A stretch of 55,603 nucleotides of DNA from a virus. Location: IMG/VR virus record IMGVR_UViG_3300044713_000025, positions 1 to 55,603 of that record; one strand, 5' to 3'. Shown here piece after piece: positions 1-55,603 of this stretch. Within the stretch, counting starts at the first letter, position 1. Each line of letters opens with the position of its first letter. Under the pieces are notes generated by a model. That model worked only from the letters and a program-made list of their open reading frames with translations. It did no database searches and was not told where the DNA came from. Position numbers and translations under genes: made by a program.

Positions 1-78
1 CTGGGCAATCGCCAGCCCAAGGCAAAGAAAGCTGGCGAGTATGGCCAGCGCAAACGAACGGAATGTGAGTCGCTTCAC
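1..78 (-). CDS. Holin-like protein, 5' part (rest at window end)
   Basis: These are the first 26 codons of the holin-like gene that is complete at 55219-55554. The GTG start (76-78) overlaps the TGA stop of the Acb2-like gene (75-77) as GTGA, so on the circular molecule the two genes are translationally coupled. This fragment encodes the basic and hydrophobic signal-peptide-like N-terminus ending in AIAQ. Confidence 0.85.
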   Translation of the reverse strand, partial: MKRLTFRSFALAILASFLCLGLAIAQ

Positions 79-127
79 GTGGTTTCCCCTTGTTGGATTT
101 GGTCGAGTTCGGCGCCAAGGCGAACGA
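1..127. repeat. Terminal direct repeat, copy 1 (circular overlap)
   Basis: This segment is identical, base for base, to 55477-55603. A gene runs across it (the holin-like gene whose full copy is at 55219-55554) and is cut here, which shows that the window is a circular molecule with an overlap rather than a genome with true ends. An overlap of exactly 127 bases is a common k-mer size in short-read assemblers, so the repeat is more likely an assembly signature than a biological terminal redundancy. The non-redundant genome is about 55,476 bp. Confidence 0.93.
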
Positions 128-446
128 CAGTGCCATCCGGCAGGATTTGGACCTTAGAATCTGGTTCGGCCAGAATGCGCTCCAACTCCTCCACTGACGG
201 CCTATCGTCGCCGGGCAGTTTGATACGCGCTGGCTGGAACACCGCCCGGTTGAGGGCCATGAAGCCCTTTTCCAGATCGGTGCGGGCTATCGCCAGCCAA
301 CGTGGATCGCCAGCACCGCTGCTCTGTAGTTCGTCGATCACGCGAAGAATGCGCTCTTCGAGAACCTTGTGGACGTTCACCCTATCGACGCGCTCGGTCG
401 ACTGTGGCTGATAGCCTGCGACCGGCAACGACTCGTGCATGCTCAT
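75..446 (-). CDS. Acb2/Tad1 hairpin-domain protein (candidate anti-CBASS)
   Basis: A 123-residue, largely helical protein. Residues about 20-72 form a helix-turn-helix hairpin with the signature RWLAIARTDLEKGFM followed by ALNRAVFQP (residues 49-72). This resembles the helical-hairpin domain of phage Acb2 proteins, which sequester cyclic dinucleotides made by CBASS immunity. The tail after residue 75 is Pro/acidic and looks flexible. The ATG overlaps the stop of the lysozyme-like gene (ATGA), and its own stop overlaps the holin-like start (GTGA), so it sits inside the lysis operon. Family assignment is from motif memory. Signal binding is inferred, not shown. Confidence 0.7.
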   Translation of the reverse strand: MSMHESLPVAGYQPQSTERVDRVNVHKVLEERILRVIDELQSSGAGDPRWLAIARTDLEKGFMALNRAVFQPARIKLPGDDRPSVEELERILAEPDSKVQILPDGTVVRLGAELDQIQQGETT

Positions 447-1063
447 CCCTCGGTCCCCGGTATCGGCTTGCCGTTCAGCACATCGGCGTTCAGGTCGTCC
501 GCCGTTTCAGCAGCGGGAGGCGGATCGGCTGCGGCCATCGTGGCGTCGGACGGCATCAGCGAGGCATCACGGAACAGCGCCATAGCCTGCCCATACATGC
601 TGACAAACGACTGCATAGCCGATTCTGGCATCTGCGCCGATGGATCGCCTGTAACCCACGTCCGATAGTACTTGAGCGCGAGGTTTGTATCGTCCAGCAC
701 GGTTGGACCGACATACAGCCCACGGCTCGTCACCTCCTCCGCAAGCATGTCGATGCTCGTTTGCCAGCGGTCGAAGGCGAGGAAGATACGCGTGCGGCCA
801 GTGCCGTTCTCCGGCTCCGTGACCGTCCCAGCAATCAGCGGGGTCCATTTGTCAGGCCAGCGTGCGCCATCGGCTTGGGCACCTATGTAGTTTTGACAGA
901 TGCCATGCGCGCCGTTGCCGCTCTCCGTGCGGAATATGCAGTAGCAGGAACGCTTTACCTCAGTTGGCGCGCTCACAGCCCGCAAATAGGCGATTACGTC
1001 TGTCATAGCGACAGTCGTTGCTTCGTAGGGAAGCTCTGGTAACTCAGGATAGGCATTAGCCAC
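443..1063 (-). CDS. Lysozyme-like/transglycosylase-fold protein, endolysin candidate
   Basis: 206 residues from a GTG at 1063, chosen because a strong GGAGG lies 7 bases before it. Residues 44-66 carry FRTESGNGAHGICQNYIGAQ, where Glu47-Ser48 occupies the position of the catalytic Glu in lytic transglycosylases. A later segment (FLAFDRWQTSIDMLAEEV, RGLY) resembles the C-terminal helix region of lysozyme-like folds. No signal peptide is visible. The C-terminal 60 residues are Ala/Pro/Asp-rich. It is followed by the Acb2-like and holin-like genes, so an endolysin role fits, but a virion peptidoglycan hydrolase is also possible. No close family was recognised with certainty. Confidence 0.6.
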   Translation of the reverse strand: MANAYPELPELPYEATTVAMTDVIAYLRAVSAPTEVKRSCYCIFRTESGNGAHGICQNYIGAQADGARWPDKWTPLIAGTVTEPENGTGRTRIFLAFDRWQTSIDMLAEEVTSRGLYVGPTVLDDTNLALKYYRTWVTGDPSAQMPESAMQSFVSMYGQAMALFRDASLMPSDATMAAADPPPAAETADDLNADVLNGKPIPGTEG

Positions 1064-1238
1064 TGGCTTTCCTCCCCCTCCCATTCGCTGAGACAAGGCG
1101 TTGCGCTTCAGTCAATGCTAACTGCCGCAACCATGCGCCCGGCTTCTGGAACGCCATTTGGGCCACCTTTTCAATCAGGGCCTTTTCATCCGGCGTCACG
1201 CGGGCGAAAACCTGAGCCGTTCGTTTCTCAGCTTCCAT
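1056..1238 (-). CDS. Small ribbon-helix-helix protein (RHH-1)
   Basis: A 60-residue protein with the beta strand AQVFARVTPDE followed by two helices (KALIEKVAQMAF and PGAWLRQLALTEAQRL), the ribbon-helix-helix layout of Arc/MobC-type DNA-binding proteins. There is no Shine-Dalgarno before the ATG. A predicted -10 (TATTAT) ends only 6 bases upstream of it, so the mRNA may be leaderless. Its last 8 bases overlap the GTG of the lysozyme-like gene. It probably regulates the divergent promoter region 1245-1316. Confidence 0.6.
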   Translation of the reverse strand: MEAEKRTAQVFARVTPDEKALIEKVAQMAFQKPGAWLRQLALTEAQRLVSANGRGRKASG

Positions 1239-1244
1239 GGCCTG

Positions 1245-1273
1245 ATAATAAGCGATTGACAGACTTTCGGCAA
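1245..1273 (-). promoter_or_regulatory. Predicted sigma70 promoter for RHH-1 (leaderless geometry)
   Basis: On the minus strand: TTGCCG, 17-base spacer, TATTAT (5/6 to consensus), then 6 bases and the ATG at 1238. Transcription would begin at or next to the start codon. It overlaps the opposing promoter at 1256-1284. Confidence 0.45.
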
Positions 1274-1284
1274 GGGAATAAAAC
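1256..1284 (+). promoter_or_regulatory. Predicted sigma70 promoter for 1317 gene
   Basis: TTGACA (perfect -35), 17-base spacer, TAAAAC. The nonamer TTGACAGAC occurs here and again 37 bases downstream (1293), a direct repeat that could be a binding site for the adjacent small regulator. The gene start at 1317 follows an AAAGGAG ribosome binding site. Confidence 0.5.
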
Positions 1285-1316
1285 CATAGCGTTTGACAGA
1301 CAAAGGAGTGACCACT

Positions 1317-1577
1317 ATGCCCCGTAAGCCAGCGGCAGTAGCCGCAAAGCCCAAGCGCGCCCGCACCAGCGAAGGGTTGCGCGACATCCTGTTTGACGAA
1401 ATCGAGGAGTTGCGGACCGGCAACGGCGACCCTACGAAGTCCTTGGCAGTGGCGCATCTGGCACGTCAGATCGTGAACACGGCCAAGGTGGAGATCGAGT
1501 TTCAGCGTCATCTCCAGAACTCGAAGGCCGAAGGCGGCGCGGGAGAGCTTGGCAGCCTGCGGTTGGGTCAAGGGTGA
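1317..1577 (+). CDS. Small conserved phage protein, possible regulator
   Basis: 86 residues, starting at ATG 1317 behind AAAGGAG. The N-terminus is Lys/Arg/Ala-rich; the middle (LRDILFDEIEELRTGNGDP, then SLAVAHLARQIVNTAKVEIE) is helical and matches a type of small phage protein I have seen in other genomes without known function. Its stop overlaps the GTG of the zinc-ribbon gene (GTGA), so both are one plus-strand unit running against the surrounding minus-strand genes. Confidence 0.65.
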   Translation: MPRKPAAVAAKPKRARTSEGLRDILFDEIEELRTGNGDPTKSLAVAHLARQIVNTAKVEIEFQRHLQNSKAEGGAGELGSLRLGQG

Positions 1578-2212
1578 TCTGTTGTGTGTGCGGATCGGAA
1601 TGCTCCGGCCTTCCGGTTCGCCACACACGCCATCTGATCCAGGGTAAATTTGCCTCACGGATGGTTGGTTATCTCGCGGATCCTGCGATCCCCCGTACGT
1701 CCACCGGATTGATGGAACTATGCGGGGGATGCCAGCGCGAAATGTTCTTTCGTGGTGGCTTCATTGCCATGCTTGCTTGGCGGCTAAAGAAACTGGCGAA
1801 ATATGCGCCATCCCGAGAGAAGCCAGCGTCAACCATTTTAGATCGTCCAGAATACTCGGTCGCAGATGTTGAGGCCGCTTTAATCATGGGCGATGTGATG
1901 GCTCGGCGGCGCCTGATGGATGAACGGTGGCCAGAGGGCATTCCCATTTGCCCAAAATGTGGCAGCAGACAGCTATACGAAATAGGCCGAGGACCAACGT
2001 GGCGCTGCAAAACCTGCAAATACGATTTCTCGATCCTTAGCCAGACCAATCTAGCGCATCCCAAACAGAGGCTACAGGTGTACCTTGCCGCCATCTACGC
2101 TTGGGCTGACGGTCGCCACCTAATGAGCGCCTATGAGTTCTCCCAATTAGCCAAATTGCAACTACCGACAGGCTGGAAGCTAAAGCAACGGATTGAGAGT
2201 GGATGGAAATGA
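1574..2212 (+). CDS. Protein with IS1595-type transposase zinc ribbon, no nuclease domain
   Basis: 212 residues from GTG 1574. An N-terminal CVCGSECSGL and CGGC suggest a first zinc site. Residues about 133-200 hold CPKCGSRQLYEI, WRCKTCKYDFSILSQTNLAH and a helical segment, closely resembling the zinc-ribbon plus DNA-binding part of IS1595/ISXO2-type transposases. The protein ends right after that module: there is no DDE/DDN catalytic region. This looks like a transposase DNA-binding domain reused by the phage as a regulator. It could alternatively be a truncated transposon remnant, but the intact frame and GTGA coupling argue against that. Confidence 0.6.
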   Translation: MICCVCGSECSGLPVRHTRHLIQGKFASRMVGYLADPAIPRTSTGLMELCGGCQREMFFRGGFIAMLAWRLKKLAKYAPSREKPASTILDRPEYSVADVEAALIMGDVMARRRLMDERWPEGIPICPKCGSRQLYEIGRGPTWRCKTCKYDFSILSQTNLAHPKQRLQVYLAAIYAWADGRHLMSAYEFSQLAKLQLPTGWKLKQRIESGWK

Positions 2213-2217
2213 GCCAG

Positions 2218-2412
2218 TCATGCCCCATTCCTTTCCAGCTTTGCGCGAAGGCGTTCAACCCTGCGTTCGGCCTCGACCAAGCCCGCCAAAAGCAGCCTGC
2301 GAAACAAGGCGCCCTGTTCCTCATCCGGTAAGGCTATCGCTCTCATGCGCGCCCCGGTCCCCTTGGGCAAACGCATGGAAACGGTCTCAGGAAACCGAAG
2401 GGGCTTTGGCAT
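2218..2412 (-). CDS. Small ribbon-helix-helix-like protein (RHH-2)
   Basis: 64 residues. The strand ETVSMRLPKG is followed by two helices, the second Arg/Glu-rich (VEAERRVERLRAKLER). This fits an RHH-type DNA-binding protein, though less clearly than the other three in this genome. No Shine-Dalgarno precedes the ATG. A -10-like TAAACT lies 6 bases upstream and is embedded in a 13-bp palindrome, suggesting autoregulation from a leaderless transcript. The gene converges on the plus-strand zinc-ribbon gene with 5 bases between stops. Confidence 0.5.
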   Translation of the reverse strand: MPKPLRFPETVSMRLPKGTGARMRAIALPDEEQGALFRRLLLAGLVEAERRVERLRAKLERNGA

Positions 2413-2418
2413 GGCAGA

Positions 2419-2447
2419 AGTTTACCGTAAACGGACGCCAGCCGCAA
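2419..2447 (-). promoter_or_regulatory. Predicted promoter with overlapping palindromic operator
   Basis: Minus strand: TTGCGG, 17-base spacer, TAAACT, 6 bases, ATG of RHH-2. The perfect palindrome GTTTAC-C-GTAAAC (2420-2432) covers the -10, placing a candidate repressor site where it would block RNA polymerase. Confidence 0.4.
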
Positions 2448-2462
2448 GGAATGTCTAGCGGA

Positions 2463-2576
2463 TCACGTCCACCAGATGATCCCGCCGACAAGCCCCACCA
2501 CGACTGCGGCAACGTAGGCCACGCGCCGTAGGGTGTGCTCGTGGTGGTCAACCCAACTGAGAAACCTGATCCTCAC
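2463..2576 (-). CDS. 37-residue single-span membrane peptide
   Basis: It starts at GTG 2576, overlapping the stop of the upstream 85-residue gene as GTGA. The peptide has a basic/His N-terminal half (DHHEHTLRR) and one hydrophobic segment (VAYVAAVVVGLVGGIIWW) reaching the C-terminus. Size, topology and coupling to another small membrane protein suggest a holin-type or lysis accessory pair, which is inference only. Longer in-frame readings begin inside the upstream gene without a ribosome binding site. Confidence 0.5.
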   Translation of the reverse strand: MRIRFLSWVDHHEHTLRRVAYVAAVVVGLVGGIIWWT

Positions 2577-2830
2577 TTGCCCAATCTTTGTGTGATGAAT
2601 TGCAGCAGCGAGTCGGTCGCATGCGTGGCTAACGCTGTCAGGAAGGCCAGCCCAATGGCGGCGAGGGCGATCTTTTTCAGCTTCCAGCATCCAGCCGCCG
2701 CCCTGTGACGTGCCTCAGCCAAAAGCCGGTCGAATAGTTCGCCATCAGAATTGACGCTATTTTCACGTTCCCGTGTGGTTCGCGCTTCATCATCAGGTCC
2801 CTCTCCGCGATTCCCACGGTTTATAGACAT
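2573..2830 (-). CDS. 85-residue single-span membrane protein, holin/accessory candidate
   Basis: A charged N-terminal half (about 50 residues, Arg/Glu-rich) is followed by LKKIALAAIGLAFLTALA, one predicted transmembrane helix, and a short C-terminal tail. The stop overlaps the next gene's GTG. The two overlapping membrane peptides lie between the ejection-protein operon and the lysozyme-like gene, where lysis functions are expected. No named family recognised. Confidence 0.55.
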   Translation of the reverse strand: MSINRGNRGEGPDDEARTTRERENSVNSDGELFDRLLAEARHRAAAGCWKLKKIALAAIGLAFLTALATHATDSLLQFITQRLGK

Positions 2831-2972
2831 CCCGTGGGGCCGCCTCTGTGACTAGCATCACATGGTGCTTCGGCGCAGTCGGTTATCATACCTCTCACTC
2901 ACCTGTGCATCTTACGGGTGGGCCTAGCCTTCGGGTCGGGGGTGATGGGCCGTCGCGATGACACGCGGCGGT

Positions 2973-5900
2973 TCATTGCTGAGTCTGCTTGCCACTTTGG
3001 CCAATCTCCGCCGCCATTACGCCCTGGAGTGCAGTTCCAATTCTGCGTTGAAGGACAGTCGTAAGATTGCCAGTTTTCACGCGTTCTAGCAACAATTTTG
3101 CTACCTCTGGATGTAACATTGCCTCCCTGACAAGGGCGTTCGTCGTATTTATGCCCGCTTGGCGCAAAGCGTGGACGGCAACACCGATGGCCGGGAGAGC
3201 CACGGCGCCAACAAGCCCATGCTCGCCAGCCATTTCACCCAACCGTTCGCCCAGCAGCGTCATGAGGCTGATAGCGCCCATGCCTGCCGCGTGCTTCCCA
3301 GCGCCCGCTAGACCCTCTTTCTCGGTCGCCAGCCGATTGGCCTGCGTATCGCTGCCAGCCGTGGCTGTGGCCCTCTGGGACTGCCTGCGGAGGTCTGCCG
3401 CTACCGCCTCAAGGTTCTGCATCCCCTGGCCACCGAACAAAGCCCGCAATGGCCCGCGATTGCCCCGAATCCAGGTCTGGAACTGAGCCGCCTTCAGGAA
3501 ATTCTCCTCGCCCGCTCCAGACGGCGCAGACGACGAAAAGCGCTCCATGATATGATCCACGACAGCGCGGCGCAGCCCTGCCTCAGCATCGGGCGTTCCC
3601 CTCACTTGCTGGACTAGCTTGGTGAACGTCTCGGTTGGGTTGCCACTGGCAAACGCACGCCGCACTGCAACAAGCGGATCATCATGCAGGAAGTTCTTGG
3701 CGACGCCGTTCTCATATTCGCGGATGGCTTGCGCGTGGAGGCCAGTCACTTCGTCCAACGTGGCTTGGGCCTTTGCGGCGGTATTAAGCTGATCCCCAAG
3801 GTCGGGGAACATGGCGATTGTCCGCGCTCGCTGATGTTGCCATGAATGGAAGCGATCTAGGCGCAGCGTGCCGTCCTGTTGGACAATCCCCCTCTCCCGC
3901 AGATCATTAACCAACGCATCGCGCATGTTCGCAACCGCCTGTGTCTCGCCGCCCACGGCTTTGATGTACTGCTGAACTCGCACAGGCTCTACAGCGGTTC
4001 CCGACAGGATTTGACGTGGTACGTCGGCTTCTTGGACAGCATATTGCTCGCCATATTTGCCGCCCTGTAGGACACGTCCGATAGCGCCAGTGCCGAATGT
4101 CTGCTTGCGCTGTAGTGTAGCCTCCCGCGCCGCAGCATAGGCAGCAGCGGCTTCCGGGGAGAAATTCGGCTCTAATCCTTGAGCTGTTTGCGGAGCCGCC
4201 ATTGCGCTATTGCCCGCAGCACTCCCAAGTCCTCCAGCCTCCACGCCTCCTGCTCCGCCTTCGCCAGAAACAGCAGCCGTTCGTCCTTCGGTACCGGTTG
4301 CAACGCCTTCTCCACCTCCAGCACCAATACCTGACTGACCATGACCCAACTCCTGAATACGAGCCGCCACACCGCTATCCGATTGCGCTGCCTGATCTGC
4401 CGCTTCAGCAATCGCATCATCCAAGGCGCTCTTGACTATTCCCAGGCGGCGCAATGACTGTTCGTTACCGGGAGTCGCCCGAAGCGCTCGTTCAGCAAAC
4501 CCGATATTCGACCGCAATCGCTGCGCATCTCTGAACGGCACAACGTCTGGCAGGTTGGCAGCACCATTCAGGATTTGCGTCTCCTGACTGCTGGCCACAT
4601 CGCCCAATCCCGGCTGCATTTCCTTCAGCAACCCGCGCGCCGTTTGCTGCACTGCACCAAGCGGAAGCGCCAGCTTTCCTTCCCGGTCCACCGCCTGCCA
4701 GAGCGCGGACTCCTGTCCTCGCGCCGTGGCGTTGGCGTTGGTCAGGGCGCCCCGTATATCAGCACCATAGCCTTGCGGGGAACCTGCGCCGCCAAGCCCC
4801 TCAGTGGCCCTCTGGGCGCCCGCACGAGCCGCCGAGATCGTCTGCTGGCCTGCCGCGTCGATTGCCGCTAGTTGCTGCCGGAACAAGTCTCCTACGGCTC
4901 CTGGCTGGCCTGTAGGTTGGATTCCCTGAATTGCCTGAACCCGCGCCGTATTCTGTTCGGCTGCCCTTTGCAGAAACGGGTCTGGTGTTGCGACCCGGTG
5001 TGCTTTCTCCAGCCCGACCGCGCCCGGTGTAGGAGCGACTTGGGCGGTTGTTGGCTCGGAACCCGGCACGAGCGTTCCCGCTGGAGCGCCCCAGATTGCC
5101 GCTGGCGTATTCGAGGCTTGATCCAGCATCTGCTGGCCTTCTGGACCTAATGCGCCGCCAACCCTCTGTCCTGCTGCCCGTATCTGCGCTGGCGTGGCCC
5201 GAACACCTGAAAGGACTTCCCGAGTGCCCAATCCTAGGTTACCAGCAGTGTTGCCTATGAGCCTACGGCCCGCTCCGACTGCCTCTTGGATGCCCGCGCC
5301 TCCCACACCGCCAGCAAGTGCTCCCAGCGTTCCAGCAGCAGGCTTTAGGGCGTCCGGTGCCACGTCCTCTGCCGCCTGACTGCCAATAGCCGCTACCGTC
5401 GTCGGAAGGATTTGCTTCGCTACGCCCGCGATTGCCGGACCTTCCCCGAGTCCGCCCGCTGCAATGCCAGGAAGGAACTCCCCGATGCGCTCCACGTACC
5501 GACCGGCGGTGTCCTTGGCTGGCGGTACGGATGGTGCAGGCAATCCGGCAACCTGCGTTTGGGGTTGGCCGATAGTCTGCTGGATCAGGTTGCCCTCGGC
5601 ATTCAGCAGTGTCAGCGGCGCATTCGCCATGCCGACAATGCCACGCTTTACGCCACCCCAAAGCTGTCCAGCGAGGTCTGCCCAAGTCGAAGCATCAGAC
5701 GGGTGCGCTGCTTGCATTCCAGCCGTAGGAGGAACTGGCGCCAACGAGTCAAGAACAGAGGTATCGCCGCTCCCAGGCTTAGTTGCAGGAGGCGCTTTTC
5801 CCCCCATGAAGCTGCGATAATCTTCGTCCGATAGGTTAGTCATGGCACCAGAGCCATCAGGCGCCGGATGTGGCGCTACCATCGGATAAGATGGGGGCGC

Positions 5901-5975
5901 AGTGCCGGCCGAGACCATTCCTGGCGTTGGTCCGACAGGCGTCAGAGAATCGAGGATCGAAGTGCTGCCGTTCAT
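2973..5975 (-). CDS. Large internal virion (ejection) protein
   Basis: 1000 residues, very Ala/Gly/Gln-rich, mostly predicted helical after a Pro-rich N-terminal 100 residues that contains a repeated STSILDSLTPV / TSVLDSLAPV motif (residues about 4-14 and 72-81). Helical coiled regions (RDAQRLRSNIGFAERALRA and similar) and an Ala/Gly-rich amphipathic centre are typical of podoviral proteins that leave the capsid with the DNA to form a channel across the envelope. The ATG overlaps the stop of the transglycosylase gene (ATGA). It lies last in the structural operon, the usual place for the largest ejection protein. Confidence 0.65.
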   Translation of the reverse strand: MNGSTSILDSLTPVGPTPGMVSAGTAPPSYPMVAPHPAPDGSGAMTNLSDEDYRSFMGGKAPPATKPGSGDTSVLDSLAPVPPTAGMQAAHPSDASTWADLAGQLWGGVKRGIVGMANAPLTLLNAEGNLIQQTIGQPQTQVAGLPAPSVPPAKDTAGRYVERIGEFLPGIAAGGLGEGPAIAGVAKQILPTTVAAIGSQAAEDVAPDALKPAAGTLGALAGGVGGAGIQEAVGAGRRLIGNTAGNLGLGTREVLSGVRATPAQIRAAGQRVGGALGPEGQQMLDQASNTPAAIWGAPAGTLVPGSEPTTAQVAPTPGAVGLEKAHRVATPDPFLQRAAEQNTARVQAIQGIQPTGQPGAVGDLFRQQLAAIDAAGQQTISAARAGAQRATEGLGGAGSPQGYGADIRGALTNANATARGQESALWQAVDREGKLALPLGAVQQTARGLLKEMQPGLGDVASSQETQILNGAANLPDVVPFRDAQRLRSNIGFAERALRATPGNEQSLRRLGIVKSALDDAIAEAADQAAQSDSGVAARIQELGHGQSGIGAGGGEGVATGTEGRTAAVSGEGGAGGVEAGGLGSAAGNSAMAAPQTAQGLEPNFSPEAAAAYAAAREATLQRKQTFGTGAIGRVLQGGKYGEQYAVQEADVPRQILSGTAVEPVRVQQYIKAVGGETQAVANMRDALVNDLRERGIVQQDGTLRLDRFHSWQHQRARTIAMFPDLGDQLNTAAKAQATLDEVTGLHAQAIREYENGVAKNFLHDDPLVAVRRAFASGNPTETFTKLVQQVRGTPDAEAGLRRAVVDHIMERFSSSAPSGAGEENFLKAAQFQTWIRGNRGPLRALFGGQGMQNLEAVAADLRRQSQRATATAGSDTQANRLATEKEGLAGAGKHAAGMGAISLMTLLGERLGEMAGEHGLVGAVALPAIGVAVHALRQAGINTTNALVREAMLHPEVAKLLLERVKTGNLTTVLQRRIGTALQGVMAAEIGQSGKQTQQ

Positions 5976-8080
5976 TGTGACGGCTGCGCGTTCTTCAGAT
6001 ACTCAGGAATTGGAGGAGCGCCCTGCCGTTCAGGCACTTGGACGATCTTCCCTTTGTATTGCACAAAAGTCCCTGGCAGATAACGGCCTAGTTCCTTGTC
6101 TGAACTGATCGAATACGGCGTAACCGTGCTTATGGCGCGACGGGCATACATCTGCGCCGGATTAGCGCGGTAGAAATCCACCTCCGCTTTCGTCAGGTCG
6201 CCACCCGAATTGTACAAATCCTGCTTGAAGTTATGCAGATCAATCGCCTGTTGGGCGGACTCCTGAATGCCGGCCGAGACGACATGAAACCCAATAGGCG
6301 AGTTCGTCGCAGATGGCACCGCAGAAGTCGCATTCATGATCGTTTGCGCGGCCTGTCTCGCATGTCCTTCGTAGTGGCTGGACAACTCAAAGCCAGCGGT
6401 TGTGGTGGCTTTCTTCAGTTCCTCCCATGCACCAACTGCATTCGGATCAAAAGCAGTTGGAAGGCCAGCGGTTCGCAGAATATCATTGACATTATTCGCG
6501 AACGCGATACGCGCTGGGCTTGTCGGACCAGTACCGAGAACGCCGCCAACCTTGTTCAAGGTATCGGCAGCATGGTTCATCTGCTCCAGCCATGACTGGG
6601 TATTCTGGGCCGATATGTAGGCGTCCGTGTCCTTGCCTGCGAAATCCGTATAAGCCTTGTCGCGTGCCTCTTGGACCTGTTTGGGTATCTGGGCAACGAC
6701 GGGCTGCCCACCGGAACCAATAACCGGCGTTGACGTTCCTGGCGTTCCTTCTGGCGCTCCCGGTAACGGCGGAGTCACATGCTGGTAGGTGAAGCTCCCA
6801 TCGGGATTCTGCACCTTCTCCAATTGGGGGTTTTTCACCCATTCTGGACCATTCGGACCGTTGACACGGGCCATGCCACCAGAACGAAGATCAATGTTAG
6901 CCTGTGCGGCCTTTGCAGCCTCAGTCGGACCAGCCAATCCCATCGCGCGGTATTGCTGTGCTGCTTGTCGCAAAGCAGCCGGATCACCAGCGATGGGCAG
7001 CCCGAGAGACCGCGCTAATTCAACCTGATTGGCACGTTGCTCCAGCATCTGCGCCTTCGCCATAGCCTGTTGGCCGGTTAACTGCGGTGCTGCGCCTCCT
7101 GTTTGTGGAGCACCAGAGGGAACCGGAATCGGGCCATTGCCAGCCTGCGCAATTTGGAAGGTTCCTGGTGTCGGAACGCTAGAATAGCGCGATTTCAGCA
7201 TCCCCGCTGTCTGTACAGCGAGGTTAGGATTGGCGTGGACGTACTGCTGTGCCACTTGCGGCCCTAGAGCAGCAGATATGACGCTGGCAGCACTTGCATC
7301 ATCAGCCGCCTTCATTACCGCAGCGGCGGCCTGTGGCCCGAGATAATGAGACAACGCGAGCGCCTGTCCGTTCGGCTGTACTCCCGCACCAGAGAGAACT
7401 GGGGCATTCTTGGAGGCAAGCCAGTCAGTCGCCGCCGCTCCTAATGTCGGACCTAGCTTGGGATCGGATCGTGCGGCCATGACTTGATCCGGAGTCATGC
7501 CTTGGAAATAAGTGGGGTTTTCCTTGGCGAACTGCTGCCATGTGCCATCAGTGAACTGCCCATAGCCATTGGCCGACGAAAGCGGGTTTTGTCCCGTTCC
7601 CTCTGATTTCAGGATTGATTGCGCGTAGTTAGACGGCACCGCGCTAGGCAGTGTGGCAGAGGAACTTGTACCACTAGACTCATCCGTCTGATTTGATGCT
7701 CCTCCCCCCAGCAACTGCTGCATGAGTTCAGGGTTCTGGTAGATATTCAGTAGCATCCGGTTTTTGGCGATTGTCAGCGGCAATCCAGAAGCGGCCCCGA
7801 CGTTCTGTAGCTGCTGGCCTTGCGTGGCGGCAGCCTGCGATGCGAGAACAGAACGAGACAAAGCATTCTGACGCCCCTGCTGCATCGTATCGCCAATCGC
7901 CGCACCCAGAGGACCAGCCAATCCGGGACCATTCGCCAAGAACCCTTGGGACGTGCGTGCATTTGCCGCTGCCGCAAGATTGCCGCCAAATGACGCAAGA
8001 TCGCGCCATGTCCCGACCGGCACACCAAGAAAACCCGGCGCAGTGGGATCGGATTGGCTAAAATCGAATGGGTCGGCCAT
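5972..8080 (-). CDS. Virion-associated lytic transglycosylase, ejection protein
   Basis: 702 residues from ATG 8080, which shares a base with the upstream stop (TAATG). Residues about 150-265 form a transglycosylase-like domain: ILKSEGTGQNPLSS with the likely catalytic Glu160, then NGYGQFTDGTW, then LALSHYLGPQAAAAV. The rest is Ala/Gln/Pro-rich. Such enzymes are carried in the virion and locally open peptidoglycan during DNA entry, as in T7 gp16. Neighbours on both sides are other predicted ejection proteins. Confidence 0.75.
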   Translation of the reverse strand: MADPFDFSQSDPTAPGFLGVPVGTWRDLASFGGNLAAAANARTSQGFLANGPGLAGPLGAAIGDTMQQGRQNALSRSVLASQAAATQGQQLQNVGAASGLPLTIAKNRMLLNIYQNPELMQQLLGGGASNQTDESSGTSSSATLPSAVPSNYAQSILKSEGTGQNPLSSANGYGQFTDGTWQQFAKENPTYFQGMTPDQVMAARSDPKLGPTLGAAATDWLASKNAPVLSGAGVQPNGQALALSHYLGPQAAAAVMKAADDASAASVISAALGPQVAQQYVHANPNLAVQTAGMLKSRYSSVPTPGTFQIAQAGNGPIPVPSGAPQTGGAAPQLTGQQAMAKAQMLEQRANQVELARSLGLPIAGDPAALRQAAQQYRAMGLAGPTEAAKAAQANIDLRSGGMARVNGPNGPEWVKNPQLEKVQNPDGSFTYQHVTPPLPGAPEGTPGTSTPVIGSGGQPVVAQIPKQVQEARDKAYTDFAGKDTDAYISAQNTQSWLEQMNHAADTLNKVGGVLGTGPTSPARIAFANNVNDILRTAGLPTAFDPNAVGAWEELKKATTTAGFELSSHYEGHARQAAQTIMNATSAVPSATNSPIGFHVVSAGIQESAQQAIDLHNFKQDLYNSGGDLTKAEVDFYRANPAQMYARRAISTVTPYSISSDKELGRYLPGTFVQYKGKIVQVPERQGAPPIPEYLKNAQPSQ

Positions 8081-8271
8081 TAGAGGCCATCCATCCCGGC
8101 TGTCCAGGGATGAGTTATAGGAACCCATGGTTGGACGACATTAGCGCGCCGACAGGACATCAGGATAAAAGCCCGATATCGCCCTCTAAGTTCCTCGATC
8201 GTCGGCAAATTCTTATCGCCTCCATAGTCAGGAAACCTAGTGCCAGCGATCTCTGGTGGTTCAATCATCAA
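8080..8271 (-). CDS. Small uncharacterised virion-operon protein
   Basis: 63 residues, coupled at both ends: ATGA overlap with the Gln-rich gene upstream and TAATG with the transglycosylase downstream. It has a central RGRYRAFILMSCRRANVVQPW segment and no recognisable domain. The tight coupling supports that it is expressed. Confidence 0.6.
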   Translation of the reverse strand: MMIEPPEIAGTRFPDYGGDKNLPTIEELRGRYRAFILMSCRRANVVQPWVPITHPWTAGMDGL

Positions 8272-9116
8272 GCAGCACCAAATACGTTAGGTGTTGCACC
8301 ACCGCCACTACTGCCGCTGCCAAGACCTCCCAGAAGCCCACCCAATCCAGCCAATGCACCAAAGCCCTGCGCCGTCGCGTTCGCGCTCGGCAACGTCGTG
8401 GCTGTGGCGATGTTATACGGCGAGTTGGACAGCGCCGATTCCTGCACGTTCAGCATCTGAATTGGCCAGTTCACCTGATTCAGATACTGCTGATAGGCCG
8501 CATTCAATTCGGTCTGCCCAAGCTGCTGCTGCTGCTGGCCAGCCGTATAGACCGCTCCGGCGCCTCCCAGACCCAGTGACTGATTGAGACCCGCAAGATT
8601 GGCCGCAATTCCCTGCTCGCCCTGCAAAGCCTGCTGACCCTGCTGGAAAGCCGTCGAGTAACCCTGTCCCAACAAGCCAGAGAGCGCGTTGTTGCCATAC
8701 AGGTTTTGCAGCGCATTGGCTGCACCCTGTCTGGCATCGCCGTAAGCGTTCGCCTCCGTGGCGTTGGCATTGATCCCTTGTTGCTGTTGACCCAACTGCA
8801 TCTGCAACTGCTGAACCTGTGGCGCCAAAGCCTGCGACACGTAGGGGTTCATGTACGCACTGACAGCGTTCGGATTTAATCCGGCTTCGGCCATTTGCAG
8901 ATCGGGCTGGTACGATCCCGCAGCATTGACGGCCATGCTCTGGCCTTGGCTCTGCAAGGGCGTCATGCCTTGGATCAAAGGGGCCTGATAGACCGGATAC
9001 GGCTGGCTTCCGATCGACTGGGCAATCGCCTGATTCTGCTGCGATGCCTGCTGTTCGAAGGCCGGGATTTGTTGGACTTGAGTCGTTGTGTTCTGCGAAC
9101 CGCCGCCGCCGCTCAT
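8268..9116 (-). CDS. Gln/Ala-rich internal virion protein
   Basis: 282 residues, rich in Gln, Asn, Ala and Gly, with repeated QQQ-type helices (QVQQLQMQLGQQQQGINA, AAYQQYLNQVNWPIQ) and a Gly/Ser-rich C-terminus. Low-complexity helical proteins of this kind sit among the ejection genes of many podoviruses next to the transglycosylase, so a role as internal or pilot protein is likely. The assignment is by composition and position. Confidence 0.55.
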   Translation of the reverse strand: MSGGGGSQNTTTQVQQIPAFEQQASQQNQAIAQSIGSQPYPVYQAPLIQGMTPLQSQGQSMAVNAAGSYQPDLQMAEAGLNPNAVSAYMNPYVSQALAPQVQQLQMQLGQQQQGINANATEANAYGDARQGAANALQNLYGNNALSGLLGQGYSTAFQQGQQALQGEQGIAANLAGLNQSLGLGGAGAVYTAGQQQQQLGQTELNAAYQQYLNQVNWPIQMLNVQESALSNSPYNIATATTLPSANATAQGFGALAGLGGLLGGLGSGSSGGGATPNVFGAA

Positions 9117-9553
9117 GGCTCACCTACCACAATTCGCATCAGCATTCCGGTATATTCCGACTCAGGAAATACCTTCATCCACCCATGCCGCCCGACCGCT
9201 TCAAGCCAACGGCAGTCATGCAATTGCGCGAACTTGCCAAGCAGTTCCCGGAACTCACGTCGCCGCATTCGCTCACCGGGAGCGGCTTCGCCAAGCCATA
9301 CCCTGAGTGCAAGCCCAAGCGGATAGCTGACAAACTCAGTCACGCAGCACGCCTGAACTTTTCCGTCATACTGTATCCAGAGATGCGCCGCGCCGATCAT
9401 AATCATGCGCCGCACGTCCTCTGGCACATGCGTACGCGTCCGCGAGAGGTCAACGGCAAGAAGGGGAGCAATCTGCGGCCACAATCCCGTGACGTTCTCC
9501 GGCATCACGCGAAGGATCGGGGCGATATCGCTCATGTCCACGGCGGCGTTCAT
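9113..9553 (-). CDS. GNAT-like conserved virion-operon protein
   Basis: 146 residues. The layout (TGLWPQIAPLL at the start, then LWIQYDGKVQACCVTEFVSYP, then CRWLEAVGRHGWMKVF) resembles the acetyltransferase-like small protein that precedes internal virion genes in many short-tailed phages; the EAVGRHGW motif is characteristic. Acetyl-CoA binding residues cannot be confirmed by eye, so enzymatic activity is uncertain. Coupled by ATGA overlaps to both neighbours. Confidence 0.6.
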   Translation of the reverse strand: MNAAVDMSDIAPILRVMPENVTGLWPQIAPLLAVDLSRTRTHVPEDVRRMIMIGAAHLWIQYDGKVQACCVTEFVSYPLGLALRVWLGEAAPGERMRRREFRELLGKFAQLHDCRWLEAVGRHGWMKVFPESEYTGMLMRIVVGEP

Positions 9554-10713
9554 CCGTAGAAGTTGTACCCTCCTCCAGTAGCGACAGAGTACGGATTATA
9601 ACCCGTGAAACTCGGTGTGCTGGCGTTGCTGTTGCCGAGCAACTGATTGAAATTCGGATTGAGCGGCGGCAGGGGATTGTTGAATCCAGCCGGTAATCCG
9701 CTACTTGCGGGAGGCGGCGTGACGGCCTGCCCCAAGCCAGCGCCAATCCCGGCTCCGCTCCCGATCTTCAGGAGAGATGCCATTGACGGAGATGTCACTG
9801 ATGGAGACGCCGAGTAAGGCGACGCCTGAGGAATTGTCCCCGCTCCGATCATGGCAGGGCTATCACCGGCAGCCGCTCGTGCTGCTATCGCCGCCTGCGC
9901 GTCAGCCCCAGTGGGAGCCATAAACGTCCCAGTTCCTGCTGCCCCGGCAACGTCGCCAGCCGCGCCACCGGAACCACCGATGAGACCTGATAGTCCTCCA
10001 GTGCCACCCGCGCCAAAATAGCCGCCAGCAGCCCCCCCAGCAGCGCCTAGCGCCGTCCCGAGAGGGCTGGAATGGTCAATGAGGCCACCAGCAGCGCCGC
10101 CAGCAGCGCCGCCTAAAGCCGCTCCAGCAGCGGTGCCTATCCCCGGTATAAAGGAGCCTCCAATCGCTCCGGCTATCGGTAGGAGCGCGCCAAGAATGCT
10201 GAACTCCTGTGCCCCTGTAGCCGGGTTGCGGCTGGCCTGCGGACTCCCGGCGGTGAACGTCTGAGGCCCGATGCCAAACCGCGCAAACGCTGCCCGAATA
10301 GCCGCCATCAGTTGCGGCGTCTGCGCCTCGGGCGGAATCTGGATTTCCCCAGGCGAGACATGAGCAACGATCGAGTCCCCGAATCTGCCCTGCATAGCCA
10401 TCTGCGGGGCGCTCTGTCCCATCGGACGCCCTCCCGCGACTTGCGGAGGCAATTGAGGGGCCTGCGGCGTACCGGGAGGCATCTGCTGCGGCGTTGGCAT
10501 TGCAGGAGGCATGCCTTGTGGCGGAACAGGAGGAGGAACCCCAGGCATTCCCGGCGGCGGCATTGCTCCGGGCATCCCCGCAGGCGGTGGCGACCCAGGC
10601 ATTCCCGGTGGCACTTGCGCCATGCCGGGCTGCTGGCCTTGTAACCGCGCCATGATGGCCTGTAGAACCTGCGGCGGCAGTTGGGGAGCCGCTCCATGCA
10701 TTGTGCCGCTCAT
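9550..10713 (-). CDS. Pro/Met/Gly-rich structural protein
   Basis: 387 residues. Residues about 30-95 are a degenerate GMPG/PPPGMPG-type repeat of Pro, Gly, Met and Gln. Next comes GRFGDSIVAHVSPGEIQIPP, a motif found in structural proteins of other podoviruses ('HVSPGE'). The remaining part has Gly/Ala-rich hydrophobic stretches (GAIGGSFIPGIGTAAG and similar) that could insert in membranes. Likely part of the virion or ejection machinery; no precise role can be read. Confidence 0.55.
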   Translation of the reverse strand: MSGTMHGAAPQLPPQVLQAIMARLQGQQPGMAQVPPGMPGSPPPAGMPGAMPPPGMPGVPPPVPPQGMPPAMPTPQQMPPGTPQAPQLPPQVAGGRPMGQSAPQMAMQGRFGDSIVAHVSPGEIQIPPEAQTPQLMAAIRAAFARFGIGPQTFTAGSPQASRNPATGAQEFSILGALLPIAGAIGGSFIPGIGTAAGAALGGAAGGAAGGLIDHSSPLGTALGAAGGAAGGYFGAGGTGGLSGLIGGSGGAAGDVAGAAGTGTFMAPTGADAQAAIAARAAAGDSPAMIGAGTIPQASPYSASPSVTSPSMASLLKIGSGAGIGAGLGQAVTPPPASSGLPAGFNNPLPPLNPNFNQLLGNSNASTPSFTGYNPYSVATGGGYNFYG

Positions 10714-10994
10714 TATCCTAACCTCTGGCTGTTTGGGGCCGTGATACCCTTCGTCTGCATGGCTTCGACAAGCGTGGCCACAAAATTAGACAAGGCATCC
10801 GTCCCTGTCATCGTATTTACATATGTATATGACGAAACCACAAACGGGGCAATCGGAGCCGTATTGACCATGCTATCCGTCTCGATCCGGCTCTTGACTT
10901 GGGACATCCACTGATAGACCGCCTGCTGCCACTGTTGGGTGTTTGCCCCATAACTTGAGGGATTAGGCGGCGCCGGTAGCTGGGTTCGGTTCAT
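10713..10994 (-). CDS. Small conserved structural-operon protein
   Basis: 93 residues, no Cys, helical N-terminal half (QQWQQAVYQWMSQVKSRIE). Its stop and the next start share one base (TAATG), and its own ATG lies inside the stop of the fibre-like gene. No domain recognised; probably a minor virion component. Confidence 0.55.
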   Translation of the reverse strand: MNRTQLPAPPNPSSYGANTQQWQQAVYQWMSQVKSRIETDSMVNTAPIAPFVVSSYTYVNTMTGTDALSNFVATLVEAMQTKGITAPNSQRLG

Positions 10995-11893
10995 GGCAGG
11001 CCCTCTAGGATCATCGTGCCCGAGAATGTGCCACCAGAGGGAATGATCTGTGCGAAATTCATCAGCGCTGGCGAAAGCAACGGCGACGAACCGCCGATCG
11101 TTAGGGTAAGGGAGTCGCTGGAAGTCACCTCCTGGCCGCTTCCAAATACCCGCGCCACGAGAACCGACGATCCAGGAGACATCTGGATAGACGCATCCAA
11201 TGCGCCGATGGAGGAGTTTGAAAGGCTGTTGCCGATCAGAATGCCAGTCGCTGATCCAGACCCGGCCCCGGAGAATGTTCCTCCTCCGACCGCGCTTACT
11301 TGCCCGAACGCATAGGAATAGCCGCTCCCGATAAAGCTCGAACCCCCATTACTGGAAAACTGGAGATAAAGGCTTGTTGCGTTCGCGCTTACCGTTGTGT
11401 CTTGCAGGGTCAGCCGATAACGCTGAAAACCGGATGGCAGGGCAAAAGGCTGCGCGGATGACGATGCTGGGGAATAGGTGTTGATTGTTTGCCAGCCCAA
11501 CCCCGCCGTGGATGGGATATAGACGTTCGTTGAATCCGAATAGACAAAGATGTTGCCGCCTTGCGGAGAGCCAACCCCGATAGACCCTCCGGCCGCCGTT
11601 ATCACCGTGATCGTGTATGCCCCGGTGGTCTGGTTCTCTATGAAGTAGAAACCACCAACCGCTGGCAGGATCAGATTAATGTTCCCGGTCAGCGCGCCGG
11701 TTAATTGGAGCGTGAGGTTCTGTGCTTGTGTGGGGGTAACAGTGACATCCGACGATCCGGCACAGTTGATTGTCGTTAGACCACCCAGGTTCGCGTCAAC
11801 GATGCCCCAGTTGCCGTTTGTCTCTCCGCCCCACGTCCCGTAATCACCTCCAACATTTGGCAACGTGTAACCTTTGTTGGTTGTCGTTGTCAT
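10991..11893 (-). CDS. Beta-rich tail fibre/appendage-like protein
   Basis: 300 residues rich in Thr, Ser, Gly and Asn, with an N-terminal GYTLPNVGGDYGTWG and NWGIVDANLGG that is typical of the start of tail-fibre-type proteins in phages (the 'GTWG...NW...D.N' segment). The middle and C-terminus are predicted beta. It follows the nozzle gene, where appendage proteins are often encoded. Confidence 0.6.
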   Translation of the reverse strand: MTTTTNKGYTLPNVGGDYGTWGGETNGNWGIVDANLGGLTTINCAGSSDVTVTPTQAQNLTLQLTGALTGNINLILPAVGGFYFIENQTTGAYTITVITAAGGSIGVGSPQGGNIFVYSDSTNVYIPSTAGLGWQTINTYSPASSSAQPFALPSGFQRYRLTLQDTTVSANATSLYLQFSSNGGSSFIGSGYSYAFGQVSAVGGGTFSGAGSGSATGILIGNSLSNSSIGALDASIQMSPGSSVLVARVFGSGQEVTSSDSLTLTIGGSSPLLSPALMNFAQIIPSGGTFSGTMILEGLP

Positions 11894-13947
11894 CGACGCG
11901 CTCCTGCCGGTTGCACGTCAAGGCGCGGAACCCCGAGGCGCATGTTATCTCCCAGATTGTTATCATAGATTTTGAAGCCGAATATCTTGCCAGAAGATCG
12001 TAAGTCCTGGCGTTCGGTGTTGGAGGTTATCGCATACGGACCATCCAGATTCGCCGGATCAGCGGGGTAGTACCGCGTGATGATTTCCAGGCTCATTGTG
12101 CCCACTAGGTATTCTTGATCTGGAATGAACCCGAAAATGTCCACATTCCGCTCGCCGTTGCTGATATCCAGACCATCAAGTCGAAGGAAATAGGTAATCG
12201 GAGAACCGTTCGCATCAACGCCAGTTTCATCATTGTAGATGAGATTGGAACTATCGGCGCTCACTGGCGTTGCCAGCAATTCGGCATCCGCTCCGCATGT
12301 TCTGCCGAAGTCCAGGGTGGACCAGCACTGTTGGTCATACTGATAGATCACCCCAGCATTCGCGAAGCTGCTTGATGATCCCGTGGGATAATAGAACCTG
12401 ACCTGTCGCTTGCGTCGGTTCAGGACCGCCGTGCATTGGTTCAACAGCAACGGATTGAGCGCGGAAAACACATAAGCCCTGATATCGTCGGTCGGGAGTA
12501 CCGTGACCGCACCGTTCCAACTCCAGAAATCCTGATCGGACATCCAGTAGGCTATGCCACCTTCCACACAGACAGCCGTTGGGTCAACAAGTCCGCAGTT
12601 GTCACCAATCTGCGGTGTCGAATAAATCTCCTGCGACCCGGTGTAGTTCATCTGGAAACAGCAGAGGTCGGTGAAGATCAGCGAAACGCCGTCGCGGATG
12701 CCTATGCCACCGACAAAGTATGACCCTCCAACCAGCGTACGACCTGAGTTCGCAGTGTTGGTTGGAGTGGTTGTCCAGTCGGTATAATCATCCTGATCTG
12801 CCCATGCCATCTCCATAGGATTGGCCGTGATACCAAGTGCCACCACAAACCGCTCTGGCGTGACAAACATCGCAAGAACAGAGGACGGCGCATTGAGCAA
12901 CGGATACGAACGTCCGCCCACTGATGGGTCATAGACATAGATCGTGCCGCCAATCGGGCAACTCAGCATCTGGTAGCCATAAGCCGATAGCGTCCAGCCA
13001 TTATGGCGCGTTATGGTACTGGTCGAACCGTACCCATAGGCGCCCACACCATAAGCCCCACCGCCATAAGGCTGTCCGGTTGTCGAAGCAGTCTGTGGGA
13101 TAACCACGTCATAAGTAACGCTCACAGACCCACCGCCAGGACCAGCGCTGCTTGTAGCTGGCGTTGGCGATGTGATGTCGTAGTTATTCGCGTCAATAAT
13201 CGTCGTGATCTGGAACTCGCCATTCAACGTCAAACCGCCAACGGGACTCGCGCCAGAGAAATCGACATATTCCCCTGACGATGCTCCGTGCGCCGTGTGC
13301 GTGACCTTGACCGTTGTTGAATTGAGGATCGTGGTGAACGGGCTGGTCAGGGTAACGCGCGGATATTGGAAGGTAATCGTTCCCCCGCCGGGCCCTGCTC
13401 CGCTCGTTGCGGCTGTCGGCGTCGTGATGTTGTAGCCAGTTCCAGATCGGCCAGAGACGGGATACCAGCCATTGATTGTTAGACCGCCAACGGCAGAGGC
13501 AGCGGAAAGCATCACCCAGTCGCCATTCTGAAGTGCCTGACTGCTATCCGCTATGGCAACCACGTTGCTATTGTTGGTCGTGGTTATCGCGTTCGTCAGC
13601 GTTCCGGTACTGATCGTCCGCAATGGGGTTATGTCGGTCAACACTCCATTGAGCAGGTAATAGAGGTGCGTTTGCGTCCCTACTGCCACACGGACAGAAC
13701 CCGTATTATCCCGCCATGGCTGAATACAGGACGGCACCCCAACAGTGGTACTCAGGCTCGCAGCAGACCATCCTGCGATCTTCTGCGGGAACCCCGCGAT
13801 GAACTCGATATTCTGAGCCAGCGTATAGCGGCCTTGTCCTTGCCTGTAGGCCACGCCGGAACTGATGAACGCCACCTCCTTGCCAGACGCGTAAGTGGTG
13901 TTCGACAGGTAAACCCCAGGAGGTGGCGCTACCGGCAACAGTGGCAT
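11890..13947 (-). CDS. Tail nozzle (tail tubular protein B-like, beta-propeller)
   Basis: 685 residues from ATG 13947 (TGATG with the adaptor stop); an upstream ATG at 13962 is possible. Beta-rich throughout, with the nozzle-type stretch VGGIGIRDGVSLIFTDL, QMNYTG, IGDNCGLVDPTAV and GGIAYWMSDQDFWSW. Two tandem domains of about 80 residues (roughly 117-195 and 199-279) are related: both contain a VGGLT(I/L)NG motif and end in AGPGGG plus a strand, and look like an inserted Ig-like or carbohydrate-binding repeat. The gene follows the adaptor, matching the head-completion order of T7- and P22-like phages. Confidence 0.75.
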   Translation of the reverse strand: MPLLPVAPPPGVYLSNTTYASGKEVAFISSGVAYRQGQGRYTLAQNIEFIAGFPQKIAGWSAASLSTTVGVPSCIQPWRDNTGSVRVAVGTQTHLYYLLNGVLTDITPLRTISTGTLTNAITTTNNSNVVAIADSSQALQNGDWVMLSAASAVGGLTINGWYPVSGRSGTGYNITTPTAATSGAGPGGGTITFQYPRVTLTSPFTTILNSTTVKVTHTAHGASSGEYVDFSGASPVGGLTLNGEFQITTIIDANNYDITSPTPATSSAGPGGGSVSVTYDVVIPQTASTTGQPYGGGAYGVGAYGYGSTSTITRHNGWTLSAYGYQMLSCPIGGTIYVYDPSVGGRSYPLLNAPSSVLAMFVTPERFVVALGITANPMEMAWADQDDYTDWTTTPTNTANSGRTLVGGSYFVGGIGIRDGVSLIFTDLCCFQMNYTGSQEIYSTPQIGDNCGLVDPTAVCVEGGIAYWMSDQDFWSWNGAVTVLPTDDIRAYVFSALNPLLLNQCTAVLNRRKRQVRFYYPTGSSSSFANAGVIYQYDQQCWSTLDFGRTCGADAELLATPVSADSSNLIYNDETGVDANGSPITYFLRLDGLDISNGERNVDIFGFIPDQEYLVGTMSLEIITRYYPADPANLDGPYAITSNTERQDLRSSGKIFGFKIYDNNLGDNMRLGVPRLDVQPAGARR

Positions 13948-14648
13948 CAGTAGCCTGCCCATCCCGTCACATAGGCCGGGAAATTGCTTGCTACACCACC
14001 GCCTTGGATAATCATCCCAGCCTCGGTGGCGCGGCGTGCGCGGTCGCTTTCCTCCTGCGCCTTGTCTATCTCGTCCTGTGCAAGCTGGTCCCAGTAGGTG
14101 CGGTCATAGTTACCTACGCCGCTATCCTTTGCCCACTCGCTCGCGGCCGCCATGCAACAGAGCCGCATCAGACGCGGATAGTACTGCGTGATAAAGTTCG
14201 TGATGGACTGCGAGAGCGGCGCGGGCTGCTGGAAGTAGAGAAACGCATACGTGTATGTTAGGTCGGGAGGGCTATCGAACTGGAGATACGTGCTGTCGAA
14301 GTAGTACATCAACGGCTGCTGTTTGACGCGGTTTCCGCTGCCGTCATAGGTCCAGTTTGCCACGACATCCTGATAGGGCTTTTGCGGCATGATCTGGAAG
14401 TACTGCCCCGTCGTCAGCAGCATGGCCGGTTCCAGCATGTCGGCTGGAGGCGTAAGGTACGGCTGCCCTACCGTGAAGTTTCCAGTTACGACCGGAGGAA
14501 ACATCCGCCAATGACGGAGACGCCGATAAATCCACGATTCGGCCTCAACCACGATCTCTGGAACGTCTCCGACAATCGTGGAATTATTGAGCCAACGCGC
14601 CACTGAGCCAGGAGTGGTGTTGCTCGCTGTGAGTTGGTTATAGTCCAC
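13947..14648 (-). CDS. Head-tail adaptor (gp11/gp4-like)
   Basis: 233 residues, GTG start at 14648 one base after the upstream stop. Helical N-terminus (VARWLNNSTIVGDVPEIVVE, YRRLRHWRM), a central beta part (LTPPADMLEPAMLLT, YYFDSTYLQFDSPPDL), then C-terminal helices (YYPRLMRLCCMAAASEWA). This is the layout of short-tailed phage adaptors that join portal and nozzle. Followed directly by the nozzle gene. Confidence 0.75.
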   Translation of the reverse strand: MDYNQLTASNTTPGSVARWLNNSTIVGDVPEIVVEAESWIYRRLRHWRMFPPVVTGNFTVGQPYLTPPADMLEPAMLLTTGQYFQIMPQKPYQDVVANWTYDGSGNRVKQQPLMYYFDSTYLQFDSPPDLTYTYAFLYFQQPAPLSQSITNFITQYYPRLMRLCCMAAASEWAKDSGVGNYDRTYWDQLAQDEIDKAQEESDRARRATEAGMIIQGGGVASNFPAYVTGWAGY

Positions 14649-14649
14649 G

Positions 14650-16224
14650 TCACGCGGCCTTCTTAGCGCCGATATTGAGCGCAATCGCCTCGAACACGAC
14701 GGATGGCGCTACGCCAGATGCACACTTAGCAGCGCCGGTCTCGTTGTCCTTGTGGCAGAACTCCCAGGTATGATGCAGCCGATGGCACGGATAGCAGGGC
14801 GCGCGTTCCATGTCTGGCGTGAGGACCGTCGTATTGATCCAGTGCTTTGTCAGGTTCTCGTGCGAGGAATGCGAAAGGTAGATGACCTTTGGCACGCTCT
14901 CCATCGCCGCTGCATTCATCGGACCTGTCTCCGGTCCCACGATGCAATCAACCACCTTCAGGAACGACAGGGACCGCCGTATGGGCCACACGCCCGCAAT
15001 CCCATGGACCCGGCGCATATCCGCTCCACGAGGCTTCAGGCAGCTCATGATGCCTTCCTGAAGCTGCTTGCCCACCCCAGGATCACCATACAAAACCAAA
15101 TGACAGGGCGTCCGTTCCAGCAACCATGTCCCGACAATATGGACCCACGGATAAACCTTATGAGCGGAGGAACCATTGACCACCCATACGATCACCGGAC
15201 CATCCATCTGGCGTCGGGTGACTTCCGCCAGCTTCATCTCAGCTTCGGTGGCGTGAAAACGGGAATTGCTGAACTCGTGGGGCACAGCGGCGATATTGCA
15301 CGTATGCTCCAGATAGTTCGTGCGGCCCATGACCAATCGCCGAGCTTCTTCTGGATAGCCATGGTTCAGCCGTCCAGGGAGGGCCAGCAGAAGCCCCTCG
15401 ACCGATTCCGATAGGTTGATGATCCGGTCGTACCGCTGCTCCAACCCTTTCCAGTAGGGACCTAGCGTCTCGTTTGGCACGAAGTCATCAGCCTGGATCA
15501 GCCATTCGTCTATGTGGGGATCGTGCTCCAGAACATCCTTGGTCGCCGGTTTGCAGTTGATGGTGATATGATAGCGTTGCTCTTTAAGTCCCGGCAGAAT
15601 GGACGCCATGACAAACACATCGCCAATGGCTCCGTAGCGGATAATCAGCGCCCGCTTTTTCCCCTCTGGATTTCTCTGCCAGAGATTCTCACGCCACTCC
15701 TTATCCGCCAGCTTACGAGCCACCACGAGCAATCCGTATTCATCGTCCTCGCTGCGTTCCTCGCTTTCGACCAGTTCCCAGCCGCAGGAGGTGTCCTGCA
15801 ACAGCGTCTCGATATCGCCCCTGTTGACCTGCCACTTCTGGAACGGGTCGGCGAACTCCTCGCCTTCCATCGGGACCAGAAAGGAGTTCGGCAAATAGAG
15901 GACCAGATAACCGCCGACTTTCAGAACGCGCGACCACTCCTCCAGTACAACTGGCACCTTGGACCGCTCGATCTGGTGCAGCAGGAAAGAGGAAAACACG
16001 CTGTCATACGACCCATCGGTAAAGCCCGACAGATTAGTTCCATCGCCAAGGATATTGGTAATCGGACGCCCTCGATCAGTGCCAGTATCAATGCCCGTAA
16101 CCGTGGGCCAGACGCTTCCGGGGCCAGAGCCGATATCTAGTGCTTTGCCTTGGAGATACGGCACGATGATCGGCGCGATCTTGGCCGCCTCGCAGCCACC
16201 GAATAACTCTGGGCGGAAGGTCAC
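14650..16224 (-). CDS. Fused SAM methyltransferase and GT9-type glycosyltransferase
   Basis: 524 residues. Residues 1-185 are a class I methyltransferase: motif I ALDIGSGPGS (28-37), GIDTGTD as motif II, and a hydrophobic LKVGGYLVLYLPN strand. Residues about 190-500 resemble glycosyltransferase family 9 (ADP-heptose:LPS heptosyltransferase type): KKRALIIRYGAIGDVFVMAS, a second-half INLSESVEG and the nucleotide-sugar segment DCIVGPETGPMNAAAM. The C-terminus has a Cys cluster (APCYPCHRL, FCHKD, KCAS). Such a fusion inside the capsid/tail operon suggests modification of host surface glycans or of the virion. Substrate unknown. Confidence 0.7.
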   Translation of the reverse strand: MTFRPELFGGCEAAKIAPIIVPYLQGKALDIGSGPGSVWPTVTGIDTGTDRGRPITNILGDGTNLSGFTDGSYDSVFSSFLLHQIERSKVPVVLEEWSRVLKVGGYLVLYLPNSFLVPMEGEEFADPFQKWQVNRGDIETLLQDTSCGWELVESEERSEDDEYGLLVVARKLADKEWRENLWQRNPEGKKRALIIRYGAIGDVFVMASILPGLKEQRYHITINCKPATKDVLEHDPHIDEWLIQADDFVPNETLGPYWKGLEQRYDRIINLSESVEGLLLALPGRLNHGYPEEARRLVMGRTNYLEHTCNIAAVPHEFSNSRFHATEAEMKLAEVTRRQMDGPVIVWVVNGSSAHKVYPWVHIVGTWLLERTPCHLVLYGDPGVGKQLQEGIMSCLKPRGADMRRVHGIAGVWPIRRSLSFLKVVDCIVGPETGPMNAAAMESVPKVIYLSHSSHENLTKHWINTTVLTPDMERAPCYPCHRLHHTWEFCHKDNETGAAKCASGVAPSVVFEAIALNIGAKKAA

Positions 16225-16748
16225 ACACCCTCCTTACGGGCAAACCACCGCACATTCTGGAGGTGCAGAAAGCCCCGCATCCGATCCTCAATCAGCGGCT
16301 TGCAGCCCTCTTGGTCCATATCGTCGAATACGATAATCCCCCCCACCGGAAGCCGATGCCAGAAGATATCAATGACCGCCCGCACGCTCTCCACCTGATC
16401 GCAGTCACAATGCACAAACGACACTGGCGGGAACTCAATCGGCATCGTGTAAGGGAAAGCCCCGACATGGAAAACCGCATCGGGAATTGCCGCCTTCACA
16501 GCCTCCAGGCTTGCGTCCCCAAAGTCCCCGACCTTATGCCCGTCGCCGGGACCAGAGAACGGAATGCCATTGAAGGTATCGAACAGATGCAATTCCCTGC
16601 CCTGCTCACGGGCCACGGAAGCCAGCACATAGGCTGACCCACCCTTATACACCCCGACCTCTACAAAGGCCCCAGGAGGCGTCTGGGAGGCCAGTTCAGC
16701 GGTGAACTTCACACGGTCAGGATCAATGAGCGAAACAGGTTCACTCAT
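16221..16748 (-). CDS. TylF/MycF-like methyltransferase
   Basis: 175 residues from ATG 16748. FVEVGVYKGGSAYVLASVA is the SAM-binding motif, HLFDTFNGIPF and VSFVHCDCDQVESVRAVIDI with PVGGIIVFDDMD follow in the order of macrocin-O-methyltransferase (TylF) family enzymes, which methylate sugar hydroxyls. Its stop overlaps the fused methyltransferase-glycosyltransferase gene (ATGA), so the two probably act on the same glycan. Confidence 0.72.
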   Translation of the reverse strand: MSEPVSLIDPDRVKFTAELASQTPPGAFVEVGVYKGGSAYVLASVAREQGRELHLFDTFNGIPFSGPGDGHKVGDFGDASLEAVKAAIPDAVFHVGAFPYTMPIEFPPVSFVHCDCDQVESVRAVIDIFWHRLPVGGIIVFDDMDQEGCKPLIEDRMRGFLHLQNVRWFARKEGV

Positions 16749-16974
16749 CCTGCGCCGTTCCAAAGACCGTCGCCTGGACGGACGGCACTTTCCTCTGAGG
16801 TAGCGTCAATTTCGGCTGCTGCTTTGCAGGACGCTCCTGCGTTTCCCGCCCGGTATCCCAGTCGCCGTCAAACAGCGACCCATCGGCTCGGAAATACATC
16901 CCGTCCTGCCGGTACTTCACCGCGCCCAGATCAACTACGGTGTAGTACTCACGGTCAAAGTCCATGTCCGGCAT
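16741..16974 (-). CDS. Small uncharacterised protein
   Basis: 77 residues, acidic and Tyr-rich at the N-terminus (MDFDREYYTVVDLGAVKYRQ, then DGSLFDGD), Lys/Gln/Pro-rich at the end. Start shares a base with the upstream stop (TGATG). No domain recognised. Confidence 0.55.
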   Translation of the reverse strand: MPDMDFDREYYTVVDLGAVKYRQDGMYFRADGSLFDGDWDTGRETQERPAKQQPKLTLPQRKVPSVQATVFGTAQDE

Positions 16975-17216
16975 CAGATGCGGCCACGGAAGCTGCGTTC
17001 CTCGACCTCCCCAATGCTGGGGCCGTAGGACGAAAATCCCTGCTTCAGATCGGCCATAGTCTGACCCTGCTCATCAAGGGAAGCGCCGAGTCCATAGCCG
17101 GGATCGTAGGATGCCTCCGCGACCTCAATCGGCGAACCAACCGCGCCTTCAACATCGGTCAGGGTTTCGCCCGAGACATCGCCGCCACGGCTGGCACGCT
17201 CTGGGTTGTTCGGCAT
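16974..17216 (-). CDS. Small acidic uncharacterised protein
   Basis: 80 residues from ATG 17216, chosen because GGAG lies 7 bases upstream and the longer reading runs through an intergenic hairpin. Acidic, Gly-rich, no recognised domain. First gene after the hairpin at 17276-17297. Confidence 0.55.
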   Translation of the reverse strand: MPNNPERASRGGDVSGETLTDVEGAVGSPIEVAEASYDPGYGLGASLDEQGQTMADLKQGFSSYGPSIGEVEERSFRGRI

Positions 17217-17275
17217 TGAAATCTCCATCGCTTTTGTATATTCACAGGTCGATACAGACTGCGACAGAGACGACG

Positions 17276-17297
17276 CCCCCCGGCAGCCACCGGGGGG
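17276..17297. other. Perfect 8-bp GC stem-loop between late genes
   Basis: CCCCCCGG, a 6-base loop, CCGGGGGG, in the only sizeable gap of this part of the late operon. On the minus-strand transcript no U-tract follows, so it is more likely an RNA stability or processing element than a terminator; on the plus strand it is followed by TTCTTCC, a poor terminator tail. Confidence 0.55.
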
Positions 17298-17304
17298 TTC
17301 TTCC

Positions 17305-17763
17305 TTAATCCATCCGGCGCTCGCGCCTTGAACCACCCTCGCCGCGCTCGCCACGGTCGATCTCATCACCGCGCATCCGATCGCCACCACGGCCACCACC
17401 CGGCGACAGATGGGCCTTTGGGCCGGTCACATACCCACCATCCCCCCATTCCTGGGTATAGGGCGTCCATTCCGGGCCGCCGCTATCATCGCGCGGCAGA
17501 AGCTCGAAGTCAGGGATCAGGAACGGACGGGTATCCGCCGCGTCGCGCCCGGTTGGCTCATGCTCGCCCCGATTGCCGTCCATCTCGTGCGGTGCCCCAC
17601 GCGCGCCTTCATGATGTGCCCCACGTCCCACGCGTTCGCGGCCGTCATGGTGCGCCCCATGCTCATGGCGAGGGTGCATGTGCCCCTTGTGAACGTCATG
17701 GTGGAGGTGGTGTTCCGGGTGCTCCTCATGGGTCACATGCGGCGCCGGGTGTTTACGTGCCAT
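17305..17763 (-). CDS. Histidine-rich protein
   Basis: 152 residues. Seventeen of the first 51 residues are His, mostly as HH or HxH pairs mixed with Glu, Asp and Arg; the middle is acidic/Pro (FLIPDFELLPRDD) and the C-terminus Arg/Gly/Glu-rich. There is no hydrophobic core. The His region should bind divalent metals such as Ni, Zn or Cu, and could bind other virion parts in a pH-dependent way; both are inferences from composition. It sits in the capsid-to-adaptor segment of the late operon. Confidence 0.6.
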   Translation of the reverse strand: MARKHPAPHVTHEEHPEHHLHHDVHKGHMHPRHEHGAHHDGRERVGRGAHHEGARGAPHEMDGNRGEHEPTGRDAADTRPFLIPDFELLPRDDSGGPEWTPYTQEWGDGGYVTGPKAHLSPGGGRGGDRMRGDEIDRGERGEGGSRRERRMD

Positions 17764-17765
17764 CG

Positions 17766-18176
17766 TCAGCCCCTTTCAGTAGGGATGCGCGGACGGGTCA
17801 GAAAACCCTCCGTCCGGCGGTTACGCATACGGAACTCGAAATCGTCCGGCTCCGCTTCGACATTGCCCGGCGTCACATCGGACTCGCGCGGCAAGGACGA
17901 CCGTTCCTTGTAGTTCTCCAACTGATACGCAGGGTTCTCGGTAATCAGCGGCTCACACCAACCCCTCTCAAGGTCAGCATCATCCGCCCCATACCCGGCG
18001 AAAACCCTTACGCCGTCTGGATTGGGCCACGGCTTGCCATCGTTCGTGGCATAGTTCCCAAGCTGCCCACGATCCCGATAGCCGTCGTTGCCCCGGTCTG
18101 AGCGAGGAACCGGCCGATAGTCCGACTCCTCCTCGCTCTCCCCGCCAACACCAACGACGATGCCGAGAATGCCCAT
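17766..18176 (-). CDS. Uncharacterised late-operon protein
   Basis: 136 residues, charged and likely disordered: hydrophobic MGILGIVVGVGG start, then Asp/Glu/Arg/Asn-rich. Start shares a base with the upstream stop. No domain recognised. Confidence 0.55.
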   Translation of the reverse strand: MGILGIVVGVGGESEEESDYRPVPRSDRGNDGYRDRGQLGNYATNDGKPWPNPDGVRVFAGYGADDADLERGWCEPLITENPAYQLENYKERSSLPRESDVTPGNVEAEPDDFEFRMRNRRTEGFLTRPRIPTERG

Positions 18177-18628
18177 CAGTTGTTCGGTCCTGTCCAGGTC
18201 GCCTCTGGGTCGAGGTACGTCTCAATCTCAAGATCGGCCGTGCCAGTCGCATCGGTGCCGTTCTTGATGTAGAGTACCGCACCAGCCACCAGACGCAGGT
18301 TCATGTCGGTAGAGGTCGAAACACTCGCCTGCGTAGACGAACCAAGCGCGAAAGTCACGATGGTATTCGTCCCCGTATTGGTGGTCAGCGTGGTTCCCGC
18401 GCCAGTCCCAAAGCCAGTGATGTAGGTGCCAATCACCATCAGGTTAGCCGAGTTTCCCGCACCGGACGAAGTGCCAGCAACCCGGACAGTGCAGACCGCT
18501 TTGCGAAGCCGCATGTCAGAGATGAAGGACTTCTGCCCCGTCAGGGCAGCCGCACCAGCCGAACTCGCGATGCTGATCGACTGCCTCGTGAGATAGCTGG
18601 GATGATCGTACGAGCCTTGTGCCATCAT
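18176..18628 (-). CDS. Capsid decoration-like small beta protein
   Basis: 150 residues, Thr/Ser/Gly/Ala-rich, beta-type (VCTVRVAGTSSGAGNSANLM, LVAGAVLYIKNGTDATG), no Cys pair. Two adjacent ATGs (18628, 18625) are both reachable from AAGGAG. Composition and position downstream of the major capsid gene suggest a decoration or head-fibre protein; inference only. Confidence 0.5.
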   Translation of the reverse strand: MMAQGSYDHPSYLTRQSISIASSAGAAALTGQKSFISDMRLRKAVCTVRVAGTSSGAGNSANLMVIGTYITGFGTGAGTTLTTNTGTNTIVTFALGSSTQASVSTSTDMNLRLVAGAVLYIKNGTDATGTADLEIETYLDPEATWTGPNN

Positions 18629-19128
18629 TGCACTCCTTCATTGAGAGGGCGCCAGGACTGACCTAAGGCGATCCTGCTCACGGTTGTCTGAGAAATGCCG
18701 TAGCGATCGGCAACATCCCCCTGCTTACATCCGACCGCCAGAAGCGCCCGTATCTCATGCACCTTCTGCCACGTCAGGCACGACTGAATGCTCTGGCCGT
18801 TTATCAGGTGCCGATTACGAAGCCGCATGTCCTGATGGTTATCGGCACTTGTCCCGACAGACAGGTGATGCGGATTGACGCAAACCGGGTTATCGCATGA
18901 GTGCCGAACCTGCCGCCTCGCGGGGATTTCCCCGTGATATAACAGGTAGGCCACCCGATGCGAGTAGAGGTTGTGCCGCTGGCGGGTTGCCTTGATCTGG
19001 CCGTAGCCCTTCCCGACAAGGGATTTGGTCCACGGCCAGCACTCATCATCGCCACGACGCTCGTAGCTCTTGTGAAACCGGGCGATCAACTCATCGTCCA
19101 GCTTCTCCCATTCCGGGCCGGTCTTCAT
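18625..19128 (-). CDS. Free-standing HNH homing endonuclease
   Basis: 167 residues from ATG 19128 with GAGAGGAAG upstream. HNH core: YSHRVAYLLYHGEIP, then VRHSCDNPVCVNPHHLSVGT and NHQDM (HNH-3 type with CDNP..CVNPxHL). The C-terminus holds a helix-turn-helix (CKQGDVADRYGISQTTVSRI) likely used for target binding. It lies between the capsid gene and the next structural gene, a typical landing site for homing nucleases, and interrupts the otherwise structural order. Confidence 0.85.
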   Translation of the reverse strand: MKTGPEWEKLDDELIARFHKSYERRGDDECWPWTKSLVGKGYGQIKATRQRHNLYSHRVAYLLYHGEIPARRQVRHSCDNPVCVNPHHLSVGTSADNHQDMRLRNRHLINGQSIQSCLTWQKVHEIRALLAVGCKQGDVADRYGISQTTVSRIALGQSWRPLNEGVQ

Positions 19129-19205
19129 AGGCTTCTTCCTCTCTTGCATTAAGAGAGGGATTGGCGCATATTGCTCCCGGCCAGTCAAGGTATTAGTATG
19201 CGTCA

Positions 19206-20210
19206 TCACGCCGCAGATGCCCACTTTACTATGCGTGCTTGTAACGCTTGGGTCTGCGTCAGAGCGAAGCCGCCTAAATAATACCAGGCAATGCCCTTCG
19301 CACGACCGTAGTCGGTGGGGATTTTGCCTCGCATTTCCTCAGGCACAACCAGCGCCTCGGCAACGGTGTCCTCGCCGAAGAAGTAAATCCAGTCCGACAG
19401 GCCATTGGTCCACGTGGTGAAGTTCGCCGCCACCGGGTAGGAACCGGAGCCGTTGTAGTTGCCGTGGGGGATGTTGGTCTGCTCGATGAACCGAACCCCT
19501 TCGTACTTCCCGATCTCGCCGTTGTAGATCATCTGGAAGCCTTCATCGCGGTACTGGTAGACGCCTTCCAGGTTGTTCTTCATCGGGCGCCAAGTGGTCG
19601 GCCATGCGATGCCGAAATACTCGTCGCCCATGTACGGCGGGATGTTGCGCTCCTTCATCACGTCCACGATGGACTTGACGTGGAGATTGGAGAACGCAAC
19701 CGAGTTCGTGATGGTGGTCGTCCCGGTGGTGCTCAGGGTCACGCTGATGGTGCTGGTGCCCACTGTGCCGGTGCCGGCAGATGCAAACACCAACAGAGGC
19801 GTGGCGTTGAACTGATACCAAGCCTGCCCGTCGAGGCCCTTCTTGGCGTCGTTCTTCATCACCTTGTTGATGATTTCCTGAACCGGATGCTTCGACAGGT
19901 TATCCAGGAACCCAGTATACGGGACGGAGTTACCCATCTCCGTCACGGTGCCAGTGCCCTGGGCAATCGTGAAGTTGGTCTCGTTCAGGGTGCTGGTTTC
20001 CACCAGGGTTGTCCCCTGGGTGGCTACGTCATTGTAGACGTTCCAGGTGAAAATCTGGCCCTTGTGCAAGCCCTTGTCGGTGAAGTCCTTGGCGTCGCAG
20101 AACTGGCGGAACTTGCAGAGCGGCTGGACGGCGGTGCGGAGAATGTCCGACAGCTCCAGCGAATACATATAGCCACCAAGCGAATTGACGCCCCAAAGCT
20201 GTCCAGCCAT
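19206..20210 (-). CDS. Major capsid protein, N4-gp56 type
   Basis: 334 residues. The segments KGLHKGQIFTWNVYNDVA, EIINKVMKNDAKKGLD and DEYFGIAWPTTWRPMKNN, with the C-terminal FGEDTVAEALVVPEEMRGK, are typical of the N4 gp56 family of HK97-fold capsid proteins. It follows a scaffold-like gene and precedes small decoration-like genes. ATG start behind GGAACC. This is the best single marker of the virion type. Confidence 0.85.
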   Translation of the reverse strand: MAGQLWGVNSLGGYMYSLELSDILRTAVQPLCKFRQFCDAKDFTDKGLHKGQIFTWNVYNDVATQGTTLVETSTLNETNFTIAQGTGTVTEMGNSVPYTGFLDNLSKHPVQEIINKVMKNDAKKGLDGQAWYQFNATPLLVFASAGTGTVGTSTISVTLSTTGTTTITNSVAFSNLHVKSIVDVMKERNIPPYMGDEYFGIAWPTTWRPMKNNLEGVYQYRDEGFQMIYNGEIGKYEGVRFIEQTNIPHGNYNGSGSYPVAANFTTWTNGLSDWIYFFGEDTVAEALVVPEEMRGKIPTDYGRAKGIAWYYLGGFALTQTQALQARIVKWASAA

Positions 20211-20219
20211 GGGTGGTTC

Positions 20220-21272
20220 CTATCTCATGGATAGCTGACCTCGCGACCTTCGCATCTGTTCGACAATATCCGACCCGCTGGGCGGGCGCGGCGTCTCTGG
20301 AGCGGGCGCACGACGGTCAACCATCTGCGTTGCGCGTGGAGCCGCTCGCTTGCGCTCGATAACGTCCTGCCGTGACTGGACGGTCGGCGCTGCCTGAGAT
20401 GGCTGCGGATTCTCGCTCCCAGGCCGAGACAGGTTCATCGCGTCTCGAACCGCGTTGCCTGCCTCCCTGTAGATGTCGAGGTCGGACTGCTGCTTACCCG
20501 TCACCGTGTTCCGATGACGAATGGCATCAACGTTCATCTTGGCCAGCATGGTACGCTGGGGATGCTCGAAGATATCGGAGTATTCCTGCCGAATGACTTG
20601 CGAGTCGGTCGCAAGCTGCGCCTGCTCCCGCGCTACCGTCGCGGCCCGCTGGACAATGGCTTCCGGGTCCACATAGGGCTGGGTGACGCTGCTACGGGCA
20701 ACCACGTCCACGATCAGGTTCTGGAGCGCTTCCGCCGCTGCGTCCTGATCGCCGAACTGGATTTGCCTGACCGCATCCCGAATGGCCTGCGCGTCAGGCG
20801 TGAACTGAGGAGTCTTTGGCTGCTCTGCGGGTGGCGTGTACTGCGGCTGCTGGTTCTGGTGCAGGGCAAGGTTCGTGACCATGCCCAAACGGGCAAGCTG
20901 CTGGTACTGCTCGTCAGTGACCGGATATTCGCGCCCTTCGAAAGGGACCATCCGAATAGTGGGATCGGGCGCCGGAGCCAATGCGGGAGGCGTGGGGAGG
21001 ACACGCGCCTCGGTTTGCGCCGGCTCCGGCTCGTGGACCTCTGGTTCTGGCTCCTCATCGGTCGGGAAAACCAGACCCGCAGCCTTGGCTTCTGCGTCGT
21101 AAACAGCCCCTTGGGCCATTTCCTTCTGACGCTCTTGCTCGGCACGCTCGGCAATGCCGCGCATTATCTTGTCGCGGGGAGACTCCTGCCGTTCGCCAGA
21201 CGAATGCTCTTCATCGGGGGTCTCACCCTCAATGTGCATGGTCTCCGGCAGTTCCAGGTTCGTCCCGCTCAT
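20220..21272 (-). CDS. Scaffolding protein candidate
   Basis: 350 residues, very Glu/Gln/Ala/Pro-rich and predicted helical or disordered, with coiled segments (AAAEALQNLIVDVVARSS, TVAREQAQLATDSQVIRQEY) and a basic C-terminus. Composition and position immediately before the major capsid gene match phage scaffolds. Confidence 0.65.
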   Translation of the reverse strand: MSGTNLELPETMHIEGETPDEEHSSGERQESPRDKIMRGIAERAEQERQKEMAQGAVYDAEAKAAGLVFPTDEEPEPEVHEPEPAQTEARVLPTPPALAPAPDPTIRMVPFEGREYPVTDEQYQQLARLGMVTNLALHQNQQPQYTPPAEQPKTPQFTPDAQAIRDAVRQIQFGDQDAAAEALQNLIVDVVARSSVTQPYVDPEAIVQRAATVAREQAQLATDSQVIRQEYSDIFEHPQRTMLAKMNVDAIRHRNTVTGKQQSDLDIYREAGNAVRDAMNLSRPGSENPQPSQAAPTVQSRQDVIERKRAAPRATQMVDRRAPAPETPRPPSGSDIVEQMRRSRGQLSMR

Positions 21273-21601
21273 TCGGCGTGCCGCTCGTCCTCTTGCCTTA
21301 TTTCCAACTCAGCCACTTGGCCGCGTTGTAACAAAGCGTTCAGCGTCCGTCTTATATATACAAGTGTCTTGACATTGACAAGCGCCTTGTGCATCGCCAC
21401 CGGATCGGCTGCGGACAGGTCCGCCAACTCTTCCATGGCCGCATCAGCGTCCTGCCGAACCGCCGCCATCAGGAGTTTTATGGTCGGATTGTCCCGCAAA
21501 TCGGCTTCAACGGCGATTGCTTCTGCCAACACGGCAAAGCGGCTGTCACGGGATTTCAGGGCATCAAGTTGGTCTGGCGTCAGATCGCTCACATTATCCA
21601 C
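21269..21601 (-). CDS. Small helical late-operon protein
   Basis: 110 residues, acidic and helical (FAVLAEAIAVEADLRD, IKLLMAAVRQDADAAMEELAD). GTG start overlapping the fibre-like gene by 13 bases; stop overlaps the scaffold ATG. Often such a helical protein precedes the scaffold in podoviruses, but no function is known to me. Confidence 0.6.
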   Translation of the reverse strand: MDNVSDLTPDQLDALKSRDSRFAVLAEAIAVEADLRDNPTIKLLMAAVRQDADAAMEELADLSAADPVAMHKALVNVKTLVYIRRTLNALLQRGQVAELEIRQEDERHAE

Positions 21602-22887
21602 TCTGTTAGCATGATTACCGCTGCTTCATCGTCCCTCATGAGCGCCTGCCGCACCATGAGCAGTTCCCATTCCGCCCGGACAGCCTCTATGTCGAACGGT
21701 ATATGCACAACCGGCGGTGGTTCCGCAACGATCTTCGGAAGTTCCTTCCGGCGACGCTTGGCCCGTACCGGCTTCGGTACTTCCTGCGCTGCCTTCTGGC
21801 GTCTTTCCCATCTGGCGCGACTCCATGCCAGATACCGCTGCCAGCTATCCTCCTTGCCGTCTGCCGGCCCTCCGGTCTGAGGGACAATGATCTGCCCTTG
21901 GACTATAAGGGTAAACGCATCTACCGCCGCTGCCGTCTCGATTATGTCCGTTTCGCCCGTGGCAGACAGAGCCACGGTGTCAGCCGAAGCCCCTGCTTCT
22001 GATATGTCCGTTTCGGCCCCAATTGAGACAGTAACGGTGTCAGCAGCAGCGCCAGCTTCTGATATATCGGTCTCAGCGGTAGTAGACGCTGTAACGCTGT
22101 CAGCGGCTGTTGCCGTCTCCATCGCCGCGATTGCAGCGGACATCTGCTCGGCAACGGTATCTGCGCCTGTGCCAGCCTCCGAGACGGCCACGGCAGCCGT
22201 CATCGTCTCCGCTATCGTGTTAGCACCAGAGCCTGCTTCGGATATGGAGATGGTGATGACGCTAGGCCATGTGATGACGATCTGGCCGCTGGCGCCAGTT
22301 GGGTGTGAGCCGCCTGTCTCAGCCCCGCCGCCTCCGCCTGGAGCGCCACCAAGAACGACTAGGCCGCTTGTGCCGAAACCACCACCACCACCACCAAGTG
22401 CGTTTGCTGCTCCCGGTGCACCTGGGCCACCACCCGCACCCCCTAAGCCCGCATCTCCCGCGCCTCCAGTGGTGGAAGTACTGGATTGACCTGCACCGTC
22501 TGGTCCTCCGGCGCCACCGCCGCCGCCGGCCGTATGGCCAGCACCACCATCGGATAGGATAGTCCCAGTACCACCTGTGCCCCCGACTCCAGTAGCCTTA
22601 CCGCCGACTGCGACAATAACGGTGGATTTCCATGTGGTATTGCCACCGTTAGAGTTGGCACCACCAGTACCAATTGCGTAGGTTATTCCGCTGGAAACAT
22701 CCCCCGAGGTAACAGTATAGCTAGACTGCGCAAATTCGCCGCCGCCTCCCCCTACACCACTTGAGGCACTACCGGAGGCGCCTCCTGCCCAGCACTGGAC
22801 GGTCAGAACAGTTCCCGCAATGACGCCATCGCTGGCCATTGTCGCAGCGGCGTAGCTGGTCCCAGAGGTAAATGTGCGCGTGCCCAT
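21589..22887 (-). CDS. Poly-glycine tail adhesin-like protein with 20-residue repeats
   Basis: 432 residues in three parts. Residues 1-210: Gly-rich, with runs of 4-6 Gly in several places (46-50, 121-125, 165-170) and the closing GQIVITW. This resembles the glycine-rich adhesin folds of phage fibre tips. Residues 216-335: six tandem 20-residue repeats beginning SEAG (or a variant). Residues about 350-432: a basic then acidic helical C-terminus (RYLAWSRARWERRQKAAQ). It could be a receptor-binding fibre with a helical attachment end, encoded between portal and scaffold. The order of parts is unusual, since adhesive tips are normally C-terminal. Confidence 0.55.
   Translation of the reverse strand: MGTRTFTSGTSYAAATMASDGVIAGTVLTVQCWAGGASGSASSGVGGGGGEFAQSSYTVTSGDVSSGITYAIGTGGANSNGGNTTWKSTVIVAVGGKATGVGGTGGTGTILSDGGAGHTAGGGGGAGGPDGAGQSSTSTTGGAGDAGLGGAGGGPGAPGAANALGGGGGGFGTSGLVVLGGAPGGGGGAETGGSHPTGASGQIVITWPSVITISISEAGSGANTIAETMTAAVAVSEAGTGADTVAEQMSAAIAAMETATAADSVTASTTAETDISEAGAAADTVTVSIGAETDISEAGASADTVALSATGETDIIETAAAVDAFTLIVQGQIIVPQTGGPADGKEDSWQRYLAWSRARWERRQKAAQEVPKPVRAKRRRKELPKIVAEPPPVVHIPFDIEAVRAEWELLMVRQALMRDDEAAVIMLTEWIM
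21883..22242 (-). repeat. Six tandem 60-bp coding repeats
   Basis: They encode six consecutive 20-residue units: SEAGSGANTIAETMTAAVAV, SEAGTGADTVAEQMSAAIAA, METATAADSVTASTTAETDI, SEAGAAADTVTVSIGAETDI, SEAGASADTVALSATGETDI and IETAAAVDAFTLIVQGQIIV. Units 2-5 share the core A-D-(T/S)-V. Copy number could change by recombination, altering fibre length. Confidence 0.8.
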
Positions 22888-22897
22888 CGCGCGAGGA

Positions 22898-23479
22898 CTA
22901 CATCGTCAGCGTATAGGTCGCGACAACCGTATTACCGTTGATGACTGGCTGTGCCGTGCCAAGCGTTCCGGCCGAAAGCAGCGTGCCGCCCGTGTTGGCA
23001 ATCGCGCTCGTGGCGCCTGTTCCGAACGTCATGGCGATGCCTTGGATGGTCCCGGTTCCCGTGATGGCATAGGAAATCGTGCCAGAACTGGTGATCGTGC
23101 CGCTGGAGGGGGCATTGAATGAGACAGTGGGCCGAGTGCCAGAGAACATAGGGGCATTCGCGCTTCCCGCCTCAAGCCAGCCACTGTGCGATGCCATCGT
23201 ATCCGCCGCCGAGACCGCCGAGAACGACGCGCTGGAAATCAGCAGCATATACGGTCCTGTCACGGTATAGGACGACCCCTGCAAGGCAGCAGCGAATGTA
23301 GCGTTCTTGCCGAGCGTGCAGACTACGTTATCAACCCGGTCGGTCCAGATCGGCATGCCTTTATCATCGTAACAGGTCAGGTTGTACCAGCCCTTCGCAC
23401 CGGCCTGCTCACTGGCTCCGGCTACGGCTGACATGCCGACGCAGACCACTTCGCCGACATTGATATTCTCAATAGCCAT
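22898..23479 (-). CDS. Beta-rich virion protein
   Basis: 193 residues from ATG 23479 (GGAGG 6 bases upstream; an extra ATG lies just before). N-terminal NVGEVVCVGMSAVAG and WYNLTCYDDKGMPIWTD, then Ser/Thr/Gly-rich strands. Looks like a structural or decoration protein. No named family. Confidence 0.5.
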   Translation of the reverse strand: MAIENINVGEVVCVGMSAVAGASEQAGAKGWYNLTCYDDKGMPIWTDRVDNVVCTLGKNATFAAALQGSSYTVTGPYMLLISSASFSAVSAADTMASHSGWLEAGSANAPMFSGTRPTVSFNAPSSGTITSSGTISYAITGTGTIQGIAMTFGTGATSAIANTGGTLLSAGTLGTAQPVINGNTVVATYTLTM

Positions 23480-23666
23480 CATTGGCCTCCAATGAATCGG
23501 CTAGTTCGGCCGTGAGTTGCCTGAGTTCGTTATTCTGTCTCGCCGCGAGGCGCCTAGCTTCCTTGGCGTTATGCAATCGACGTTCGCGCGACTCCTCGGC
23601 CGTTAGCCTCCTATACGGCGGCTCCATGACGCCTGACGGCCATGGTAGCGGTTGCCAATCTTCCAC
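23469..23666 (-). CDS. Small basic helical protein
   Basis: 65 residues, GTG start behind a good GGGGGAAAG. Strongly helical and Arg/Glu-rich (ESRERRLHNAKEARRLAARQ), resembling a short coiled coil. Function unknown. Confidence 0.55.
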   Translation of the reverse strand: MEDWQPLPWPSGVMEPPYRRLTAEESRERRLHNAKEARRLAARQNNELRQLTAELADSLEANDGY

Positions 23667-24152
23667 CTACTCTTTCCCCCTCACCGTCTCGATACCGATA
23701 ATCTGACCTTGCCCATCACGGACAATACGCTTGCGGGCTTCCATCTTATCAGCGAACCGCTCGAATGCCGCCGTCATCTGACGCAGAACTTTACCCAGAT
23801 CATCAGACGCCGCCCGATGCGGGGCCGCAGCTTCTGCGATCTTGCGCATCTCACTAACGCCACCATCCGCGATTTTCTGCATCTCGCCGATGATGCATTC
23901 CCTGAGTTCATTCAGTTCCGCGCCTTCATGCCTGATGGCGTCCAACATTGCGGCGGCTTCCTCCAGATAACCCCCGATTGCCTGAATGCCCTTTTCCACT
24001 CGCTCCGCGATCTGCTTGCCTTCCTCAACCCTCTGCTCGACAAGGCGAGCCGCATGCTGGGCAGCATTCGCCGCCACCATCGCGGTATTGACTTGCTCGG
24101 AACCGTCCTCCTCTGGTTCGTGCTGAATAACGTCCCAGGAAGTGTCCATCAT
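23667..24152 (-). CDS. Coiled-coil late-operon protein
   Basis: 161 residues, almost entirely amphipathic helix (AARLVEQRVEEGKQIAERVE, LEEAAAMLDAIRHEGAELNE). Two ATGs overlap the portal stop. A role in head assembly is plausible from its place after the portal gene; not recognised further. Confidence 0.6.
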   Translation of the reverse strand: MMDTSWDVIQHEPEEDGSEQVNTAMVAANAAQHAARLVEQRVEEGKQIAERVEKGIQAIGGYLEEAAAMLDAIRHEGAELNELRECIIGEMQKIADGGVSEMRKIAEAAAPHRAASDDLGKVLRQMTAAFERFADKMEARKRIVRDGQGQIIGIETVRGKE

Positions 24153-26482
24153 ACCTGCATCGCCCTGCCGCCGCGCATACGCCAGCGCTGGCCGTTGCCG
24201 AATGTGGTCACATGACCCTCACGCAAGAGATGGGCGGGAGGCGTCTGTGGGGCTTGCTGGGTGGCATGTTGCGGCTGTTGTGGCGCCAGTCCAGCCTCCC
24301 TGATCGCCGGGTGCATTCTCTGCTGCGCTGCGGCTTGTGACTCCATCAGCGCACGCTGGGTATCCAGCCACGCCCGCCAGTTCTCGGCCTGCTCGGACAT
24401 ATGCTCGCGGGCAAAGTCCATCTGCGAGTTCTTTTCGTCCGTCTGAGACTTCAAATGCTGCTCGACAATGCGGCCATGTGTAGTGATCTGGGCTGCTTGT
24501 ACCCGGCTCTGATCCGGCGGCTGATGTTCCGTGCCACCCTTCTGCATCTTCGCCATCTGCTGCTGAAGCATCGCCACGCGCGGATCAAAACCAGGTTGGA
24601 AAAACCGTTGGCCATCCTTATACCCGAGCAGCCCGAATACCTCCTTCGATACCTCCTGGAAGTTGGCTCCCATTGCAGCCGTGGGGCCGAAGATTTTACC
24701 GATGATATCCGCCCCAGTCGCGAAGTTCCGCAGCTTCATGTTCGGGTTAGTCGCCCCGATCCCAACATTAACCTTAGTCGTCACACCACCATTGAGCAGT
24801 TCGTCAGTGACTTCAGAGATACCGAACCGTTGGAATAACTGTGCCTGCTTCGCTGCCAGCGCCAGCACAACCGAGTCGGTTTCATACGCCTGCTCTACTT
24901 TGATAAGCAGCCGCAGCATGGGTTCAACCCACGTCTCGCTGAACAACCGTAGCTCATACTCAGTCAGTCCTGACGCCTCGCCAGACATCAGGTGCATACC
25001 AGTGGCGGACTGCTCCTGGACCTGGGATGCCTGTACGGACGAGTTAGTGAATGCCCCTGTCAGATCATCCCAATCCAGATTGATGCGGTCCTGCTCGGCA
25101 AAGCTGGCCTGATCCACGGATGGCGGCCGGTCCCACATCACTTCGCTATTCAGCGGCTCGCCTGACTTTCCTTTGATCCAGACCGTCTTACCCGGCATGA
25201 ACGTGCGAAGATCATTGACATCCAACCCGCTGCCTTCGCGGATGAACTGGCGCGGCTGGAGGCTTAACATTACGGCATCAAAGCGCGAGTTCCAGTCCTG
25301 ATTGGCGGCTCTCTGTAGATCGGTCGTCAGTTCCACCTTGCCGCTCGGGTAGGTTTTGTGCGTCTCCAACACCACACAACCAACGACATAAGGCCGCTCG
25401 CCATGCAGATGCACCTCTTTCAGCGGCTTCGGCGCCTCCAGCAGTTCCCCAGCGCTCCCCAATGTCCGATAACACCAGTCCTCCCCTTTCCACCGGACGA
25501 TGTTCAAGCGGGTCCAGCAGATATCGAAGTCCTTCGGCTTCCAGGCGTCATGGTCCTTCCCTGGCACACGGCCAGTCTCACGCGTGCGGCGGGTTACGTC
25601 GTCATCCCGATCCGTCGCGCCCTGGAGGGCAGACGTTGATACCGAAAGCCACTCAGCAGGCGCTCCCCGTTGGGGTTCCATACGGTCGCGGGCTTCCTGG
25701 ATATAGACTGGACATAGCTCGATCAGATACGGGCTTGATCTGACAGGATCGCGCCAATCGCATCCCGGCTCAAATCGGATGCCTTCTGGGGATATCAGCG
25801 TGGCGTAGGGCCGGTCCTTGATCTTCTTGTAGAGGTCAACCGACTCCATTTGCGGCTGGCCCAGAGCGTCATCCCAGGCTGGCATCCCATCCGGTCCCAT
25901 AACGGGGCGCATCTCGGAACGGAGGAACTGTTCCTCATATTCCCAACCTACCTTGCCGACGCAGATACCCATGACTTCGGCATCCTGACGTGCGCCAACC
26001 AACGTGAGGAACCACGGAATGCGCTGGTTCTGATCGGCGTTGGCCAGTCGGTATTGCAGGAGTGCCTTCAGGACTTCGGCACTGGCCTGCTGCATGGGGT
26101 CGTCATCATCAGCGGCCGTGATGGAAACCACGTCCTCATTCGAGAAGAACGCCGCCGCCGTAGCCGCTTCGTCCCGGCGAACCATCGCGCGGGTTTTGGG
26201 CCGATACATAGTGGAGCGGTAGCGGTAATCACCCGATAAGTACTTCGATCCGCTCGGATGGAGGGATTGGAACGCCCGCAGGCTGTCGTTCCATCGCGCC
26301 CGACGACCAGCGTTGATCCAGTTGGTGGACGACTCGAATATCTCCACCCCAAGCCGCACAGCATCCGAGTTGCTCAGAATCGGTGAACGCTCGCCTTTGG
26401 GGTTCTCAAAGTTGGACGAATAAGACGGTTCAAAGCCGAACGGACCCTGTTGGATATCAGGCGGCGTAAGACGGCCAGACAC
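24149..26482 (-). CDS. Portal protein
   Basis: 777 residues. N-terminal SNFENPKGERSP, then YRYRSTMYRPKTRAMVRRDE and a long mixed alpha/beta body with LISPEGIRFEPGCDWRD, typical of large podovirus portals; the C-terminal about 150 residues are Gln/Ala/Met-rich helix, as in portal barrels. GTG start directly after the upstream stop. Size and position between terminase and capsid genes support the call. Confidence 0.8.
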   Translation of the reverse strand: MSGRLTPPDIQQGPFGFEPSYSSNFENPKGERSPILSNSDAVRLGVEIFESSTNWINAGRRARWNDSLRAFQSLHPSGSKYLSGDYRYRSTMYRPKTRAMVRRDEAATAAAFFSNEDVVSITAADDDDPMQQASAEVLKALLQYRLANADQNQRIPWFLTLVGARQDAEVMGICVGKVGWEYEEQFLRSEMRPVMGPDGMPAWDDALGQPQMESVDLYKKIKDRPYATLISPEGIRFEPGCDWRDPVRSSPYLIELCPVYIQEARDRMEPQRGAPAEWLSVSTSALQGATDRDDDVTRRTRETGRVPGKDHDAWKPKDFDICWTRLNIVRWKGEDWCYRTLGSAGELLEAPKPLKEVHLHGERPYVVGCVVLETHKTYPSGKVELTTDLQRAANQDWNSRFDAVMLSLQPRQFIREGSGLDVNDLRTFMPGKTVWIKGKSGEPLNSEVMWDRPPSVDQASFAEQDRINLDWDDLTGAFTNSSVQASQVQEQSATGMHLMSGEASGLTEYELRLFSETWVEPMLRLLIKVEQAYETDSVVLALAAKQAQLFQRFGISEVTDELLNGGVTTKVNVGIGATNPNMKLRNFATGADIIGKIFGPTAAMGANFQEVSKEVFGLLGYKDGQRFFQPGFDPRVAMLQQQMAKMQKGGTEHQPPDQSRVQAAQITTHGRIVEQHLKSQTDEKNSQMDFAREHMSEQAENWRAWLDTQRALMESQAAAQQRMHPAIREAGLAPQQPQHATQQAPQTPPAHLLREGHVTTFGNGQRWRMRGGRAMQV

Positions 26483-26848
26483 TCAGTACCTCGACTTCAG
26501 GACCATGTTGCCCTTGTCCAGACCGTTCTCCTGCGCCCGCTGTACCCAATCCCGAGGCGCCTGATCGCGCTGCAACCGCCAGCGCTCCAGTATCTCCCCT
26601 CCAGCCTCGCGGACCTTCTTCTGCCCTCCCGGCCCTACAGCCGTGGATATGTGGACCAGAAAGCCGGGCTGGGCCATGCCGCCCAGCGTTGGAACCGCCA
26701 GCTTAATGGCGATCACGCCAGCCTCATGGTTTGCTCCTACGTCCCATCCATAGCCGGGGTAGGTCTCGGTCAGATCGCGCCCGATCACAAGGCACAACGC
26801 TTCGTCTGCCGCCCGCGTGGCCCCAGAGCCTGTGAGGATGGTTTCCAC
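26483..26848 (-). CDS. Uncharacterised head-region protein
   Basis: 121 residues, no domain recognised. N-terminal half contains ALCLVIGRDLTETYPGYGW and VGANHEAGVIAIKLAVP; C-terminal half helical and basic. GTG overlaps the tailspike stop (TAGTG) and it is directly upstream of the portal gene. Confidence 0.55.
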   Translation of the reverse strand: METILTGSGATRAADEALCLVIGRDLTETYPGYGWDVGANHEAGVIAIKLAVPTLGGMAQPGFLVHISTAVGPGGQKKVREAGGEILERWRLQRDQAPRDWVQRAQENGLDKGNMVLKSRY

Positions 26849-28668
26849 TAGTGGCGTCTCGCCTTCAGCGCCTCAATCTCGCGCTGCTGGGCTTTAACCA
26901 TGACGACCAACTCGGCCAGGATGGCGTTTGGATCGTAAGCCTGCACTGCGCCCTTGCCATCGAATGTCGATAGCACCGGATTGACGCCATGAACTTGGAA
27001 CGCACCGAAGCCATAGCGACGACCAGGAACCTTTGGGTCTTTGAAGTTGAAGGCGATCGGTTCAAGCGCCATGATATCATGGAATGCGGAAGCCTGCATC
27101 AAAGGAGAGATGTTCAGCTTCAAGTCCTCACGGGAAATCGTGCAACCTGTCGCGCCGCTTTCATAAAGGATTAGACCGCCGGACGTAGCGCAAAGCGCCC
27201 CAGCAATGGTGCCGGACGTTGACAGGTTCGCAGCAGTGAGCGTCGTATTGAGAGTTGCAGCGCCACCCGCAGCAAACGAGAGACGTACAACATTGTTAGT
27301 CGAAAGATTGAGTGGTTCGCTGTTCAGCGTTCCGACGTATAGGCCATTTACTATCTGGGAAAAAGCCTCAGTCGTGCCGTCGTTCATGAACATCGCGGTG
27401 CGATTCCCGGTCCATCCGGTGCTGCCGTTATAGGTATTGCCTACGGCAATGTTCCCTATATTGAAATAGGCCACCCCGTTTGAATCCGTCACGGCATGAG
27501 CGGCCAGAAGTTGCGTAACAAACTGATTGGCGGCGGATGGCGGGAAAATCTGATATGTACCCTGATGCTCGACACGCCCATCATTGCGGCCGATCTGAGC
27601 CACCGCAGACCATGTGCAGGTATCCCAATTCTCGCTTGCGCAATCGGAGTAGACCTCCGCGTTGTCCGTATTGTAATCGGCATACATGCGCCAATGATTT
27701 GGCCCAACATGAACAAGATTCACTCCTTGGGTCGTGCCACTCGTCATCCAACCTGCCCAGTTTCCAGTTCGAGTCGTGACGGTGTAATTTGTGAGCAGAG
27801 CCGATGACGTGCCGCCCTCGACGTAGTAGCTGTTGTTGGCGTTGTTGTAGAACAGGTTGTATTTGCTGCCGACTTGAACCACAGCTTCGTTGAAGATGCC
27901 GGGAGTGGTGCCAGATGACACCGGGATATTGGTACCCGTCACTTCGACTGGCGTACTCCACGTCCACGACGTAGGGATGGCGGTCGGATTGGTCGGATGG
28001 ATTTCCCAGATATTCATGCCTTCCGCGTTAGACGAACAAGCGCCAGCAGTCGGCTTACAGTCAGGGGAAATAGCCAGGAACAGATGTAAATTGTAGCTGC
28101 TATCGATTAGCCAGTACGGCGACCAGATCACCTCATTTGCCGTCGCCCCAGGAATGCTAACGGAAACGTCGGCGTAGGTGCATGCGGGCGAACTGCTGGT
28201 CGGATCAAGGCCGCCCTGGCAGACAAGAAAGCCGAACGATGATGTGGGTGCCGTCACTTGGTTTAGCCACGCGAAAATGGCGTAGCCGTTCCAGAACGTC
28301 ATTACCGGCGAATTGATGTACTCGCCTCCAGTCGCGGTATAGAGAGGCTGCTGGACTATATCCTTCCAGTTGATACCGTCAGAGGACGCCGAAACGTACA
28401 GATTCTGCTGCGGCGTTCCCTCGTGGTGGGATGACAGATAGTAGTTCTGTGGGGTCGGAAGCGCCGTCGTCTGCGTACTCCCGTCCAGGAAGCTAACCCA
28501 TGGATAGCCGTTAGCTATCAGGGCATTCATCGTATAGTAGTTCGTGTTGGGATTGGTGCCCCCATAAAAGAGACCGGCTGTTCCTAGATCGGTCCCTCGC
28601 ATTGTGTCGGGAGAGATAAACGCACAGACCAGAATCAGCAGCGCACCAAGGAAAGTGTAGCGTTTCAC
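26848..28668 (-). CDS. Tailspike/fibre with beta-propeller and S74 chaperone domain
   Basis: 606 residues, GTG start overlapping the upstream TGA. Residues 1-21 look like a signal peptide (MKRYTFLGALLILVCAFISP), unusual for a tail protein. Residues about 30-420 are beta-rich with blade-like repeats (NLYVSASSDGINWKD, VIWSPYWLIDSSYNLHLFL), resembling a five-bladed glycosidase-like propeller. Residues 509-606 are a peptidase S74 intramolecular chaperone: SREDLKLNI with the Ser512-Lys517 dyad, then MALEPIAFNFKD and a C-terminal helix for trimerisation. The chaperone should cut itself off after folding, giving a receptor-binding spike. Confidence 0.72.
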   Translation of the reverse strand: MKRYTFLGALLILVCAFISPDTMRGTDLGTAGLFYGGTNPNTNYYTMNALIANGYPWVSFLDGSTQTTALPTPQNYYLSSHHEGTPQQNLYVSASSDGINWKDIVQQPLYTATGGEYINSPVMTFWNGYAIFAWLNQVTAPTSSFGFLVCQGGLDPTSSSPACTYADVSVSIPGATANEVIWSPYWLIDSSYNLHLFLAISPDCKPTAGACSSNAEGMNIWEIHPTNPTAIPTSWTWSTPVEVTGTNIPVSSGTTPGIFNEAVVQVGSKYNLFYNNANNSYYVEGGTSSALLTNYTVTTRTGNWAGWMTSGTTQGVNLVHVGPNHWRMYADYNTDNAEVYSDCASENWDTCTWSAVAQIGRNDGRVEHQGTYQIFPPSAANQFVTQLLAAHAVTDSNGVAYFNIGNIAVGNTYNGSTGWTGNRTAMFMNDGTTEAFSQIVNGLYVGTLNSEPLNLSTNNVVRLSFAAGGAATLNTTLTAANLSTSGTIAGALCATSGGLILYESGATGCTISREDLKLNISPLMQASAFHDIMALEPIAFNFKDPKVPGRRYGFGAFQVHGVNPVLSTFDGKGAVQAYDPNAILAELVVMVKAQQREIEALKARRH

Positions 28669-28976
28669 CCTTCATTCCCCTGCGCAAAGCTGACCGCCAG
28701 CGTCACCGTCCCGCCCGGTATGATCGCCCCGCCAGTCAGACATGGCCAGTTCAGCGTGTAGACCGTCCCTGCTGTGGTGCTGGCCGGAATGGTCAGAATG
28801 GTATTCCCCGCTGCCTGCGTGGTCCCCGCCGAGTCGATCACATAGCTTGCATTGGCGGCGCTGACGTTCACCACCACCCGGTAGATCGTGCCAACGCCAG
28901 TAAAGAGCTGCGTGGCCGCTGTGACATTGAGGGCGCTATAGCCCCCGTCGCCGACGTTGCGCGTTGGAACTGTCAT
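28665..28976 (-). CDS. Small beta-rich structural protein
   Basis: 103 residues, all-beta composition (TIYRVVVNVSAANASYVIDS, GGTVTLAVSFAQG) with no Cys pair. Coupled by overlaps to both neighbours, ahead of the tailspike. Probable virion component. Confidence 0.55.
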   Translation of the reverse strand: MTVPTRNVGDGGYSALNVTAATQLFTGVGTIYRVVVNVSAANASYVIDSAGTTQAAGNTILTIPASTTAGTVYTLNWPCLTGGAIIPGGTVTLAVSFAQGNEG

Positions 28977-29461
28977 GCTACCCGTATCACCTGTTGAGCG
29001 CCGTGCTGGAAGTTAAAGCCTATCCATAGAATCCCGCTGCCAGCCGGCGGTGAGGTTGTTGACAGGTTGCTGGCTCCTGTAGCCAGAAGCTGGTCGGACG
29101 TAATCCGGCCAAAGGTCATGGGCGGCGCTCCAGGCTGCCTGACCCCACCAGGAACGACCACGATAGCGTCGATCCCAGACCCGCCAGGACTCCACCACAC
29201 AGCCCCAGGCGGCAAGCCTGCTGGTGACGTAGGCCACGGCTTGTTGGCCCCATCCCACATCAAGGCGCCACCAGTGTTCGTCAAACCGCTGTCAGGATTA
29301 TTCGGGTAGGTTGGCAGCGTATCCACGAACAGCCGCCCGTTGCTGAACTCATACACCCACGGTTGTAGGGACAGACGGACAAAGTTCGGGTCCGCCTCCT
29401 GGACCATCTGACGCCAAGAGAGGATGCGAGTCGGCGGCGCGGGAGAGGAAACGTAGGCCAA
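28973..29461 (-). CDS. Uncharacterised structural-operon protein
   Basis: 162 residues, TTG start just after the upstream stop. Trp/Pro/Gly-rich with a GALMWDGANKPWP segment and a C-terminal GILWIGFNFQHG. No recognised domain; likely virion-associated by position. Confidence 0.5.
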   Translation of the reverse strand: MAYVSSPAPPTRILSWRQMVQEADPNFVRLSLQPWVYEFSNGRLFVDTLPTYPNNPDSGLTNTGGALMWDGANKPWPTSPAGLPPGAVWWSPGGSGIDAIVVVPGGVRQPGAPPMTFGRITSDQLLATGASNLSTTSPPAGSGILWIGFNFQHGAQQVIRVA

Positions 29462-29463
29462 TG

Positions 29464-29730
29464 TCAGCCCTTGACCTTGAAGTCGCCGCGATCGGTCTTG
29501 ATGGGCGATAGGGTCTGGGTCTTGTGGCCACCCCCAAGTAGCTTGTTGGCCTTACTGTCGATCTTGGCCTCCACACCCGGAGACATGCGACCAGCGTTCA
29601 CTGCCTGCGAAGCGCGAGCCTTAGCGTTTTTCGCATGTGCAGCATCCGGCATGGGATACTTGCGTTCACCCGGCAGTCCAAAGGTGGACTTGGGCAGCGC
29701 GTTGCGCCGCTTGGTGCTAAGTAGCGCCAT
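29464..29730 (-). CDS. Small conserved basic protein (DUF6582-like)
   Basis: 88 residues. LPKSTFGLPGERKYPMPDAAHA followed by NAKARASQA is a pattern seen in a widespread small phage/prophage domain (tentatively DUF6582-like) of unknown role. ATG 29730. Confidence 0.6.
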   Translation of the reverse strand: MALLSTKRRNALPKSTFGLPGERKYPMPDAAHAKNAKARASQAVNAGRMSPGVEAKIDSKANKLLGGGHKTQTLSPIKTDRGDFKVKG

Positions 29731-29992
29731 CGGTCGGTTCCTCCGCTGGCGGGGCTTCCGGTGGGGCTACAGGCTCGGCCTCAGCCACTGGCGCCTCTGG
29801 CTCGGGTTCCGGCAGCGGCGTCACCTCGACAGGTTCTGGCGCTGGCTCCGGGGCGGTTGGCTCGAATAGCGATGCAGCATCTGATGCCGCCTCACGGGCC
29901 ACTTCGGCAATCGCGGCATACATCCGCTTGACCGCAGGATGGTCCGGGTTGGATGACACCCACCACGGCAACTGATCGACCATGTTAGTCAC
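29717..29992 (-). CDS. Acidic Pro/Glu-tailed small protein
   Basis: 91 residues from GTG 29992, chosen for the GGAGG 8 bases upstream. The first half is helical (VKRMYAAIAEVAREAASDA); the second half is a Pro/Glu/Ala low-complexity tail (EPAPEPVEVTPLPEPEPEAP). Function unknown. Confidence 0.55.
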   Translation of the reverse strand: MTNMVDQLPWWVSSNPDHPAVKRMYAAIAEVAREAASDAASLFEPTAPEPAPEPVEVTPLPEPEPEAPVAEAEPVAPPEAPPAEEPTDGAT

Positions 29993-30305
29993 GGGCACTT
30001 CCTCCCCCTGTGAACCCTTGCCGCATAACGGAGCGGCTGACCGTGGATCGGTGCTTGCCGAACAGCTTGCCGACTTGGCTCTGTGTGTGGTGCTCGGTGA
30101 GGCGCCCCATATGCTCGGCGCGGGATTTGGGCGAACCCTTGGGCCGCATGGCCTTGTCGCCCGTCTTGTTCGCAATGGCGATGGCTTCGCCTTCTGGCAT
30201 ACCCTTGTTAACGAGCGTGGTAGCCTGATCCGCCGCCTTTGCAGCAGCCGGACCCTTCAGCTTATGGTTGTGCTTCTCAGCAAAGCTGCGCGCGTCCCAG
30301 GGCAT
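29985..30305 (-). CDS. Conserved KHNHKL-type small phage protein
   Basis: 106 residues starting MPWDARSFAEKHNHKL, a motif common to a family of short phage and bacterial proteins of unknown function (ALVNKGxPEGEAIAIAN follows). The C-terminal part is basic (STVSRSVMRQGF) and might bind nucleic acid. It is the first gene after the promoter at 30330-30358, with GAGGAG as ribosome binding site. Confidence 0.65.
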   Translation of the reverse strand: MPWDARSFAEKHNHKLKGPAAAKAADQATTLVNKGMPEGEAIAIANKTGDKAMRPKGSPKSRAEHMGRLTEHHTQSQVGKLFGKHRSTVSRSVMRQGFTGGGSARD

Positions 30306-30329
30306 CGGCGCTCCTCACAATCAGGCGCG

Positions 30330-30358
30330 TCTATACCATTCGCATATACGCCTGTCTA
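30330..30358 (-). promoter_or_regulatory. Predicted sigma70 promoter of the structural operon
   Basis: Minus strand: TAGACA (5/6), 17-base spacer, TATAGA (4/6, TATA core), 24 bases before the ATG at 30305. It stands just downstream of a terminator, so it could restart transcription for the virion genes from 30.3 kb to 3 kb. Confidence 0.55.
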
Positions 30359-30376
30359 TGCGTTAGTGCCCCAACG

Positions 30377-30414
30377 AAAAGAGCCGCCCAGTCCAGGAGG
30401 GGAGCGGGCGGCTC
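30377..30414 (-). terminator. Intrinsic terminator
   Basis: Minus strand reads GAGCCGCCC, a 16-base loop, GGGCGGCTC, then TTTTCG: a perfect 9-bp GC-rich stem with a short U-tract. It lies downstream of the 61-residue gene ending at 30490, ending the terminase-side transcript. Confidence 0.75.
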
Positions 30415-30489
30415 AGTCTGCGATCAACACGGAATGTTTCAAGTGGGGAGCATCCCCTAGCACGTCGCATCCGAGTCGGCAACGGAAAG

Positions 30490-30675
30490 CTACGCAGCCG
30501 CCCGCGCTGATCGCGTCCGAACCATTGGAACAGGAACCGTGCGCTCGGGCATGGCGTCCGTCGCCCGCTTCGCCATCTTGCACCACTGGTCCAGAAACGC
30601 CCCCTCCAGCGGCTCCTCCTGCTGGCCATACAGCGCCTTCGCCACCGTCTCCAGCTCGCTACGTGTTACCTGCAT
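30490..30675 (-). CDS. Small helical protein
   Basis: 61 residues, ATG with GGGAG seven bases upstream. One long helix (TRSELETVAKALYGQQEEPL) and an Arg-rich end. Last gene before the terminator. Function unknown. Confidence 0.55.
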   Translation of the reverse strand: MQVTRSELETVAKALYGQQEEPLEGAFLDQWCKMAKRATDAMPERTVPVPMVRTRSARAAA

Positions 30676-30685
30676 GATCGTCTCC

Positions 30686-30934
30686 CTATTGTTTGCCTTG
30701 GCGGTCCCATCTGGCCTTCGATTCGGCTTGCCTTGCCCAATGCAGCATCCGAGATGACAATACCCGGAGATAGGCAGTCATCGCCATATATTGCTCATGC
30801 AGAAGGGCCGCTTCCGCATGATCAACTGATCCATAAGCCGGGGATACCAGAAAGGCTCCTAGTCGCGTTATCCCCTTGTGAAGATCGATCGCTTCCTGCT
30901 CTACGTGAGTCTGCCATGGCTCCCTATCGCCCAT
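30686..30934 (-). CDS. Small helical phage protein (crAss001_48-like pattern)
   Basis: 82 residues from ATG 30934 (GGGAG upstream). The pattern E..DLHKGITRLGAFLVSPAY then LLHEQYMAMTAYLRVLSSRM is that of a frequent small phage family sometimes called crAss001_48-related, of unknown function. The longer upstream reading overlaps the next gene and was not used. Confidence 0.55.
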   Translation of the reverse strand: MGDREPWQTHVEQEAIDLHKGITRLGAFLVSPAYGSVDHAEAALLHEQYMAMTAYLRVLSSRMLHWARQAESKARWDRQGKQ

Positions 30935-31271
30935 TATCGTCTCCCATTGTTGAAATGCACTGGTCCAATAGCGCCAGTGCTTCGGCGTGGTCGTGCATGT
31001 CAGCCCAGCGAGCCACCCGGTAGCGCACTCCATCCTTAGCCGGTGCCAGCACAGCGCCGAGCGGCTTCAGCATATGCTCGTTCGGCATGTCCTCGCCAGC
31101 CGCACGGGCAATAGCGCCAGCAATGCACCAGCAAGCCGCTTGCGGACTGTTGGCGTCACAGATCAGACCTTCCTTGGTCCAAGCCCAGCCCCAGCGAGCC
31201 TGCGCCCGGTAATGCGCGGGATCGGCGATAAGCGCTCGTGCCGCCTCATACATCGCCTTGGTGGGATTCAT
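30924..31271 (-). CDS. DUF6197-like protein
   Basis: 115 residues. Short helical protein with WAWTKEGLICDANSPQAACW and CIAGAIARAAGED then ARWADMHDHAEALALLDQCI, the layout of the DUF6197 family (no known role). Overlaps the next gene by 11 bases. Confidence 0.6.
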   Translation of the reverse strand: MNPTKAMYEAARALIADPAHYRAQARWGWAWTKEGLICDANSPQAACWCIAGAIARAAGEDMPNEHMLKPLGAVLAPAKDGVRYRVARWADMHDHAEALALLDQCISTMGDDNGR

Positions 31272-31274
31272 GGC

Positions 31275-31481
31275 TCATACCACATCGGCATACACTTTCC
31301 GATATTCAGTCCTCACAGCGGCAGCAAATGCAGCCCAACGATCCCAGGAGCCGAATTGCTGAACGATGCCTTCCTGCCGGCTTCGAGGGAGAATTAACGG
31401 CCCAAACCTCCTCAGTACCCGCTTCACTACTGCGTCGAGTCTGTCCTCATTTGTAAATCCCCTGCGCTGCCTAGACACCAT
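31275..31481 (-). CDS. Small basic protein after terminase
   Basis: 68 residues from ATG 31481, overlapping the terminase stop by 11 bases. Basic helical start (RLDAVVKRVLRRFGPLILP) and an aromatic end. No domain recognised. Confidence 0.5.
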   Translation of the reverse strand: MVSRQRRGFTNEDRLDAVVKRVLRRFGPLILPRSRQEGIVQQFGSWDRWAAFAAAVRTEYRKVYADVV

Positions 31482-34209
31482 CGGCATACACCCTGACCAC
31501 TTCCCGCGTCCTCGATGGAGGAGCCGGAGCCATCGCATCCATATCATACAGCCGCGAACAGGCGTCCAGCAGGTCGTCATGCAGCCCGAACGGGAACATC
31601 CGATATTCCTCCAGAAACCGGCACGTCACGTCGTACCGCCCTCCCCCGGCCCTTGGACTGGGCAGCGTCGGGTCTCGCGTAATCAGAGCCCGCGCTATCA
31701 AGTCCTCGCTCCCGCCCTCCAGCGCCTCTTTCATGACCCGCGAATCCCCTCGCCAGTCGTCATATACAATAGACCCCTGATCGCGGGATTCGCTATCGGT
31801 AATGACCCGCCAGACCTTGGCCTTCCCTTCATGCAGCACCGGTCCCGGCAGAAAGAACCGGCCGTTCCGAAAGTCCGGTTCCAGCCTTTGCACCCGCTCC
31901 TGCTTGGAGTTCCCGCCCTCGCGCGGCCATGAAAGCTCTAGGATCGGGAAATAGGCGTTCGGTATCTTGCGCCGCTGCTCCAGGTCCATCTGCTCCCGGA
32001 AGTACTCCTCATCGGCCTGCATACCGAACCGTTCCCAGCCCACAGCAATGTGCTGGACGCCGCGCATCTTCGACCAGCGGTGATATAACCCCCTGAGAGC
32101 CAGCCACCGTTGGGAGAGCGTCATGCGGTGGCAAACCCCATCGAGGAGGAACTTAGCTCCATTGGACGCAATCCCGACCACAGCAATAGCTGTGTTGTCG
32201 CTCGTCGCATGCCGCCCAGCGCTAGGGTCGCCCATGATGTAGACATTCAGTGTCCGTGGCCTGACTTCGTAAGCCTTCAGCCATTCCGTACGGAATGTAG
32301 CCTCGTCGTCCGCCATCGGGTTCTGCAATTGCTGCGCTGCAATAATCTGGCGGCTTGAAGTCCGTAGCTTGTCGGCCCAGCGTTCATCACTCCAGAATAC
32401 CGGCTGGCCGTCAAACCGTCCGTTGTGCGTTGCGGGAAAGATACGCGGCTCAGCCGCCTTGCGCTCCATGATGGTGCTGTACGTGTCATTAAGCTGATAG
32501 CGGGTTCCGATATATCGAACCACGCCAGCATCAGACCCAAGGTTCTGCGACATATCCCAGGCATCGGTGGTTTTCTTCACCATCTCTGGCGACATGATCT
32601 CTGGTACCACGTCATCATACACCCGCAGCTTGAAGTGAGCGCCCGTAGGCTGGCCGTCTACAAGGCCATAAGCCTCAATGGTTGCCTCTTTGGGGTTGCC
32701 CTGCCGCCTGACGATCAATCCTCCATCCTCAGACCATTTAGGCGACTGACGAGCAGGATCGGGCCAGAGTATCTCAGGATAGAGGTGCTTCAGCCATTCG
32801 TTGTCCTCTAGTTCCCGCTTGATCTGCTTCAGGAAGCCCTTGGCGATTGGACGCGTGTGGCTAAAGATGCCAACGGTAATCTCTGGATTGCACAGCACAT
32901 CGCGGACGGTCAGACCAAACGTGATTATGCTGCTGTTATGCGTGGGGATAAGCTGGTGCCCCACGCAATAGTGCCCTCCTTCCACCTGTATGCAGTTAGT
33001 GGGGACTGACGGGATCGGTTCAATTGAGGCAACCATTCGGGTATCGCGGTGCAAAGGCGCATAGATAGCACGGTCAGCCTTGCGTGGCATTAAAAACGGA
33101 TTTCGGTCCTTATGTGCTTGGAATGACACTTGCCAAAAGACATTCTGGCCTCCTTTGTACTTTCCAACGTAACGGCGCTGTCTGGGCCTAAGCCCAAGCG
33201 AACATGCCAATTCGTAGACATCATTCGCTAGGCACGTATTGGACTGCACAAAGGTTGCGGTCCCTCTTGTGTTACAATGACCGTCCGTATCCATGAGACC
33301 CCAGAGCAAACGGAGCCGCTGGTAAATGGACGACCGCTTATAGATGGAGGGAATATGCTTGTTTCGCACCAACCCTAAGTCTCTTAGGGCATTCATTACA
33401 TCAGACGAGAACCGATTGCCTCGCACCCCGCTCCCTATTCTCAGGGACACCGCATTGGAATGCTTAACTCTAACAACTCCAACGCCGCTTTGGGATAGAA
33501 CTTCCTCCATATGATCTGCATCGGAATGAGCAGCCGTGATCTTTGGTCCTCCTGAAGTTCCATCCCCAAGCCAAGCGCCTAGTACATAAGGGTCCAAAGG
33601 TAATTTTATTTCCGGATATCTGAGCGCAGCACAGACACCAACATCACGGCGACCTCTCATTTGGCGCATCTCGTCAGTGGTGACGATTTCCTGCGCGAAG
33701 TCCGTCCGTCGATCTTTTTTACCAACCCGGCGTCTAATCTTACGACGCAACGTCCACTGATGACCCGCCCCAGCTATGAGGTATGCCCCATCATTGAACC
33801 TGACCATCCGACAAGCGGAGTCAGTGAAATGTGGAGTAACCGCTAACACTGCCACCTCTTGGCCGTCAGGCGCGAATACTAGGTCGCCAACGGAAAGGTC
33901 ACCATGCGTTGCCCAGCCACGATTAGCCGTGAGAACTGGTGTATCAGTCGCTAGGTCTTTGTAATGTTCGCGTGCCCATAGGTCCAACATACCATCCGGG
34001 TTAGCCTGGACCTCCCGGCAGCGCTGGAACAGCCAGTCGTGGTTTAGGTCAGGACGCCTTAGCAATCGGACCAACAGGTAGAACAGGTCATTACGCCCTA
34101 GCCAGCGCTCAGCCTCGCGCCAAGCCTCCCCACCGGCCGCTTTCGCGTCCAGCTCTATCTGGCGATAGAACCGGAGCGAGTGGATGCGGTCAGTGGGAAG
34201 CGGGATCAT
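31471..34209 (-). CDS. terL: Terminase large subunit containing an intein
   Basis: 912 residues translated from ATG 34209 (ATGA with the upstream stop); an upstream TTG at 34233 is possible. The spliced extein would be about 571 residues. N-extein ends WAREHYK (residues 78-84) and the C-extein begins SSIITFG (426), so together they form the divergent Walker A AREHYKSS. Walker B is LRVYDDVV (Asp532-Asp533). A nuclease domain starts at VYIMGDPSAG (Asp661). The enzyme pumps DNA into the prohead and cuts concatemers. The intein at residues 85-425 must be removed for activity because it splits the P-loop. Confidence 0.88.
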   Translation of the reverse strand: MIPLPTDRIHSLRFYRQIELDAKAAGGEAWREAERWLGRNDLFYLLVRLLRRPDLNHDWLFQRCREVQANPDGMLDLWAREHYKDLATDTPVLTANRGWATHGDLSVGDLVFAPDGQEVAVLAVTPHFTDSACRMVRFNDGAYLIAGAGHQWTLRRKIRRRVGKKDRRTDFAQEIVTTDEMRQMRGRRDVGVCAALRYPEIKLPLDPYVLGAWLGDGTSGGPKITAAHSDADHMEEVLSQSGVGVVRVKHSNAVSLRIGSGVRGNRFSSDVMNALRDLGLVRNKHIPSIYKRSSIYQRLRLLWGLMDTDGHCNTRGTATFVQSNTCLANDVYELACSLGLRPRQRRYVGKYKGGQNVFWQVSFQAHKDRNPFLMPRKADRAIYAPLHRDTRMVASIEPIPSVPTNCIQVEGGHYCVGHQLIPTHNSSIITFGLTVRDVLCNPEITVGIFSHTRPIAKGFLKQIKRELEDNEWLKHLYPEILWPDPARQSPKWSEDGGLIVRRQGNPKEATIEAYGLVDGQPTGAHFKLRVYDDVVPEIMSPEMVKKTTDAWDMSQNLGSDAGVVRYIGTRYQLNDTYSTIMERKAAEPRIFPATHNGRFDGQPVFWSDERWADKLRTSSRQIIAAQQLQNPMADDEATFRTEWLKAYEVRPRTLNVYIMGDPSAGRHATSDNTAIAVVGIASNGAKFLLDGVCHRMTLSQRWLALRGLYHRWSKMRGVQHIAVGWERFGMQADEEYFREQMDLEQRRKIPNAYFPILELSWPREGGNSKQERVQRLEPDFRNGRFFLPGPVLHEGKAKVWRVITDSESRDQGSIVYDDWRGDSRVMKEALEGGSEDLIARALITRDPTLPSPRAGGGRYDVTCRFLEEYRMFPFGLHDDLLDACSRLYDMDAMAPAPPSRTREVVRVYADGV
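32935..33957 (-). mobile_element. Class 3-type intein with LAGLIDADG endonuclease
   Basis: 341 residues inserted between Lys84 and Ser426 of the terminase. Block A (LATDTPVLT) starts with Asp instead of Cys/Ser. Block B AGAGHQW has His150 and Trp152; block F CIQVEGGH has Cys406; block G LIPTHN has Thr423-His424-Asn425, followed by Ser+1. Trp B:12, Cys F:4 and Thr G:5 together are the W-C-T signature that defines class 3 inteins, which splice without an N-terminal nucleophile. Two LAGLIDADG motifs are intact: VLGAWLGDG (209-217) and LWGLMDTDG (302-310). Confidence 0.85.
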
Positions 34210-34664
34210 GGTTTGGGCGGACTGCCCAGACAATTGCTCATCGGGGCATTCATTATGGCTTCATAGGTCGCCTTGGCGGCTGCCTGTGCCGCTGCTTGCA
34301 TGGGGTTATATTCGGTAACTTTGGGCGTTGTCTGTGGTTCCTGCGCCCGCAGCGCCTCGATGAAGGCCAGTCGCCACCATTGGCGGCTCTGCATGGCCTC
34401 TACAGCCGCCTTGGCAATGCGTCTGGCCACTTCATGCTCATCGCCTCGGGCAACATCCCATGGCGTTGCAGCGGCTTGCATGAGGAAGCTCGCCAGCTCG
34501 TTGAGCGTCTCGGACGGGATCGGCTCGCCTGGGGGAGATATGGCTTGCGGCATGGGCGCCCCGAGTCGGCCTTGGTCGCCTAACGCAGACAATCCAGACC
34601 CGCAGCGCGGGCAGAGTTCGCCCGCGAACATGCCATGGGTGGCGCAGTGGTTAAGCTGGGTCAT
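34206..34664 (-). CDS. Zinc-knuckle helical protein upstream of terminase
   Basis: 152 residues from ATG 34664 (ATGA with the 47-residue gene). N-terminal HCATHGMFAGELCPRCG is a short zinc ribbon; the rest is helical (ELASFLMQAAATPWDVA, AVEAMQSRQWWRLAFIEALR). Unknown function; may assist packaging, given its position. Confidence 0.6.
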   Translation of the reverse strand: MTQLNHCATHGMFAGELCPRCGSGLSALGDQGRLGAPMPQAISPPGEPIPSETLNELASFLMQAAATPWDVARGDEHEVARRIAKAAVEAMQSRQWWRLAFIEALRAQEPQTTPKVTEYNPMQAAAQAAAKATYEAIMNAPMSNCLGSPPKP

Positions 34665-34804
34665 GAGAGAATCCGGTACTTGCCGATGAACCAAGAACGC
34701 CAGCCGTCAAGTAGAACGACGCCAAATCGCCAGCCGTCCTTGCCCCACTGAATACTTACGACAACGCGGCCATTGGCATCAAACGGACCACGGACTAATC
34801 TCAT
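34661..34804 (-). CDS. 47-residue uncharacterised protein
   Basis: Small gene with ATGA overlaps at both ends (RHH gene upstream, zinc-knuckle gene downstream). Sequence is aromatic and beta-like: RGPFDANGRVVVSIQWGKD and GWRFGVVLLDGWRSWF. The double coupling is the main support. Confidence 0.6.
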   Translation of the reverse strand: MRLVRGPFDANGRVVVSIQWGKDGWRFGVVLLDGWRSWFIGKYRILS

Positions 34805-35067
34805 TTCGCCTTCCCCGTTCGGAAGCGGGGCGTAACCTCAGTACGAGCCAGCGACTGGACGATATTAGCTTTGGGAGCGACTGGAACGAGCTGGCGCTCG
34901 GATGGTCCCCAATGCTTATCGCCCGTTTCCAGGACTGAGCCGCGCATCTGACGCCGGATCAGCTCGGACATGGAGACGGAGTGGACCTGCGCCCGCTTAC
35001 GCCAGTCGGCCAGTTCTGCTGGCGTCACCCTGATCTCGACCACCTCAGTTTTCGCCTGTCCGGACAT
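34801..35067 (-). CDS. Ribbon-helix-helix protein (RHH-3, MobC-like)
   Basis: 88 residues from ATG 35067. Strand VVEIRVTPAEL, helix ADWRKRAQVHS and helix SMSELIRRQMRG are the RHH fold of relaxosome/MobC-type proteins. No ribosome binding site precedes the ATG. A predicted -10 lies 7 bases upstream, making a leaderless message likely. An inverted repeat (GGGACA-N11-TGTCCC, 35072-35094) overlaps the promoter. Sits between the small- and large-terminase genes. Confidence 0.7.
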   Translation of the reverse strand: MSGQAKTEVVEIRVTPAELADWRKRAQVHSVSMSELIRRQMRGSVLETGDKHWGPSERQLVPVAPKANIVQSLARTEVTPRFRTGKAK

Positions 35068-35071
35068 TGTG

Positions 35072-35103
35072 GGGACAGTAATCCAGCTTGTCCCTACAGT
35101 CAA
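35072..35103 (-). promoter_or_regulatory. Predicted promoter/operator of RHH-3
   Basis: Minus strand: TTGACT (35098-35103), 17-base spacer, TACTGT (35075-35080), 7 bases, ATG 35067. The inverted repeat GGGACA-N11-TGTCCC spans spacer and -10, a natural place for autorepression. Confidence 0.5.
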
Positions 35104-35107
35104 CGAC

Positions 35108-35455
35108 TTAGTGCCGCGTTTCCTCTGCCTCTTTGGTCACGGCGAGCGCTCGGCCAATCAAGTCCTCGATCGGCGCGCGGTTGTCCTCTATCGCATGGAG
35201 AATCGGGCCGCCATCCTTACCCGTCAGCTCATTCGGCTGCACTGGATTGCCCCACGCCCGGTTTAACAGCGCTACGCAAGCCATTGGCGAGGCTTTGGGA
35301 TTATCGCTAGCCATCCAGAAAGTCAGGCGTTTGATGGCTTCTGGCGTGTGCTGACGGGCGAGGGCTTGAACATCGACGATTTGCTTAGGTCTGCCGCCCG
35401 GATTGCCAGACTGACCCTTCTTCCATGACCCAGGAGTAGAAGATCGCTTTGCCAT
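35108..35455 (-). CDS. DUF5681-type protein, small terminase candidate
   Basis: 115 residues. The N-terminal GSWKKGQSGNPGGRPKQIVD is the DUF5681 signature, frequently found in proteins just upstream of large terminases. The helical rest (EAIKRLTFWMASDNPKA, CVALLNRAWG) fits a DNA-binding small terminase subunit. No clear ribosome binding site; TAAATA lies 6 bases before the ATG. Confidence 0.65.
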   Translation of the reverse strand: MAKRSSTPGSWKKGQSGNPGGRPKQIVDVQALARQHTPEAIKRLTFWMASDNPKASPMACVALLNRAWGNPVQPNELTGKDGGPILHAIEDNRAPIEDLIGRALAVTKEAEETRH

Positions 35456-35555
35456 GAGTGTTATTTAACTGATCTGAGCATAAGATGGTAGCTGGTTAGA
35501 ACGCAAGATTATTACGTGCGTTGGTGTTGACTTGCACGACGGATTGTAGGATTGT

Positions 35556-35975
35556 GTGGTTATCGAGAGCGGGGGTCCGGCGGGACACAAGGTCGAGAGT
35601 TTGGGTCCGACGAGACTAGACGCCAGCGATCGGACAAGGAGGCTCGCTAGAGAGGGACGTTTGGCCGTAATCCAGTCGAGCGCTCCATTTGATTATCTTA
35701 GGGTGCAGATGCCAATTTCTCCTGGGGCATCTGGTGGGCCATTGATCGACGAGAACAATAAAGTCATCGGCATTATTGATGCCGAGCCGTTCGGTTTTCC
35801 CCCAGACGTAGGGCAGCTTGCCCAGACTTACGGTGCCGGCCACATGATATCTTCGGGAGTTTTTATCGCTGGCGTCGATATATCGCGCGCAGTCGGAGAG
35901 CTAGCATATGCAATTATCGAGGGGGTGTCACCCGGCTCTGGTTATGGGATGCCGATTGAGTATCTACATCAATAG
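35556..35975 (+). pseudogene. C-terminal remnant of a trypsin-like serine protease
   Basis: 139 codons from GTG 35556 with no ribosome binding site. SPGASGGPLIDENNKVIGII is the catalytic-serine segment of S1/HtrA-like proteases, followed by a short C-terminal region. The His and Asp halves are missing. In the same frame, upstream coding-like sequence (GVDLHDG) is cut by a TAG at 35547. This suggests a decayed gene captured from a host. It is the only plus-strand frame between 35.5 and 38.6 kb and its end overlaps the opposing secreted-protein gene. Confidence 0.5.
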
Positions 35976-36183
35976 ATATGGTAGGATTGCCCGTAAGCGT
36001 AAAAAAGACGGGGCAGTCTTTGGTGCATTCTTCCTGCTTGTAGCCCATCGCAGCAGGGACGTTGGGAGATGTTGTCGAAAGCCAATATTGATCCTCGCCT
36101 GATGTCGCTGCCTGCGCAGCGACGACAAACGACAGCCATGCTACCAGACCCACGAACCGCTTAATCCGCACCCGGTTCCCCAT
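35914..36183 (-). CDS. Small secreted protein with signal peptide
   Basis: 89 residues. Basic start (MGNRVRIKRF), hydrophobic VGLVAWLSFVVAAQA and an Ala-x-Ala type cleavage site form a signal peptide. The mature part has two Cys (EECTKDCPVFF) likely to pair in the periplasm. No family recognised. A predicted promoter (36198-36226) and an upstream terminator (36262-36288) isolate it as a single-gene unit, like a moron. It overlaps the protease remnant by 62 bases at the 3' end. Confidence 0.5.
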   Translation of the reverse strand: MGNRVRIKRFVGLVAWLSFVVAAQAATSGEDQYWLSTTSPNVPAAMGYKQEECTKDCPVFFTLTGNPTISIDVDTQSASHNQSRVTPPR

Positions 36184-36197
36184 ATATCAAGGAGACG

Positions 36198-36226
36198 GTT
36201 GTAGCAGGGACCGTGGGGTAGTTCAA
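36198..36226 (-). promoter_or_regulatory. Predicted promoter of secreted-protein gene
   Basis: Minus strand: TTGAAC (4/6), 17-base spacer, TACAAC (4/6), 14 bases before the ATG at 36183. No clear ribosome binding site follows. Confidence 0.35.
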
Positions 36227-36261
36227 TTAGTTGCTTTTTCCTGGGTGGCCTTCCACCTGAG

Positions 36262-36288
36262 AAACGCCCTCGCCAACTGGCGGGGCGT
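36262..36288 (-). terminator. Candidate intrinsic terminator
   Basis: Minus strand ACGCCCCGCCAGTTGGCGAG then GGCGTTTCTC: a GC-rich, slightly imperfect stem followed by a short U-rich stretch. It lies after the gene ending at 36361. Confidence 0.45.
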
Positions 36289-36360
36289 CTTAGGCTTCGT
36301 GTCAGTTGTTGGCGTGTGTGCGGCCCACCGCAGGGCCAGATGGGCGCAGGGTTGCGGGTA

Positions 36361-36591
36361 TCAATCAAGGTTGTGGACCTCCCACAGACTATTCTCGCAC
36401 ATTTCCACAAACCGTTCTGCGTTACGGCAACCGATGACTTCAACGTGCTGCTCGCCGGTTCGCATGTTGCGAAGGATCGCAGCCGGGTGTGTGATCCAAC
36501 CGATCGCCTCCCAGTATTCTCCCGTCTCGCCGTCGCGGTAGATGTATCGCCGCGGCGTCGCCGATCGGTCGAACTGACGCAAGCCGGTCAT
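36361..36591 (-). CDS. Small uncharacterised protein
   Basis: 76 residues, aromatic and charged (RRYIYRDGETGEYWEAIGWI; GEQHVEVIGCRNAERFVEMC). ATGA overlap with the coiled-coil gene. No known domain. Confidence 0.55.
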   Translation of the reverse strand: MTGLRQFDRSATPRRYIYRDGETGEYWEAIGWITHPAAILRNMRTGEQHVEVIGCRNAERFVEMCENSLWEVHNLD

Positions 36592-37127
36592 GCGCTGTGA
36601 TCCAACGCGTTCTGCGGCATGGACGCAGGGCCTTCCGTGATCGGAATAGCCACGGGTGCCGTCCAGTGACCCGCTATCTTCACCGTCGCCCGATTCTCCA
36701 GGTCCGCCAGCCGCCGGGATTGGTCCGCGTTCTTAGCCTCCAAGACCGCTATGTGGTCAGACCGAATGCGCGCTATCTCCTCACTTTCTGCCAGTCGGCG
36801 CGCGAGGTCGTCCCGTTCGGCCCGCATTGCTATACACGCGCCACGGTCCTGCTCGATGCGCTCTTGTAGTAGCTTGACCAAAACCGACGCCGCCTCGCTA
36901 GTAGCCTCCAGCTCGGCAATGCGCGCGTCCCTGGCCGTGACCTCCTGCGCCATGACAGGCATGTGCGGATTCTCAGCGTAGAGGCGCCCTAAAGCCACGC
37001 CAATAGCGCACTTGGGGCACGGCTGGTTGAACTCGCCATGGACACAGGCGTACAGGTCAACGCCACGCTCGACCGGGATATACCCGCCCATGTGGCGCTG
37101 GCAGAACTCCGTGGGTTCGTCGGTCAT
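36588..37127 (-). CDS. Zinc-knuckle and coiled-coil protein
   Basis: 179 residues from ATG 37127 (ATGA). N-terminal FCQRHMGGYIP, ACVHGEFNQPCPKCA forms a likely zinc site; residues about 70-145 are a strong coiled coil (ARIAELEATSEAASVLVKLL, RLAESEEIARIRSDHIAVLE). Found often in phage accessory regions; function unknown. Confidence 0.6.
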   Translation of the reverse strand: MTDEPTEFCQRHMGGYIPVERGVDLYACVHGEFNQPCPKCAIGVALGRLYAENPHMPVMAQEVTARDARIAELEATSEAASVLVKLLQERIEQDRGACIAMRAERDDLARRLAESEEIARIRSDHIAVLEAKNADQSRRLADLENRATVKIAGHWTAPVAIPITEGPASMPQNALDHSA

Positions 37128-37336
37128 CGGATACGCCCCTTTCGTTCGCGGGTGATAATCACGCCCTCTGGCTTTGGACCGAGACCGGCTTGCCATAGGT
37201 CAAGCTCTACCGTCACTTGGTGCATACGCTCATAGGTCGCGCGCCTATCCGCCGTCAGGCCAGAAATGAACTTCGTTTGCAGGTCTGGCGCTAGGTCCGT
37301 AATGCCGACGAAAGCCACCAGTTCCGCGTCGGTCAT
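37124..37336 (-). CDS. Small uncharacterised protein
   Basis: 70 residues, helical, basic end (IITRERKGRIR). ATGA overlaps at both ends. No domain recognised. Confidence 0.55.
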   Translation of the reverse strand: MTDAELVAFVGITDLAPDLQTKFISGLTADRRATYERMHQVTVELDLWQAGLGPKPEGVIITRERKGRIR

Positions 37337-37491
37337 CTCGATTCCCTCTGCTGGGTTGTGTCCACGGATGGATTAACTTCCTCTATTAGTCCGCGCCGCA
37401 ACAGGTTCTCAATCGCCCGTTCGGCCTGCGATGGACTTACATCACACAGGCGGCAAAGCTCCTCGACAGTGAGACCGCGCTCGTCTATCAT
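37333..37491 (-). CDS. 52-residue winged-helix-like protein
   Basis: ATG 37491 overlaps the stop of the broken zinc-binding gene (ATGA). LTVEELCRLCDVSPSQAERA then IENLLRRGLIEEV is a MarR/winged-helix type DNA-binding core. Likely a small regulator. Confidence 0.55.
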   Translation of the reverse strand: MIDERGLTVEELCRLCDVSPSQAERAIENLLRRGLIEEVNPSVDTTQQRESR

Positions 37492-37842
37492 GCGGCGGCG
37501 CTCCCCTTTGGCTCCAACGGCTGGAAATAGCCCGACTCCACCGCAGAGGCGGTCAATTCCTGGATGGTACACGCGTTGCCGTGATCTGTGGCGTGCTGCC
37601 ATAATTCGCCAAAACACGGTCCGCATTCGTGTCTCGGAAGCGCCTCGGCGACATACCACTTGCGGACACCGGCACACCGTAGGCATGTCTTGTATGACGA
37701 CGCGCGGCCATCCCAAATGCCACTGGGCGTACTCGTATTTCTCTCCGGGGAGGATTGGCTCGAAGCACTCACAGCACCGATGTCCCACCCGCGCCTTGCG
37801 CTCAGTCGAATAGAAGGCTTGCGGCGCGTCACAATCACACAT
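37488..37842 (-). pseudogene. Frameshifted zinc-binding phage protein
   Basis: The first half reads MCDCDAPQAFYSTERKARVG then HRCCECFEPILPGEKYEYA; the second half, in the next frame, reads SGIWDGRASSYKTCLRCAG then WYVAEALPRHECGPCFGEL. Removing one C from the GCCC run near 37732 joins them as EYASGIWDG, the usual sequence of this family (a zinc-binding phage protein with CxxC pairs). The downstream gene overlaps the second frame's stop (ATGA). Either a true 1-base insertion, an assembly error in a C-run or a programmed slip; a conserved slippery heptamer is not evident. Confidence 0.7.
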
Positions 37843-37844
37843 TC

Positions 37845-38099
37845 CTACCGCCCCCAACTCACATCCACCATGGGCGTCCGCGTCCCATTCTTAGCCCGCA
37901 GCCGCCAGTCCTCCGGCGCCTTGGACCGCCTGTGAACCCGCTCCAAGCCAGCCAGCCAGCGCCCTATCGACGCCGGAACCTCTACAATCCCCTTCCCCCA
38001 CCTGATCGGGATGTCCACGTGACAGCCCAGAAGGAGGGCAACGTGACGATGGGACCAGCCTATGGTACGGAGGGCGGATTCGAACTCGGATGCGGTCAC
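37845..38099 (-). CDS. Helix-turn-helix regulator
   Basis: 84 residues from GTG 38099 (GTGA with the basic protein). SALRTIGWSHRHVALLLGCH then VDIPIRWGKGIVEVPASIGR is an XRE-type HTH common in phage-encoded regulators of rhizobia-like hosts. ATG-free start supported by the overlap. Confidence 0.6.
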   Translation of the reverse strand: MTASEFESALRTIGWSHRHVALLLGCHVDIPIRWGKGIVEVPASIGRWLAGLERVHRRSKAPEDWRLRAKNGTRTPMVDVSWGR

Positions 38100-38251
38100 G
38101 CGTGATTCGGTTCGGTCATAGCGGCAATTTGCCGCGCCAAAGCTCGCTGGCGACGAGCCGCCCGCTTGGGATGACCCTTCAGTACGCGCATACGCGGATG
38201 GCCCCAACGAACCTGATAGGACACCTTCACCGCCTTCTTCTGCTGAGCCAC
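38096..38251 (-). CDS. 51-residue very basic protein
   Basis: GTG 38251 with CGGAG upstream. About one third Lys/Arg (GHPKRAARRQRALARQ). Too short for a wrapped domain; likely nucleic-acid binding. Coupled to the HTH gene by GTGA. Confidence 0.5.
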   Translation of the reverse strand: MAQQKKAVKVSYQVRWGHPRMRVLKGHPKRAARRQRALARQIAAMTEPNHA

Positions 38252-38690
38252 TACACGTTCTCCGTTTCAGCACCAGCAGTATGCCCGAATTATTGTCGGA
38301 TAGGAAGTGCTTTGTCGGATTAGCCGCGCAATCTTGTTGCGTTCTCTGGGCCGAGTTTTTAAGCAACTCCTAGCCTTGTACAGTACCAGCCACCCGCCGT
38401 CCTGCCTGCCAAACCGGGCAGCCCAGACAGTCGCAGGAGGCACGCCGAACCACGAACGAAGCGGGGAACTCCTGCGCCTCAGTCGTCGTCCTCTGGTGTC
38501 AATCGACGCACCAGCACGCCCGAACTATCAAGCCGGTGATACCCCGCACGCTGTCCTGTTTGGGTGGACCAGACCCCCGTCCTGGCAGCCTTGCGGCGTC
38601 TCCCGACGCTGCTGATCCTTGCCAGGGATCGACCCGGCTGCTGGGCAAGATAGGCTCAGGTTTCCAAGCATCCCCGCTGAAAGGCAGGAT
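38252..38690. other. 439-bp stretch without a convincing gene
   Basis: Several overlapping open frames exist on both strands, but none has a ribosome binding site, a recognisable motif or coupling to neighbours. It separates the minus-strand HTH unit from the plus-strand mini-gene pair at 38691-38902. Promoters for 38251 (minus) and 38691 (plus) should lie here. Confidence 0.5.
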
Positions 38691-38792
38691 ATGCAAGGGC
38701 TTTCTTGTGGGTGCGGTAAGCCCGCAGCGGTTCGACGCCTTGGCGCGGGCAACGACGGGTGGCAGATCGCCACCGGCAGGCCAGATTTGTGA
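38691..38792 (+). CDS. 33-residue plus-strand peptide
   Basis: ATG with AAAGG six bases upstream. SCGCGKPAAVRRLGAGNDGW looks like half of a zinc ribbon. The stop overlaps the next GTG (GTGA), the main reason to accept it. Confidence 0.4.
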   Translation: MQGLSCGCGKPAAVRRLGAGNDGWQIATGRPDL

Positions 38793-38902
38793 CCGAGCTG
38801 GCACGCGGCCTTTGTTTCGCCAAGATCATGCTCGGACTGCCGGAGTGGCCGGAACCAGCCTTTGCACGCAAGACGCATAAACGCGGGGGGACCGCGCATT
38901 GA
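38789..38902 (+). CDS. 37-residue plus-strand peptide
   Basis: GTG coupled to the previous peptide. TELARGLCFAKIMLGLPEWP is a compact helical segment followed by a basic tail. Ends 4 bases before the opposing gene ending at 38906. Function unknown. Confidence 0.42.
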   Translation: MTELARGLCFAKIMLGLPEWPEPAFARKTHKRGGTAH

Positions 38903-38905
38903 GCG

Positions 38906-39355
38906 TCAGTCCTCTCCGTCCAGCGTTATCTCGCCAGCTATGGGCTTGGCATCTTCCGTAGGGGCGTCCAGCCGCAACAGAGAAGTATCATCAGGAAAGG
39001 CGACGCCAAACGCGATCATGGCGTCCGCGATGTAGAACAGGACGTACCATCCACCCTTTGGGGTACTGTAGCAGGCTTCCTTGGCGGCCCACGCCAGTTG
39101 GGCTAACGGACCCCAAACCATGAGGTCTATTTTGTCTCGTCCGTCCCGACAAAGGTGTGATATATCGACACATTGCTGGGGAGAATATTGACCAGACTTC
39201 CACTCAGAGGCCCATTTCAGCCATTTTTCATATTTCGGTTGATGGCAGATTTTCTCGATCACGCCGTCCAAAGCGAAATTCAACAGCCGGACAAGGCGCT
39301 GATTCGGGTTGATCTGATGAAAGGCTTCGTGTGCTGGCCGTATCACGTGACGCAT
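38906..39355 (-). CDS. Uncharacterised helical protein
   Basis: 149 residues from ATG 39355 with AAAGGG upstream. EKWLKWASEWKSGQYSPQQC, LAQLAWAAKEACYSTPKGGW, then WYVLFYIADAMIAFGVAF: a Trp-rich helical protein with an acidic C-terminus. Resembles host-interaction proteins only loosely; no assignment. Confidence 0.55.
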   Translation of the reverse strand: MRHVIRPAHEAFHQINPNQRLVRLLNFALDGVIEKICHQPKYEKWLKWASEWKSGQYSPQQCVDISHLCRDGRDKIDLMVWGPLAQLAWAAKEACYSTPKGGWYVLFYIADAMIAFGVAFPDDTSLLRLDAPTEDAKPIAGEITLDGED

Positions 39356-39392
39356 GGTAAATCCCTTTCTGCGGGCAGTTTTTGTGAAGGCG

Positions 39393-39728
39393 TCACCGTC
39401 TGCCAGCCCAGTGGTAGCCACAACGATCGGCTTCCACGCGGGAGTCCAGTTCGATAACGAGAAGGGTGCCGGGCCAGATAGGATGTGACCCGATTGTCAG
39501 CAGGACAGGCCATCGCTTGGCGCGGTCCCGTTCGGCAATGGCGTTGGCGCTACGCTTACGCGCTCGGCGCCGCTTCTTTACTGGCTTAGGGCGAACAATC
39601 TCGCCAGTAAGCAGGCTTACACATGGGCCAGCCGCCCCCGCTGATTGATTGACCGAGTTCCACCATCCGCGCTTGCCAGCGGCGGCTCTGGTCTGCTGGG
39701 CGCCTGGATGCCTGCTGTTGCGGTGCAA
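39393..39728 (-). CDS. Basic uncharacterised protein, start unresolved
   Basis: The C-terminal part is convincing: PKPVKKRRRARKRSANAIAE, then RWPVLLTIGSHPIWPGTLLV. The N-terminal part from TTG 39728 is Arg/Gly-rich and could be out of frame; other frames overlap it. Real start may lie inside. Confidence refers to the C-terminal reading. Confidence 0.4.
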   Translation of the reverse strand: MHRNSRHPGAQQTRAAAGKRGWWNSVNQSAGAAGPCVSLLTGEIVRPKPVKKRRRARKRSANAIAERDRAKRWPVLLTIGSHPIWPGTLLVIELDSRVEADRCGYHWAGRR

Positions 39729-39896
39729 CGTACGTTCCCCATCGCGAAAAGGTTGGCGGGAACTTCATGGCTGTTGGGGTTGCACGGGACCGACAGGTTG
39801 CCTAATATCGGCGGCATAGCGGTGCCCGTGAACTGGTGCCTCAGTTCCAGTCAGAAACGCTTTCGCGAGCGAATTTGACCACCGCTATGAGACACC

Positions 39897-39936
39897 GGGG
39901 GCGCCAGCGTTGTCAAGGGGCAGCTTTGGCGCCCCC
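39897..39936. other. Perfect 10-bp GC stem-loop
   Basis: GGGGGCGCCA, a 20-base loop, TGGCGCCCCC. The same stem sequence (GGGGGCGCC / GGCGCCCCC) recurs at 48438-48472 with a different loop. It lies in a gap of about 200 bases with no convincing gene (39818-40016). No U-tract follows on either strand. Confidence 0.55.
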
Positions 39937-40016
39937 AATCTCAGGGGCTGGCCGGGCATTTTAGCTTCAGGACTCGCCCGTAGTTTCCTGGTTGCAGGAG
40001 CGCTACTTCGCCGCGC

Positions 40017-40403
40017 CTATAGCGACTCGTGGTATTTAGCCTCTCCACGCCCGAGGATGGCTGCGGCTATGACCGCACAGAAAGCCGCAATCCTGGCGTT
40101 CATGGTGACATGACTGCCAGCGTTGAAGGCGTCACCAGCACTGTCGGCTAATGCGCTGTCACCCTCACCGGCTGCTTCTTCCACAATCTTGGCGCACCGC
40201 TCACGTTCTGCGGCGCGGATCAGTGGTGCGATGGCGGCAAAAATACGAGTCGCCGTGTCCACCACATCAAAGTTGCACTGAGCAATATCGTCCGAGCGAA
40301 TGTCACTCGCACGGCAGCCGATCATACCTGCGAGCATTTCGTTGACTATGGTGTCGAGATAGCCCTCGCCCGCAGTCGTCTGGGTTTTACCGTCCGTTGG
40401 CAT
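40017..40403 (-). CDS. Uncharacterised early/accessory protein
   Basis: 128 residues, mostly helical; DTATRIFAAIAPLIRAAERE, RCAKIVEEAAGEGDSALAD, and a hydrophobic ARIAAFCAVIAAAILG near the end. Overlaps the previous gene's stop by 17 bases. No domain recognised. Confidence 0.6.
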   Translation of the reverse strand: MPTDGKTQTTAGEGYLDTIVNEMLAGMIGCRASDIRSDDIAQCNFDVVDTATRIFAAIAPLIRAAERERCAKIVEEAAGEGDSALADSAGDAFNAGSHVTMNARIAAFCAVIAAAILGRGEAKYHESL

Positions 40404-40731
40404 CGGCAGTCACCTCGTGGTCGAAGGCGTGAGCGGAGCATTTCGTGCCGGCGCCGCTAGGCGTTGGTCCGTATCCCTTGTGGCAGTCCCCCACGCTATC
40501 CTGCGAGTGCCACCACCAAGCGCATGTGCCGCAGCGCCGAGTGCTTTTTACTTCAAGCAACAAATCCGCATCGTTGTATTCGCCGCCAGCAAGCAAGCGG
40601 CGACAGCGTTTTTCTGTAGCCCGCAGAAAGCCCGCAGCATCGTAGGTGTCTTTCTTTTCGATGATGTCGGCTAAGTCCATAAGCCGGTTGGCTACGTCCT
40701 CTAGCGCGCGGCGGTACTTCACCTCATTCAT
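40387..40731 (-). CDS. Cys-rich zinc-binding protein
   Basis: 114 residues from ATG 40731 with AAGGAG 7 bases upstream. Helical first half; then CGTCAWWWHSQDSVGDC, GTKCSAH, a four-Cys site resembling short zinc-binding phage proteins. Overlaps the 47-residue HTH gene by 8 bases. Confidence 0.6.
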   Translation of the reverse strand: MNEVKYRRALEDVANRLMDLADIIEKKDTYDAAGFLRATEKRCRRLLAGGEYNDADLLLEVKSTRRCGTCAWWWHSQDSVGDCHKGYGPTPSGAGTKCSAHAFDHEVTADANGR

Positions 40732-40867
40732 CGCCACTCTCCTTCCCGATCCGTGGTCGCCGGCCGAGTTCCTGATACAGCGTCTTGACCGACAATCCGA
40801 CTTCCTCTGCTACCTGCTCAGTGGACAGACGCCGCTTGCGCCGATCCCGCCATAGCGGCCGACCCAC
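40724..40867 (-). CDS. 47-residue HTH protein
   Basis: GTG 40867 behind GAGG. LSTEQVAEEVGLSVKTLYQE is a classical helix-turn-helix, flanked by Arg-rich ends. An AlpA- or excisionase-like regulator is possible. No other annotation would explain this stretch. Confidence 0.6.
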   Translation of the reverse strand: MGRPLWRDRRKRRLSTEQVAEEVGLSVKTLYQELGRRPRIGKESGDE

Positions 40868-40912
40868 CTTGACCTCGTTTCATTCGGCGCGGTCGCTCGC
40901 CTAGTTGGTGAC

Positions 40913-41350
40913 TTAGCGTTTAGGCGACAAACCGACGTGCCTCGCTATGGCATTGATCGGCAACCTGTCTGACCTGACATCCAACCAGAATGGCGTGGCA
41001 GCCTCTAGTTTTCTGGCTGTATCGGCAGTCAGGTTGTCGGCGGATACCTGAAAGCCGCCCCTTGGGGCTGGAGGCTCCGTGGATGCAATGGCCTCTTGTA
41101 TCGCGGCTCGGGCTTCGTCCGCTGAAACACGGAACCACTCGCCGAATATGCGCCGGTCCTTCAACTGGTTATGCGCTTTTCTTTCAACGTCCCACGAATT
41201 GTTACATTCGTACTCGCCAAAGCAGCGCAGTCGTCCGGGATACCCAGGCTGTAAGTTATTCAACCTGTCTTGGATCAGGCGCGCAGAGGTGGCGCCGATC
41301 TTCATCGGTCCTTTGGGGTTTGACCCAGCGATGTAGACCTTACGAGCCAC
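40913..41350 (-). CDS. GIY-YIG nuclease (T5orf172/MUG113-like)
   Basis: 145 residues, GTG start. VYIAGSNPKGPMKIGATSAR carries the GIY/YIG-type strand pair, followed by RLNNLQPGYPGRL and Glu in DVERKAHNQL, the order of the T5orf172 domain. The C-terminal part is HTH-like (RLPINAIARHVGLSP). Free-standing, so a homing or DNA-processing nuclease; overlaps RHH-4 by 11 bases. Confidence 0.72.
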   Translation of the reverse strand: MARKVYIAGSNPKGPMKIGATSARLIQDRLNNLQPGYPGRLRCFGEYECNNSWDVERKAHNQLKDRRIFGEWFRVSADEARAAIQEAIASTEPPAPRGGFQVSADNLTADTARKLEAATPFWLDVRSDRLPINAIARHVGLSPKR

Positions 41351-41519
41351 GGGCTGCCTTCCTGCCTCTCTCCAAGGCCGCCGCGATCAGCATCTCGATC
41401 CACTTGGACAAAGAACGCTGGTCGGCTTGAGCCGCCGCCATTGCCGAGCGCTTCATCTCTGGCGTTACCCGGACGCCGATTATATCTTCCTTGCGGGAGG
41501 GTGCCTGCGGCTTTTTCAT
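41340..41519 (-). CDS. Ribbon-helix-helix protein (RHH-4)
   Basis: 59 residues. IIGVRVTPEMKRSAMAAAQ and SLSKWIEMLIAAALERG: clear RHH fold. No ribosome binding site; the predicted -10 TAGTTT lies exactly 6 bases before the ATG, so translation from a leaderless transcript is likely. The palindrome at 41550-41566 overlaps its -35 and is the likely autoregulatory operator. Confidence 0.7.
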   Translation of the reverse strand: MKKPQAPSRKEDIIGVRVTPEMKRSAMAAAQADQRSLSKWIEMLIAAALERGRKAARGS

Positions 41520-41525
41520 GGCTGA

Positions 41526-41554
41526 AAACTAGCCGCGACCGCAAACCTTGTCAA
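41526..41554 (-). promoter_or_regulatory. Predicted promoter of RHH-4
   Basis: Minus strand: TTGACA (perfect), 17-base spacer, TAGTTT, then 6 bases and the ATG. Back-to-back with the plus-strand promoter at 41562-41590. Confidence 0.55.
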
Positions 41555-41566
41555 ACACTGTTTGAC
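41550..41566. promoter_or_regulatory. Perfect palindromic operator between divergent promoters
   Basis: GTCAAAC-ACT-GTTTGAC, 7-bp arms with a 3-base centre, sits over both -35 boxes, so one bound dimer could block both directions. GTTTGAC also occurs at 1291 in the RHH-1 control region. Confidence 0.6.
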
Positions 41567-41590
41567 TTGCACTATCAGACCGGCTACAAA
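41562..41590 (+). promoter_or_regulatory. Predicted plus-strand promoter for the 41646 unit
   Basis: TTGACT (5/6), 17-base spacer, TACAAA (4/6). Gene start at 41646 with GGAG eight bases upstream. Confidence 0.55.
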
Positions 41591-41645
41591 GGTGGGTGAG
41601 AAGTCAACCACGAAACAACGACCAAGTGAACCCCGGAGACGAACG

Positions 41646-41813
41646 ATGAAAGAGACAGCCTTAGAGCGCCGAACGAAAGATGAATTGCGGACCTTGCTGA
41701 ACGAGATCGAGGCCGGTCAGCGACCATCTAATGTCGCGTTGGATGACGCGGTTAGGGTAGTCCTGCATCGACAGCAGCAAATCGCGGACAGGTTGAAGGA
41801 AGTCGCAGCGTAG
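41646..41813 (+). CDS. 55-residue helical protein
   Basis: ATG behind GGAGACGAACG. KDELRTLLNEIEAGQRPSN then ALDDAVRVVLHRQQQIADRL: two helices, charged. First gene of the plus-strand unit controlled by the divergent operator. Function unknown. Confidence 0.6.
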   Translation: MKETALERRTKDELRTLLNEIEAGQRPSNVALDDAVRVVLHRQQQIADRLKEVAA

Positions 41814-42128
41814 CAAACCCCGCTCTTGCTTGGGCGGTCGCGAGAGGAGGAACAAAGCTGGAGGGAAATCGGACGCGCAATCGGAAGCACAAAATCGATC
41901 GAGTTGCCCTAATTAAGTAGGGCTGGCCGCACGAGTGGCAGAAGTCCAGTAAGATCGACCATACATGCTAGCCGTGACGCGACGCGATGTAGGCCAAAGG
42001 ACAGCAACTTGCCTTCGGGCGCTGCACTAGCCGAGTAGCATCTGACGCGCCGAAGAAGCCCAGCCGGTAGCCGTTGATACTCGTGACCACCTCAGTGAGA
42101 GCAACCCTCCGAGTTGGAGAAGCACACC
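41814..42128. other. 315-bp stretch without a gene
   Basis: No open frame with a ribosome binding site is visible on either strand. Nothing recognisable as tRNA. It may hold an untranslated leader for the 42129 gene. Confidence 0.5.
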
Positions 42129-42329
42129 ATGCCGTCAGTTACTATGCCTCCGAGCGACGCGCCGGCCGGTTCCAAGCACATACTGTCAGCCGAGGGACAC
42201 CTAATAACAGACGCGCGCGTTGAGTTTCCTGCGATTTGGAACGGATCGATGTGGGAGTCGGAAGGTTGCTCGGCAATCTCGCCAGAGAAGGCTGCGCGGT
42301 GTGGCTTTGAATATGTGCGCAGCGCGTAA
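42129..42329 (+). CDS. 66-residue uncharacterised protein
   Basis: ATG 42129 with GGAG 11 bases upstream. SKHILSAEGHLITDARVEFP and ISPEKAARCGFEYVRSA. No domain recognised. Confidence 0.5.
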   Translation: MPSVTMPPSDAPAGSKHILSAEGHLITDARVEFPAIWNGSMWESEGCSAISPEKAARCGFEYVRSA

Positions 42330-42348
42330 CAGAAACCCCCGTATATAC

Positions 42349-42774
42349 ATGCCAACCCTAGAAGAAGTCATCGACAAAGGAAAAACGCTGGGCAAGCTGG
42401 CACTCTATTTCGGCGTCTGGGATCAGCCTGGGCACTACTGGCATGATACACGCGGACACCACCTATGGGACAACCTGCCGACTGACCTTCCGAGTATGTG
42501 GCGCACATTAGCGGATGGCGGGCTGCTTCGGAACGGAAAGCGCGAGGATGTCTACAATGGTCGCGTCTGGTGGACGTGTGGTGGAGCGTCGGCATTCTGG
42601 TATGCGTTCTACTGGTGGGACCGGTCAGCAGACCGACGTGGCGCGTGTAACTCGGGCCTCTACGTTCGCGGCTTTGGCTGGCCTGAGAGCAACGAGGCAT
42701 TCGCCTATGGATGCGCAACATTTCCGCATGTAGTGGCGAGGCAGAAATTCCCCCTCGTTATACAAGAACACTAA
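42349..42774 (+). CDS. Conserved Trp-rich phage protein
   Basis: 141 residues from ATG 42349 (weak ribosome binding site). VYNGRVWWTCGGASAFWYAF, then RRGACNSGLYVRGFGWPE and AFAYGCATFPHVV: a Trp/Gly-rich module that I have seen in unannotated phage proteins, compact and probably globular. Function unknown. Confidence 0.6.
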   Translation: MPTLEEVIDKGKTLGKLALYFGVWDQPGHYWHDTRGHHLWDNLPTDLPSMWRTLADGGLLRNGKREDVYNGRVWWTCGGASAFWYAFYWWDRSADRRGACNSGLYVRGFGWPESNEAFAYGCATFPHVVARQKFPLVIQEH

Positions 42775-42791
42775 ACCCCGGAGCGGATGCG

Positions 42792-42962
42792 ATGGACATA
42801 ACGATTAAGGTTCTGGGCGAGTTCGACAACGTTCATACGCGCATAAAATCTGCCCCCGCTTCCACCGACACCATCAGGCGTCAGCTTCGACAAGCAATCG
42901 CCTCCTTAGAAGCCGAGGTGCGCGACTTGGACAAATGTCCCCATCATCGAGACCGCCATTAA
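42792..42962 (+). CDS. 56-residue small protein
   Basis: ATG 42792 with GGAG further upstream (CCCCGGAGCGG). Helical RRQLRQAIASLEAEVRDLDK and a C/H end. Unknown function. Confidence 0.5.
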   Translation: MDITIKVLGEFDNVHTRIKSAPASTDTIRRQLRQAIASLEAEVRDLDKCPHHRDRH

Positions 42963-42979
42963 ACCACGGAGGGCCGCAG

Positions 42980-43195
42980 ATGAGTCCAGGTAGCAACGCA
43001 GCGATCAACCTCGGGTGCCTATGCTGTCCAGTCGTGAACAATGCTGGCACTGGCGACACGACTCAATGGGACGGTCGCGGCACGCGCTTTGTGGTTGTTT
43101 CCGCGTGTCCTGTTCATGGAGCCGCCGCATGGAAAATGCCGGGGCCAATCGTCACCGAACGTGGCGAGACCGTTCTAGTCTTCGGCAAGATGTAA
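42980..43195 (+). CDS. Small Cys-containing conserved protein
   Basis: 71 residues from ATG 42980, GGAGG seven bases upstream. NLGCLCCPVVNNAGTGD and VVSACPVHGAAAW: a CxCCP..N.G.G pattern with a later CPxH, common in small phage proteins of unknown role and likely to bind zinc. Last gene of the plus-strand unit; convergent with the GcrA gene. Confidence 0.6.
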   Translation: MSPGSNAAINLGCLCCPVVNNAGTGDTTQWDGRGTRFVVVSACPVHGAAAWKMPGPIVTERGETVLVFGKM

Positions 43196-43207
43196 CCAAA
43201 CCCCAGT

Positions 43208-43624
43208 CTACGCCACCGCCTCGCACGAGATAAGCTGGCGCCCAGTCTGGACGTAAGCAGCGGCCGAGTGAGCGTGGCAATACGGACGCCCGAGTTCAGA
43301 CGGCTCCAGGCACGTCTCCATTGGCCAGCAACACGGCGACCGCAATCGCTTGACTAGAGGCACCTCCAGCACCGGCAGGCTGTCAAGCACAGGGAGTGTG
43401 GGTCCGCCTGTCTTTGGGCGTCCTATTGGCTTGGGCTTGCCAGTTCCTTTGTTCTGGCCAACTGGATTCGGGCGACTTAGGCCGATTCGGTCACACTTGC
43501 CGCAGATGCTGTCCTTGCCTTTGTGGAGAATGCGACCGATTTCCCGCATGGACAGGCGCGGGTTTTCTTGGGCGTGGAGTTCCCGCAGCTTGGCTATCAG
43601 ATGATCCGGCCATTCCTCGCTCAT
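43208..43624 (-). CDS. gcrA: GcrA-family regulator
   Basis: 138 residues from ATG 43624. EEWPDHLIAKLRELHAQENP, REIGRILHKGKDSICGKCDR then C-terminal SPCCWPMETCLEPS and RPYCHAHSAAAYV: the N-terminal HTH plus C-terminal Cys/Trp motif of GcrA, the alphaproteobacterial cell-cycle regulator that recruits sigma70 at promoters carrying methylated GANTC. It overlaps the methyltransferase gene by 4 bases, which fits with a methylation-linked control circuit. The presence of GcrA argues for an alphaproteobacterial host. Confidence 0.8.
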   Translation of the reverse strand: MSEEWPDHLIAKLRELHAQENPRLSMREIGRILHKGKDSICGKCDRIGLSRPNPVGQNKGTGKPKPIGRPKTGGPTLPVLDSLPVLEVPLVKRLRSPCCWPMETCLEPSELGRPYCHAHSAAAYVQTGRQLISCEAVA

Positions 43625-44220
43625 GGCAGCCACCCTAGAGTTGGAGGTCCGACATGCGCTCGATCCCAAACAAACCATGCGAAAGCAATGGCACTCGTAG
43701 ACTTTGGCCCAACATACCCGTGGCGGTGCATCATAGGGAGACGCTTGGAGAACACCCATATTCGTGAGAGTCCAGTGCGTTCAAACATCATGCGCCTAGC
43801 ACTGCCTTCTAGCCATCCCAAGCGGCAGAGGAGTGCGACTTTGCCACCGGCCAGAACGTGCGCCTTGTCAGCAAACTCGGCCGCCAGCTTAAAAGGGGGA
43901 TTTGTGATGATATTCGGGGCCAATGGACTCGTCTCCATAAGGAAATCAACTCGCCCTTGGCCGTAACCGCGCGAGACTAAATCGGTGCTCACGACTTCAA
44001 ACCCCCTTGCCAGCAAAATGTCGCTAATGGCTCCATGGCCACAAGCCGGTTCCCAGATAGCACCGTCGAACGATTCGACCGCTAATAGTGAGTCAACCGC
44101 TATACGAGGAGTTTCATGAAAATCATCCGTTCTCAGGCTCCCAGACTGCCGCGCGCCAAGCATGGGTAAATGGCAGGAAGCTGAAGTTTCGGCTTTTGGC
44201 ACGGACAGGAGATCAGTCAT
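43621..44220 (-). CDS. DNA N6-adenine methyltransferase-like protein
   Basis: 199 residues from ATG 44220 (ATGA with the upstream gene). IWEPACGHGAISDILLARGF is the SAM-binding motif and IITNPPFKLAAEFADKA the catalytic NPPF motif of N6-adenine methyltransferases. The spacing between them is short (about 45 residues) and no separate target-recognition domain is visible. It may methylate phage DNA or be a specialised modification enzyme linked to GcrA. Confidence 0.72.
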   Translation of the reverse strand: MTDLLSVPKAETSASCHLPMLGARQSGSLRTDDFHETPRIAVDSLLAVESFDGAIWEPACGHGAISDILLARGFEVVSTDLVSRGYGQGRVDFLMETSPLAPNIITNPPFKLAAEFADKAHVLAGGKVALLCRLGWLEGSARRMMFERTGLSRIWVFSKRLPMMHRHGYVGPKSTSAIAFAWFVWDRAHVGPPTLGWLP

Positions 44221-44699
44221 TCGCTGGGATGCCACTCAGGCGGGATCAGGTGCAGGTTGTGCGGGGCGTATTTCCAGACAGCCCGACCCAGCAGCCGCCC
44301 GCACGGCTCGTACATCCGATGGTTCTCGCCCATCTCACGCACTGAACGCAGGGACGCCAGGACGCGCTCTGGCGCCTCCCAGGTTAGGCGGTTCTGTTTC
44401 TCCTCCCGTTCCCGTGCAGCGTGTGGCGCCTCGTCTGGGGGCGGTAGCGCACGGAGTGCAGGCTTGGGGCCGTATTCTTGCCACCACTCCTCGATTAGCC
44501 CGCAGATGATGCCCAACGCCGGGAACTTCTTTACGTGCGACCCGACATAAAGGGCGCTTTCGTCAGTGAGCTTATGAGCGGGGATCAGAGATAATGCCAC
44601 CTCCATCTCCAAGGCAGCAGTAGCGGCCTTCACAGAGTCCATCGGCGCGGCCAGCTTGACCAGCATCCCGAGCCACTGGTTCGGCCGCAGTTCGGTCAT
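44217..44699 (-). CDS. Helical protein in replication module
   Basis: 160 residues. MTELRPNQWLGMLVKLAAPM; middle SLIPAHKLTDESALYVGS; ends with MYEPCGRLLGRAVWKYAP. No domain is certain. Position after DnaA- and FWnAYP-type genes suggests a replication accessory role. Confidence 0.5.
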   Translation of the reverse strand: MTELRPNQWLGMLVKLAAPMDSVKAATAALEMEVALSLIPAHKLTDESALYVGSHVKKFPALGIICGLIEEWWQEYGPKPALRALPPPDEAPHAAREREEKQNRLTWEAPERVLASLRSVREMGENHRMYEPCGRLLGRAVWKYAPHNLHLIPPEWHPSE

Positions 44700-44860
44700 G
44701 TGAGCCTCCCAGCCGCTCGCAATGCAGCAACAACTTCCCTCGCGTGTGGCAGCCATGCCTCCCAATCGACCTCGAATCCCCGTACCTGTGGGAATATGCG
44801 CTTCGTCCGCTCAGCCAACGCGCGGGCAACGATTTCCTCGTCCGCCGTAGGATCAGTCAC
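44696..44860 (-). CDS. 54-residue helical protein
   Basis: GTG 44860 overlapping the upstream stop (GTGA) and its own stop overlapping the next ATG (ATGA). RALAERTKRIFPQVRGFEVD then EAWLPHAREVVAALRAAGRL. Double coupling supports it. Confidence 0.6.
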   Translation of the reverse strand: MTDPTADEEIVARALAERTKRIFPQVRGFEVDWEAWLPHAREVVAALRAAGRLT

Positions 44861-45159
44861 AGCCCGAGTATCCGCGCTACTTGGTCAATGTGCTTTGGTG
44901 GCAAGTCATCCCAGCTTTCCCGGTTCAACCACGTTGTGGGATGGGGTATAAATTGTGGATCAGGGTTCCAGTTCGTGCGTGCCAATGCGTCCAGTATGGT
45001 CTCGATCGTTGTCTTTTTCAGTGCCTTCCTCAGTGCGATCCTAACAGCGCCCTTGCCAACCTGCCGGGGATAGGCGTTCCAGAATGCGATCATTTCTGGC
45101 GTCTCATTCGTGCGGTTGATCGCCCGTACCGTGCCGAGCGTGAACAAAGACGTGCCCAT
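44857..45159 (-). CDS. Replication-type FWNAYP protein
   Basis: 100 residues. MIAFWNAYPRQVGKGAVRIA then FIPHPTTWLNRESWDDLP: the C-terminal module ('FW..YP..VGK..A....W....PHP.TWLN...W.D') of phage replication initiators or DnaT/DnaD-like helicase loaders. Here it stands as a separate gene, so it may work with the DnaA domain IV protein. GTGA at the stop. Confidence 0.65.
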   Translation of the reverse strand: MGTSLFTLGTVRAINRTNETPEMIAFWNAYPRQVGKGAVRIALRKALKKTTIETILDALARTNWNPDPQFIPHPTTWLNRESWDDLPPKHIDQVARILGL

Positions 45160-45161
45160 TC

Positions 45162-45506
45162 TTATACCCCCACCAAGTCGGTTTGTCGTTCGTCATCGCC
45201 AAGCCGACGCTGCAACGCAAGCGCAGCTCGGCCCCAGGCGTCGCACTCTAATATGCAGTGATCTATCGCCTCGATTGCCGTATAGAGCGTTGACCGATCG
45301 CGCCCGAACTGCCGAGCAATGACGGACCATGAGCGTGAAGTCATCCTGACCGCCAGCCACATGCCGATTTGCCGTGGCCTTGCCAGATGCCGTGATCGCC
45401 GTTCGCCCAGAAGATCGCGCATGGGCAATGCGAACTCGCCACACACCGCAGCTTGGATGGCGGCTATCGTGGGTTCGGGGAATGTAGGACCACCGTCACT
45501 CCCCAT
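45162..45506 (-). CDS. DnaA domain IV (DNA-binding) protein
   Basis: 114 residues from ATG 45506. GERRSRHLARPRQIGMWLAV and IARQFGRDRSTLYTAIEAID: the domain IV of DnaA that contacts DnaA boxes, without its AAA+ motor. It may bind host DnaA boxes in the phage or compete with DnaA. The last base position in the motif (RDRST in place of RDHTT) keeps most DNA-contact residues. Confidence 0.75.
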   Translation of the reverse strand: MGSDGGPTFPEPTIAAIQAAVCGEFALPMRDLLGERRSRHLARPRQIGMWLAVRMTSRSWSVIARQFGRDRSTLYTAIEAIDHCILECDAWGRAALALQRRLGDDERQTDLVGV

Positions 45507-45765
45507 CCTGGTACACTCCCCACTTCGCCACATCGTCGTCCAAGTTGACCAGCCCGAGTAGCCACGCATCATGGTCCTTCACCCACGCGACCACTTGGTC
45601 GGTAGTCAGCTTAGCTGACTTCGCCAGTTCGCCTACCGTCGTGTAAGGCCATTCGCGACCGGCTTTGAGGTTGATCGTGTCTAGCCGCCGTAACTGCGTG
45701 AGGATGCGTCGCGCTTCGATTGAAGCGGGATCGGTTATCGGCTGGCCGTACCTACCGCGATACAT
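45496..45765 (-). CDS. Helical/HTH-like protein in replication module
   Basis: 89 residues from ATG 45765 with GGGAG 7 bases upstream. ARRILTQLRRLDTINLKAGR, TVGELAKSAKLTTDQVVAWV is HTH-like. Followed by the DnaA domain IV gene. Confidence 0.55.
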   Translation of the reverse strand: MYRGRYGQPITDPASIEARRILTQLRRLDTINLKAGREWPYTTVGELAKSAKLTTDQVVAWVKDHDAWLLGLVNLDDDVAKWGVYQDGE

Positions 45766-45964
45766 GGGATTCTCCCTGCAATGCAGCATCACATGCAGCG
45801 ATAGCGGAGCTAGCTCTTGTACGTAGTGCATGAGAAAGCGACACGCGCCGTCCACCTTCATAGATGCAGCTATCGCTAGCTAGCTTTAACAACGACTCAA
45901 ATTCCGCCCGACACTTCTCGATAAAAGCGCGATCGCTCGGTCGCGTCGTTTGACCTTTGCTCAT
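45752..45964 (-). CDS. 70-residue uncharacterised protein
   Basis: RAFIEKCRAEFESLLKLASD, SLSHALRTRASSAIAACDAAL: helical. ATGA with the upstream gene and 14-base overlap with the next. Unknown function. Confidence 0.55.
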   Translation of the reverse strand: MSKGQTTRPSDRAFIEKCRAEFESLLKLASDSCIYEGGRRVSLSHALRTRASSAIAACDAALQGESHVSR

Positions 45965-46341
45965 CGCCCGACTCCATGCTTGGTATTAGCCGCATAGATC
46001 GACCAGTCAGCCGGGTTAATCCGAAACACGCTCCGTATCAGCCCCGGCTTGGCCCTAGCCTCCTGCCGTAATGCAGCAACCGCAGCGCCTTGCTCGTACG
46101 CAAACGCCCGACTGGTTCTGACAGGCCGCAAGAGCTTTAACGGTGGGCCGTCCAGAAACGGCGGACAGGCGTTCCAGCGGGTTTCCCAGACGGCCTTGCG
46201 GCCAATGCCAAGGTGAGCGGCGATCTTCCCATCCCGCCAGCCGTGCGCATTTCGCACCGCAGCAACGTCCTTGGCGCACTGGTTCCGGCGCTGCTGGACT
46301 ATCCGCCAAGTCTCCTTGACGGCTCGGGGGGCGCTTAACAC
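45961..46341 (-). CDS. HTH protein heading the replication operon
   Basis: 126 residues, GTG start. RNAHGWRDGKIAAHLGIGRK then AVWETRWNACPPF: HTH of a SpoIIID/sigma-like kind. The first gene of the minus-strand replication operon, downstream of the region with a candidate antisense RNA (46423-46531). Confidence 0.5.
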   Translation of the reverse strand: MLSAPRAVKETWRIVQQRRNQCAKDVAAVRNAHGWRDGKIAAHLGIGRKAVWETRWNACPPFLDGPPLKLLRPVRTSRAFAYEQGAAVAALRQEARAKPGLIRSVFRINPADWSIYAANTKHGVGR

Positions 46342-46374
46342 CGGCTAAGTGGTGAAAACTGCGTGAAATTCTGC

Positions 46375-46392
46375 GTCTGTTCTGCAACAGAC
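46375..46392. promoter_or_regulatory. Palindrome GTCTGTT-CTGC-AACAGAC
   Basis: A perfect inverted repeat with 7-bp arms, 34 bases upstream of the GTG at 46341. It overlaps the -35 of the plus-strand promoter candidate at 46388-46416 and may bind a regulator or form a hairpin in the minus-strand leader. Confidence 0.5.
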
Positions 46393-46422
46393 ACTTGCGC
46401 TGCGCTGCGGTATAGGTTGCAA

Positions 46423-46531
46423 CGCGGGGCAAAACACCATAAGTCGTTGACTGACATGACGCGCCTCCATCACAGGCCGTAGTCGGATCAAGGCGGTCAG
46501 TCCCCTGCCCAGGGACTGGCCGTCGTCTTTT
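46423..46531 (+). ncRNA. Candidate antisense/orphan small RNA
   Basis: A predicted plus-strand promoter (CAGACA 46388-46393, 17 bases, TATAGG 46411-46416) and a strong intrinsic terminator at 46492-46531 bracket about 108 bases with no usable open frame. All surrounding genes are on the minus strand, so such an RNA would be antisense to any transcript that enters the replication operon from upstream. By analogy it resembles lambda oop, but there is no direct evidence of expression. Confidence 0.4.
46492..46531 (+). terminator. Strong plus-strand intrinsic terminator
   Basis: GGCGGTCAGTCCC, a 7-base loop, GGGACTGGCCGTC (13 bp stem with two G-T pairs), then GTCTTTTC. No plus-strand gene precedes it. 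Confidence 0.7.
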
Positions 46532-46577
46532 CAGGGGGTAAACCTAATCCTCATTCGCGCTGGACAACAAGACCGAA

Positions 46578-46991
46578 TCAGCGAACGGGAGCATCTTTTT
46601 CCGATGTCTCTCCATCGCCAACCGGCGGGCGTAGGTTGATTAGAATGAACGCATCCTGCCCATCGACCACCGATAGATCGCCACGCTCGCGCCTAATGAT
46701 CCAATCACCCGGTCCAGCGTTGAGCAAACCACTAGCGGTCTGGACATCCCATTGCGCATAGTCCGTGCTGCCTCTTGTGTGGGGTTTCAGATGACCGGTT
46801 CCGATGGCGTCCTTGAGCCATTGAGGGACCGCAGAGAATGGCGAACCTTCCCAATCATGCCCGTTATAGTCAGCCGCGGTCACTTTCACTGCAATCTCCG
46901 CCGAGTCGCCCTCTCTATTGTACTCCCCATACCGGGGTAGACGACGTGGAGGGGAGAAAGACTCGTTCGCCGCTAGTTCATTTATATCCAT
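46578..46991 (-). CDS. Uncharacterised early protein
   Basis: 137 residues. VKVTAADYNGHDWEGSPFSA; TDYAQWDVQTASGLLNAGPG and an acidic C-terminus. Overlaps the 55-residue gene by 14 bases. No domain recognised. Confidence 0.55.
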   Translation of the reverse strand: MDINELAANESFSPPRRLPRYGEYNREGDSAEIAVKVTAADYNGHDWEGSPFSAVPQWLKDAIGTGHLKPHTRGSTDYAQWDVQTASGLLNAGPGDWIIRRERGDLSVVDGQDAFILINLRPPVGDGETSEKDAPVR

Positions 46992-47145
46992 CTGTTTTCT
47001 CCGTTTTCAGTCTCTTACGCCGCTGTCTTTCGGCGGTAGTGAAAAAGAGTTTCACATCGTCGTTGACCCTATAAGGACAGCAGAGGTAGTAGGTGCAATC
47101 GACAACCTCTTTGCCGCACTTGCACAACAGCGACTCGTCGTCCAT
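46978..47145 (-). CDS. 55-residue zinc-binding protein
   Basis: ATG 47145, AGGAG 8 bases upstream. LLCKCGKEVVDCTYYLCCPY: four to five Cys, then a basic helical end (ERQRRKRLKTEK). Likely a small zinc ribbon. Confidence 0.55.
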   Translation of the reverse strand: MDDESLLCKCGKEVVDCTYYLCCPYRVNDDVKLFFTTAERQRRKRLKTEKTDGYK

Positions 47146-47155
47146 CCAACCACTC

Positions 47156-47641
47156 CTAGATCGTATGCCGGCGCAGGGGTATTCCCCACTCCGCCAACTG
47201 CTTGAGAACGGACGGCACGCTTTCGCACACAGCTATAGTCACACCTGATTGCCGAAGCCGCTCGAAAACCACGTCCTGCCCTTCCAAGGTTCGCAGAGTG
47301 CCGCGCCTTGTCCGAACCTGCCGCGTCTTGGACAGCCTACCACCGGGCCGCTTTAGCTCCACGCCGTAAACCTTGCCGTCGTAGATTGCCCATACATCAG
47401 GCAGACCCCTTTTGGCGCCGATTCGCACAAACCGCGCTCGCTGATGCGGCGCAAGGTTGGCGTGACCTAGCGGCATGGCAAACCAGAACGCGGGCGGTAG
47501 TAGAAGGATGTCCAACGCATCGGCCACGCTCGCCTGTATGTCTGTCTCAGACTGGTTGTTCGTGAGCTTTAAAGGCTTAGGCACGCGCACGGCTGGCTCT
47601 TGTGACGCGGGGATGATCCCATAGGTCTGGGCGTAGTTCAT
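47156..47641 (-). CDS. VRR-NUC domain nuclease
   Basis: 161 residues from ATG 47641. SETDIQASVADAL, RGLPDVWAIYDGKVYGVELK: a PD-(D/E)xK VRR-NUC core with Asp82, Glu95 and Lys97, short for the family and without extra domains. Phage VRR-NUC proteins process replication/recombination intermediates. The ATG lies 65 bases inside the repressor gene without a ribosome binding site; a GTG close to 47590 that just overlaps the repressor stop is a possible alternative start. Confidence 0.7.
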   Translation of the reverse strand: MNYAQTYGIIPASQEPAVRVPKPLKLTNNQSETDIQASVADALDILLLPPAFWFAMPLGHANLAPHQRARFVRIGAKRGLPDVWAIYDGKVYGVELKRPGGRLSKTRQVRTRRGTLRTLEGQDVVFERLRQSGVTIAVCESVPSVLKQLAEWGIPLRRHTI

Positions 47642-47798
47642 AGCGTGGAACGCCTGTAGCGGCTTCTACGTCCTTGGCACGCTCCGCTGGACATCTGTCC
47701 CAAGCAGAGACGGCCTGCGGTTTGATACCAAGGGCGGACGCGAGGGCGACCACCGAACCGGCTGCCGCAATCGCTCTGGCAAGGGCTTCGTCACGCAT
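47577..47798 (-). CDS. Cro/YdaS-like repressor
   Basis: 73 residues. AIAAAGSVVALASALGIKPQ followed by AVSAWDRCPAERAKDVEAAT: the helix-turn-helix of the YdaS/Cro family of phage repressors or antitoxins. Divergent to the early plus-strand operon. Two 17-bp sites of the form CGCAA-N7-TTGCG sit in the 109-bp gap (47829-47885), probably its operators. Confidence 0.75.
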   Translation of the reverse strand: MRDEALARAIAAAGSVVALASALGIKPQAVSAWDRCPAERAKDVEAATGVPRYELRPDLWDHPRVTRASRARA

Positions 47799-47828
47799 GC
47801 AGGATACCTACCCGAAAAGAAAATGGGG

Positions 47829-47845
47829 CGCAAGACGAAATTGCG
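47829..47845. promoter_or_regulatory. Operator-like site O1
   Basis: CGCAA-GACGAAA-TTGCG, an inverted repeat with a 7-base centre. Shares its arms with the site at 47869-47885. Confidence 0.55.
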
Positions 47846-47868
47846 GCTTGATTTTCCAATCCGAATGG

Positions 47869-47885
47869 CGCAAGGTTGTCTTGCG
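47869..47885. promoter_or_regulatory. Operator-like site O2
   Basis: CGCAAG-GTTGT-CTTGCG, same arms as O1, 40 bases away centre to centre, i.e. close to four helical turns. Pair of sites fits cooperative repressor binding in the control region of the early operon. Confidence 0.6.
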
Positions 47886-47907
47886 ACCACCGTTGGAGGC
47901 TGATTCC

Positions 47908-48339
47908 ATGAACTACTCAACTGCTGTTTTCCTTATCAATGACGCCGTGCGCGCCATCGCCTGCAAGTACGAGCAGCACGACAGCGCCAAAGATACCACC
48001 TTTAAAACCATGGACGCCTCTATCAAGGTAGATGACCTCGTGATTGTACCGACAACTACCCGACATGGATTTACCGTGGTTAAGGTAACAGCCGTTGATC
48101 TTGACGTGGACTTCGATAGCCCAGCACAGATGGCATGGGTCGTCGGCAAGGTCGATGTTTCTGGCTATGAGATCACGCTCGCTCAGGAACAAGAAGCAAT
48201 CAGTGCAATCCATTCCGCCGAACGCAATAGGAAGCGCAGCGAGTTGAAGACCGCACTCCTCGCTGATGTTTCTGGATTGAAAACGCTGGCGATCGCTGGC
48301 AGTATTGAACCGTCAGACGCCGATACGTCGGCGTCCTGA
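47908..48339 (+). CDS. Early operon leading protein
   Basis: 143 residues from ATG 47908 (GGAGG 8 bases upstream). VFLINDAVRAIACKYEQHD then VDDLVIVPTTTRHGFTVVKV and helical C-terminus. The central strand pair resembles small beta-barrel proteins but no domain is certain. First gene of the early plus-strand operon. Confidence 0.65.
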   Translation: MNYSTAVFLINDAVRAIACKYEQHDSAKDTTFKTMDASIKVDDLVIVPTTTRHGFTVVKVTAVDLDVDFDSPAQMAWVVGKVDVSGYEITLAQEQEAISAIHSAERNRKRSELKTALLADVSGLKTLAIAGSIEPSDADTSAS

Positions 48340-48392
48340 CAGAAGAATTGGCGATGACCCCAGTCCGTATGCCCAGGGGAGTTGCCGGATGC

Positions 48393-48473
48393 CGGCCCAT
48401 GCGGGCCGATGCTCACTGCGTGAGCATGATCGAAAACGGGGGCGCCGAGGGATTACGGACGAAGGCGCCCCCG
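48393..48473 (+). other. Triple stem-loop array before the zinc-ribbon gene
   Basis: Three consecutive perfect hairpins: CGGCCC-ATGC-GGGCCG (48393-48408), ATGCTCAC-TGC-GTGAGCAT (48409-48427), and a 10-bp stem CGGGGGCGCC / GGCGCCCCCG with a 17-base loop (48437-48473). No U-tract follows. A structured RNA leader, attenuator or antiterminator recognition element between the first and second early genes is possible. Confidence 0.55.
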
Positions 48474-48492
48474 AGTTCGATAGGAATACCCA

Positions 48493-48660
48493 ATGGCCGC
48501 TTGCAATAAATGCGGCGCCCACATTTGGCGGAAGCGCCCCGATGGCAGCCGTAAATGCCGACGCTGCGGTTTCTTACCAAGCGGTCGCCATCTCAACCGA
48601 GATGGTTGTTGCCATATCCCGCTAACGTGTGTCGTGCAGAATAAGAAGGATAAGCCATGA
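48493..48660 (+). CDS. 55-residue zinc ribbon protein
   Basis: MAACNKCGAHIWRKRPDGSR then KCRRCGF: a canonical CxxC-CxxC ribbon. Stop overlaps the next ATG (ATGA). Confidence 0.65.
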   Translation: MAACNKCGAHIWRKRPDGSRKCRRCGFLPSGRHLNRDGCCHIPLTCVVQNKKDKP

Positions 48661-48764
48661 CCATCCTCCGTTTCCTCGCTAACCTGCCGCGCGAGATAGC
48701 GTTTGCGTTCCGCGCTGCTTGGAACGAAGCCCAGTGCTCACAGAGGCCGTCATGGAAGCGGTGA
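48657..48764 (+). CDS. 35-residue peptide
   Basis: ATGA overlap with the zinc ribbon gene. ILRFLANLPREIAFAFRAAW is an amphipathic helix. Overlaps the next gene by 13 bases. Supported by coupling only. Confidence 0.45.
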   Translation: MTILRFLANLPREIAFAFRAAWNEAQCSQRPSWKR

Positions 48765-49030
48765 ACGACCGCGTGCATACTCGTGAGGCCGAGCGCAAGT
48801 TGCTGGAGGTTGCCTGTCGGCTATACCCGAGCCGCGCCGAACGAGCAGCTATGCGGGGCGCTCTAATGGATGCGGCTGGATTGCTGGATGCGCTGGCGAC
48901 TGACATTGCCGCACAGCATTTTAAGCGAGGGCGCATTACTGTACGCGGACTTGAGCTTGCCGCAATGGTCAATGACTGCGCCAATACCGTATTCGCCATG
49001 CGCGAGAAGATTGAGGTGCCCCGTGACTAG
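48752..49030 (+). CDS. Helical early protein
   Basis: 92 residues from ATG 48752 behind AGAGG. REAERKLLEVACRLYPSRAE, RGALMDAAGLLDALATDIAA: compact helical. Unknown function; early operon member. Confidence 0.6.
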   Translation: MEAVNDRVHTREAERKLLEVACRLYPSRAERAAMRGALMDAAGLLDALATDIAAQHFKRGRITVRGLELAAMVNDCANTVFAMREKIEVPRD

Positions 49031-49037
49031 GGAAACG

Positions 49038-49265
49038 ATGCTCTCCCTCGGCACTCTGGTTCGCCACGACAACCGGGAGGCTTGGGTCTGCGCTCGCTCG
49101 CTGGATAAGCCGCCCCGGTATCAGGTCACGTATCTGGACGGTGCCAAGCCCTTACGGCGGGATCACCTAGAGAACGGCGATCTGGAGGTGCTGGACCGCC
49201 ATCCGGCGAGCGACATGCGGTTGCCTGCGGGACTGCGCGAGTGGTTGGCGGATAGTAGGAAATAG
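49038..49265 (+). CDS. Small early protein
   Basis: 75 residues from ATG 49038 (AGGG upstream); a GTG at 49023 is an equal alternative. LGTLVRHDNREAWVCARSLD, YQVTYLDGAKPLRR: SH3-like small beta barrel possible. Unknown function. Confidence 0.55.
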   Translation: MLSLGTLVRHDNREAWVCARSLDKPPRYQVTYLDGAKPLRRDHLENGDLEVLDRHPASDMRLPAGLREWLADSRK

Positions 49266-49275
49266 GGAGACATTC

Positions 49276-49926
49276 ATGCACTACCACCTTGAGATAGTGA
49301 TGCCGCCTACGGACGACGTGGAAGCGGCCGTGACGCTAATTCTTGCGCCGTTCGATGAAAACGGCAACGGCGAGGATTACAGCGCTCGTTCGGCGTTTTG
49401 GGACTATTGGGTGATTGGCGGTCGCTGGGGCGGCTCTAAGTTGCTGGCAACTTTGGGTAAAGACCGGGTTGACGCCTTCTATAAGATTCTCGCCGATGCG
49501 AAGATCACCGTGAGCGGCCTACAGTTCGGCAAGCAGACACTAGAGCCATCATCGCAAATCGATACCGTGGATATGCTGTGGCGTGATGCCTTCCCCGACT
49601 CGCCTGTGCGCGAATGCCCTCTGTTCGATAATTACAAAGGGCAATATGGTGACATCATGCCTTTGCGTGATTGTCCAAAGGACATGACGTGCTCCCACAT
49701 CATCATAGCTGGTCCCCGCTTTCGGGGGGACGGCGTGGAGGCAGCGTACATGCTGCAAGATAGCATCTGGAACGGCGTCACCTATCAGGACACGACATGG
49801 GACCACAAACTCAGTAGCGCCATCGCTGAACGCTCCAAGTGGCTAGAAAGCGCCAAGCCCGATTACGCAGCGGCACGTATCCCCGCTGATGACTGGCTTG
49901 TTGTTACGGTGGACTATCACTCGTGA
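49276..49926 (+). CDS. Conserved early phage protein
   Basis: 216 residues, AGGGAG upstream. MHYHLEIVMPPTDDVEAAVT, FWDYWVIGGRWGGSKLLATL, and C-terminal ADDWLVVTVDYHS. The WDYWxIGGRWxG motif is found in many phage proteins of unknown function. Ends TGATG into the next gene. Confidence 0.65.
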   Translation: MHYHLEIVMPPTDDVEAAVTLILAPFDENGNGEDYSARSAFWDYWVIGGRWGGSKLLATLGKDRVDAFYKILADAKITVSGLQFGKQTLEPSSQIDTVDMLWRDAFPDSPVRECPLFDNYKGQYGDIMPLRDCPKDMTCSHIIIAGPRFRGDGVEAAYMLQDSIWNGVTYQDTTWDHKLSSAIAERSKWLESAKPDYAAARIPADDWLVVTVDYHS

Positions 49927-50213
49927 TGTTCGACCGCTATTTCCGCGACATGGACGAAGCCGAGCGGCTGAACCTCGCCCTCGAAGATTGGCAGGCGGCA
50001 ACCGGCTGGTGGCGCGACGCCTGCCGGATATACGCCCACAAGCTGCTGATGCGGATGATCCGCGAGCGGGATGCGGGACGGGCGAAGCTGAAAGCAGCGG
50101 CTGAACGGGCGCGGATCAAGCGGGAACGCGATGGCTTCTGCATAGCCCCGTCCGATGAGCCTTGCCCCTACTGGCGGGGTTACTGCCGCCGCGATCCTGC
50201 CTGCAATAACTGA
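49926..50213 (+). CDS. Helical early protein with Cys/Trp tail
   Basis: 95 residues. YFRDMDEAERLNLALEDWQA; C-terminal DEPCPYWRGYCRRDPACNN suggests a zinc or disulfide tail. TGATG overlap with the previous gene. Unknown function. Confidence 0.6.
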   Translation: MFDRYFRDMDEAERLNLALEDWQAATGWWRDACRIYAHKLLMRMIRERDAGRAKLKAAAERARIKRERDGFCIAPSDEPCPYWRGYCRRDPACNN

Positions 50214-50230
50214 ACACAGAGGAGAACACA

Positions 50231-50635
50231 GTGAACCTAGTATCGGTAAAGTCCGTCAGCGAAATCAAGCTGTCTGGCGTCAAGATCGCGTTAACGCTGG
50301 AGGACAAGTCCATCGTCAGCATGAACATCATGGATGCCGCTGGCAACCTCGTGGTGGTGAAGTCAATCGGCGCGTATGGAAATGGGATCAAGGTGCTGAT
50401 CCCTGCGCCTCCCGAGAAGGCTACGCGCTGGGTAGTCACCGGCAAGCTGCTGGGTTTGACGCAGATTGACGAGGCATTCGAGGATCACCACGACGCGCTG
50501 GAACGGATGCGCTCCTACCGGAACGAGACAGGCAAGTACGATGACGCCTCGCTCGGCCTGACGATTGAGGAACGGGAGGTTGAGATTGACCCGGCGCAAA
50601 AGCCAGCCGCCGACTTGGTCGAGATACCGTTCTGA
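50231..50635 (+). CDS. Early protein upstream of Gp157
   Basis: 134 residues, GTG with GGAG upstream. Beta-rich start (KLSGVKIALTLEDKSIVSMN), charged end. Start and stop overlap neighbours in the recombination cassette. Unknown function. Confidence 0.6.
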   Translation: MNLVSVKSVSEIKLSGVKIALTLEDKSIVSMNIMDAAGNLVVVKSIGAYGNGIKVLIPAPPEKATRWVVTGKLLGLTQIDEAFEDHHDALERMRSYRNETGKYDDASLGLTIEEREVEIDPAQKPAADLVEIPF

Positions 50636-51162
50636 TGGCACAGACGCCCCCCTCCCCCCGCAGCATGGAACTTGCCATTGCCGAGCTAATGCGCGTTCGC
50701 CAGCAGTTATTGGTGGACGACCCGACGATTGCCGACGACGAAAGGTTGTTCTCGGACCTTCTGAGCGGGGAAGGCGGCGATGCAATGGAGGTGGTCAACC
50801 GCCTTGTGCGCGCCGCTCTGCACGCTGGCAGCATGGCTACAGCAGCCAAGGTCCGTGTGCTTGATCTGGAGCAACGGGCGCAGCGGTATGCCAACCGAGA
50901 GAAGTCCCTACGAGCCGCCGTGATGTCCGTGCTGGAGGCTTTGGGGATGAAGCGGCATGAGGAGCCTGACTTTTCGGTTAGCATCTCTGCTGGCTCTCCA
51001 TCGGTCCAGATCATTGACGCTGGCGCCCTACCAGACGCCTTTGTGGTCACTGAGCGTCGTCCAGATAAGGTGGTCATCAGCGCCGCATTGAAGGCTGGGC
51101 AGGAAGTGCCGGGGGCGACTCTCTCGAACTCCGGTCCTCGCATTACAATCCGCACTCGCTAA
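50635..51162 (+). CDS. Siphovirus Gp157-like protein
   Basis: 175 residues, TGATG overlap with the previous gene. QRYANREKSLRAAVMSVLEA then FSVSISAGSPSVQIIDAGAL and ALPDAFVVTERRPDKVVISA: coiled-coil plus beta module of the Gp157 family, often found next to single-strand annealing proteins and linked to phage resistance/recombination. Sits right before the RecT-like gene. Confidence 0.78.
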   Translation: MAQTPPSPRSMELAIAELMRVRQQLLVDDPTIADDERLFSDLLSGEGGDAMEVVNRLVRAALHAGSMATAAKVRVLDLEQRAQRYANREKSLRAAVMSVLEALGMKRHEEPDFSVSISAGSPSVQIIDAGALPDAFVVTERRPDKVVISAALKAGQEVPGATLSNSGPRITIRTR

Positions 51163-51175
51163 GGGAACTTCGCAC

Positions 51176-51928
51176 ATGGACCAGCAGGTTACGACCACCA
51201 ATGCTGCCGCCGTTTTTGAACAGGTGCTGATCAAAGGCGACCTGTCCAAGCTGACACCGCAAGAGCGGACGAAATACTACATGGAGGTCTGCCGCAGCAT
51301 CGGCCTGAACCCGCTTACAAAGCCATTCGAGTATATTCTGCTTAACAACAAGCTGACATTGTATGCGCTCAGGACATGCACAGACCAGTTGCGCTCTATC
51401 CACGGCGTGTCGGTGGAGGATTTGAGCGAGAGTGAACGGGATGGGGTCTATATCGTTACCGCCAAGGTGCGGAACAAGGAAGGTCGAACCGATATGGCAA
51501 AGGGTGCTGTCACCCTCGGCCAGTTGAAAGGCGAAGCGTTGGCAAACGCCATCATGAAGTGCGAAACCAAGGCGAAGCGGCGTGCTACGCTGTCTATCTG
51601 TGGCCTTGGATTTCTGGATGAAACTGAGGTGGAGTCTCTGCCACCCGCATCGCCAGCGCCAGAGCCGGTCGTTGAGGCTAAGGCCGAGAACACCGATCCT
51701 TACCCGACGCTGGACGAGCAGAACGGCACCAAGTGGCTCAAAAACCTTGACGTTCTATTGGCGCAGGCCAGCGAGACACAGCACGTTGTGGACCTACGCG
51801 GCGATTCGCGGGTGGAGAAGGCGATCAAGGCCGCTCCTACCGCTATACGCATGAGGATCGAGGACATGTTCAAGGAGTCTTATGCCCGCTTGGGCGAGCC
51901 TGACTACGTGGACGCCGAGCCTGTCTGA
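51176..51928 (+). CDS. RecT-like single-strand annealing protein
   Basis: 250 residues, AAGGGAA upstream. YYMEVCRSIGLNPLTKPFEY, ILLNNKLTLYALRTCTDQLR, then KGEALANAIMKCETKAKRRA and SICGLGFLDETEVESLP: pattern of RecT/Redbeta-superfamily annealing proteins. C-terminal 80 residues are acidic. No exonuclease partner (RecE/lambda exo) is seen nearby, though the VRR-NUC protein could supply one. Confidence 0.72.
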   Translation: MDQQVTTTNAAAVFEQVLIKGDLSKLTPQERTKYYMEVCRSIGLNPLTKPFEYILLNNKLTLYALRTCTDQLRSIHGVSVEDLSESERDGVYIVTAKVRNKEGRTDMAKGAVTLGQLKGEALANAIMKCETKAKRRATLSICGLGFLDETEVESLPPASPAPEPVVEAKAENTDPYPTLDEQNGTKWLKNLDVLLAQASETQHVVDLRGDSRVEKAIKAAPTAIRMRIEDMFKESYARLGEPDYVDAEPV

Positions 51929-52347
51929 TGCACGGACGGCTTGAGGTTGTCCTACGCGTGACCGCAGAGGGCTACACAGCGGGGGACGACGCTGCGGCCA
52001 AGCAGCACGCCAAGCTCAAGGTCGGTTCGCTGGTGGGAGCTAGGATCGCGCGTAGCCGGTCAATCCAACAGCACCGCCGTTACTGGAAGGCGCTGGAATG
52101 CGCTGTGGCCGCGACCGGCAAATGGCCTACGCCAGAATACCTGCACGTCGCTCTAAAGGAAGCTACTGGGCACTTCATGGTGGTTCGGCTGATGAACGGC
52201 CGTATGGTCAAGGTTCCCGGTTCGACGGCGTTTGACGAAATGAACCACGAGCAATTCACGGCGTACAGCGAGGACGCTTTGCGCATACTAGCCGACGATA
52301 TCGGGGTCAGTATAGAGCAGCTTCTGGACGAGTCGCGTGCGGCATAA
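51928..52347 (+). CDS. DUF1367/NinB-like recombination accessory
   Basis: 139 residues. KVGSLVGARIARSRSIQQHR, YWKALECAVAATGKWPTPEY then HFMVVRLMNGRMVKVPGSTA: core of DUF1367/NinB-type proteins that accompany phage recombination modules. TGATG overlap with the RecT-like gene. Confidence 0.65.
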   Translation: MHGRLEVVLRVTAEGYTAGDDAAAKQHAKLKVGSLVGARIARSRSIQQHRRYWKALECAVAATGKWPTPEYLHVALKEATGHFMVVRLMNGRMVKVPGSTAFDEMNHEQFTAYSEDALRILADDIGVSIEQLLDESRAA

Positions 52348-52714
52348 GATCGACTCGTCCATGTTGCCCTTTGGCAAGCCCACCATCATCCGATCCCCAC
52401 GTCATCTGGCGTTCGTCGCTGGACACGGCTGCGCTATCTGCGGACGTAGGCCGGTGCATGTCCACCACCTGACCTACGGATGGCCCAAGGCTCGCGGACG
52501 GAAGGCGCCAGATAGCCTCACAGTGCCCCTCTGTATGGCTCATCACCAGGGCGAGGATAGCCCGCACGCCTGGGGTAGCGAACGGCGCTGGTGGGCCTAT
52601 CACGAACGGGACGGGCTGGCTTTGGCAGCGGCGTATTGGGCGCAGTCGCCTGGAAACATGAAGGCTACTCCCTCTCCCGCCGCTTCCCCCACCGCAGGAA
52701 CAGACCAGCTATAG
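52337..52714 (+). CDS. HNH-type recombination nuclease (DUF968-like)
   Basis: 125 residues; GTG 52337 overlaps the previous gene, ATG 52361 is an alternative. HGCAICGRRPVHVHHLTYGW and DSLTVPLCMAHHQGE: CxxC and HH motifs of short HNH proteins (Ref/DUF968 type) involved in phage recombination or junction cutting. Followed by E-R-R-W-W, also typical for this group. Confidence 0.7.
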   Translation: MRHKIDSSMLPFGKPTIIRSPRHLAFVAGHGCAICGRRPVHVHHLTYGWPKARGRKAPDSLTVPLCMAHHQGEDSPHAWGSERRWWAYHERDGLALAAAYWAQSPGNMKATPSPAASPTAGTDQL

Positions 52715-52736
52715 CGTTCACAAGCCGCCAGATCAT
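52665..52736 (-). CDS. 23-residue basic amphipathic peptide
   Basis: ATG overlaps the stop of the papain-like gene (ATGA). MIWRLVNAIAGLFLRWGKRR: hydrophobic helix with a basic end, as in small lysis or antimicrobial-like peptides. It overlaps the 3' end of the opposing HNH gene. Tentative. Confidence 0.3.
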   Translation of the reverse strand: MIWRLVNAIAGLFLRWGKRRERE

Positions 52737-53503
52737 GCGATTGCCACGTCCGACATATCCCCGGCCAGCGCAACGCGGTCCAGCCCCGACGGTGTGCGGC
52801 CAGTGGTATCCAGCCAGCCGCCTGGTGACAGGTCCAGCGGCACGTCCACTTGGCGGCAATACTGACGCAGCACCTCCGAGTGGATCGGCAAATCCAGTCC
52901 CCACGTCCGCGTGGTGAACTCCCCGTTGCCGTCAGACGCCCCTAGTACCGTCTCATGACCCGCCCAGGGCGTCGTCCAGTCGCTCGACGTGCCAGGGGCC
53001 ACAGACCAGTTGGCAGGGTCTTGCAGCGCCATGCAGAGGTTCCACGTCGCCATGAGCGGCCCAGCGCACCACAGGGCGATGCTCAGGTGCTCTACGTTCG
53101 TTGGATCGACCGTTAGCCAATGCGGGACATCAAGCGTCTGATCGTTCACTCGAACTCCAAGACGGCACCAGTTTCCCATGCCGACAGCGGTATCAGTTCC
53201 AACGTCCGGCGTGCCGGTAAGCTGGTTAAAGCCCGTATCGAATGTGTAATCAGACAAGACCGCTTGCAAAGATGGCCGCGTGGAATCGCCAGCCATGTTG
53301 GCTCTTCGTAGAGCGATCACCCAGCGCCGCGCTATCGGGTAGCAATTCGAGTACTTGTCATTACCGAGTGCGTCTTGGTCGGCTGGGATCGCCTTGAACC
53401 AGTCGCACGCTTGCGGCGTCATCTGGTGCAGCGCAGCGCGAGCGCCGATCGGGCGGATGGCAACAGGCGGACGGGAGAAGATTGCACCAGCGCGGAAGGT
53501 CAT
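52733..53503 (-). CDS. Papain-like cysteine protease-type protein
   Basis: 256 residues from ATG 53503 (ATGA with the upstream gene). NDKYSNCYPIARRWVIALRR places Cys54 at the start of a helix; WAGHETVLGASDGNGEF holds His183 and Asn193, then a Trp201: the C-H-N order of papain/C39-like folds. No signal peptide. It is the last larger gene of the lysis/accessory operon. It may be an amidase-like lysin, a protease that acts on host proteins, or a virion protein; I cannot decide. Confidence 0.55.
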   Translation of the reverse strand: MTFRAGAIFSRPPVAIRPIGARAALHQMTPQACDWFKAIPADQDALGNDKYSNCYPIARRWVIALRRANMAGDSTRPSLQAVLSDYTFDTGFNQLTGTPDVGTDTAVGMGNWCRLGVRVNDQTLDVPHWLTVDPTNVEHLSIALWCAGPLMATWNLCMALQDPANWSVAPGTSSDWTTPWAGHETVLGASDGNGEFTTRTWGLDLPIHSEVLRQYCRQVDVPLDLSPGGWLDTTGRTPSGLDRVALAGDMSDVAIA

Positions 53504-53694
53504 GGCTTCTCGTCCGCCGATGCCCAGCACTTTGGTCGAAGCGCGTCCTTCAGTAAGGCTCGCACCTCCTCGCATTTTTCCTGCGATGGCATCGCGACGT
53601 GTGCTTCGTCAGAGTAGGTGCCATTACAGATCATCGGCATAGTATCCATGCTGCACGATGGATGGGTCAGCGCGAATACGAGAAACCAGTGCAT
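53500..53694 (-). CDS. Small secreted Cys-containing protein B
   Basis: 64 residues from ATG 53694 (TAATG). MHWFLVFALTHPSC is a signal-like start with a Cys; SMDTMPMICNGTYSDEAH and KCEEVRALLKDALRPKCW give four Cys. Likely exported and disulfide-bonded. Tandem relative of the preceding gene. Confidence 0.5.
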   Translation of the reverse strand: MHWFLVFALTHPSCSMDTMPMICNGTYSDEAHVAMPSQEKCEEVRALLKDALRPKCWASADEKP

Positions 53695-53870
53695 TACGGC
53701 ACCCTCCTGCATGTCGATTGCCACGGAGGGATGTCAGCAAGCCCGGTGGGGAGCGCGGCTTGGTCCTTCTGGCACTGCTCCAGCGTGGCTTCCGTTCGGT
53801 GGTACTGGAAGCAAATGCCGGGATCAGTCTGAGCGCAGGCGAGCCAGACAAGGAGGTAATGAGGGTTCAC
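53694..53870 (-). CDS. Small secreted Cys-containing protein A
   Basis: 58 residues from GTG 53870 (GTGA with the HAD gene). MNPHYLLVWLACAQTDPG is a short hydrophobic start with Cys12; CFQYHRTEATLEQCQKDQAA then STCRRVP give further Cys. Four Cys in total, resembling the following gene in pattern. TAATG at its end. Confidence 0.55.
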   Translation of the reverse strand: MNPHYLLVWLACAQTDPGICFQYHRTEATLEQCQKDQAALPTGLADIPPWQSTCRRVP

Positions 53871-54259
53871 GACAGATCGTCGCGGCCGTCCGCTCGACGG
53901 CCGGTATTCGGCACAACCTGGACCGCACGGTCATCCCACAGTTCGACCATGCCATAGTCCTTCTTGTTCGTGACCGGCAGGCGAACGCCGAAGTGCTGCT
54001 CAGTCCAGTCCTGAATTATGCCGATGATCCGCTGAACGTCACGGAAAGCCTCGCCAGCAGGATTGCCCATCGCAACGGCTACGTCTCCGCCATCGGCGCG
54101 GGCGGTGAAGATACGCACGTCTCTCCCGTCTGCCAACCATGCACGCACTCGATTGGCCATGATCGGTATCGGGTCGCCGATATGCGTCTCGTGAACCCAG
54201 CCATCGTAATGGGCCAGGGTGCCGTCCAGATCGACGCCGATCCAGCCGTCTTTGCTCAC
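53867..54259 (-). CDS. HAD-superfamily phosphatase-like protein
   Basis: 130 residues, GTG overlapping the lipoprotein gene stop (GTGA). WIGVDLDGTLAHYDGW is motif I (Asp10, Asp12), DVRIFTARAD motif II, KKDYGMVELWDDRA a Lys and Asp-Asp motif III/IV. Small for the superfamily, similar to phage nucleotide- or nucleic acid-phosphatases. Its role in the lysis operon is unknown. Confidence 0.72.
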   Translation of the reverse strand: MSKDGWIGVDLDGTLAHYDGWVHETHIGDPIPIMANRVRAWLADGRDVRIFTARADGGDVAVAMGNPAGEAFRDVQRIIGIIQDWTEQHFGVRLPVTNKKDYGMVELWDDRAVQVVPNTGRRADGRDDLS

Positions 54260-54750
54260 GGCTTCCCCGCCGCCAACGCTGGCGCTGCCCGCAGGACCAG
54301 CCGCGCGTTGTCAGGCGTGTAGACCGGCGCCTTCACCGGGGCGCCTGCGATGCCCACAGCGGCCGTGACCACTGGCAGCAGCGAAATAGCCGCCTGCACG
54401 ATGGCCGCTATCGCACCGCCGCCAGGGACGAACGACAGGGCGATCGGCGCGATGTCCTCCACGACGGTCACGATCTCCTGGACGGCCGAAGTGGCTGGCG
54501 TCGCGGTGGAAGTCGCAACCGTCGACGCCGCCTGCTGCAAGGCTACCACGTAGCTCTGTAGCTGCTTCAGCGTGGCGGCAGGGATGTTGGGGACGTCCTG
54601 GAGCGCGGTGACAACCGATGTCATGCCAGTGGCGATCAGGTTCACGTCGCTGGCGATCTGCGAGACGGTCGGGGACGTGGTGGAAGTCGTGCAGGCAGCA
54701 AGGGCGGACAGCCCCGATGTGCCCAGCAGTGCGCGGCGAGATAGGTTCAT
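54256..54750 (-). CDS. Lipoprotein with Tat-like signal
   Basis: 164 residues. NLSRRALLGTSGLSALAACT: twin Arg and lipobox LAAC (Cys20), so likely exported (possibly by Tat) and lipid-anchored. The mature part is Ala/Thr/Val-rich with long hydrophobic helices (PIALSFVPGGGAIAAIVQAA, AISLLPVVTAAVGIAGAPV). In a lysis operon it could be a spanin- or superinfection-exclusion-type lipoprotein; inference only. Confidence 0.65.
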   Translation of the reverse strand: MNLSRRALLGTSGLSALAACTTSTTSPTVSQIASDVNLIATGMTSVVTALQDVPNIPAATLKQLQSYVVALQQAASTVATSTATPATSAVQEIVTVVEDIAPIALSFVPGGGAIAAIVQAAISLLPVVTAAVGIAGAPVKAPVYTPDNARLVLRAAPALAAGKP

Positions 54751-55121
54751 GGCGATTGAGTTCCTTGGGTGAAAAGAGGAAGCGGGAACGGCGACTGTTG
54801 GTGCGCGCCACTCTTGCGAGCGGCCTTCTCGGCTTTCTGTCTGGCCTTCAGCGCAGCCTCTGCCTCACGCTGGAGGTTCCAGTCTGCATCAAGTTCGGCC
54901 ACTGCATCCTTGCTCGGCATGAGGTGCATGGGGATTTGCCGACGATAGCGCCAGCACAGACGGATCAGATGACGGCGCTGTGCCTCGGTCAGCGTAACGG
55001 CGTACTGAATGTCACGAGCAAACCGCTTGTGCGAGGAACCTGGCAGGAAAGTGCACTGGCCCAACGCGCGGCGCATCGCGTCATAGCGTGGGTCGATCGC
55101 ACTCTCTGCCGTACCGCTCAT
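54747..55121 (-). CDS. Conserved basic phage protein
   Basis: 124 residues. FLPGSSHKRFARDIQYAV then LTEAQRRHLIRLCWRYRRQI: a pattern seen in small proteins of many phages of alphaproteobacteria, function unknown. C-terminal helix is Ala/Lys-rich (AEAALKARQKAEKAARKSG). ATGA at both ends. Confidence 0.65.
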   Translation of the reverse strand: MSGTAESAIDPRYDAMRRALGQCTFLPGSSHKRFARDIQYAVTLTEAQRRHLIRLCWRYRRQIPMHLMPSKDAVAELDADWNLQREAEAALKARQKAEKAARKSGAHQQSPFPLPLFTQGTQSP

Positions 55122-55222
55122 GGCTTCTGTTGTTCGTGCTGTGGCGGCTGGAAGCGCGCGCCAGCGAGGTTGTCGCTCGGCATGCGCGCGGTCAGCAGGA
55201 GAAGGAGGAGCAGGGCTTTCAT
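55118..55222 (-). CDS. 34-residue signal-peptide-like protein
   Basis: MKALLLLLLLTARMPSDNLA then a polar Gln/Pro/His tail. ATGA overlaps at both ends support it. Could be an Rz1-like spanin piece but it lacks a lipobox Cys. Confidence 0.5.
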   Translation of the reverse strand: MKALLLLLLLTARMPSDNLAGARFQPPQHEQQKP

Positions 55223-55554
55223 GCTGCCGGTGGCGCTGGCTTCTGGTTGAAGTAGTTGCCCGACAGCCAACTCAGTGCCTGATACACCGAGCGCCACCAC
55301 GCAGGGGCCGTCGCCGCCGGCACCGGGATATACGGCATAATGTGCGTCAGGATGAAGCCGAACAGCCCGACAACCGCGATGATGCTGGCGGCATACTTGG
55401 ACAGGCCGAGCATTTGCAGTACCGCGAGCCACGTCGCCTGATCGGGAACTGGCACGGTAGGAAGTGGCGTTGCCGTCTGGGCAATCGCCAGCCCAAGGCA
55501 AAGAAAGCTGGCGAGTATGGCCAGCGCAAACGAACGGAATGTGAGTCGCTTCAC
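55219..55554 (-). CDS. Holin-like protein
   Basis: 111 residues from GTG 55554, overlapping the Acb2-like stop on the circular molecule. Signal-anchor-like N-terminus (MKRLTFRSFALAILASFLCL), a second hydrophobic helix (YAASIIAVVGLFGFILTHIM), and a C-terminal WLSGNYFNQKPAP, a combination common in phage holins. Lies between the lysozyme-like/Acb2 genes and small exported proteins. Confidence 0.65.
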   Translation of the reverse strand: MKRLTFRSFALAILASFLCLGLAIAQTATPLPTVPVPDQATWLAVLQMLGLSKYAASIIAVVGLFGFILTHIMPYIPVPAATAPAWWRSVYQALSWLSGNYFNQKPAPPAA

Positions 55555-55603
55555 GTGGTTTCCCCTTGTTGGATTTGGTCGAGTTCGGCGCCAAGGCGAA
55601 CGA
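55477..55603. repeat. Terminal direct repeat, copy 2
   Basis: Identical to 1-127. It contains the 5' part of the holin-like gene and the very end of the Acb2-like gene, so any features here duplicate the start of the window. Confidence 0.93.

Follow-up and report, generated by a model that had tools for sequence, protein, structure and literature searches.

The large terminase subunit (TerL) of an uncultured phage almost certainly carries, in its ATP-binding loop, a full-length class 3 intein that is mobile and includes a LAGLIDADG homing endonuclease. The window, by which we mean the whole stretch of 55,603 nucleotides that was analyzed, carries the intein on its minus strand at 32935..33957, where an in-frame insert of 341 codons (Asp1 to Asn341) splits the Lys from the Ser of a Walker A-like motif (LDLWAREHYK/SSIITFG; here and below the slash marks a junction). 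A sequence-only reading had proposed an insertion between the Walker A Lys and Ser at 32935-33957, and these coordinates proved exact to the base, with the joined flanks and the intein-less alleles of related contigs agreeing on the site. The third-position G+C content is 0.51 in the intein versus 0.72 and 0.69 in the exteins, which fits a foreign element. No second intein of the same family was found in the window.

The terL precursor gene occupies 31471..34209 of the minus strand and encodes 912 residues from the ATG at 34209. The open reading frame extends over 31471-34233 and would give 920 residues if started at the TTG at 34233; the ATG, which forms an ATGA overlap with the stop codon of the preceding ORF, is the likelier start. 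The 920-residue frame is free of stops, whereas the other two frames of the same strand contain 15 and 23. The N-extein (33958..34209, minus strand), which was aligned to the terminases of VpV262 and IMG/VR contigs, ends in LDLWAREHYK and thus holds the Walker A-like motif as far as its Lys, while the C-extein (31474..32934, minus strand) starts at Ser+1 with SSIITFG and was identified by a PHROGs search as terminase large subunit phrog_38 (E=1.7e-42). Pfam and NCBIfam searches did not identify the extein; they yielded a sub-threshold LAGLIDADG_3 match and a weak match to a T7 terminase model (24.8 bits versus a cut-off of 150). Membership of the Terminase_1 family was rejected, since the Pfam search gave no terminase match and phrog_38 was matched instead. 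The extein is far from those of named phages: its identity is approximately 25-27% with Zobellviridae, VpV262 among them, and reaches 31% with the unclassified ctLwi270, where the alignment is partial. Its Walker A motif is of a deviant R-x-H-x-K-S type without the canonical glycines. Counted from the ATG, the predicted spliced terminase has 571 residues, in line with the length of about 571 that had been expected.

Upstream on the same strand, a DUF5681 protein (35108..35455; Pfam PF18932, E=1.4e-07) is, from its context, a plausible small-terminase partner of terL. On the opposite strand and adjoining the packaging genes, an apparently truncated ORF (35556-35975, plus strand) encodes the C-terminal half of a trypsin-like serine protease, which covers only positions 97-144 of the PF13365 profile and includes SPGASGGP. 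Elsewhere on the minus strand we observed a stand-alone DnaA C-terminal domain (45162-45572), a 524-residue protein, encoded amid the structural genes, whose N-terminal domain is a methyltransferase (14650-16224; PF08241, 1.2e-08), and a weak match to the GcrA cell-cycle regulator, slightly under the Pfam cut-off (43208-43759). The GcrA-like gene may suggest an alphaproteobacterial host.

The boundaries of the intein are fixed by empty alleles, which read through at the same site. Scans of IMG/VR revealed at least 16 related viral contigs without the insert (L030-L038, L040, L190-L192, L197, L198 and L200), in which the sequence runs uninterrupted from DLWAR-x-H-x-K to Ser; in four of these close relatives (L030, L190, L191 and L192) it reads REHGKSS, with Gly, Lys and Ser placed as in a normal Walker A. 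These relatives were reached by scans with an alignment that included VpV262-type terminases and then with L030, while a viral scan with the C-extein alone as the query found no relative. The spliced flanks, when aligned to the VpV262-type and ctLwi270 terminases, regain the R-x-H-x-K-S/T motif without a gap. Shifted boundaries were ruled out, as the empty alleles permit only K/S. The L200 contig (IMGVR_UViG_3300032954_000024) was found to hold an intein of another kind in its TerL ORF, which begins at 2896: its P-loop site is empty, and a class 1 intein of 261 residues (Cys1, SAN/S) lies elsewhere in this member of the clade, at GTRY/S close to the motor coupling motif. The ctLwi270 terminase (L025, MW202554, 2761-5298) also seems to hold an intein (QFA/C...SRN/CQQMNNP); its nuclease part is a separate downstream ORF, so that the gene may be split or hold two interruptions.

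We followed the published definition of class 3 inteins (PMC5222942, PMC7891396, PMC5050341), and every sequence feature of that class was found. The first residue, at block A:1, is the non-nucleophilic Asp1 (33955..33957, minus strand, as are all features of the intein), which rules out a class 1 intein and whose position is proved by the empty alleles. Block B contains His66-Gln67-Trp68 in AGAGHQW (33754..33762; B:10 and B:12), with Gly at position 7 of the block; block F contains Cys322 at F:4 in CIQVEGGH (32992..32994), the predicted first nucleophile, which is numbered Cys406 in the precursor of 912 residues; and block G ends in Thr339-His340-Asn341 (32935..32943; Thr at G:5), followed by Ser+1. 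The sequence-only reading had named this Asp and this Trp, Cys and Thr-His-Asn set, and all of them were recovered. Among 87 relatives of the intein, taken from contigs of viruses and bacteria, the columns aligned with residues 66, 68, 322, 339, 340 and 341 hold His in 87, Trp in 86, Cys in 86, Thr in 85, His in 87 and Asn in 87, and Cys322 is invariant across an alignment of 36 inteins. Position 1 is most commonly Ala in the relatives, with Asp in the minority; Asp1 is common to the window, L195, L002 and the intein of mycobacteriophage Constella. Insertion between Lys and Ser or Thr was seen in 54 of the 87, and 742 annotated phage records contain a relative of the intein.

Comparison with characterized inteins led to the same assignment. 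The class 3 DnaB intein of Msm (PDB 6bs8) was matched by phmmer (E=1.4e-15), and a PDB search with the profile of 36 inteins ranked the class 3 DnaB inteins 6bs8 and 6rix at the top (1.1e-38), followed by PI-SceI (2.7e-20). The AlphaFold model of the intein (mean pLDDT 94.7, pTM 0.91) matched PI-SceI over its whole length in Foldseek (E=2e-19), and its splicing half superimposed on the Msm class 3 DnaB intein with an rmsd of 1.1 A over 70 columns; among viral models, the top matches were often intein-bearing terminases. The earlier assignment to class 3 therefore holds, since the intein has all the sequence features and is closest in sequence and fold to proven class 3 inteins. Its description of the class as one known from a limited set of proteins does not, because a 2020 count in nr reached 1,701 members of class 3, of which 82.5% have LAGLIDADG motifs (PMC7891396).

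By analogy with the order of steps worked out on other class 3 inteins (PMC5222942), Cys322 would attack the bond between Lys-1 and Asp1 after translation, giving a branched thioester at block F; the acyl group would then pass to Ser+1, Asn341 would cyclize with the help of His340 to free the intein, and an acyl shift would join the exteins by a peptide bond, leaving the 571-residue terminase with its R-x-H-x-K-S-S loop intact. Judged from its residues, the intein would thus splice by the class 3 route. A class 2 route, with a direct attack of Ser+1 on the N-terminal junction and no need for Cys322, is very improbable. It would accord with the non-nucleophilic Asp1 and the presence of Ser+1, and inteins with a class 3 signature could in principle go either way (PMC5222942), but all three mini-inteins with this signature that have been tested required the Cys at F:4 (PMC5222942), and Trp, Cys and Thr are retained in nearly all relatives, including the inteins at the same site. 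As 341 residues part the loop Lys from the Ser, the unspliced motor is presumably unable to bind ATP, and packaging would depend on splicing. It is very unlikely that the terminases of the clade retain their P-loop class 3 intein as a post-translational switch, one that would hold back assembly of the motor, for instance through a redox-sensitive Cys322, rather than as a solely selfish element.

Reading the insert as an artefact of assembly, or as a remnant that has decayed and no longer splices, was already disfavoured and is scarcely credible. The window is one metagenomic contig, and neither near-identical DNA nor a near-identical independent copy was found in the phage collection; however, the precursor is a single open frame with every catalytic residue present, and an independent contig, L195, carries a same-site intein with an intact frame. 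On these grounds a decayed remnant was rejected. The L195 intein is 62% identical to that of the window (tblastn) and likewise begins with Asp1 (DLACDTPVLT), and its terminase extein is 68% identical. In total, an intein occupies the K/S site in five terminases of this clade, counting that of the window, the others besides L195 being L196 (38% identity, Asn1), L039 (40%, Met1) and L199 (37%, truncated), and the Trp, Cys and Thr-His-Asn set is kept in L195, L196, L039 and L199.

The endonuclease also appears complete, and the intein is probably able to home. Motif 1 (LGAWLGDG, residues 126-133, 33559..33582) and motif 2 (WGLMDTDG, residues 219-226, 33280..33303) retain the catalytic acids Asp132 and Asp225, which are Asp in 80 and 82 of the 87 relatives, and Lys200 of the NKHIP motif (33358..33360; Lys in 81 of 87) is intact as well; together with the PI-SceI fold match, this upholds the suggestion that both LAGLIDADG motifs look active. 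The endonuclease halves of the window and L195 inteins share 65% identity and have a dN of 0.33 versus 0.29 for the extein, and their pS of 0.86, at which synonymous differences are close to saturation, lies far above their pN of 0.27, indicating purifying selection rather than decay. Furthermore, the predicted activity is supported by the BAKA TerL1-b intein, a 39% identical relative that cuts an empty allele. The free endonuclease would cut an intein-less terL near the AREHYK/SSIIT codons, and repair would then copy the intein in.

An intein that splices but carries a dead endonuclease, and that has lost homing and is merely inherited along with the terminase gene, is the outcome that we consider possible but unlikely. 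The intein follows its closest extein, as the window and L195 are sisters in the tree of spliced terminases (support 99/95) with 62% identity between their inteins and 68% between their exteins, and no recent transfer event was seen: related contigs included no near-identical pair of occupied and empty alleles, which indicates that transfer is old or unsampled. Against this stand the intact Asp132, Lys200 and Asp225, a constraint on the endonuclease about equal to that on the extein, and the patchy occupancy of the terminase tree, which requires four changes on the extein tree, of which supported branches impose three or more. Since shuffled occupancy labels gave a similar count (mean 4.6 changes), the tree test proves only that occupancy spans more than one clade; homing elements typically show this kind of spread, in which gain and loss are here indistinguishable. 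A tree of 84 inteins, which did not include L195, L196 and L199, was poorly resolved at depth; it paired the window with L039 (support 91), and we claim no deeper grouping from it.

The terminase is the most frequent intein host in mycobacteriophages, and the P-loop position between Lys and Ser or Thr is a classic one, with terminase cases already published (PMC5050341). The closest characterized relative of the window intein is TerL1-b of the cluster J mycobacteriophages BAKA and Constella, which likewise combines a class 3 signature and a LAGLIDADG endonuclease with the TerL P-loop and, in Constella, has the same Asp1; the BAKA intein is 39% identical over its full length, and experiments have demonstrated both its splicing in a reporter and its cleavage of the empty allele from phage Courthouse (PMC5050341). 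TerL1-b differs in its insertion at GKG/S, one residue further on than K/S, and in its host terminase, which belongs to Terminase_1, whereas that of the window is phrog_38/VpV262-like. The TerL1-a inteins of mycobacteriophages and a Kocuria prophage, which were compared by site and extein, share the position directly after the P-loop Lys and before a hydroxyl residue (PMC5050341), but that residue is Thr, the extein is Terminase_1 and the host group is another. Vibrio phage JA-1, an N4-like podovirus, has a published intein-bearing terminase (PMC3670811; L205, 1246-3858) with a K/T-type site like that of the window (HRGIAK/...THN/TT), a non-nucleophilic first residue (Ala1), a block F Cys and Thr-His-Asn; at approximately 28% identity, it has an apparent Ile at B:12 in place of Trp and is a variant of the class 3 signature. 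The Msm DnaB-1 mini-intein (6bs8) resembles the window intein in its splicing-domain fold and Trp-Cys-Thr set, but lacks an endonuclease and resides in DnaB rather than TerL.

The type of intein is thus known, and the novelty is confined to its carrier, a divergent terminase clade without a close named phage. The find leaves the understanding of class 3 inteins unchanged; inteins are known to prefer the ATP-binding loops of phage packaging motors, and it adds to this a well-documented case, in a group of divergent VpV262/T7-like terminases, where one site has both occupied and empty alleles. Its practical value lies in a clade rich in empty alleles for homing tests, together with a relative that holds a class 1 intein elsewhere.
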